Source: Acidimicrobiales bacterium
GTDB lineage: Bacteria; Actinomycetota; Acidimicrobiia; Acidimicrobiales; RAAP-2
Assembly (NCBI GenBank): GCA_025449805.1
Contig: JANWIR010000091.1
Location: 1 to 36,185, forward strand
Length of the DNA stretch: 36,185 bases
Reading direction: 5' to 3'
Shown in pieces: positions 1 to 36,185 of the stretch (its first letter is position 1; every line of letters starts with the position of its first letter). The notes below the pieces were generated by a model. The model saw only the letters and a list, made by a program, of their open reading frames with translations. It was not told where the DNA came from and ran no database searches. Made by a program: the position numbers and the translations under genes.

Positions 1-531
1 GTCACCGACACCGGAGACGCGGTCATTCACGTCACCGGCGGCAAATGGACGACCTATCGCCAGATGGCCGAAGACGCCGTTGACGCGTTGGCACCCTACG
101 TGGCGTCGCTGCCCAAGGTGCGCACGACGAGCCTGGCGCTGCACGGGGTGTCGTCGTGGCGGCCCACCACGTCGCTCGAGAACCACCTCTACCAACGCTT
201 CGGCGGTGACGCCCCCGCGCTGATGGCCCTCATCGCCAATGACGCGTCCCTCGGCGAGACCGTAATTGACGGGCAACCCTACGTGGGGGCGGAGTTCGTG
301 TACGCCGTGACCCACGAGATGGCCATCTCGCTCACCGACCTCCTCACGCGTCGCACCCGAGCACACCAGCACGACGCCCGCACCACACTGGCCGCGGCGG
401 CCCGTATTGCGGGCCTGGTCGCGCCCGTCGCCCAGTGGAGCGACGATGAGGTTGAACGGCAAGTCGCCAACTATCGATCCCTCGTGCAGCGCGAATTCCA
501 CGCGGCCGGTCTCGCGGTGGACCACGACTAA
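1..531 (+). CDS. glpD: Glycerol-3-phosphate dehydrogenase/oxidase, C-terminal part (truncated by window start)
   Basis: Frame open from base 1: VTDTGDAVIHVTGGKWTTYRQMAEDAVD..., typical GlpD C-terminal motif (GGKWTTYR.MAED) and DAO_C domain; next to FGGY kinase. Confidence 0.85.
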   Translation, partial: VTDTGDAVIHVTGGKWTTYRQMAEDAVDALAPYVASLPKVRTTSLALHGVSSWRPTTSLENHLYQRFGGDAPALMALIANDASLGETVIDGQPYVGAEFVYAVTHEMAISLTDLLTRRTRAHQHDARTTLAAAARIAGLVAPVAQWSDDEVERQVANYRSLVQREFHAAGLAVDHD

Positions 532-671
532 CCGGCGCTGCTCCCGACGCCGACCTCACCGGTCGGACGTAGTTAACGCTCAGTGCGTTGGCGGTAACGC
601 TTTCGTCGCCGAGCGCTCGGGCGCGAACGACGTTCTACCACGGCATCTCGTCACGGTCGCACTGAACGAGA

Positions 672-2117
672 ATGAACCTCGTGACTAAGTCGATGCCGAA
701 TGACTTTCCGAGTGACGTCGTTGCGCCACCGGTCGACGACGAACTCGCGAGCGCGCTGGCCACCCTCGGTCTTTCCTTCAGCGTCGACGCCGCGCAGCGC
801 GCCGAGCACGGGCGCGACTGGTGGCCGCTCTCCATTCCGCTCACCGAGCGTGGTGAGGTTCGCGCGTGGCCGGGAGCGGTCGTGCGCGCGCGCTCGAGTC
901 ACGACGTCGCCGCCACTCTGGCCCTGGCCCGGAAACTACAACGCAGCGTGACCGTACAGGGCGGCCGCTCCAGTGTGGTGGGTGGCGCCACCGCCGCCGA
1001 GGGTGGCCTCGCGCTGGACCTAACCGCAATGCATCGAGTCCTCGCGATTGATGAGGTCGCCGGCACCGTGCGCGTGGAAGCTGGGTGCCGGGGCCCAGAA
1101 CTCGAGGCCGCGTTGTCGTCACGCGGCTTGACGATTGGTCACTTTCCCCAGTCGTTCGATCTCGCTTCCGTCGGTGGCTGGCTCGCGTGTCGTGGCGCGG
1201 GTCAATACTCCAATCGCTACGGAAAAATTGAGGACATCGTTCGGGGACTTCGCGTGATCCTCGCCGACGGGTCCGACGTCGAACTGGGCGCGCATGGACC
1301 TCGCCAAGCGCTCGGCCCCGACCTCGTTCAACTCTTCGTTGGTAGTGAGGGAACGCTGGGCGTCATCACCGAGGCGACGCTGGTCGCGCGTCGCCGGCCC
1401 CCGTACGAGCGGCGCGCGGCCTACGCCTTCGCGAGTTTCACCGAGGGGCTCGAGGCGTGCCGACGGATCCTCCAGCGTGACGCGCACCCCGCGGTCCTGC
1501 GCCTCTACGACGCGATTGAGTCTCGTCGGAGTTTTGACGACGAGCGCTGCGTCGTGATCGTGCTCGACGAGGGCGAATCACTCTTCGTCGACGCCACGAT
1601 GGCGATCGTTGAGGCCGAGTGTCAATCGGCGACGTCCCTCGACGAGGGACTGGTCGCGCGCTGGCTCGAACACCGCAACGACGTGGGCGCCCTCGCACCC
1701 CTCTGGCAAGGTGGTCTCGTCGTCGACACCATCGAGGTCGCCGGGCCCTGGTCGACGCTGGCCGCGCTCAGCGACGCCGTGTTGTCCTCACTGCGCGCCC
1801 TACCGGAGATGCTCGTCGCGTCGGTTCACCAGTCCCACGCCTACCTCGACGGGGCCTGTTTGTACTTCACGTTCGCCGGACGACCCGCGGGCGACGTCGA
1901 GAACTTTTATCGCGGCGCGTGGGACGCGGCGTCGCGAGTCGTCGTGGCGCAGGGCGCGGCCCTTAGCCACCACCACGGCGTGGGGCGAAACCGCGCGCGC
2001 TTTATGCGCGACGCGCTCGGGACGGCCCATCCGATGCTCGTAGCCTTGAAGCAGATGCTCGATCCTCAGAACCTATTGAACCCGGGCGTACTCGGCGTCG
2101 GTGGCGATCCCTGGTGA
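672..2117 (+). CDS. FAD-binding oxidase, alkyldihydroxyacetonephosphate synthase (AGPS)-like
   Basis: GHFPQSFDLASVGGWLACRGAGQYSNRYGKIEDIVRGLRV, GSEGTLGVIT, SHHHGVGR and LDPQNLLNPG motifs typical of AGPS-type FAD_binding_4 oxidases. Confidence 0.8.
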   Translation: MNLVTKSMPNDFPSDVVAPPVDDELASALATLGLSFSVDAAQRAEHGRDWWPLSIPLTERGEVRAWPGAVVRARSSHDVAATLALARKLQRSVTVQGGRSSVVGGATAAEGGLALDLTAMHRVLAIDEVAGTVRVEAGCRGPELEAALSSRGLTIGHFPQSFDLASVGGWLACRGAGQYSNRYGKIEDIVRGLRVILADGSDVELGAHGPRQALGPDLVQLFVGSEGTLGVITEATLVARRRPPYERRAAYAFASFTEGLEACRRILQRDAHPAVLRLYDAIESRRSFDDERCVVIVLDEGESLFVDATMAIVEAECQSATSLDEGLVARWLEHRNDVGALAPLWQGGLVVDTIEVAGPWSTLAALSDAVLSSLRALPEMLVASVHQSHAYLDGACLYFTFAGRPAGDVENFYRGAWDAASRVVVAQGAALSHHHGVGRNRARFMRDALGTAHPMLVALKQMLDPQNLLNPGVLGVGGDPW

Positions 2118-3562
2118 GGGCCCTAACGATCGACGTCGGCACGTCCTCAGTGCGCAGTGCCCTCGTCGGTGACGACGGCCACGTGGGCCACGTGACACAA
2201 CAACCGCTGACCTTGCGCTCGCCCTCGCCGGGCGAGGTCGAACTCGACGCGAACGAAATTGCCTCGGTCGCGCTCGAGTTGGCGCGCGCAACGCTCCGTG
2301 ACGGTGGTCCCGCGGAGCTCGTCGCGATCACCAACCAACGCGCTACCACCATTGTGTTCGATCACCGCACCGGTCAACCCGTGGGTCCAGCCCTTGGTTG
2401 GCAGGACCTACGCACCGTCGTTGACTGCCTGGTGTTGCAAGGTGAGGGGATCCGCCTCGCGCCGAATCAGTCGGCGACCAAAGCGGCGTGGTTGGTGAAA
2501 CAAAGTGGCGCTGCGCTCGAACACCTGCGCATGGCCACCATTGAAACCTGGATCGCGTGGCACCTCAGTCAAGGCGCGGCGTTCGTCACCGATCGCTCCA
2601 ACGCCAGCGTCACCGGCCTCGTGCGTCGAGACCTCGCCTCGTGGGACCTCGAACTCGCCGCACGGCTGGACCTGCCCCCGACCATGTTCGCCTCCTTGGT
2701 CGACACCATGGGACCGTGCGCGCGCGCCAGCGCCCTGAACGGCGCGCCCCCCATCGTGGGACTGGTCGGCGATCAGCCCGCGTCGTTGTTCGGTCAGTCG
2801 CTAGTGAACGCCGGCGCCAAAATCACCTTCGGTACGGGCGCGATGCTCGATATGGTTTCGGGTGCGGTCGCACCCGCAACGATGACGCGCTTTGAGTCGG
2901 GTTGTTTTCCGACCGTGATGCGCAGTCGTGGCGGCGTCGTGACCTGGGGCATTGAAGCGATTGTCTTGAGCGCGGGATCCTGCGTGCAGTGGCTCCGTGA
3001 CGAACTCGGACTTCTCGACGACGTTCATGACAGCAGCGCCCTCGCCGAAAGCGTGGCGAGCGCCGACGGTGTCGCCTTCGTGCCGGCGTTCAATGGACTG
3101 GGAACCCCCCAGTGGGACTTCGGCGCCCGAGGTGCCTTCTTCGGTCTCACCAGGGGTAGCTCAAAGGCCCACTTGGTGCGCGCCGTCCTCGACGGGATCG
3201 CCCAGCGCGGCGTCGACCTCGTCGACGCCGCCGAGACTCACCTACCCACTGCACTCGATGAACTTCGCGTCGACGGGGGAATGTCCACGAACCACTACTT
3301 CGTGCAGCGCCTCGCCGATTTAGTAGGCCGACCCGTCGCGGTCAGCGCCGAACGCGAAGCCACCACGCGCGGAGCCGGGCTCATGGCCCTGGTCGGGGCG
3401 GACGCCCTCGACGGCGACGACGTGGCGTCGCTGTGGCGACCGCGCTACGTCGCCGAACCGACCCTCAGTGACGACGAACGACTGACGCAACGCGCGGAGT
3501 GGCGCCGCGTCGTCGAGCGCGCCGCGGCGACGATCCCTGAACTGAGTGCCATCGCTTTTTAG
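2114..3562 (+). CDS. FGGY-family carbohydrate kinase, glycerol kinase-like
   Basis: N-terminal IDVGTSSVRSALV, ITNQRATT, DGIAQRGVDLVDA, VDGGMSTNHYFVQRLADLVGRPV; GTGA overlap with preceding CDS. Confidence 0.8.
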   Translation: MRALTIDVGTSSVRSALVGDDGHVGHVTQQPLTLRSPSPGEVELDANEIASVALELARATLRDGGPAELVAITNQRATTIVFDHRTGQPVGPALGWQDLRTVVDCLVLQGEGIRLAPNQSATKAAWLVKQSGAALEHLRMATIETWIAWHLSQGAAFVTDRSNASVTGLVRRDLASWDLELAARLDLPPTMFASLVDTMGPCARASALNGAPPIVGLVGDQPASLFGQSLVNAGAKITFGTGAMLDMVSGAVAPATMTRFESGCFPTVMRSRGGVVTWGIEAIVLSAGSCVQWLRDELGLLDDVHDSSALAESVASADGVAFVPAFNGLGTPQWDFGARGAFFGLTRGSSKAHLVRAVLDGIAQRGVDLVDAAETHLPTALDELRVDGGMSTNHYFVQRLADLVGRPVAVSAEREATTRGAGLMALVGADALDGDDVASLWRPRYVAEPTLSDDERLTQRAEWRRVVERAAATIPELSAIAF

Positions 3563-4785
3563 GCGTTCCACGGCGCGCGTGCGAAGGCGTCATCGCGCGA
3601 GGTGACCTCGTCCAACAAGACCTTCGAGACCATTAACGCTCGCGGCGCCGACACGGCGAGCAGTCCCGTGACCACGTCGTGGCGCGTGTACAGCGCGAGC
3701 CACTTCATCGACGCGAGATCACCGTGCACCAGCGTGACCTCGTCGTCGGGTCGAGGGTGACCGAGCATCTGAATCTTCTTGCCGTACTGATCGGACCAAA
3801 AGTAGGGCACCAGTACGCGCTCGGGCCCCACACCCTGAGTCCAGAACCGCGCGAGTTGTGCGGCGTGAAAGTTCGCCACCTCCCAGTGTTCGACGCGAAT
3901 CAGCTCCTCGCCCGTGGGTCCCGGCCAGACGAAACGCGCCACGTCACCAAGGGCCGCGACGTCGTTCGCCGCCTGCAGATTGGCGTCCACCACGACACCG
4001 CCGTCAATCCGCAGTCCCGAATCCCGCAACCACCCCAACTCGAGCTCCGACCCAACGCAGGCCACCACGCCCGCCGCGTCGATGTTCTCGCCGTTCTCGA
4101 GCTCAACAACGAGGGCGCCACTGGCACCTCGCACGTCGCGGACCTGCTGGTTCGTTCGCAGGTTGACGCCGAAGTCGTCGGGCAGTCGACGCAGCCACTG
4201 CGCCGCCTGCGGCCCCACGACACCCGCGAGCGGCGCGTTCGCCACCTCCAACACGACGGTCGTGACGTCACGCGTGCGTAAGGCGGTCGCCACTTCGGCG
4301 CCCAGGAAGCCCGCGCCGATGATGACCCAGGGACGCGTCGCGTCGGCCCGCTCGAGATTCGTCAGTAGTTTCGCCAGGTCGTCGCGGGAGCGAATCGTGT
4401 GCACGTCGTCGCGCGCGCTCAACGTGAGCCGTCGAGCGCGTGCCCCCGTCGCGATTGCCACGTGTGTCGCGTCGAGACGCGACCCGTCGTCGAGCGTGAC
4501 AATCTTTCCGGCCACGTCGAGGGCGACGGCGCGACGACCCAGGCGCCACTCCACGCTGTTCGCCACCGTCGAATCGTCGCGCACCAGCGTCGTGCGCGCT
4601 AGGTCCCACTTGCCGACGAGGACCTGTTTGGACAGCGGCGGACGGTCGTACGGCTCGTGGACTTCATCACCCACGATGGTCACGCGACCCTCAAAACCTT
4701 CGTGACGTAGGGCCTCCGCGAGGCGCCAACCGGCGAGTCCGGCGCCCACGATGACGACCGCCGAGTCGCGGTCTACGAGGCTCAC
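3559..4785 (-). CDS. NAD(P)/FAD-dependent oxidoreductase, ferredoxin reductase-like
   Basis: VVIVGAGLAGWRLAEALRHEGFEGRVTIVGDE.HEPYDRPPLSK and WVIIGAGFLGAEVA dinucleotide-binding motifs, Reductase_C-like tail; start placed at GTG 4785, overlapping upstream stop (GTGA), instead of the longer ORF-track start. Confidence 0.8.
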   Translation of the reverse strand: MSLVDRDSAVVIVGAGLAGWRLAEALRHEGFEGRVTIVGDEVHEPYDRPPLSKQVLVGKWDLARTTLVRDDSTVANSVEWRLGRRAVALDVAGKIVTLDDGSRLDATHVAIATGARARRLTLSARDDVHTIRSRDDLAKLLTNLERADATRPWVIIGAGFLGAEVATALRTRDVTTVVLEVANAPLAGVVGPQAAQWLRRLPDDFGVNLRTNQQVRDVRGASGALVVELENGENIDAAGVVACVGSELELGWLRDSGLRIDGGVVVDANLQAANDVAALGDVARFVWPGPTGEELIRVEHWEVANFHAAQLARFWTQGVGPERVLVPYFWSDQYGKKIQMLGHPRPDDEVTLVHGDLASMKWLALYTRHDVVTGLLAVSAPRALMVSKVLLDEVTSRDDAFARAPWNA

Positions 4786-5495
4786 GACGCGAACATTGCG
4801 AGCCACTGATCGCGTGACTGGGGTGCCAGGACAAAATTGCGGCCCCGCACCTCGGTCAGTGGCGCCGAGGACTCGGGTGAATAGAGGTGACCTGGGAGCA
4901 GCACCGTGTCGCCCGGCACGTTCGCCAATCGCCGTGTCAGCGTGTCGTACATCGCGTCGGCGTCGCCGCCCGGCAGATCCGTGCGACCACAACCATCAAT
5001 AAAGAGCGTGTCCCCACTGATGAGTGACCCCTCGACGAGCAGGCACTGACTGCCGGGAGTGTGACCCGGGGTGTGCACCAGTGTCACCGCGACGTCGCCC
5101 ACGCGCAGTACGTCGCCGTCGTCGTGGCCCACGAGGTGCTCGGCACCGACACCCGTGCGTTGCGTAATCCACGTCAGTTCGTCGTGCTGGGCGTGGATCG
5201 GCAGGTCACGCCACGTCAGAAGTTCCGCGACACCCGCGACGTCCGTGCGTCCACCGAGCGACCCCCCGACGTGATCGGGGTGGTAGTGCGTGGCCAGCAC
5301 GCCAATGACGCGTAGTCCGTCGGCTTCTACGAGTTCCGCCAGTTCGACGGGTTGGTAGGCCGGGTCCACCAGAACCGCGACGCCGGCCTCCCGGTCACCG
5401 ACGGCGTAGGCGAAGTTACGCATCCCCACCGCCACCGGGTCACCCAACGCGAAGTCGCGCCCGGCGAGAAATTGACGAAGGTAGAACGCGCTCAT
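4782..5495 (-). CDS. MBL-fold metallo-hydrolase
   Basis: THYHPDHVGG metal motif, HTPGHTPGS, SGDTLFIDGCGRTDLPGGD, LLPGH. Confidence 0.85.
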   Translation of the reverse strand: MSAFYLRQFLAGRDFALGDPVAVGMRNFAYAVGDREAGVAVLVDPAYQPVELAELVEADGLRVIGVLATHYHPDHVGGSLGGRTDVAGVAELLTWRDLPIHAQHDELTWITQRTGVGAEHLVGHDDGDVLRVGDVAVTLVHTPGHTPGSQCLLVEGSLISGDTLFIDGCGRTDLPGGDADAMYDTLTRRLANVPGDTVLLPGHLYSPESSAPLTEVRGRNFVLAPQSRDQWLAMFAS

Positions 5496-5701
5496 TCGTC
5501 GTCGGACAGTTTGGCGAGCCGCGGCGCGAGCTCTTCAATTTTGGCCGTCGTCCCCGCGAGACGCTGTTCGAGGTCTTCGATGATCGTCGTCGCGCGTTCA
5601 AGCTTGGCGAAGAGTTCATCGACGCTGACCTCGCCTTCGTCGAACGACGCGATTATCGCGTTGAGCTCGTCGGCCGATTCATTCCACCCACGATTGGTCA
5701 T
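5492..5701 (-). CDS. xseB: Exodeoxyribonuclease VII small subunit
   Basis: Short 69-aa protein, SFDEGEVSVDELFAKLERATTIIEDLEQRL, overlapping the xseA stop. Confidence 0.85.
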   Translation of the reverse strand: MTNRGWNESADELNAIIASFDEGEVSVDELFAKLERATTIIEDLEQRLAGTTAKIEELAPRLAKLSDDE

Positions 5702-6960
5702 GATGATTCCTTTCCAGTCACGACGCCGGCGACCACTCCATCACTGACGCGAATTACGAGCTTCGTGCCTTCATCCACGTCGTCTCTTGAGCGTACGAGG
5801 GTTCCCGTCGACGTGGTCACAATTGACCATCCCTGGGCCAGGCGACGCTGGGGGTCGTACGCACCTAGGAGTTGACGAGTGGCGGCGAGCCACGTGGCGT
5901 TGACGTCGAGCAGTTGACGCGCTTCGCGTAGTAAGCGCTGACGCTGGGTAGCCAAGTGACGGGTTTCGCCACGGAGGCGGTCGCGCAGGGCGAACACGAC
6001 GGTGCGTCGTCGCTCGCGCACGTACTCACGGGCCTCCTCGAGCAGATCATTCGCGAATCGCGCCAAGGTCTGCGCTGACTGATGCACGTGACGCGTGTGC
6101 CACTGCGCGACCATGGACACAATCTCCTCACCGAGTTTCGTCGGCGTAATCGCGCGCGCGTACGCGACCAAGTCCGCGACGGACTCGTCACCCGTGTGGC
6201 CAATGCCGGTGAACACGGGAGTGGCGCACTGGGCAATCGCCCGCGCCACGCGCTCGTCATCAAAGCACGCGAGATCGCCCTTTGAGCCACCACCACGCAC
6301 CACACAGATCACGTCACGCTCGGCCTCATCGAGGCGTTCGAGCGCGCGAACAATCTGCTCGGGCGCACCGTCACCTTGCACCAAGGTCGTCACGACCGCG
6401 ACGTCAAAGGCGAAGCCCGAACGCGTCAACTGACCAACGAAGTCATTGAATCCTTCGGTACCGGGACTGGCCACGAGACCGACGCGCAGGGGTACCACCG
6501 GAGCCGCGACACGCTTGTTGCGCTCGAGGAGTCCCTCACGATCGAGACGCGCAATAAGTTCCTGACGACGCCGCGCCACGTCGCCGAGGAGACCCTCAAC
6601 GTCAATTTCGGTCACGGTGAAACCAATTTTTCCCTGGGGCGCGTAGACGTCGACGTACCCGAGCAACCCGACCACGGTCCCCGGCGTCAGGGTGACCCCC
6701 TCGCTCGCGAGGCGTCGCTTGAGCGGCCCCCACGCCGTCGCCCAACAGTGCGCGTTGAGCACGGGTCGTCGCGTATCCGACGCGCTACCGGCGTCAACCA
6801 GATCGAGGTAAAGGTGCGTCTTTTCGTAAACTTTGGCGACCTCGCCCCGGACCCACTGCGGACGGCGCCGGCCAAAGGCCACTTCCAGGTGGCCCGTGAC
6901 GAGTTCGTAGAACTCCCCGACGTTGAGCACGACGCGCGCGGCGGACTCCGTTTCGGACAC
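5698..6960 (-). CDS. xseA: Exodeoxyribonuclease VII large subunit
   Basis: N-terminal OB-fold WVRGEVAKVYEKTHLYLDLVD, RVGLVASPGTEGFNDFV, DVICVVRGGGSKGDLACFDDERVARAIAQCATPVFTGIGHTGDESVAD, APTKLGE-like motif. Confidence 0.92.
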   Translation of the reverse strand: MSETESAARVVLNVGEFYELVTGHLEVAFGRRRPQWVRGEVAKVYEKTHLYLDLVDAGSASDTRRPVLNAHCWATAWGPLKRRLASEGVTLTPGTVVGLLGYVDVYAPQGKIGFTVTEIDVEGLLGDVARRRQELIARLDREGLLERNKRVAAPVVPLRVGLVASPGTEGFNDFVGQLTRSGFAFDVAVVTTLVQGDGAPEQIVRALERLDEAERDVICVVRGGGSKGDLACFDDERVARAIAQCATPVFTGIGHTGDESVADLVAYARAITPTKLGEEIVSMVAQWHTRHVHQSAQTLARFANDLLEEAREYVRERRRTVVFALRDRLRGETRHLATQRQRLLREARQLLDVNATWLAATRQLLGAYDPQRRLAQGWSIVTTSTGTLVRSRDDVDEGTKLVIRVSDGVVAGVVTGKESS

Positions 6961-7033
6961 CCCGCGAGGCTACCGCTGACTTGTCACACAATTGAAATTG
7001 TCGCGTGAAAGTGCGCTGTGTCAGACTGGGTTT

Positions 7034-7402
<369 letters not shown>

Positions 7403-7424
7403 GCCTCAACGAAGAGACGAAAGA

Positions 7425-9146
7425 ATGTCAGCACTTTTTCCTGAACTGCCCGCGGCCGACCCCGGCACGCCCGACACGCGCTCGCCCGCGCGCTACCTGC
7501 TCTGGCTGGCGCGCCATCAGCGCACGCTATTGACCCTGAACGCTCTGTGTGGCGTGGGCTGGATGGTCAGTCAAGCCTTACTGTGGGCCGCCGTGGGCGG
7601 CGCCATCGACCACGGCGTCACCCACCACAACACCGAAGCACTTTTCGCGTGGGTCGGGATCGTAATGGCGCTCGGACTCTTCCAAGCGGTCTGCGGCGCG
7701 TTGCGTCACCAATTCGCCGTCACCAATTGGTTGACCGCAACCTTTCGCACCATCCAAGTCATTGGTCAACGCGTCGCCGGAAACGGTTCGGCCCTCGCCG
7801 AAGAGGTCACGTCGGGTGACGTCGTGAATACCGTAGCCGCCGACGCGATGCGCATTGGTGGCGCCTTTGACGTCCTGGCGCGTTTCGCGGGATCAATTGC
7901 CTCGTGGCTGGTGGTGTCAATCATCTTGATGTCGACGTCGCTCCAATTGGGCCTCGTCGTTCTACTCGGCGTACCAATCTTGGCGACGCTCACCACACCG
8001 CTCATGCGGCCCCTGCACCGGGCCCAGGCCGCCCAACGCGACGCGGCGGGACGCCTAGCGGCCCTCGGCGCCGACACGGTCGCGGGGCTGCGGGTCTTGC
8101 GTGGGGTCGGTGGTGAGGAAGTCTTTTTAGAGAACTACCGGCGCCAGAGCCAAATTGTTCGTCGCGCGGGCGTACGCATCGCCGGACCCCAGGCCGGCCT
8201 CGAGTCCGGTCAAGTGCTGCTGCCCGCCATATTGACGGCCATCGTGACGTTTCTCGGTGCGGAGGACGTCCAGCGTGGCGTCTTGCAACCGGGCCAATTA
8301 GTGGCCTTCTTCGGTTACGCCACCTTTTTGACGACGCCCCTGCGCACCGCGGTTGAGTACGTCATTTCGACGACCCGCGCCTACGTTGGGGCGGGTCGCG
8401 TGCTGCGCGTGCTCGACGTCGCGCCCCTGGTACGCGACGCGGTCGACCCACTCCCCTGGCCCGATGGGCCCGTGACGCTGCGCGACCCGGTCAGTGGCGT
8501 CGAGCTTCGTGACGGCGTCTTCGCGGCGCTCGTCACCGAGACGCCGGCGGAGGCGACCTCGATTGCGGACCGCCTTGGTCGCTACGTCGGCGAAGGTGAC
8601 GCCACGACCGTCAACGGCGTCGCATTGGCGCGCGTCGCGCTCAACGACACCCGCCGCCACGTCATCGTGAGCGAAGTCGAGCCACGTCTGTTTTCGGGTG
8701 ACCTCCGCGACGAGCTTGCCCCGCACGGTGACGTCAGCGACGACCAGATACTGGGAGCCCTCGCGTCGTCGAGTGCCCTCGACGTGCTCGACGCGCTGGA
8801 GGAGGGCCTGGACAGCCACGTCGAGGAGCGAGGTCGCAGTTTCTCCGGCGGTCAGCGACAACGCCTGAGTTTGGCCCGCGCCCTCTTGAGCGACGCGCAA
8901 ATCCTCATTCTCATCGAACCGACGTCGGCCGTCGACACCCACACGGAGGCTCGAATCGCGCAGCGACTGCGCGCGTCGCGCGCCGGTCGTGCCACGCTGA
9001 TTGCCACGACGTCGCCCTTGCTTCTCGAGTCCGTCGACGAGGTCATCCTCGTCGTGAACGGTGTCGTCATCGATCGCGGTCGCCACGACGATCTGGTAGC
9101 GCGCAGCGCCGTCTACCGCCAGATCGTTCTGCGCGAGGAGGGCTGA
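7425..9146 (+). CDS. ABC transporter half-exporter (TMD + degenerate NBD)
   Basis: ABC membrane domain, FSGGQRQRLSLARAL signature, EPTSAVD; start set at ATG 7425 downstream of rnpB because the ORF-track start at 7248 lies inside the RNA gene. Confidence 0.85.
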   Translation: MSALFPELPAADPGTPDTRSPARYLLWLARHQRTLLTLNALCGVGWMVSQALLWAAVGGAIDHGVTHHNTEALFAWVGIVMALGLFQAVCGALRHQFAVTNWLTATFRTIQVIGQRVAGNGSALAEEVTSGDVVNTVAADAMRIGGAFDVLARFAGSIASWLVVSIILMSTSLQLGLVVLLGVPILATLTTPLMRPLHRAQAAQRDAAGRLAALGADTVAGLRVLRGVGGEEVFLENYRRQSQIVRRAGVRIAGPQAGLESGQVLLPAILTAIVTFLGAEDVQRGVLQPGQLVAFFGYATFLTTPLRTAVEYVISTTRAYVGAGRVLRVLDVAPLVRDAVDPLPWPDGPVTLRDPVSGVELRDGVFAALVTETPAEATSIADRLGRYVGEGDATTVNGVALARVALNDTRRHVIVSEVEPRLFSGDLRDELAPHGDVSDDQILGALASSSALDVLDALEEGLDSHVEERGRSFSGGQRQRLSLARALLSDAQILILIEPTSAVDTHTEARIAQRLRASRAGRATLIATTSPLLLESVDEVILVVNGVVIDRGRHDDLVARSAVYRQIVLREEG

Positions 9147-10897
9147 TGCAACTACCTATCGCCACCAATCTCGAGGTTCGCGAGTACGCGCGACGCAGCG
9201 TGCGTCGACACGCGCGGGCCTTTGCCGTGATGCTGAGCCTCTACGGCGTCGCGTCGATCGCCTCGCTCGTGCCGGCCTGGGTGATCGGCAAAATAACGAA
9301 CTTCGCCACGGCGCACCAACTGACCAGCACGCGCGTGACGGACTACGTACTTATCCTCCTGGCGTCGAGTGTGTCCTATGGGGTCATCACGTACCTCGCC
9401 CGTCGACGTAGCTACGTCCTCGGCGAGACCATCTTCGCCGAGCTTCGTGAGAACTTCCTCGCCAGCGTGCTGGCGCTGCCCCTCGTGGAGGTCGAACGAG
9501 CCGGCACCGGTGACTTGTTGAGTCGTACGACCAACGACGTCGAAGCGCTCGCGCGTACGGTGCGCTTCGCGCTACCGGAATGGCTGGTCGCCATGGTCCA
9601 AGCGCTCTTGACCTTTGTCGCGATGATTTTAGTGAGTCCCAAAGCGTCCATCATGAGCGTGGTGTCGTTGCCGATTCTCTTTTTTTCGACGCGCCACTAC
9701 CTGCGGTACGCCGGACCCGGCTACCGACGAGAACGGATGAGTTACGCCACGCTCTCGGGCACGGTGGCCGAAACCGCCGAAGGTGCGCGCACGATTGACG
9801 CCCATCGCTTGAGCAGCCGACAGCACCGTCGTATCAACGACAACGTTCGCGAGTCGTTCTACGCGGAGAAGTACACCCTACGAATGCGCGTCGTGTGGTT
9901 CCCCATCGTCGAATCGGCCTTCGCACTCGCCGTAGCGGCGACGTTGGCCTGGTGTGGCTGGCTGGCGATTCACCACCAACTGAGCCTCGGTGCCGCGACC
10001 ACGGTGACGCTGTACGTGGTACAGATCAACGATCCCCTTGACCGGATTATCTCGTGGCTCGACGAACTGCAGGTCGGCCAAACGTCGCTCGCGCGCCTCG
10101 TCGGCGTGTCGACAGTACGCGACGACCGCCCTCTCGAGGGTCCGTCACCGTCGAACGAAACCATCACCGTTCGTGACGTCTCCTACGCGTACCGCAGTGG
10201 CCATGACGTCTTGCGCCACGTCTCACTCACCGTGCGGCCCGGCGAACGCCTGGCCATCGTGGGTCCCTCGGGCGCGGGCAAGTCGACGCTCGGGCGCCTG
10301 CTCGCGGGCATCGACGCACCGCGTGACGGCTCGGTACGCGTTGGCGACGTTGAACTCGCCTCGATGCCGCTCGGTCAGTTACGCTCGCACGTCGCCCTGG
10401 TCACCCAGGAACACCACGTCTTCATCGGGAGCGTGCGCGAGAACTTGGCCCTGGCCCGTCCGAGCGCCAGCGACAGTGAGCTCGAACGCGCCCTCGACGC
10501 CGTGGACGCGCTCGAGTGGGTCCGCGCCCTCGACCAGGGACTCGACACCGAACTCGGCGCCACCGGTCATCCGTTGACCCCCGCGCAGGCCCAACAGTTA
10601 GCGCTCGCGCGACTGGTGCTGAGTAATCCCCACACGCTGGTGCTCGACGAGGCCACGGCCCTGCTCGACCCGCGCGCGGCGCGTCACCTGGAACGCTCCC
10701 TCAGCGCGGTGCTGGCGGGTCGCACGGTCATCGCCATCGCGCACCGACTGCACACCGCACATGACGCGGACCGGGTGTGCGTCGTGATCGACGGCGAAGT
10801 CGCCGAACTGGGAACGCACGACGAGCTCGTCGCGCGAAACGGCGAGTACGCGGCGCTGTGGCGGAGTTGGCGAAATGAGAAACCGGCCACCTCGTAG
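9146..10897 (+). CDS. ABC transporter half-exporter (TMD + NBD with intact Walker A/B, degenerate signature)
   Basis: Walker A GPSGAGKST, Q-loop VTQEHH, Walker B LVLDEATALLD, H-loop AIAHRL; signature region LTPAQAQQLALARL; TGATG overlap with preceding CDS. Confidence 0.88.
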   Translation: MQLPIATNLEVREYARRSVRRHARAFAVMLSLYGVASIASLVPAWVIGKITNFATAHQLTSTRVTDYVLILLASSVSYGVITYLARRRSYVLGETIFAELRENFLASVLALPLVEVERAGTGDLLSRTTNDVEALARTVRFALPEWLVAMVQALLTFVAMILVSPKASIMSVVSLPILFFSTRHYLRYAGPGYRRERMSYATLSGTVAETAEGARTIDAHRLSSRQHRRINDNVRESFYAEKYTLRMRVVWFPIVESAFALAVAATLAWCGWLAIHHQLSLGAATTVTLYVVQINDPLDRIISWLDELQVGQTSLARLVGVSTVRDDRPLEGPSPSNETITVRDVSYAYRSGHDVLRHVSLTVRPGERLAIVGPSGAGKSTLGRLLAGIDAPRDGSVRVGDVELASMPLGQLRSHVALVTQEHHVFIGSVRENLALARPSASDSELERALDAVDALEWVRALDQGLDTELGATGHPLTPAQAQQLALARLVLSNPHTLVLDEATALLDPRAARHLERSLSAVLAGRTVIAIAHRLHTAHDADRVCVVIDGEVAELGTHDELVARNGEYAALWRSWRNEKPATS

Positions 10898-10906
10898 GCT
10901 TTTCCC

Positions 10907-12613
10907 GTGACATCCCACTTGCGAGGCGACGAATTAGTCGCGTGCGTGCATCGCGTCACCTTGAGCCGAGGTGCACCCTTTGAAGTGACACCGCCGGTCG
11001 ATCGTCCCGAAATCATTCGCCGGCGCGAGATGGCCCTCGCGCATCGCAACGCGGTCACGCGCGAACTGGCACGCGCGCACGACGACGCTCGCCAACCCAA
11101 GAACGTCACCGAGACGCGCGAACTCCTGGCGGCGGGTGCGGCACTCATCTTGATGCCGCGTCTACCCGCCGACGACGTGGGTGGGCGCGTCGCGACCGTG
11201 CACGCACTAGTGCGCGTGGGACGAATTGACGATCGCTTCACCTACGCCCCGATTTTGATTAAGAATCACGAATTCACTGAGACCTCAACAACGCGCACCA
11301 TGCTCCAGGGTTCACTGGCTGCCCCCTGGCCCAGTCACGCCGTCTCGGTCAGCGGATTCGCGCCCCGAGCGACCGCGACCGTCACGCGTACGGGCGTCGC
11401 CCTCGCCCACGCGACGCGAGTCCTGGAGTCACTCGGACACGGCGACGACCGCGCTCGGGTAGGGCTCGTCGATCGCCAGCGTCAGTTGTGGTGGTGGTCA
11501 TCACTCGATCCTCAATTGAAAAAATTCAACTTACGGGCCTACGACGCGCTCTACGAGACGCGCCGCGACGCGCTCCGCGCGCACGGCGAATGGCTTCGCG
11601 ACGGCGGACCGTTTCCCACCGAGCCCTACTGGCATCGCGAGTGTCTGGACTGCCCCTTCGCGGTGCATTGCGAATCGGCGTTGTCCGAGCGCGACGACGT
11701 CTCGCTCGTGCGCTTTACGAGTCAGGACCAGCAGGCACTGTTGAAGCGCCACGGGGTGGCCACCCGCGCGGACCTGGCCCGACTCAACCCCGTTCGAGCC
11801 CGGGTCGCGCGCGGACGCGCCGACGCGAGCGTCGCGCCCGACGATTCATTGGAGATGACGCTCGCCACCTCCTTTGATCGCCTCGACGAACTCATCTATC
11901 GCGCCCGTGCCCACCGAGCGGGCACGCCGTTACGCGCGGTCGCCGCCCAGGAGATGGCCATCGCGGTGGCGGACGTTGAGGTTGACGTCGACATGGAGAG
12001 CTACGAGGACGCTACCTACCTGTGGGGGGCGGTCGTTACCTGCAAAACGCCGGTCGCCGGGGTGCGCGAGGGCTATCACGCCTTCGTTGAGTGGGGTCCC
12101 TTGACGCTGGAGCGCGAGGCCCGTAATTTTGCGCGCTTCTGGCGTTGGCTGACCGAACTTCAGTCGCACGCGCGCGCCGCCGATAAGACCTTCGCCGCGT
12201 ACTGCTTTTGGGCCAACGCCGAAGACGGCGCGATGAACCGCGCGGTGAGCGCCGATCTCGACGACGGGCCCACCCTGGCCGACCTCGAAGCGTTTCGTTC
12301 GGCGTCGCCCGCGTGTTGGATCGACGTGCACGACGTGGTCAAGCGGCGCGTTCAAACTGAGGGCCCCCTCGGACTGAAGGCGCTCGCCAGCGCCGCCGGA
12401 TTCACGTGGCGAGATGAGAATCCCAGTGGCGAGGCCTCTATCCTCTGGTACGAGGTCGCCGTCGGCGCCGACGCCGAGGCCGCCGCACGCTCACGCCAAC
12501 GGCTGTTGGATTACAACGAAGACGACTGCCGCGCCACGCGCGCGCTGCGCGACTGGCTGAATAATGGCGCCCGAGACCTGCCGCACCGCGACGACGTTGG
12601 GTGGTCGACTTGA
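10907..12613 (+). CDS. TM0106-family RecB-like nuclease (Cas4/RecB-like plus RNase H-like domain)
   Basis: C-terminal Cys motif CLDCPFAVHCE, helix-hairpin-like LLKRHGVATRADLARL, YCFWANAED...WIDVHDVVKRRVQTEGPLGLKALA...YNEDDCRATRALRDWL. Confidence 0.75.
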   Translation: MTSHLRGDELVACVHRVTLSRGAPFEVTPPVDRPEIIRRREMALAHRNAVTRELARAHDDARQPKNVTETRELLAAGAALILMPRLPADDVGGRVATVHALVRVGRIDDRFTYAPILIKNHEFTETSTTRTMLQGSLAAPWPSHAVSVSGFAPRATATVTRTGVALAHATRVLESLGHGDDRARVGLVDRQRQLWWWSSLDPQLKKFNLRAYDALYETRRDALRAHGEWLRDGGPFPTEPYWHRECLDCPFAVHCESALSERDDVSLVRFTSQDQQALLKRHGVATRADLARLNPVRARVARGRADASVAPDDSLEMTLATSFDRLDELIYRARAHRAGTPLRAVAAQEMAIAVADVEVDVDMESYEDATYLWGAVVTCKTPVAGVREGYHAFVEWGPLTLEREARNFARFWRWLTELQSHARAADKTFAAYCFWANAEDGAMNRAVSADLDDGPTLADLEAFRSASPACWIDVHDVVKRRVQTEGPLGLKALASAAGFTWRDENPSGEASILWYEVAVGADAEAAARSRQRLLDYNEDDCRATRALRDWLNNGARDLPHRDDVGWST

Positions 12614-14088
12614 GCGAGGCGCGGCGCCCGCGCCGACGGTTCTCCGCCGGACCCAGCCTCGTTGGCGCGATGGCCAGCGTCGTCAGCCTCGGTCTCGCGG
12701 TGCTCGGTGCGGTCGCGCTCAGCGAGCTGGCCGCTCGCCATTTCGCGTCAGGTACGACACTCCTAGTCCTCGTCATCGCGGGGCGTGGGACGCTCAACGT
12801 GGCACTCGACGCGTGGAGCGGCCGGCAGGGCGCACGCGTACTCGCGCGCGAACGGCACCACGTACTCGACGTACTTCACGTGCCGCGTGCGCGCGACGAG
12901 GCCCAAAGTGACCTGGCCTGGGCCCTCGAGCAGGTCGCGGGCGCCGACGAGTTGGCCCGCCTACGCACCAGCGCCGCGGTCTCGTTACTCGCGATCGTCA
13001 TTCTCTTTCTCAGCGCGGGATGGCTAGCGACCGCGATAACGCTCGGACTCGTCGCCCTAGCGGTACCGCTCTACCAGCGCGCGGGACGCCGTAGTGAGGC
13101 GCTCGCGCAGGAGTACCAGCGTCGGCGCGCCCAGCTCGAAGCGCGCCAACTCGAGGTACTCCGACACGCCCCCGAACTGCGCGGGCTCGGGGCCCTCGAC
13201 TACGGGGCGCGCGAGATTGGCGCGTACTCCGAGCGTGAGCACGAGGCCGCGTTACGCGCCATCCGCGTGGCGCTCGAATCCTCCCTGGTTACCGAGTTCC
13301 TGAGCGGCGTCAGTGTCGGACTCGTCGCGATGGTGGTGGGTTTCGCCCTCTTAGGTGGGCACGTCTCCCTGGTACGCGCGCTCATTGCGGTCTTCGTGAC
13401 GGCCGAGCTCTTCGGCGCGATTCGCCGCTACGGTGTCGAATTCCATCGTCGCGACGACGCCACACGGGCGGCGCGCCTACTGCAGCGACCCGGAAGGTCA
13501 CGCGACGAGGGTGCCGCCTACGTAGAGGCCCAGAACCTCGTGACGGCGACCAATCCCCACCCCGTGTCGCTACGCGCCGAGCCGGGCGCTCGCGTGGTGA
13601 TCAGCGGCCCTTCGGGGGTGGGTAAAACCACCTTGCTCGAAACGCTGCTCGGGTGGCGCGAGGCCCAGGCGGGCGACGTGGTTCGCCCCGCAACGGGCGT
13701 GGGCGTCGTGCGCGCGACGAGCCGCCTTCTCTCGGGTTCGCTACGCGACAACGTGGCGCTGGGCCGTAACGTCACCGACGACGAGCTGTACGCGTTGCTC
13801 AGTGAGCTCGGACTCGACGGCGAACGATTCCGGGACCTCTCGCGCGTCCTCCTCGCTGACGGACGCGGACTGAGCGACGGTGAACGCGTTCGCGTGGTCC
13901 TCGCGCGCGCGTTTATCCAAGGCGTCTCGACCCTCGTCATCGACGACGTCGCGGGGCTTCTCGACGAAACGAGCCGTCAAGCGGTGCGCGACGCTATTGA
14001 ACGACGGGCCCACCTCACGATTATTGAGGCGAGCGTTGACCGTCCTTTAGTGACCTCCCCAACACTGGAGTTGGTGCTGAGCCGATGA
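12601..14088 (+). CDS. ABC half-transporter, CydD-like
   Basis: TMD region SLVTEFLSGVSVGLVAMVVGFALLGG...ELFGAIRRYGVEFHRRDDATRAA reminiscent of CydD; Walker A GPSGVGKTT; signature LSDGE; Walker B LVIDD. Confidence 0.65.
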   Translation: MVDLSEARRPRRRFSAGPSLVGAMASVVSLGLAVLGAVALSELAARHFASGTTLLVLVIAGRGTLNVALDAWSGRQGARVLARERHHVLDVLHVPRARDEAQSDLAWALEQVAGADELARLRTSAAVSLLAIVILFLSAGWLATAITLGLVALAVPLYQRAGRRSEALAQEYQRRRAQLEARQLEVLRHAPELRGLGALDYGAREIGAYSEREHEAALRAIRVALESSLVTEFLSGVSVGLVAMVVGFALLGGHVSLVRALIAVFVTAELFGAIRRYGVEFHRRDDATRAARLLQRPGRSRDEGAAYVEAQNLVTATNPHPVSLRAEPGARVVISGPSGVGKTTLLETLLGWREAQAGDVVRPATGVGVVRATSRLLSGSLRDNVALGRNVTDDELYALLSELGLDGERFRDLSRVLLADGRGLSDGERVRVVLARAFIQGVSTLVIDDVAGLLDETSRQAVRDAIERRAHLTIIEASVDRPLVTSPTLELVLSR

Positions 14089-15662
14089 GTGGTGCACGGA
14101 CCCTACGTCGATGGCTTCGTCGAGCTCAGCCGTCCCCTCGCGCGCTGGTGCGGGCACTCGTGAACGGCGCCGTCGCCACCGTCGCCAGCGTCGCGTTGTT
14201 AGTCGGCGCCGTCGGACTTCTCGTCGAGAGCGCGCACCGCCCCGGGTTGCGCGCGGTGGCGGTCGCGCTCGTCGCCATCGAGCTCGTGGCTTTTGCGCGT
14301 TCACCACTGCGTTTCGCGGAGCGCATGAGCGCGCATCGCCTCGGCTACGACGCTGTCACGACGTGGCGACGGTGGCTCGTTCGTCGCGTCGGAGCACTCG
14401 ATTACTCGCGGTGGCGACACTTGGCGCTCGGTGACGTACTCGAGCGCTCGTTGCGCGACACCGACGAGCTTCAAGGTCTCTGGTTGCGCGGCGTCATCCC
14501 CTTGATCGACACCGCCGTCGTGCTGCTCCTGGGCGACCTCGTCGTCGCCCTGCTCGCGCCCCTGGGCGCGTGGTGGCGCGTCGCGCTACAACTCGTCGTG
14601 GTGCAGTTGTTCGCCGCGGGCGCGCTGTGGCTAGTAACCCGCGAAGCGCTACGGCGCGATCGCGCGTTGCGTCACGCTCGCGCCACGTACCGAGCCGAAC
14701 TGTTGGAGCTTGGTGCCGTTACGCCTGAACTATTGCTCCTCGGACGCGAGCACTTCGCCCGCGCTCGCCTCGCGCACGTGCAAGGTCCCCTCGTCGACGC
14801 GGAACGACGAGTGCGACGAACTCGTCTCAGCGCGGGGCTTATCGTCGCTCTCGCCGGGGCGCTCAGCGTCACGGCGTTGATCGAGCACCCACGCGCCGCG
14901 CTGCGGTGGAGCGTCGTCGTGGGGGCCTACTGCGTGACCGTTCTCGAATCGCTGAACGTGTTGCGCACCAGTTTTGACGCGCTCGTCGCGGTCAGTGGCG
15001 GCGCCGAGCGACTCGACGCCCTCGACAACGCGCCCCTCATCGGCACCGCGACCTGGCCGGGCGACGCCGTCCTCGAGGTCGAGTCCCTCACCGTCGCCGA
15101 GGACGACCGCGTCCTCGTCGCGGACGTGACGTTCTCGTTGGCGCCGGGTCGCCGAATTGCCATCACCGGTGTGTCGGGCACCGGTAAGTCGACCCTGTTG
15201 CGGGCGCTCGCCGGACTCGACGCGCCGCGTGCGGGCCAGGTGCGTTTCGGCGGCGTGGCGGTACGCGAGTTCGCCGAACACGAACTACGCGCGCACGTCG
15301 CGTACGTGCCGAGTGAACCGGGCTTCGCGCGGGGCTACGCCGTTGACGTGGCCACCTTGGGTCGCGGCGAGGCGTCCGTCGCGCGGTCGCTGCTCGCACG
15401 TCTCGGTCTCGTGGTTGAGTCCGACACCTGGTTTGACGATCTGTCGCGCGGCGAATTGGCGCGCGTCGCCATCGTGCGCGCGCTGGTGACGCACCCCCAG
15501 GTCGTCATTTTGGACGAGCCCACGGCCGGACTCGGCGCGCGCGAAACGGCCGCCGTCCTCGCCGTACTGACCGACCTCGGCGTCAGCGTCGTCGTCGCTA
15601 CCCACGACCCGCTGGTGCGGGCGTGGTGTGACGACGTCGTGTCCCTCGAACTTTTGACCTAA
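14085..15662 (+). CDS. ABC half-transporter, CydC-like
   Basis: Walker [10 protein letters not shown], signature LSRGE, Walker [13 protein letters not shown]-loop VVATHDP; ATGA overlap with CydD-like gene. Confidence 0.65.
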
Positions 15663-16642
15663 CCGTTGATGGTACGCATTCCGGCGGCGTGGTAGCGATC
15701 GCCGGCGACGGCGCTGCGCGGTACTGCGCGCTCCAGGTCCGCGAGGTCTTGTTCGCTGAGGGTGAGCGCACTGGCGGCCACGTTCTCGCGCAGCCACTTG
15801 CGACGCTTGGTGCCGGGAATGGCCACGACGTCCTCGCCTTGGGCGAGCACCCACGCCAACGCCAGCTGGGCCACGCTGACGCCCTTGGTCGCGGCCAACG
15901 CCTCGAGGTTCTTCACCAGTGCCAGGTTGTGCTCGTACGCCTCGCCGCTAAAGCGGGGGTGATTCTTGCGGTAGTCACCGTCGGTGGTGGCTTCACGATT
16001 CGCCGACTCCCCGGTTAAAAATCCTCGACCCAGCGGACTGTAGGCCACGAAACCAATCCCCAAGCGGCGACAGGCGTCGAGCACGCCGTCCTCGGGATCA
16101 CGGGTCCACAACGAATACTCGCTCTGCAGCGCGCACACCGGGTGCACCGCGTGGGCGCGTTCGAGCGTCGCGACGGAGGCCTCCGAGATCCCGAGGTGGC
16201 GCACCTTACCGGCCTCGACCAGTGATTTCATTGCGCCCCAGGTCTCCTCGACCGGTACCGCACGGTCGACGCGGTGCTGGTAGTAGAGATCGATGTACTC
16301 AACCCCGAGCCGGCGCAGCGACGCGTCACAGGCCGCCACGACGTACTCGGGCGATCCGTTGATACCAATGAACGAGCCGTCTTGCCCACGTTGATTACCG
16401 AACTTGGTGGCGAGCACGACCTCCTCACGGCGATCCTTGATGGCGCGCCCCACCAACTCTTCGTTGACGAAGGGCCCGTACATATCGGCCGTGTCGAGGA
16501 AGTTCACGCCCGCGTCGAGGGCTTCGTGGATTGTCGCGATGGACTCCGCGTCGTCGCCGACACCATAGAACTCGCTCATTCCCATGCAGCCAAGTCCCTG
16601 CTCGGAGACCTCTAATCCCTGTCCCAGACGTCGACGATTCAC
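15659..16642 (-). CDS. Aldo/keto reductase
   Basis: [85 protein letters not shown]. Confidence 0.95.
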
Positions 16643-16757
16643 GGTAGCTCCTATGTGAAATTGCTCACAATCCCTCGATTGTGCGCCTCCTGATTTACTC
16701 TAATAGTCACGGTCGCGGTAATTTTTTCCTATTGGCTGGGGGGGCCAAACATCGAGG

Positions 16758-16788
16758 GCCCGTCTGTTTCGTTACGAAACAGACGGGC
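16758..16788. terminator. Perfect 14-bp stem hairpin, putative terminator downstream of the histidine phosphatase
   Basis: gcccgtctgtttcg-tta-cgaaacagacgggc; located between the phosphatase stop and the AKR start on the minus strand. Confidence 0.7.
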
Positions 16789-16798
16789 TTCGTTGTCT

Positions 16799-17401
16799 CT
16801 AGACCTCGTCGCGCACCGGGACCACGGCGTTAAAGCGCACGAGTGACGGCGTACCCGATCGCACGCCAATCGTCGTCAAGGACGCGTTGTCGAGGCGCGT
16901 GCGCCACGCGACCGAACCCGCCACGCCCAACGCCCACGTCGTCGCCGATTTGATCGGCGACACGTGACTCACGATGGCGAGGTGCTCGTCGCTGCGGTGG
17001 AGGTAACTTTCGACATCGGCCAAGAGTGCGTCGAGCGCGCCGTGCACGCGCGCGTCCACCGCGGCGAGCGACTCACCCCCGTCAAAGGCGACGTCGTGAT
17101 CGTGCTCAAAGGCTCGCCACTGTTCACCGGAGACCTCGTGCAGTGGTCGTCCGTCCCAGTGGCCGTAGTCGACCTCGATGAAGGCGTCGTGCACGACGGC
17201 ACTCAAGTGCGGCAACGCCAGCGCGGCCGTGCGTCGAGCGCGCGACAGGGGCGAGGTCCAGACCTCGCGCACCCCGTCGAGCGCGGCGCGCAGTGCCACG
17301 GCTTGGCGTTCACCAAACGCGGTGAGGTCAGGGTCACTTCGCCCAACTAAGAGGCCCTGGGCGTTGGTGGTGGTCTGACCGTGGCGAATGAAAATAATCA
17401 C
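16799..17401 (-). CDS. Histidine phosphatase family protein
   Basis: IIFIRHGQTTTNAQGLLVGRSDPDLTAFGERQA; start at GTG 17401 overlapping upstream TGA. Confidence 0.88.
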   Translation of the reverse strand: MIIFIRHGQTTTNAQGLLVGRSDPDLTAFGERQAVALRAALDGVREVWTSPLSRARRTAALALPHLSAVVHDAFIEVDYGHWDGRPLHEVSGEQWRAFEHDHDVAFDGGESLAAVDARVHGALDALLADVESYLHRSDEHLAIVSHVSPIKSATTWALGVAGSVAWRTRLDNASLTTIGVRSGTPSLVRFNAVVPVRDEV

Positions 17402-18108
17402 GGCAACAGTACGCGCCCACACTCGGGACAGACGAAGGTCAATTCGTGTGCTCGCTGACGCCAGCGATCACGATCCAGTGGTGAGAGCGCGATGCGGCAT
17501 CCGTCACAGCGCCCGTCGAGCACCTGGGCGGCGCCCGAGCCTCCGACGCGCGCGAGTGCCGCGTCGTAGGCGGCGCGCGTGGCGCCACCTACGGCCGTCG
17601 CGCGCTGCTCACGGTCGGCGCGAAGCGCGCGCAACTCCTCGTCGAGGGTGGCCTGGAGGGCGTCAATCGTCGCGCGCAGTTCGCCGCGACGCGTCGCCAG
17701 CGGTTGCGCGTTCGCCGTCAACGTGGCACGCGTCGCCTCCAGCGGTTCTAATTCACTCATCAGCTCAAGTTCGTGGTCTTCGCTCGTGCGCAGCAACGCG
17801 TTAATCGAGTCGAGCTCGTGCTGGAGAGCGGTGAGCTCTCGGGCATTCGCGGTGGAGGCATCCAATTTGGTGCGAAGGGCCTCGTGGCGCGCGCGTAGTC
17901 GTTCGGACTCGAGGGCCGCCTCGGCCGCCGCCGCGCGTAGGGGCGCCAGCACCTCGTCGCCGGCGCGCAACTGCTGAGCCATGGCACGAAGTTCCTCTTC
18001 GACCGCCGCCAACTCACCGAGTTCGGGGAGGTGACTGCGCTGACTCACCACCCGCTCAATCCAACGATCGGCCTCCATCAACGCGCGTAGCGCTTCGAGT
18101 TCACTCAC
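17398..18108 (-). CDS. Coiled-coil zinc-ribbon domain protein (CT398-like)
   Basis: Long coiled coil followed by CDGCRIALSPLD...FVCPECGRVLLP (two CxxC). Confidence 0.85.
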   Translation of the reverse strand: MSELEALRALMEADRWIERVVSQRSHLPELGELAAVEEELRAMAQQLRAGDEVLAPLRAAAAEAALESERLRARHEALRTKLDASTANARELTALQHELDSINALLRTSEDHELELMSELEPLEATRATLTANAQPLATRRGELRATIDALQATLDEELRALRADREQRATAVGGATRAAYDAALARVGGSGAAQVLDGRCDGCRIALSPLDRDRWRQRAHELTFVCPECGRVLLP

Positions 18109-18656
18109 GCGTCAAAGTCTCGCACGTGCTCAAAATAGGCAGAGTCGAAGAGCTTCGCTAACGCCGCCGCGAGCGCCGGTTCGGCGCGGGCCAGTGCATC
18201 CTCGCGCGCGAACCAAAACACGTCGGGGCTCTCGTCGGGCGGTGGCGTGGGATCGAGCGGTTCGGCGAGCAGGAGGTAACGAAGGTCGTAGTGCGTGTGA
18301 CCGCGCGGACCCGGGTGCACGTCAACGTGAAAGAGCACCGACGGCGCAAGGTGGCGCGCGACGAGACCGGTCTCCTCAAAGGTTTCGCGCACGGCCGCCT
18401 CTTCGGGGGTCTCACCCGCGTCGACGTGGCCGCCAGGTTGGACCCAGATTCCCAGGCGACGATGGCGGTGCAAAATCACGCCCCGACGCGACACGACGAA
18501 GGCCGACGCCGTGACGTGGTGGTCGTTCGCCTGCTCCGCGAAGACGTCGTCACCCCAGCTCAAACGATCCACGGTGGCCTCGCGCGAGGTTCGTTCACGC
18601 TCGTCGACGGGTTCAATCGCGACAAGCGCCGCGCGAAGTCTGTCGAGTTCAGTCAC
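18105..18656 (-). CDS. NUDIX hydrolase
   Basis: GGHVDAGETPEEAAVRETFEETGL Nudix box. Confidence 0.93.
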   Translation of the reverse strand: MTELDRLRAALVAIEPVDERERTSREATVDRLSWGDDVFAEQANDHHVTASAFVVSRRGVILHRHRRLGIWVQPGGHVDAGETPEEAAVRETFEETGLVARHLAPSVLFHVDVHPGPRGHTHYDLRYLLLAEPLDPTPPPDESPDVFWFAREDALARAEPALAAALAKLFDSAYFEHVRDFDA

Positions 18657-19317
18657 GGGCCCCGCCCAATCGTCGCAGCGACGCCGGCAGCGTCACGCGG
18701 CCGTCGGCCATGGCGCCACGACCGTCGCCGACCGGTTCGCCGTACACGAGGCGAGCCGGTACCAGTCCACCCCACACCTCGAGCGCGAGATCGTCCTCGT
18801 CATCGTCGGTCGGACCGTCAGAGACCTTCCCGGCGCCTTCGTCGATGGTGAGGGCCACCACCAACGTCAGTCGCAGTTCGCGCTGCGTGGCCGGTCGAAC
18901 CTCGCGCGAACGTCCCGCCAGGGCGTGATCGACCAGGAGGTCGAGGACTCGTCGCTTCTCGTCGAGGTCACTGATTTCGCGACACGGCCCCACCACGACC
19001 GCCGAGCGGTAGGCGACCGATGATTCGAAACCACTGCGCGCGAGTCGAAGTCCGTCGTAAATCGTCGCGGTGGCGACGGTGCGCTCCTGGGCGAGCGTCG
19101 CGCGCAGCAACGCGTTCGACTGGCTGCCGTGCAAATACAGCGTCGACCCTTCGCGCGCGTGCAGCGTCGCCAGCGCGCTCGCCAGACCGTCCACGGTGGC
19201 GCAGACGTGGCAGTAGGGCGCCTCGTCCAAGATTGCGTACAGCGTGGCCTCGTCGTAGCGGGCCTTTTCGGGAAGGCGGCGAAGTCTCGTGTGTTCGCCC
19301 GGTAGTTCGACGCTCAT
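18649..19317 (-). CDS. Pyridoxamine 5'-phosphate oxidase family protein (flavin-binding)
   Basis: ILDEAPYCHVCATVDGLASALATLHAREGSTLYLHGSQSNALLR...SVAYRSAVVVG. Confidence 0.8.
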   Translation of the reverse strand: MSVELPGEHTRLRRLPEKARYDEATLYAILDEAPYCHVCATVDGLASALATLHAREGSTLYLHGSQSNALLRATLAQERTVATATIYDGLRLARSGFESSVAYRSAVVVGPCREISDLDEKRRVLDLLVDHALAGRSREVRPATQRELRLTLVVALTIDEGAGKVSDGPTDDDEDDLALEVWGGLVPARLVYGEPVGDGRGAMADGRVTLPASLRRLGGARD

Positions 19318-20138
19318 ACGCGAAGTTCGCCCCCGAAGAAGGTCCGCGCCAGTCCCGCAATTTCGACGTTTCGCTCAAAGAGCCGCGCGTGCATCACGCC
19401 GCCTCGCGCGCTGGCCTGACGAACCGAGAGCGTGGGTGAACCCGTACGCTCCATCCACCACGGCGCGAGCGCGCACATCGCGCTGCCGGTGACGTGGTCC
19501 TCACCGAGGCCGAGGCGTGGGGCAAAGACGCGGATCGAGACGTCGACCCCCGGTCCGCCCTCGCAGACCGCGACGACGAGCGATCCGGGCACGAAGAAGA
19601 GGTCAATGGGGTTGATCGACAGTCCGCAGAGCGTCTCGTAGTCCTCGACGACCGCGATGACGCTCTGCGCCCCGGCCTGGAAGACCTCGCGGACCTCACC
19701 GAGCGCGCCGCCGAGCACCGTCGCGTCGATTGGTTCGACGTAACTGCGCGGCAGGTCCATGCCGAGGAGTCCGTCACGCAGGGCGCGTCCCGACAAGACA
19801 CCCGAGCGCGTTTGAAAGTAGAACTCGCTCGTCGGCACGGCCAATTCACGCGCCAACACGTGGATCGTCGCCAGCGTCGCGTGCCCGCAGAGATCGACCT
19901 CAGTGGTCGGCGTGAACCACCGTAATGACCACTGGTCACCGACGCGGCGAACAAACGCGGTCTCCGAAACGCCCATCTCGTGGGCGATCTGTTGGAGTTC
20001 GTCGTCCGGTAACGGTCGCTCGAGGAGGATGACCACAGCGGGATTGCCGTGCTCGTGATCACCAATAAACGCGTCGACCCACCACAGGCGCGGGCCATAG
20101 GTCAAGTCGACGGAATCCACCAGAAGAGATTGCCACAC
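19314..20138 (-). CDS. PhzF family isomerase
   Basis: VDAFIGDHEHGNPAVVILLERPLPDDELQQIAHEMGVSETAFV, RWFTPTTEVDLCGHATLA, GLGEDHVTGSAMCALAPWW. Confidence 0.92.
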   Translation of the reverse strand: MWQSLLVDSVDLTYGPRLWWVDAFIGDHEHGNPAVVILLERPLPDDELQQIAHEMGVSETAFVRRVGDQWSLRWFTPTTEVDLCGHATLATIHVLARELAVPTSEFYFQTRSGVLSGRALRDGLLGMDLPRSYVEPIDATVLGGALGEVREVFQAGAQSVIAVVEDYETLCGLSINPIDLFFVPGSLVVAVCEGGPGVDVSIRVFAPRLGLGEDHVTGSAMCALAPWWMERTGSPTLSVRQASARGGVMHARLFERNVEIAGLARTFFGGELRV

Positions 20139-20167
20139 CGCTCGCCCATCCTCGGTAGCCTGTCTCG

Positions 20168-20968
20168 GTGCGCGTGGCGACTCTCAATCTCCACGCCGGC
20201 GTCGACGGGTGGGGTCGACCCACGCGGGCTCTCGAACACGCCCTCGACCTCAACGCGGACGTGTTAATCGTGCCCGAGCTCTGGCGTGGCGACCACGACC
20301 AGGATCTCTTCGACGAACTGCGCCAGCGCGGTGGCTACGAGGGCGTCTTCGCGCCCCTCGCCCGCGCCGAACGCAATACCTCGGGACACTCCGGCCGGCG
20401 CTGGCAACCGGTCTTGGCGCACCTCAGCGGCGAACGGGGTCTGTTCTTCCAAGAGCACCGAAGTCTGAGCGGCGCGCAGCGTCGCACCCGTGCGGCGGCG
20501 ACCAACCTCGAGCCCGGCCAGTGGGGACTCGGCGTCGTGACGCGCCTGCCGATCGAGGAGACTCGCGTCTTTGCCCTAGGACGTCTGCGTCGTGAGCGCG
20601 TTACCCGCGCCCTGGTACTCGCGCGCCTGACGGCGACGAACGGCTCGTTTTGGGTCGCCGGTGTCCACGGTGCGCACCTCAGTCACGGCTCGCGCCATCA
20701 GTACCGGGTGATTGGGCGCTACCTCGACGCTCTCGACCCACCCCTACCTACTCTGCTGGGTGGTGACTTCAACGCCTGGGGTCCAGTCCTGCGCGTCCTC
20801 TTGCCGGGTTGGCACGCCCTCGTGCGCGCGCGTACCTGGCCGGCGCGTCGACCGCACTCTCAAATCGACCACCTCTTCGTGCGCGGTGACTGGCGGGTCA
20901 CGGGAGGCTTCGCCCAAGACGTCGGCAGTGATCACCGAGCGTTGGTGGCGGAGATCGAACTGGCCTAG
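20168..20968 (+). CDS. Endonuclease/exonuclease/phosphatase family protein
   Basis: RVATLNLHAG, VPELW, GVHGAHLSHGSRHQY, LLGGDFNAWG, SQIDHLFVRGDW, GSDHRALVAEI. Confidence 0.88.
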   Translation: MRVATLNLHAGVDGWGRPTRALEHALDLNADVLIVPELWRGDHDQDLFDELRQRGGYEGVFAPLARAERNTSGHSGRRWQPVLAHLSGERGLFFQEHRSLSGAQRRTRAAATNLEPGQWGLGVVTRLPIEETRVFALGRLRRERVTRALVLARLTATNGSFWVAGVHGAHLSHGSRHQYRVIGRYLDALDPPLPTLLGGDFNAWGPVLRVLLPGWHALVRARTWPARRPHSQIDHLFVRGDWRVTGGFAQDVGSDHRALVAEIELA

Positions 20969-22218
20969 TCGATCTCTTGGCCCGCGGTCTCGGGTAATCG
21001 CCGCATCAACAACAAGAGCGGCAACGTCGGTAGAAACGTCACCAACGCCGGGATGCGCAGCGACGTCACGGCGCTCGCCGACACGGTGTCGGCTACCCAG
21101 CCAAAGAAGAAGAGCCCGCTCGTGGCGCCCACGACACCCGCCATCACGACCCATCCACTCGTCGTCGCGCGCATGCGGTGCGGGAAGATTTCGGTACTTA
21201 GGGCCGCCGCGGCCGGCGCCAGTAGTCCGGCGGCGAAGACTCCCGCCATGTAGCCCACGATGAACGACGAGCGACCCCCGCTGTAGGCGAGGCAGGCCGT
21301 GAAGGTGCTCGCGACGGCCCCGAGAACCACCGTCGCGCGACGGCCCACTCGGCCCGAGAGCGCCCGACTCGTGAGTAGTCCCCCAAGTCCGGTGAGCGCA
21401 CTGAGCGCCACGACGGTGGCGACGACGTGGGGGGCTAGGCGTAACACTCCTTCGCCGTAAACGAAGGCGAAGCCATTAGCGGGTCCCGAAATGGCGCCGA
21501 CACCAAAGGAGATCGCCGCAACCGCGTAGAGCCGCGGACGCCACTCACGGTGCACGGCGCCCACCCGCGTCAAGAGCAACTCGTCGCGGCGGTGCGTCGG
21601 CTCGGGCAACGACGTCGTCAAACGTGGCAACACCACCAGTGGCACGAGCGCGAGGGCGAAGAGCCACCGAAAAGAGGTCGATCCCCGGATGAAACCGTGG
21701 AGCACCGCCGACAGACCCGCGCCCGATCCGGCGCCGGCCGCGATGATCACCAGACGATGAATGCGTCGCGACGTGGACGACAACTCGACAGTGACGACTT
21801 GGGTCAAGGTCGACGTCGCTGAAAGCAGGGGTCGCGCCAGGGCGAAGCAGGCCACGAAGAACCAGTAGGAAGGACTCAGTGAAGCCAACGCCGTGATCAG
21901 CAGGCCCGCCCAAAGAGTTCGTCGCAACACCACGACGCGACCCAATCGGTCGGCCAACGCGGCGAGTGGCAGCGACGCGAGGCTGGCCAGTCGCAGCACG
22001 GCGAGTCCGACGCCCAAGATTGATCCCGACAGACCGACGACGCTCTGGAGCGTCTTCGCGCTGGTGTGATGTCCGAAATGGTGGGCCACGTCGTTGAGCG
22101 AAGCCACCGCGCCAAACTGCGCGAAGCCCGACGCCATCGCGATGAAGAACAGCACCCACGTGACGCGCGTGACGCGCGTCGCTGCGCTTGGCTCAACCAA
22201 GTTGCACGCTCTCATCAA
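20965..22218 (-). CDS. MFS transporter
   Basis: Twelve-helix-like hydrophobic pattern, LAALADRLGRVVVLR between helices; start approximate. Confidence 0.85.
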   Translation of the reverse strand: MMRACNLVEPSAATRVTRVTWVLFFIAMASGFAQFGAVASLNDVAHHFGHHTSAKTLQSVVGLSGSILGVGLAVLRLASLASLPLAALADRLGRVVVLRRTLWAGLLITALASLSPSYWFFVACFALARPLLSATSTLTQVVTVELSSTSRRIHRLVIIAAGAGSGAGLSAVLHGFIRGSTSFRWLFALALVPLVVLPRLTTSLPEPTHRRDELLLTRVGAVHREWRPRLYAVAAISFGVGAISGPANGFAFVYGEGVLRLAPHVVATVVALSALTGLGGLLTSRALSGRVGRRATVVLGAVASTFTACLAYSGGRSSFIVGYMAGVFAAGLLAPAAAALSTEIFPHRMRATTSGWVVMAGVVGATSGLFFFGWVADTVSASAVTSLRIPALVTFLPTLPLLLLMRRLPETAGQEID

Positions 22219-23287
22219 CCATGACGAGCGTCTTACCGTGGTTGCCGCCGCTGAAGAGCAGATTCAGCGCGTCGGGTGCGCTCGCCAGCCCCTCGACCAC
22301 GTGTTCGCGGTGACGGAGAGTACCCGCGTGGACCATGGTGGCGAGCTCGATCTGCGCCTCGAGGAATCGCGACGCGAAATCGAGAATGATGAACCCCTCC
22401 ATGCGACCGCGCCGCACGATGAGCATCGAGGAGTTCCGAAGCCCGCCACGCTCGCCGACCTCGTTGTACTGCGAGATTGCGCCACACAGCACCACGCGCC
22501 CGTGCATCGCGAGACTGCCGAGGACCGCGTCGAGGACGTCGCCGCCGACGTTATCGAAGTAGAGGTCGACGCCCTTGGGGGCCACCTCGTGCAGACGTCG
22601 CGCGAGATTTCCCTCGCGGTAATCGAGGCACGCGTCGAATCCGTAGTACTCGACAACTTCCGCGCACTTCTCGGGCCCCCCGGCGACCCCGATGACCTTG
22701 CTCGCACCGCGCGCTTTGGCAATCTGGCCGACCACCGACCCGGTCGCGCCGGCCGCGCCCGAGACCACCACGACGTCGCCCTCCTTGAGCTGACCGATTT
22801 CGAGCAGGCCGAAGTAGGCCGTGACGCCCGTCACGCCCAACACGTTCATCACCGTCGCGAGGTCGAGTCCCATACCCGTGGGTAGAACCGAAAAGGAATT
22901 GTCCGCGGTCGCGAGGACCCACTCCTGCCAACCCGTCATGCCAAACACGACGTCGCCAATTTGGTACCGCTCGCTACGACTGTCGACGACGATGCCCGTG
23001 CCACTCCCGCGCACCACTTCGCCAATCGCAATCGGGGGCAGGTAACCCGGCGCGTCGTTCATCCAGGTGCGAATCGTTGGGTCAATCGAGAGCATCGCTA
23101 CCTTGATCAGCGCCTCGCCGTCGCCACAGGTCGGCCGCGGCGTGCTCACCAGCGTGGTGGTTGACGCGTCAATGAGTCCCGCCGGTCGCTGCGCCAAAAG
23201 AATCTGCTGATTGTCCACGTTCGCCCCAGTCTCGTACCGCAACCCTAATGGGGTCATTGGTCCCCCTCGAAGTGACGCGTTGACCAC
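22193..23287 (-). CDS. NADP-dependent oxidoreductase, MDR/CurA-like
   Basis: NQQILLAQRPAGLIDAS, MLSIDPTIRTWMNDAPGYLPPIAIGEVVRG, VVVSGAAGATGSVVGQIAKARGASKVIGVAGGPEKC, VDLYFDNVGGDVLDAVL; true start may be an internal Met/Val. Confidence 0.9.
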   Translation of the reverse strand: MVNASLRGGPMTPLGLRYETGANVDNQQILLAQRPAGLIDASTTTLVSTPRPTCGDGEALIKVAMLSIDPTIRTWMNDAPGYLPPIAIGEVVRGSGTGIVVDSRSERYQIGDVVFGMTGWQEWVLATADNSFSVLPTGMGLDLATVMNVLGVTGVTAYFGLLEIGQLKEGDVVVVSGAAGATGSVVGQIAKARGASKVIGVAGGPEKCAEVVEYYGFDACLDYREGNLARRLHEVAPKGVDLYFDNVGGDVLDAVLGSLAMHGRVVLCGAISQYNEVGERGGLRNSSMLIVRRGRMEGFIILDFASRFLEAQIELATMVHAGTLRHREHVVEGLASAPDALNLLFSGGNHGKTLVMVDESVQLG

Positions 23288-23331
23288 CCGCCGGTGCGCC
23301 TGCTAGAGAAGTGAACAACGAAAGGAGTCAC

Positions 23332-23511
23332 GTGGCGCGTCGCCGGAGTCTTCGCAGTGAGTTGTACCGCGACGCGCGGTTACTGGGCGATCTCCAGGCC
23401 GCGAGCCACGGGCCGGGCGCCTACGCCACGCGCTACGTCCGTCGCAAGGTCTACGCCCGGACGAACACCTTTACGCATTCAATTCTTCGCTCCATCAACC
23501 TGTCGAAATAG
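23332..23511 (+). CDS. Small basic conserved protein of unknown function (59 aa)
   Basis: AAAGGAG Shine-Dalgarno 8 bp upstream of GTG 23332; VARRRSLRSELYRDARLLGDLQAASHGPGAYATRYVRRKVYARTN resembles a short hypothetical family widespread in Actinobacteria. Confidence 0.7.
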   Translation: MARRRSLRSELYRDARLLGDLQAASHGPGAYATRYVRRKVYARTNTFTHSILRSINLSK

Positions 23512-23530
23512 TTCCTGCCGTAACGACGAA

Positions 23531-23568
23531 CGGCGCGTCCGAGGAGCAAAAACCCCTCGGACGCGCCG
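23531..23568. terminator. Bidirectional hairpin between converging genes
   Basis: Perfect 14-bp stem cggcgcgtccgagg / cctcggacgcgccg, 10-nt loop; no U-tract on either side. Confidence 0.75.
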
Positions 23569-23585
23569 CGTCAAGTACAACGTCG

Positions 23586-24926
23586 TTACTTCAGCCAGGC
23601 CGGAATCGAGGGTGCAACGGCCTTGGTGTTCACGACGGGGCCCGAGCCCGAGTCCGTCGTGTAGACCTGACCGTTGAGCGCGGTCGTCGCCGAGGCACTG
23701 GTCACGGTGACGAGGTAACCGCCACTGAGACCCTGGTGGTTCGTTGGCGTGTACGTAAGTGGCGTGAGTGCCGGCGTCTGCTTCAAGGTGAGGTGCGTCA
23801 GCGTCTTTAAGAAGCTCGCGCGCGTCACGTTCTTACCGGTCGCCTTCAGCGTTTCCACGAACGCGACGGCAAATCCGATGCCGTAGGCCATGTTGCCCGT
23901 AATGGGTGAGGTAGCCGTGAAGTTCGGGAAGTCCGTCTTGTCCGCCAGCAGCACCTTGCGGTCCCACGCGTTCCACGCGTTCTTCGACGTCGAGGCGGGC
24001 AGGTAGCTGAAACTCACGGCGCCGATTTCAGGGTCAGGAATCGGGAGGCTCGCGAAGGGTGCGTCCACGGTGACCGGGTCCGAACCGACACTGGAGATGA
24101 TCCAGTGCGGCGAGTAGCCCATCTTGAGCGCAGCGCCGAGCGTCGCGTCCGTGGCACCGGGAATCGTGTCGAGCACGACCACGGTGCACTTGTCACTCTG
24201 GAAACGCGCGACGTAGGGCGCGATCGAGGCACCTTGGGTGACGACCAACGCACCGACGCTGTAGAGCTGCTCGTCGATTGGTGTGACACCACCGGCTACG
24301 AGGCCCGCAAGGCCGTCCGCACCGAAGTCATCGCCCTGTCCGAGGTAGCAGACGTTGTCCTTGGGGTACGTCGCCGCAATGTACTTCGCGAAGATCTTGC
24401 CTTCCTCGTTGTACGAGGACTGCCATCCAAAGAGGCCCGGGTACTTCGTCGGGTTGTTCCAGTCACGCGAACCGGAGTTCACGTACAACTGAGGCACGTG
24501 GTTCGCGTTCAGCAGTGTGCGCACCGAGTCCTGCGTCGGCGTACCGAGCGAGCCCACGGTCGCGAAGATTCCCGCCGACAAGAGCGCGCGCGTCTGGGTG
24601 GCTGTGTTGGGTGTACCCGTGCAGCCAAAGCCCGGCGTGCCGTAGCAGTCGTCCTTACGGAGGTACTTGATCTTTCGACCGTTTACGCCGCCTTTGCTAT
24701 TGACGTAATTGAAGACAGCGTTCGCCGCCTTCGACACGTCGCTATAGCCCGACGACGCGATACCGGTCAGTGGCACGGTCGCGCCGATGGTGATCTGCTT
24801 GGCGGTCACGCCCGGCGTCTTAGGTGAGGCACCCGCGAGCCCCGACGTACCGAACGTCATGACCCCCGCGCACAACATCATCGCGACACCGGCGCTTAGC
24901 CGACGACTTGATTTCTTTTGACTCAC
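23586..24926 (-). CDS. Branched-chain amino-acid-type ABC transporter substrate-binding protein
   Basis: Signal peptide, ITIGATVPLTGIASSGYSDVSKAANAVFNYVNSKGGVNGRKIKYLRKDDCY (Peripla_BP_6). Confidence 0.9.
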   Translation of the reverse strand: MSQKKSSRRLSAGVAMMLCAGVMTFGTSGLAGASPKTPGVTAKQITIGATVPLTGIASSGYSDVSKAANAVFNYVNSKGGVNGRKIKYLRKDDCYGTPGFGCTGTPNTATQTRALLSAGIFATVGSLGTPTQDSVRTLLNANHVPQLYVNSGSRDWNNPTKYPGLFGWQSSYNEEGKIFAKYIAATYPKDNVCYLGQGDDFGADGLAGLVAGGVTPIDEQLYSVGALVVTQGASIAPYVARFQSDKCTVVVLDTIPGATDATLGAALKMGYSPHWIISSVGSDPVTVDAPFASLPIPDPEIGAVSFSYLPASTSKNAWNAWDRKVLLADKTDFPNFTATSPITGNMAYGIGFAVAFVETLKATGKNVTRASFLKTLTHLTLKQTPALTPLTYTPTNHQGLSGGYLVTVTSASATTALNGQVYTTDSGSGPVVNTKAVAPSIPAWLK

Positions 24927-24967
24927 TTAATTTTCCCCCTGGAATATTGGAACTGCTCTGGTACCGC

Positions 24968-26203
24968 TCACGCCTCAGCGTAGGTCTCCTTAGGTGGTGA
25001 CGCAACGTCGCCCCTCTTCGACGCGCGTTGGCGACGCAACGTGTAGTACACGCCCGCCACGCCACGCGGCGCGAGCATCATCGTCACGATGAGTAGCCCA
25101 CCGAAGATGATGCCGTTGAGTTGACTGGCAAAGTTGCCCTGAGGATTTAGACCGGTCTGGTTCGTGATCCAGTTGATGACGTTGGTGGAGTAGGCGTAAA
25201 CGAGCCCACCGATCAACGCCCCCGGAATAGTGCCGATGCCGCCAATCACGATGACCGAGAGAATAACGATAGAGAGCGCGAACGAGTAGGTCGCGGGCGT
25301 CACCGAATTATTGAGGAAGGTCCATAGCGCCCCACCGAGTGCGGCGTACGCCGAGGAGATCACGAAGGCCAACACGCGCGTCCGGTTTAGATTGACGCCC
25401 ACCAGTTCGGCCGCTACCTCGTTGTCGCGCACCAAGCGCATGGCGCGACCCACACGACTCGAAAAGAGATTCGCCATGAAAAAGAACGCGACGCCGGCCG
25501 CGACGATGGTGATATCGGTCAACCACAGAGTGCTTGACGTCAACGACGACGTGCCGTGCACGAAGAGGGCATTTAACCAGTGCGGAGGGTTGGCGGCGTT
25601 CGGGAGTTGGAGACCACCGTCACCACCGGTCCAGGAGTTGAAGTAGGTCAAGATTGCGGGAAACGCGACGGCGAAGGCGAGCGTCATGCCCGCCAGATAC
25701 GGTCCGCGTAGACGCGTGGCGGGTAGACCGAGCAAGAAACCCACGAGGGCGCCGGCGACGACCGACAGCAGAAGCGTCACCGCGATGGGGGTCGTGGCGT
25801 GATGGTTCGACCAGATGGCCATCGTGAACGCGCCCACGCCCATAAAAGCGCCGTTACCGATCGACACCTGACCCGAGACGCCGGTAAGGAATGAAAGCCC
25901 CACCAACGTCACGGCCATGGCGGCGCCCGTGGCCAAATTGAAGTCCGTCGTCGATGAGAAGAAGAAGGTCGCCACCAGCGTCACCGAAACGACCATGGTC
26001 GAGGTGGCCGCCCGAGTCAGGACCGGGCGCGCGCGTCGCAGTTCCGAAGGAAGAAGGATCAACGCGCTCGTAACCGTCAACATCATCAAGATTGCTAGGG
26101 CGACGCCGTCACGAACGCTGGGAGTGACGAGTAAGGAGAGCACCGCGACGGCGATCACGATACCCGCCGCGCTGAGACCTCGTGGTGAGCGTTGACGGTT
26201 CAT
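24968..26203 (-). CDS. Branched-chain amino-acid ABC transporter permease (LivM-like)
   Basis: GQVSIGNGAFMGVGAF, LRGPYLAGMTLAFAVAFP, RVGRAMRLVRDNEVAAELVGVNL, IGGIGTIPGALIGGLV. Confidence 0.92.
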   Translation of the reverse strand: MNRQRSPRGLSAAGIVIAVAVLSLLVTPSVRDGVALAILMMLTVTSALILLPSELRRARPVLTRAATSTMVVSVTLVATFFFSSTTDFNLATGAAMAVTLVGLSFLTGVSGQVSIGNGAFMGVGAFTMAIWSNHHATTPIAVTLLLSVVAGALVGFLLGLPATRLRGPYLAGMTLAFAVAFPAILTYFNSWTGGDGGLQLPNAANPPHWLNALFVHGTSSLTSSTLWLTDITIVAAGVAFFFMANLFSSRVGRAMRLVRDNEVAAELVGVNLNRTRVLAFVISSAYAALGGALWTFLNNSVTPATYSFALSIVILSVIVIGGIGTIPGALIGGLVYAYSTNVINWITNQTGLNPQGNFASQLNGIIFGGLLIVTMMLAPRGVAGVYYTLRRQRASKRGDVASPPKETYAEA

Positions 26204-27102
26204 ACTCGCCTCGTTTTCACGGGACTGAAGACCCCATTGGGCCGGGCCATCAGTGAGACGATCAAGATGGCGAGGGCGACCAGAATGATGGCGTTGGAGT
26301 TCACGTAGTCACCCACAAACTGCAAAATGATGCCCATCACGATGCCCGCGACGATCGAACCCACGGGACTATCCAGTCCACCCACCGCCGCGGCAATAAA
26401 GCCGAAGGCGAAGATACCGTCCATCACCTGCGGCGTGAGGCCGGTGAAAAAGTTCGACGCCACCAAGATTGCGGTGATGGTCCCTACGCCGGTGGAGAGC
26501 GTCCAACCCAAAGTCAGCATGCGGTTGACGCGCACACCCAAGAGGCGCGAGACCTCCGGGGCCAGTGCCGACGCTCGCAGCTGCAGGCCGAGATTCGTGA
26601 AGCGAAAGAGTACGGCCACCGCCACCATGACGACGACGGCGGTGATGATCTGGTACAGCGAAAAGGCTGAAAGCGCGAACGGTTTGCCACTCAGATGAAA
26701 GTCGATGGGCGAAAACGGTGTCGTCAAACTGCGCGGCGTCGACGACCAGATGGCCGCGGCCACTGCTTCGAGCACGGTCAAAAAGCCCACCATCACCACT
26801 ACGGGGTTGATTTCTGGTTTGCCGTAGAGGGGGCGAACCAGGACGCGTTCGGTACCGGCACCAATAAGGAACCCCACGAGAACGGCGATGACCACGCAGA
26901 TCCAGTAGCCGAAGTAGTGCCCGAACGTGACCATGCCCACGTACGTCGCCAACATGGGCATCGCGCCTTGGGCGAAGTTCAAGATGCCCGTCGAACGCCA
27001 GACCAAGACGAGACTGAGGGCAACGAGGCCATAAATCACGCCGTTCGTTAAACCACCCAGTACGTCCGACGCGATCCTTGACGTGAGAAAAACGTCCATC
27101 AA
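26200..27102 (-). CDS. Branched-chain amino-acid ABC transporter permease (LivH-like)
   Basis: GLTNGVIYGLVALSLVLVWRSTGILNFAQGAMPMLATYV, GGLDSPVGSIVAGIVMGI. Confidence 0.92.
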   Translation of the reverse strand: MMDVFLTSRIASDVLGGLTNGVIYGLVALSLVLVWRSTGILNFAQGAMPMLATYVGMVTFGHYFGYWICVVIAVLVGFLIGAGTERVLVRPLYGKPEINPVVVMVGFLTVLEAVAAAIWSSTPRSLTTPFSPIDFHLSGKPFALSAFSLYQIITAVVVMVAVAVLFRFTNLGLQLRASALAPEVSRLLGVRVNRMLTLGWTLSTGVGTITAILVASNFFTGLTPQVMDGIFAFGFIAAAVGGLDSPVGSIVAGIVMGIILQFVGDYVNSNAIILVALAILIVSLMARPNGVFSPVKTRRV

Positions 27103-27806
27103 CGCACCATTCCAAGGTAGTACTGACGAAGCTTTTCATCCTCCGCGACCACGCTCGCGACGTCGTTCGCGACAACGTGTCCGACGTTCAAGACCACGGC
27201 GTGGTCCGCGATGCGCAAAGCCGACGAGGCGTTTTGCTCCACCAATATCACGGTGAGATTCTCGCTCGCGCATAATTCTTTGATGGTCGCCATGATCTGA
27301 GCCGTGATGAGTGGCGCCAAACCGAGCGACGGTTCATCCAGCAACAACACCGCGGGGTTGGCGATGAGGGCCCGGGCCATCGAAAGAATTTGACGCTCGC
27401 CACCCGAGAGTTGATCCGCGTGTTGACGGCGTCGTTCACCCAAAATGGGAAAGCGCTCGTACTGACTCGCGAGACTCTGTTTGGCGTCGACTTTGGCCGT
27501 CAGGGCACCGAGGCGAAGGTTTTCCTCGACCGTGAATTCGCCAATCACGCCGCGACCCTCGGGCACGTGCGCGATGCCCATACGGGCAATATCTTCGGTT
27601 TTCATGAGGGTCAGTTCGGCCCCGTCGTGCGTGATCGAGCCCGCCACGGGCGACTTCAGGCCACTGATCGTTCGAAGCAACGTTGTTTTCCCCGCGCCGT
27701 TCGCCCCGAGCACGGCGGTGATCGCGCTCGTGCGCGCCTCGAAGGTCACGTCGACGAGTGCCTTCACCGCGCCGTAGGCGACGGTCAAATCTTGGACCCG
27801 AATCAC
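27099..27806 (-). CDS. ABC transporter ATP-binding protein (LivF-like)
   Basis: LGANGAGKTTLLRTISGL, GIAHVPEGRGVIGEFTVEENL, LSGGERQILSMARALIANPAVLLLDEPSLGLAP. Confidence 0.93.
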   Translation of the reverse strand: MIRVQDLTVAYGAVKALVDVTFEARTSAITAVLGANGAGKTTLLRTISGLKSPVAGSITHDGAELTLMKTEDIARMGIAHVPEGRGVIGEFTVEENLRLGALTAKVDAKQSLASQYERFPILGERRRQHADQLSGGERQILSMARALIANPAVLLLDEPSLGLAPLITAQIMATIKELCASENLTVILVEQNASSALRIADHAVVLNVGHVVANDVASVVAEDEKLRQYYLGMVR

Positions 27807-28579
27807 TGCGCCACCCCTAGGTAGGCCGCGACGACGGCGTCATTGTTGCGAACCTCACCGGGCGTACCTTCGGCGATGACCTCGCCAAAGTTGAGGACAA
27901 CGAGTCGCTCCACGAGGGGCATGACGAATTCCATATTGTGCTCGACGAGCAACACGCCCATACTCGAACGAAGATCGAGAATCATTGCGGCGAACTCACT
28001 CAACTCTGCTTCGTCGAGGCCCGACGCCGGCTCATCGAGCATGAGCAATCGTGGTTCGCTCATCAGCGCCCGGGCCACGGAGACTTTCTTCGCGATGCCG
28101 TAGGGAATGGACGAAGGGAGCTCACTGGCCACGTCCGCCACCCCCAGTCGCGCCAAAACGTTCATCGCGTCGTCGCGCAAGCGTCGTTCGGCGCGGATTC
28201 CCCGAGGGGAGGCAACAAAACTATTCAGAAAGCCGCCGTCGGGACGCGTTTGACCACCCGCCATTACGTTTTCGAGCACGGTGCAGTGCGTAAAGAGACC
28301 CACACCTTGCAGCGTGCGCGCGATGCCGGCGCGCGAGAGTTGATTCGGACGCAAGTTGGATTTCTGAATTAAGGGATAGTGCACCGCCCCCGCCGTGGGC
28401 TTGACGAACCCGCAGGCAACGTTGAAGGCCGTTGTCTTGCCCGCACCGTTTGGTCCGATCAAGCCAACGATTTCACCCGTAGCCACACCGAAGGAAATGT
28501 CGTGTAAGGCGCGCAGGCCACCGAAGTCCACCGACACGCCCTCGAGCGCGAGGATTGGCTGTCCGGAACCGTCACTCAC
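27803..28579 (-). CDS. ABC transporter ATP-binding protein (LivG-like)
   Basis: VDFGGLRALHDISFGVATGEIVGLIGPNGAGKTTAFNVACGF, ARTLQGVGLF, ARALMSEPRLLMLDEPASGLDEAE. Confidence 0.92.
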   Translation of the reverse strand: MSDGSGQPILALEGVSVDFGGLRALHDISFGVATGEIVGLIGPNGAGKTTAFNVACGFVKPTAGAVHYPLIQKSNLRPNQLSRAGIARTLQGVGLFTHCTVLENVMAGGQTRPDGGFLNSFVASPRGIRAERRLRDDAMNVLARLGVADVASELPSSIPYGIAKKVSVARALMSEPRLLMLDEPASGLDEAELSEFAAMILDLRSSMGVLLVEHNMEFVMPLVERLVVLNFGEVIAEGTPGEVRNNDAVVAAYLGVAQ

Positions 28580-28688
28580 GGTGACGAAGATAGTGTTTTT
28601 AACGTCACCAAAAGTTCACGTGCCCAATCGCGGCGCGAGAGCGGTGGTCAACTGCGCGCCGTTGCCCGTTACCCGCACGAGTTCCGAC

Positions 28689-29483
28689 CTAGACCGTCCC
28701 GTAGGCGACGGGCCCACTGGAGGGCGCCGTCGAGCCACCCGAAGGCTCCACCGTCACGGCCAACTCACTCGGTTTTACCTGACCCGCCATGGTGAAGGCG
28801 ACCTGCGTGGGGTGCTGTCCCATAACGCCGAGCGAGACCGGCTGCCCCTTGACGATGCCCCAGAGTTGGTAGGTCTTGTCACCCGACAGCTTCGGCAACG
28901 TCGACATCACTAAGTAGCCCTGGCCACTGGGCAACATGACGAACTGCGCGAGTGGTTGGTGCGTCGCCGACGCGAGATTGACGATCAAGTGTCCCGGTGT
29001 CTCGAGGGCTGAGGCGACCGCGATCTGGCCACCGTTCGAGATCTGGCCCTGCAGGTGCGCGACGTGACTATTGGCGTTGGCCAAGCTGACACTCAAGGCG
29101 ATTATTGCCGCGGCAGCACCGAACGCGGCCGAGGCGACGGCGCCACGGGCCCGGCGCGTCCACGACGGACGTCCGGTGGTAATCGAAATGACCGGCGCGA
29201 CGCCGGGGGTCGTCGACGAGCGGTCGCCGCCCAACACGGGCATGGCGGTACTCGTCGCGGCGGGGCGCTCGTGAAGGCGGTCAGCAATGGAGCTCCACAG
29301 CCGCTCCGGCAAGGGTTCAACGGTGTTACCGATTGTCGCGGCGACCTGGCGGTAGGCGTCGAGCTCGCGCTGACAGGGCGCACAGCCGCTGACGTGCTCT
29401 TCGAGGGCCACCGCGGTGGGTGCGTCAATGGCGTCCAGTGCGGCAAGTTCTAAAAGATCGTAGGCATCTTCGTGGTTCATCAC
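28689..29483 (-). CDS. Anti-sigma factor, RskA-like (zinc-finger N-terminus, single TM)
   Basis: LEEHVSGCAPCQREL (HxxxCxxC), one TM, C-terminal LPKLSGDKTYQLWGIVKGQPVSLGVM RskA domain; overlaps sigma gene. Confidence 0.88.
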   Translation of the reverse strand: MMNHEDAYDLLELAALDAIDAPTAVALEEHVSGCAPCQRELDAYRQVAATIGNTVEPLPERLWSSIADRLHERPAATSTAMPVLGGDRSSTTPGVAPVISITTGRPSWTRRARGAVASAAFGAAAAIIALSVSLANANSHVAHLQGQISNGGQIAVASALETPGHLIVNLASATHQPLAQFVMLPSGQGYLVMSTLPKLSGDKTYQLWGIVKGQPVSLGVMGQHPTQVAFTMAGQVKPSELAVTVEPSGGSTAPSSGPVAYGTV

Positions 29484-30055
29484 GACTCCACTTCTTGTAC
29501 TTCGTAGTCCGAGAGCAGGTGGCGCATGCGACGCATGCCATTGCGAATCCGGCTCTTAATGGTTCCCTCTGGTTCGTCCAGTAGTTCGGCGACTTTGACG
29601 TAGGTCAGCCCTTGGAAGTAGGCCAATTCAATCGCGCGACGTTCGTCCTCGGGTAGTTCGCCGAGCGCTCGCTGTATCTCTTCACTCATTATGAGATCGG
29701 AAAATTCGTGTTCGAGGTCGTAGCCGGCTCGGGCCGTCGCGGCGGCGTCGCGCACTTCGCGACCCTTACGAGCCTCGAGTGAACGCACGGCGTCGACCGC
29801 GCGCGCGTGGCTTTGGGTTAAGAGGAAGCTGCGGAGGTTGCCGCGGTTGGGGTCGAAGCGCTCGGGTTGATTCCACAGACGCAGGAACACCTCTTGGGTA
29901 ACGTCCTCAGCCTCAGTGTTGTTGTTGAGGACGCGTCGAGCCAGGCCGTACACCGCGCCACCGTGACGGCGATAGACCTCGGCGAGGGCCACGTCGTCGT
30001 AGCGCGCAATGCGCGTTACCAGCTGTGCGTCGCTGACGTCTTGGAGTGCTTCCAC
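29480..30055 (-). CDS. ECF RNA polymerase sigma factor, SigK-like (ORF open to 30142; proposed start GTG 30055)
   Basis: DVALAEVYRRHGGAVYGLARRVLNNNTEAEDVTQEVFLRLWNQPERFD and EDERRAIELAYFQGLTYVKVAELLDEPEGTIKSRIRNGMRRMRHLL; start chosen from the predicted promoter just upstream. Confidence 0.85.
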   Translation of the reverse strand: MEALQDVSDAQLVTRIARYDDVALAEVYRRHGGAVYGLARRVLNNNTEAEDVTQEVFLRLWNQPERFDPNRGNLRSFLLTQSHARAVDAVRSLEARKGREVRDAAATARAGYDLEHEFSDLIMSEEIQRALGELPEDERRAIELAYFQGLTYVKVAELLDEPEGTIKSRIRNGMRRMRHLLSDYEVQEVES

Positions 30056-30062
30056 GTCTTCT

Positions 30063-30089
30063 ATTCGGGGCGACCTTTCCTCTGGATGT
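30063..30089 (-). promoter_or_regulatory. Candidate SigK-type autoregulatory promoter ACATCC-N15-CCGAAT, 7 nt before GTG 30055
   Basis: Minus strand gACATCC-agaggaaaggtcgcc-CCGAAT-agaagac-GTG; same architecture as the opposing promoter at 30139. Confidence 0.55.
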
Positions 30090-30138
30090 CGAATTCTCCA
30101 CTTTTTTAATCCGGCGTCAAAACTTTTTCCAAATTGCG

Positions 30139-30165
30139 TCATCCGTCACCATTGCGGCGCCGAAT
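30139..30165 (+). promoter_or_regulatory. Candidate SigK-type promoter TCATCC-N15-CCGAAT for the ferritin-like/cupredoxin operon
   Basis: gTCATCC-gtcaccattgcggcg-CCGAAT about 33 nt upstream of ATG 30198. Confidence 0.6.
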
Positions 30166-30197
30166 ACCTCATGACCCTACCCAAGGAGGAACAGGCA

Positions 30198-31058
30198 ATG
30201 AACCCAGATCCCAGAGCACTCGCGGAGTTGCTCGAAGAGTCACAGGACCTGCAGGCGGACGCGTTGCGTCCGACCAACGAGGCCCTCGATGAACTCGTCG
30301 AGTTGAACCACGAGTCGTCCCAGGAAGACCCCACCACCAACGAGAGCTTCCACGAAGAGCACCAGGCCACGTTGTTGACCAGCCTTCGTAACGCGCCGTT
30401 GTTGGGCGCCGCGGGCGGTCTCGCCCTGGTCGGTGCGCTCGCCACGTCGGCGGCGGCCACCAGCTCCAAGGACGTCCAGATTCTCCAGACGGCCGCGAGC
30501 ATCGAGAACCTGGCGGTCGCGACGTACAAGGCGGCCCTCGCGCTGCCCTACATCGGTGGCGCCTCGGCCAACGGTGTTGTCACGGCCTTCGCGAAGACCA
30601 CGATGGGTCAGCACGCCGAGCACGCGGCCGCCTTCAACGCCGCCGTTCGCCGTCTGAAGGGCCGCCCCCAGACCAAGCCCGACCCGGCGTTCGTACCGGT
30701 CGTCAACAAGGCCGTCGCCAGCTTGAAGGGCATGAGCGACGCAAACGCGACGCTCGCCGTCGTGGGCCTCGCCCTCGAACTCGAGAACATTGCTGCGGAG
30801 ACCTACGTCAAGAACACGTCACTCGTGAACGCGACGTCGAACCGTGCCCTGTTCGCGAGCATCATGGGCGTCGAGGCCCAGCACGTCAGCGTGCTCCTCG
30901 CCGTTCAGGCACTCTTGAGCGCCGGCGCCCCGCAGTTGATCGCCCTCAGCCCCACGACCGTCAACTCGTTGCCGGCCGTAGCCGGCAAGGTCGGATTCCC
31001 CAACCCGTTTTACAAGACCAACAGTGCTGCACCCGCTAGCCAAGGAGCTGTGAAGTAA
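30198..31058 (+). CDS. Ferritin-like domain protein (paralog A)
   Basis: AAGGAGG SD at 30183 and ATG 30198; four-helix pattern ASIENLAVATYKAAL / GQHAEHAAAFN / LALELENIAAETYV / GVEAQHVSVLLAV. Confidence 0.82.
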   Translation: MNPDPRALAELLEESQDLQADALRPTNEALDELVELNHESSQEDPTTNESFHEEHQATLLTSLRNAPLLGAAGGLALVGALATSAAATSSKDVQILQTAASIENLAVATYKAALALPYIGGASANGVVTAFAKTTMGQHAEHAAAFNAAVRRLKGRPQTKPDPAFVPVVNKAVASLKGMSDANATLAVVGLALELENIAAETYVKNTSLVNATSNRALFASIMGVEAQHVSVLLAVQALLSAGAPQLIALSPTTVNSLPAVAGKVGFPNPFYKTNSAAPASQGAVK

Positions 31059-31885
31059 TGAACGCCAACGACCACATCCAAAACTCTGGTGCCTTTCAGG
31101 GCACCGAGCGCGAAATCACCGCGATGACGCGTGAACTCGACGAACTGCACAACGACGTGGGTATGCCCGCGATGTGGCAGGGCGTCGAGCGCATGGTCGA
31201 AGGTCTGCGCAGTGGTGCCTCCAAGAACGCGGCTAGTCGTCGTACGTTCTTGATGGGCGCGGGCGCGACTCTCGCCGGCGGAGCCGCGCTGATCGGCGCG
31301 GGACTTCCCTCCATGGCTGGTGCGGCCACGCGTACCACCAAGTCGTCGAGCGCCTCGGCGTTGGCCTTCCCCCCGGCCAACTTGAAGGGTGACCTCGTCG
31401 TCGCGGCCGTCGCGGCCAGCCTGGAGAACCTCGCGGTCTTCGCCTACACGGCGGGACTGGGCGCGGCCACGGCCGGCAAGCTCGGCTCCGTGCCCCCGGC
31501 CGTTGCCACGTTCGCCACGACGGCGCGCGCGCAACACGCCCAGCACGCCGCCGCGTGGAACGCGGTCCTGCGCGCGAACGGTAAGGCCAAGGTCACCGTC
31601 ACCAACCCAACCTTGACCCCCGTCGTGAAGAGCGACTTCGCCAAGGTCACGGACATCACGGGACTGGCCAAGTTGGCGCTCACCCTCGAGACCATCGCCG
31701 CCGAGACCTACCAGGTCGAGACGTCGAAGTTGATGAGCAAGGCCGCCATCGAGCTGTCCGCCAGCATCGAGCCCGTCGAGATGCAGCACATCGCGATTCT
31801 GTACTACGTGCTGGGTATGTACCCGGGCGCGCAGAGTGCGAGTGGCACGCCCTTGGCCTTCAGCGCCACGAACCAAGCGGTATAG
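31058..31885 (+). CDS. Ferritin-like domain protein (paralog B) with Tat signal
   Basis: SRRTFLMGAGATLAGGAALIGAG twin-arginine signal; ASLENLAVFAYTAGL / AQHAQHAAAWN / LTLETIAAETYQ / PVEMQHIAILYYV parallel to paralog A. Confidence 0.85.
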   Translation: MNANDHIQNSGAFQGTEREITAMTRELDELHNDVGMPAMWQGVERMVEGLRSGASKNAASRRTFLMGAGATLAGGAALIGAGLPSMAGAATRTTKSSSASALAFPPANLKGDLVVAAVAASLENLAVFAYTAGLGAATAGKLGSVPPAVATFATTARAQHAQHAAAWNAVLRANGKAKVTVTNPTLTPVVKSDFAKVTDITGLAKLALTLETIAAETYQVETSKLMSKAAIELSASIEPVEMQHIAILYYVLGMYPGAQSASGTPLAFSATNQAV

Positions 31886-31887
31886 CA

Positions 31888-32253
31888 ATGGCTCGGCGTC
31901 ACGTATCACGAGTGGCCGCCACGATGGCCGCGGGACTCATGATGAGTTTCGCGGCCATCGCGCCGAGCGTCACGGCCGCGTCAGCGTCGGGCGCGCCGGC
32001 GGTCGTCCACGTCAAAATCGTGAACTTCATGTTCGCGCCAATGACTATCAAGGCGCACCCGGGCGAACTGATCCAGGTCACGAATAAGGACACGGTGGCG
32101 CACACGCTCACCTCGACCAAGCCCAAGCAGTTCACGACCGGCAACATCGGTCACAATCAGACCAAGGGCTTTCGGGCCCCGAAAAAGCCGGGCACGTATC
32201 ACTTCATCTGCTTCATCCACCAATTCATGACGGGAACCCTCGTCGTCAAGTAG
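31888..32253 (+). CDS. Secreted cupredoxin (type 1 copper, amicyanin/plastocyanin-like)
   Basis: Signal peptide; VKIVNFMFAPMTIKAHPGELIQVTNKDTVAHTLTS...GTYHFICFIHQFMTGTLVVK with His and C-x2-H-x2-M ligand set. Confidence 0.88.
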   Translation: MARRHVSRVAATMAAGLMMSFAAIAPSVTAASASGAPAVVHVKIVNFMFAPMTIKAHPGELIQVTNKDTVAHTLTSTKPKQFTTGNIGHNQTKGFRAPKKPGTYHFICFIHQFMTGTLVVK

Positions 32254-32272
32254 CAGCTGAAGACGTGCCTTT

Positions 32273-32315
32273 GCGCCCCGCCCTAGCCCACCCTGGGGCG
32301 GGGCGCCCCCTTTTT
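32273..32315 (+). terminator. Intrinsic terminator of the ferritin-like/cupredoxin operon
   Basis: gcgccccgccc...gggcggggcgc stem followed by cccc-ttttt. Confidence 0.85.
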
Positions 32316-32330
32316 ACAACTCGCCCGAGG

Positions 32331-32795
32331 TCACGACTGCTCGGCCACGGCCTTCAATCGAGCCAGTGTCGCGGGGATTCCCGTGCGCGCCGCCTCAGTG
32401 CGATCGGCGATCTGCGCGGGCGCGTCGTCGCCGTAGCGCTCGTTAAACCTCGCTAATCCGTCGGGCAGAAATGCCCAGGACTCCGTCACGAGCGTTCCCG
32501 ATTCGTGGGGCGCAAAGGTGTAGCCCCAGCGAATCCACGTCCCACCCACGATGAAGGCAAACTCGCGCCCGGGTTCGGCCACGACGACTTGTGATCGGGT
32601 CTCCCACGTTCGTTCCGGGGTTTCGTTGCGGCCCGTGAACCAGGCACCGACCGTCGCCGACGCCCCCTCCTCCCACCAACAGGCCTTGCACACGGGACTC
32701 CACTCACCGGTGCGCGTCACGTCGGCAATCATGTCGTAGAGCACGTCGGGGGGTCGGGCGATCACGATCGAATCGGAAAAAGTGGGGTGATCCAT
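32331..32795 (-). CDS. SRPBCC family protein
   Basis: DSIVIARPPDVLYDMIADVTRTGEWSPVCKACWWEEGA...GRNETPERTWETRSQVVVAEPGREFAFIVGG. Confidence 0.85.
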   Translation of the reverse strand: MDHPTFSDSIVIARPPDVLYDMIADVTRTGEWSPVCKACWWEEGASATVGAWFTGRNETPERTWETRSQVVVAEPGREFAFIVGGTWIRWGYTFAPHESGTLVTESWAFLPDGLARFNERYGDDAPAQIADRTEAARTGIPATLARLKAVAEQS

Positions 32796-32907
32796 GCTCG
32801 CACCCTAGCGACGTCGCCACGCAAGATTCGCTCCTTGCGGGGAACCGAAAATGCGTGGAGCGATGCACGAAGGGCGTGAGTGAATAATCGTGACCGTCAG
32901 TGCGGCG

Positions 32908-32938
32908 GAGTGGACCTTGCGTCACACAATAAGAACCG
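32908..32938 (+). repeat. 29-bp dispersed direct repeat, copy 1
   Basis: gagtggaccttgcgtcacacaataagaaccg. Confidence 0.85.
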
Positions 32939-32991
32939 CTCGGTCTCTGTGCTCGTAGGAACGTCGATCTTCCTTGAAATGCAAATGCTGT

Positions 32992-33213
32992 CTACAGCAA
33001 GTCGATGAATTCGCTCACCGTAACGTCAGACTGTCGGAGAATTGCCGCCAGAGTCCCGCGGGCAAGTTCCCGGTGAATCGGGACAATCACAGTTCTGCCG
33101 CCTTGATTGCGGAGTTTCACGTGACTACCTCGCTGCCCGATCTCTGTGAAGCCAATCTTCTTGAGCGCTGTGACGGTCGCTTGACCGGAAACAACGGGTA
33201 GCGCGGGGCTCAC
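32992..33213 (-). CDS. hicA: Type II toxin, HicA family
   Basis: VTALKKIGFTEIGQRGSHVKLRNQGGRTVIVPIHRELARGTLAAILRQSDVTVSEFIDLL. Confidence 0.92.
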   Translation of the reverse strand: MSPALPVVSGQATVTALKKIGFTEIGQRGSHVKLRNQGGRTVIVPIHRELARGTLAAILRQSDVTVSEFIDLL

Positions 33214-33413
33214 GCAGGAATCAATACCGTGGTGATAATCGGTGGCTCTATTGAGTCGGGAAGGTCTTCCCCTTCGAAGTACAAGCCCAGTGCTTCTTCG
33301 AGATTTGCGACAGCCTCGTCAACAGTTTCACCTTGACTTACGACGTCGACATCAAGGCACCTGGCGACATACCAAGGTTCTTCGTGGGTGATAGCGACAG
33401 TGAACTTCATCAT
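33210..33413 (-). CDS. hicB: Type II antitoxin, short HicB family
   Basis: FTVAITHEEPWYVARCLDVDVVSQGETVDEAVANLEEALGLYFEGED; 4-nt overlap with hicA. Confidence 0.92.
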   Translation of the reverse strand: MMKFTVAITHEEPWYVARCLDVDVVSQGETVDEAVANLEEALGLYFEGEDLPDSIEPPIITTVLIPA

Positions 33414-33465
33414 TCAAATCGTACCAGTGGCCTGTGTCCTTAGACCCGGCTCTTTTTCTGTTCCG

Positions 33466-33496
33466 GAGTGGACCTTGAGTCACACAATACGAACCG
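33466..33496 (+). repeat. 29-bp dispersed direct repeat, copy 2
   Basis: gagtggaccttgagtcacacaatacgaaccg. Confidence 0.85.
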
Positions 33497-33580
33497 GTCG
33501 CCAACGTCCTCGTTCCAATAACAATCTGGGCGCCCGCCCGATCCGACTAAGTCCGACTGAGTCTACGAATGATTTCGCTG

Positions 33581-34012
33581 CTAATCTCGAATCACTTCGA
33601 TGTCGACTTGGAGCGCCCTGTACACGGGTATGGCTCGCACATCGCGCGTGAGTAAGACCAGACCGCTCTCGGTTGCGGCGGCTCCAACGAGCGCGTCGTA
33701 CACGGATCCACCGGCGATTCCGAGGCTCGCGAACTTTGGCAAAAGCGCCTCAGCAGCCGACGGTGTCAGGTACTTGATTGATGGGAAGTTCGTGCTCATC
33801 AGCCGCAGTACCGCTTCTGGCGATCGGCGAGCAGGCGAGGGCAGACGCGTCAGGACCGAGAATGTTTCAAATGCGGCGTGACCCGCCAGACCCAAGCGGC
33901 GGTTGCCAAGGGCGCGCAGGGTGGCGGCGTGGTGCTCGTGATCCTCGACCACAACAGCAACGGCCACGCTCGTGTCCGCGAGTGCGTCCACTCCATTACC
34001 TTTGGTCGGCAT
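33581..34012 (-). CDS. PIN-domain toxin, VapC-like (alternative GTG start at 33991)
   Basis: ADTSVAVAVV, FETFSVLTRLP, VYDALVGAAA, LLTRD acidic PIN residues. Confidence 0.88.
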   Translation of the reverse strand: MPTKGNGVDALADTSVAVAVVVEDHEHHAATLRALGNRRLGLAGHAAFETFSVLTRLPSPARRSPEAVLRLMSTNFPSIKYLTPSAAEALLPKFASLGIAGGSVYDALVGAAATESGLVLLTRDVRAIPVYRALQVDIEVIRD

Positions 34013-34229
34013 CCTTCAGCTCCCGAACAAACTCATCAGTGATGGTGGCGTTGGTGCCGGGGATGACGAGACGACCGTCTTTCTCGACCAGCGAGTCATC
34101 AAAGACCGGCTCGACGCGAAGTGACGCGCCGTCGGCCGTTATCTCAACTTCGCCGGAATGAAGTCCTAATCGGTCTCGCAGCGACTTCGGAACGACCAGA
34201 CGACCTGCCTTATCAATGGTAGTTCTCAT
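33996..34229 (-). CDS. AbrB/MazE-type antitoxin (VapB-like)
   Basis: MRTTIDKAGRLVVPKSLRDRLGLHSGEVEITADGASLRVEP SpoVT/AbrB fold, immediately upstream of the PIN gene. Confidence 0.9.
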   Translation of the reverse strand: MRTTIDKAGRLVVPKSLRDRLGLHSGEVEITADGASLRVEPVFDDSLVEKDGRLVIPGTNATITDEFVRELKDADQR

Positions 34230-34443
34230 GCCACAATTTTACCATATGAATGGCATGCCCGGAGCAATCCGGCCCTGAATTCTCCGACGGGCAGGCAGCG
34301 ATGGCATCGCCACTGACGTCACCGTGTCCAAGTGTTGGATGAACTCGATATCGGGGGTACCCACCTAACGCTAAGAGACGCAGAGAACAAGGGACACTGT
34401 CGGTCAAACGCGACGGGTTCGATTTGTGCGTGCTGTGCTAACG

Positions 34444-34698
34444 ATGGAAAGTCTGGAATCCCCGATCGCGACGACTTACATCGCCCCGGAGAACTTCGAC
34501 GAGCCACTTCGTTTCTCTGGCTATGTTGAGCAACCCGACGGACGTCTGGAGTTCTCTCCAACCTTCGAGTCACTGTCAACTGCCCTGGCTTGGGCTCGCG
34601 ACAAGACGGACTTCGTGATTGCCAGAGGGGTCTCGGGTCCGTACTACTGGTACGGAGTTGGGCCGTCACCCCGCGACATCGCAGAACCGCCCCAGTAA
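34444..34698 (+). CDS. Small hypothetical protein
   Basis: ORF MESLESPIATTYIAPENFDEPLRFSGYVEQPDGRLEFSPTFESLSTALAWARDKTDFVIARGVSGPYYWYGVG; protein-like composition, no family recognised with certainty. Confidence 0.5.
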   Translation: MESLESPIATTYIAPENFDEPLRFSGYVEQPDGRLEFSPTFESLSTALAWARDKTDFVIARGVSGPYYWYGVGPSPRDIAEPPQ

Positions 34699-34829
34699 GC
34701 ACTGCGAGCCCATTCAGGTTCGAGTTCGTCGCATTACTTAGCGCGACGGAGTGTGTTTTAGTGACCGCGCTTGATCCAATTGTTCTCGTAACAGTTCAGT
34801 GAAGAAGCTTTAGGGAAATTGCTAAAACT

Positions 34830-34860
34830 TGGTGGACCTTGAGGGACACAATAAGAACCG
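34830..34860 (+). repeat. 29-bp dispersed direct repeat, copy 3
   Basis: tggtggaccttgagggacacaataagaaccg. Confidence 0.8.
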
Positions 34861-35075
34861 CCATGCTCTTATCGTTGGGCCTTACCAAACGTTAGCGGCA
34901 GCGACCACTCATGAGCAATCACCAAAACGCCCTCCGCTGCAATGCAGTTGATTCACCAGTATCGGCTCCGCTGAGATCCGAATAGCTACGTAACGAGTGA
35001 AATTCAAGTGCAAAATCTTCACGACATTTCGTTCGACAGATCGCGAACAGTTTGATGGTTGAATCTTCGAGTAAG

Positions 35076-35159
35076 ACCGAAGTCTCGCGGGCCAACGAGG
35101 GCTGATCACACAACCCGAATCCATTGGCCCGCGAGAAACAGCGTTGAGCCAACTTCGGT
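35076..35159. repeat. Nested inverted repeat: inner perfect 13-bp arms 35083-35095/35124-35136, outer 8-bp arms 35076-35083/35152-35159
   Basis: tctcgcgggccaa / ttggcccgcgaga and accgaagt / acttcggt. Confidence 0.75.
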
Positions 35160-35626
35160 TACGGTACGTACACCGAGTAAACGTGGTTTTGCATCACCGT
35201 GTTATAGCCCGTGCAACTAGTTCCGCCACCGAGGCACGTATTGAATGAATTCGCTGACATGTACAGCAGGTAGTTGCCGGCACCGAGTAAATAGTACGCG
35301 CCGCTTTCTCCACTCCCGTAGAAGAGCTCGTTGTTCACGGCCATGTTGTTGTACGAACTGTCAATGTCGGTGTTGCACCCCGGCGAGAGATTCGACGTCG
35401 CGGTGGTCGAGAAACACAGGTTTCCGCCATTGCCATTCTTGTAGCTACAGAAGTAGCCAGAGCCGCAACCGGCGGGAGCCGAGGGCGGAGGCGGAGCCAA
35501 CGCCGTTGCCGTTGTCGTTGTCGTTGTCGTCGACGACGCTGACGCGATGGACGCGCCCGCGACTGTCACCAGCATTGACGACAAAGCGAACGCCGCCGCA
35601 ATTCTCATGATTTTGTATTTTGACAT
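35159..35626 (-). CDS. Small secreted Cys-containing protein, possibly peptidase inhibitor I36 / beta-gamma-crystallin-like
   Basis: Signal peptide MSKYKIMRIAAAFALSSMLVTVAGASIASA, Thr-rich and Pro-rich linker, CGSGYFCSYKNGNGGNLCFSTTATSNLSPGCNTDIDSSYNN; start at ATG 35626 after a G-rich SD. Confidence 0.55.
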   Translation of the reverse strand: MSKYKIMRIAAAFALSSMLVTVAGASIASASSTTTTTTTATALAPPPPSAPAGCGSGYFCSYKNGNGGNLCFSTTATSNLSPGCNTDIDSSYNNMAVNNELFYGSGESGAYYLLGAGNYLLYMSANSFNTCLGGGTSCTGYNTVMQNHVYSVYVP

Positions 35627-35669
35627 CTCACTACCCCTTTTCCTGTTGTTGGAATCCATCCTTTTCCAC

Positions 35670-36185
35670 TCACCGCTTCGCCGTCTTGAGGGCAGACCGT
35701 TTGAGCGATTCGAGGATCTTTGGCGCTCGAACCAAGGCTGAGGCCTGGGCGCGAGCAACGACACGCGTGATGTTCTGGAAATGATGAAATGTCACGGCTT
35801 GTTCGATTCGGACGGCCTCAGCAACGGTTGCGATCAATCCAACCTGGGTGGCGCAACGAACCTCCATGACAGCGGTGCTTCTGGCCAAGCCACTCTGTGC
35901 AACGGGGGCCTGCAAAAAATGCATCATGGCATCCCGTGGCGTTCGATATCTGTAGCCTGCTGTGCGCATGCATGCGGACCATCGCACCACTGACTCTTGG
36001 TAACTGCTGGTCGAGAGGACTCCCGTCGTCACGAGGTTTGGTAAGTCGGTGTACACGCTGTCTGCTCGGAACCATGCCATGTAATTGCCGTACAGACGCC
36101 CTTCCGCCTGCGCGGTGCACCCTGCGGTGCTGTGGCCTAGCACCCCTCCCGTCGGTAATGCGACCTCAACGTCCGGGTTCGCAAC
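35670..36185 (-). CDS. Hypothetical protein, probably secreted/lipoprotein-type actinobacterial family (5' end outside window)
   Basis: Frame remains open upstream of 36143 to the window end (VANPDVEVALPTGG...); CTAQAEGRLYGNYMAW...VVRWSACMRTAGYRYRTPRDAM. Confidence 0.55.
   Translation of the reverse strand, partial: VANPDVEVALPTGGVLGHSTAGCTAQAEGRLYGNYMAWFRADSVYTDLPNLVTTGVLSTSSYQESVVRWSACMRTAGYRYRTPRDAMMHFLQAPVAQSGLARSTAVMEVRCATQVGLIATVAEAVRIEQAVTFHHFQNITRVVARAQASALVRAPKILESLKRSALKTAKR

Follow-up and report, generated by a model that had tools for sequence, protein, structure and literature searches.

A SigK/RskA-like sigma/anti-sigma pair predicted to control a secreted ferritin-like and cupredoxin operon

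The closest described counterparts of the locus presented here are SigK/RskA-type systems (ECF18/ECF19 type), among them that of Mycobacterium tuberculosis, where sigK-rskA is found with mpt70/mpt83. In M. tuberculosis SigK, the redox cysteines are C133 and C183 (PMC7509140). Among ECF18 members 94% have such a cysteine pair, and among ECF19 members 56% (PMC7509140), so it is not obligatory in systems of this type. SigK proteins without cysteines are more often accompanied by an absent or altered RskA, and the signal that initiates the SigK/RskA response is unknown (PMC7509140). The pair described here has a clear predicted output of metal/redox type.

In the window (the whole stretch of DNA that was analysed, 36,185 nt), a first-pass annotation had described an ECF sigma gene and an overlapping RskA-type anti-sigma gene, divergent from a ferritin-like pair and a copper protein. 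All of these genes were confirmed using Pfam, and the five genes and a terminator lie at or near the coordinates given at the time:

28689..29483, minus strand: anti-sigma factor, RskA-type (264 aa; RskA_C, NCBIfam, hydropathy, ZAS motif)
29480..30055, minus strand: ECF sigma factor, SigK-like (191 aa from GTG 30055; Pfam, NCBIfam, PDB 4NQW)
30063..30088, minus strand: predicted sigma-directed promoter for sigma-rskA (CATCC-N15-CCGAAT)
30140..30165, plus strand: predicted sigma-directed promoter for the ferritin-cupredoxin operon (CATCC-N15-CCGAAT)
30198..31058, plus strand: FerA, Ferritin_2 protein (286 aa; no twin arginine)
31058..31885, plus strand: FerB, Ferritin_2 protein (275 aa; Tat motif SRRTFLMG)
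31888..32253, plus strand: cupredoxin, secreted (121 aa; Cupredoxin_1, full type-1 Cu ligand set)
32273..32306, plus strand: intrinsic terminator (14-pair stem, 6-base loop, then CCCCTTTTTA)

The sigma gene and rskA, which share 4 bases on the minus strand, diverge from the three plus-strand genes; a region of 142 bases separates the sigma start from FerA. Since FerA and FerB overlap at their stop and start codons and only two bases separate the FerB stop from the cupredoxin ATG, FerA, FerB and the cupredoxin most likely form one operon. The start of the listed sigma open reading frame, ATG 30142, was dropped; translation almost certainly begins at GTG 30055, given that Met or Val occupies this column in nearly all relatives and that the longer frame would take in a conserved promoter. 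FerA starts at ATG 30198, which is preceded by AAGGAGG, and not at 30009. The strong operon-closing terminator of the first-pass annotation is borne out by a hairpin in which 12 of the 14 pairs are G-C, followed by a T-run. It is by far the longest of the terminator-like sites, the bare count of which (5 vs 4.3 in shuffles) is not above shuffles.

As for the sigma factor, it matches Sigma70_r2 and Sigma70_r4 in Pfam, and its best solved relative in a PDB sequence search is M. tuberculosis SigK (4NQW, 111 bits, with the next at 61). The best NCBIfam match is likewise SigK, with 166 bits under the curated NCBI cut-off of 226, and the protein is therefore SigK-like rather than SigK proper. The anti-sigma factor matches RskA_C in Pfam (7.6e-20, 72 bits against a cut-off of 29.4), with a weak zf-HC2 match, and NF052375 in NCBIfam (118 bits, cut-off 100). 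Hydropathy and motif analysis give it an N-terminal HxxxCxxC (ZAS) motif, a single transmembrane segment at about residues 112-137 and an extracytoplasmic RskA_C. The sigma factor is without cysteine, as are 13 of 15 relatives, and the positions of the SigK redox cysteines align to Ser and Ala; consequently, a redox switch in the style of M. tuberculosis cannot be assumed. The window thus holds a cysteine-less sigma, yet a full-length RskA.

The two-part site CATCC-N15-CCGAAT occurs once on each strand of the divergent region. On the sigma side its -10 ends 7 bases before GTG 30055, while the operon-side copy lies 32 bases before the FerA start. It resembles the SigK site, which we take to be CCATCC...CCGAAT. 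The own genome of the window (1.36 Mb, 75.9% complete) contains three exact matches with spacers of 14-16, two of which are those of the divergent region and the third of which is on contig C5, within the coding sequence of an unrelated gene (Pup deamidase/ligase-like); a reversed-pattern control gave zero matches in the same genome. A looser motif (GWCATCCG-N12-15-CGAA) was dropped, being too frequent across 61 genomes to define a regulon; its one extra match in the own genome is inside a histidine-kinase gene. Counting the window, there are 15 divergent loci, and each of them has CATCC-N15/16-[CAT]CGAA in both promoters; the expected count of such a site is about 0.002 per 160 bases. Pairwise identity on the operon side of these loci is 100% in the -35, 85% in the -10 and 42% in the spacer. 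The sigma start codon lies 7-9 bases past the -10 in most loci, which predicts a leaderless sigma mRNA.

The first-pass annotation had named beforehand, as a check on its proposal, co-conservation of the sigma pair with the ferritin-like and cupredoxin genes in relatives, and the two were found to be both co-occurring and syntenic. Close relatives share the order RskA-Sigma / FerA-FerB-cupredoxin. Some 14 close loci are syntenic, and synteny reaches further (e.g., to L208, L159, L019, L021, L160, L162, L220 and L028), with rearranged versions at greater distance within the order, class and phylum. The cupredoxin gene comes first in some loci (L019, L021, L208), all genes are on one strand in others (L162, L028), and divergent paralogs are present in L158, L160 and L220. 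Among the 37 genomes of the genus, the sigma gene is found in 10/10 with FerB vs 5/27 without it (Fisher 9e-6), and RskA in 10/10 vs 6/27. In a phylum-wide sampling, with up to six candidates per genome scored, the FerA family was detected in at least 2 of 377 genomes. The relatives are for the most part metagenome-assembled genomes, and the own genome is itself incomplete. The loci are related by descent, so that the counts above are not independent events. In the sigma-only genomes L146 and L148, a DUF4331 gene lies nearby.

We considered, and dropped, a coincidental neighbourhood, in which the sigma/anti-sigma pair would be a chance or passive neighbour regulating only itself, with the ferritin operon under another regulator. 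Five genus members do keep the sigma gene without ferritin genes, two of them beside DUF4331, and some outgroup ferritin operons have no adjacent sigma; two of these (L017 and L018) have no recognisable site either, and neither does the locus L208, although it is syntenic. However, all 15 divergent loci have the two-part site in both directions, and the co-occurrence has a p of about 1e-5. Moreover, unlinked operons with the sigma gene elsewhere (L005, L011, L152 and L209) keep the site in front, with 0/100 shuffles scoring as high, which is the strongest sequence argument, beyond adjacency, that the sigma factor acts on the operon. A passive neighbour is therefore highly improbable. Control of the operon by the sigma pair, as first proposed, is strongly supported by SigK-likeness, synteny, co-occurrence and matching promoters both ways, and the locus very probably encodes a sigma/anti-sigma control circuit for the ferritin-cupredoxin operon.

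As for the output of this circuit, the Ferritin_2 profile (PF13668) matches both FerA and FerB (1e-14 and 1.7e-15), each about 30 bits above the cut-off, in agreement with the initial reading of two ferritin-like proteins. Of the two families suggested then (DUF4439/Ferritin_2), Ferritin_2 stood, while DUF4439 gave no match by sequence. Each protein has a four-helix core with six invariant residues, E103, H139, H142, E196, E226 and H229 in FerA and E123, H160, H163, E211, E241 and H244 in FerB. This E / HxxH / E / ExxH ligand set, comprising three Glu and three His with an invariant (Q)HxxH on helix 2 of both paralogs, is invariant in 23 FerB and 20 FerA sequences. Predicted models matched nearly exclusively the ferritin superfamily, with weak E-values (best 0.04 for FerA and 1.2 for FerB), and FerB had no useful match in PDB sequence searches. 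The third protein of the operon is a Cupredoxin_1 member (1.8e-12 in Pfam) with a complete type-1 ligand set, His...Cys-x2-His-x2-Met, conserved in aligned relatives.

These features bear on what the exported proteins might do. The main rival to a redox role keeps the same regulation and makes the output metal buffering or detoxification, with FerA/FerB sequestering iron or another metal outside and the cupredoxin binding copper, with no catalytic electron transfer. The fold matches include bacterioferritins and Dps-like proteins, and in L005 the gene after the cupredoxin encodes a VIT-family iron/manganese transporter. However, this VIT gene is found in one locus only, the cupredoxin retains its full redox type-1 ligand set, and two exported paralogs with conserved six-ligand sites fit catalysis as well as storage, which leaves buffering conceivable but rather unlikely. 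FerA and FerB could also be structural or stress-protective envelope proteins of the Ferritin_2/desiccation-related kind, with a structural metal site. Plant members of Ferritin_2 include the desiccation-related protein PCC13-62. The two, PF13668 and PCC13-62, are mentioned together in PMC11616004. Since a copper redox protein is predicted to be co-expressed and all six metal ligands are invariant, we regard such a role as doubtful. The preferred reading, oxidation or scavenging with the cupredoxin as electron carrier, ranks ahead of both and is itself tentative, at somewhat below even odds.

The clear Tat signal that had been assigned to one ferritin-like protein is that of FerB only (SRRTFLMG, residues 60-67). 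A twin arginine is found in 23/23 FerB sequences, and outgroup FerB is a predicted Tat lipoprotein (LAAC). Tat signals on both ferritin-like proteins were considered and dropped, because FerA in the window lacks a twin arginine, as it does in many relatives; several outgroups have one. FerA has instead an AxA-ended hydrophobic segment at about residues 66-86, and it is probably exported together with FerB. A helix is predicted ahead of the signal in both proteins, at residues 17-50 of FerB (pLDDT about 93-95) and 5-37 of FerA (about 60-73). Such a conserved helical region is unusual for a signal peptide.

About ten further genomes have Tat translocase genes next to the ferritin pair. TatC, usually with TatA/B, lies beside the Fer operons of seven loci (L011, L016, L020, L021, L028, L161 and L209), which is far above chance since there is usually one TatC per genome, and TatA-like genes alone lie beside the pair in a few other loci. 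In L011, tatA and tatBC are behind their own divergent CATCC...CGAA sites. The window itself has no linked Tat gene, and the single TatC found in its own genome is on another contig.

From gene identities, both promoter sites, co-conservation, the Tat motif and ligand conservation, which are supported at the sequence level, we infer a self-contained envelope-response module in which the transmembrane RskA-type anti-sigma would hold the SigK-like ECF sigma. By analogy with M. tuberculosis, an extracytoplasmic signal would free the sigma factor through S2P/Rip1 proteolysis of RskA. The freed sigma would recognise CATCC-N15-CCGAAT on both strands of the divergent region, transcribing its own gene pair as a leaderless mRNA, in positive feedback, and the FerA-FerB-cupredoxin operon. 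FerB would leave via Tat, and FerA most likely with it (hitchhiker export), unless FerA itself carries a weak export signal. Beyond the membrane, FerA/FerB would most probably use their six-ligand di-metal sites to oxidise a metal, for instance Fe(II), or to scavenge an oxidant, and electrons would be handed on by the type-1 copper protein made along with them. The extracellular di-metal/copper redox, oxidant sensing or electron transfer proposed in the first-pass annotation would fit the invariant ligands and the export signals. For the control circuit and a redox output taken together, we give a blended probability of roughly 0.7. A more ambitious version is unlikely as a whole. In it, a SigK-type switch would command a complete export-and-redox device, whose pre-signal helices would pair so that FerA, having no Tat signal, leaves together with FerB, in some lineages via a Tat translocase under the same sigma, and whose 3-Glu/3-His di-metal pair, linked electrically to a copper protein, might be a new extracytoplasmic metal oxidase or oxidant scavenger.

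In the literature searched (ECF + ferritin-like + cupredoxin, DUF4331, Tat), we found no prior description of a tandem ferritin-like/cupredoxin unit with recurrent Tat genes. The window system offers a clean comparative case: its predicted two-unit regulon can be read from the DNA alone, and its sigma is naturally without cysteine next to a full-length RskA. Metal or oxidant stress outside the membrane is the candidate signal class that it suggests for the SigK-like pair.

How, then, does the locus compare with known systems? The canonical diiron motif on helix 2 is ExxH. In contrast to this E, ExxH, E, ExxH pattern of Ferritin_2 and canonical diiron proteins, FerA and FerB carry HxxH on helix 2. 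Unlike other Ferritin_2 proteins, they form a conserved tandem pair, and a conserved pre-signal helix of about 40-60 residues precedes their secretory/Tat segment. Substrate-linked Tat translocases are known, e.g., Bacillus TatAyCy beside ywbN/efeB; several relatives similarly have Tat genes adjoining Tat-exported metalloproteins, but in L011 these genes are behind SigK-type sites. Like M. tuberculosis SigK/RskA, the sigma factor of the window has an adjacent full-length RskA-type anti-sigma with one transmembrane segment and RskA_C, a predicted secreted-protein regulon and suggested autoregulation. Unlike SigK, it has neither redox cysteine, and its predicted output is a ferritin-like pair with a cupredoxin rather than fasciclin, no match to an MPT70/83-type fasciclin gene being found in the own genome (76% complete). 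The locus is therefore a variant form of a SigK/RskA-type system.

On its rskA side, the sigma pair (a SigK-like ECF sigma gene and the overlapping RskA-type anti-sigma gene) adjoins a transporter operon in the window, which also holds an RNA gene:

7040-7400, plus strand, bacterial class A RNase P RNA, scoring 248.5 bits
23586-28579, minus strand, ABC transporter operon of the branched-chain amino-acid type; by inspection it encodes a binding protein, two permeases and two ATPases

Among the related loci, only L003 keeps the ABC transporter ATPase genes beside rskA. This contig is titled Acidobacteriota; among its products are proteins about 95% identical to those of the Acidimicrobiia-like window, and the taxon label is probably wrong.

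DUF4331 (PF14224) genes are repeatedly seen near either the ferritin operon or the sigma pair; two of the carriers (L146 and L148) are genus members with the sigma but without ferritin genes:

L146:6392-7774, plus strand
L148:3599-4795, minus strand, broken across several frames
L011:3000-4544
L024:1-1464
L157:5708-7402

As for the cupredoxin gene, it is directly followed in one relative by a transporter gene:

L005:7224-7925, plus strand, VIT-family (iron/manganese transporter) gene

In four order members (L167, L171, L172 and L174), cupredoxin genes lie close to a SigK-like/RskA pair, the fetched stretch containing no ferritin-like gene.

Two observations concern Tat translocase genes:

L011:1-1779, divergent tatA and tatBC, a CATCC-N16-CCGAA site ahead of each
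L161 (genome G041) together with contig C13:188855-189487 of that genome, two tatC genes

Judged by these predicted promoter sites, the L011 translocase genes look as if they were part of the sigma regulon. In genome G041, the tatC adjoining the FerA-FerB pair in L161 is additional to a tatC elsewhere, and possibly represents a dedicated Tat translocase.
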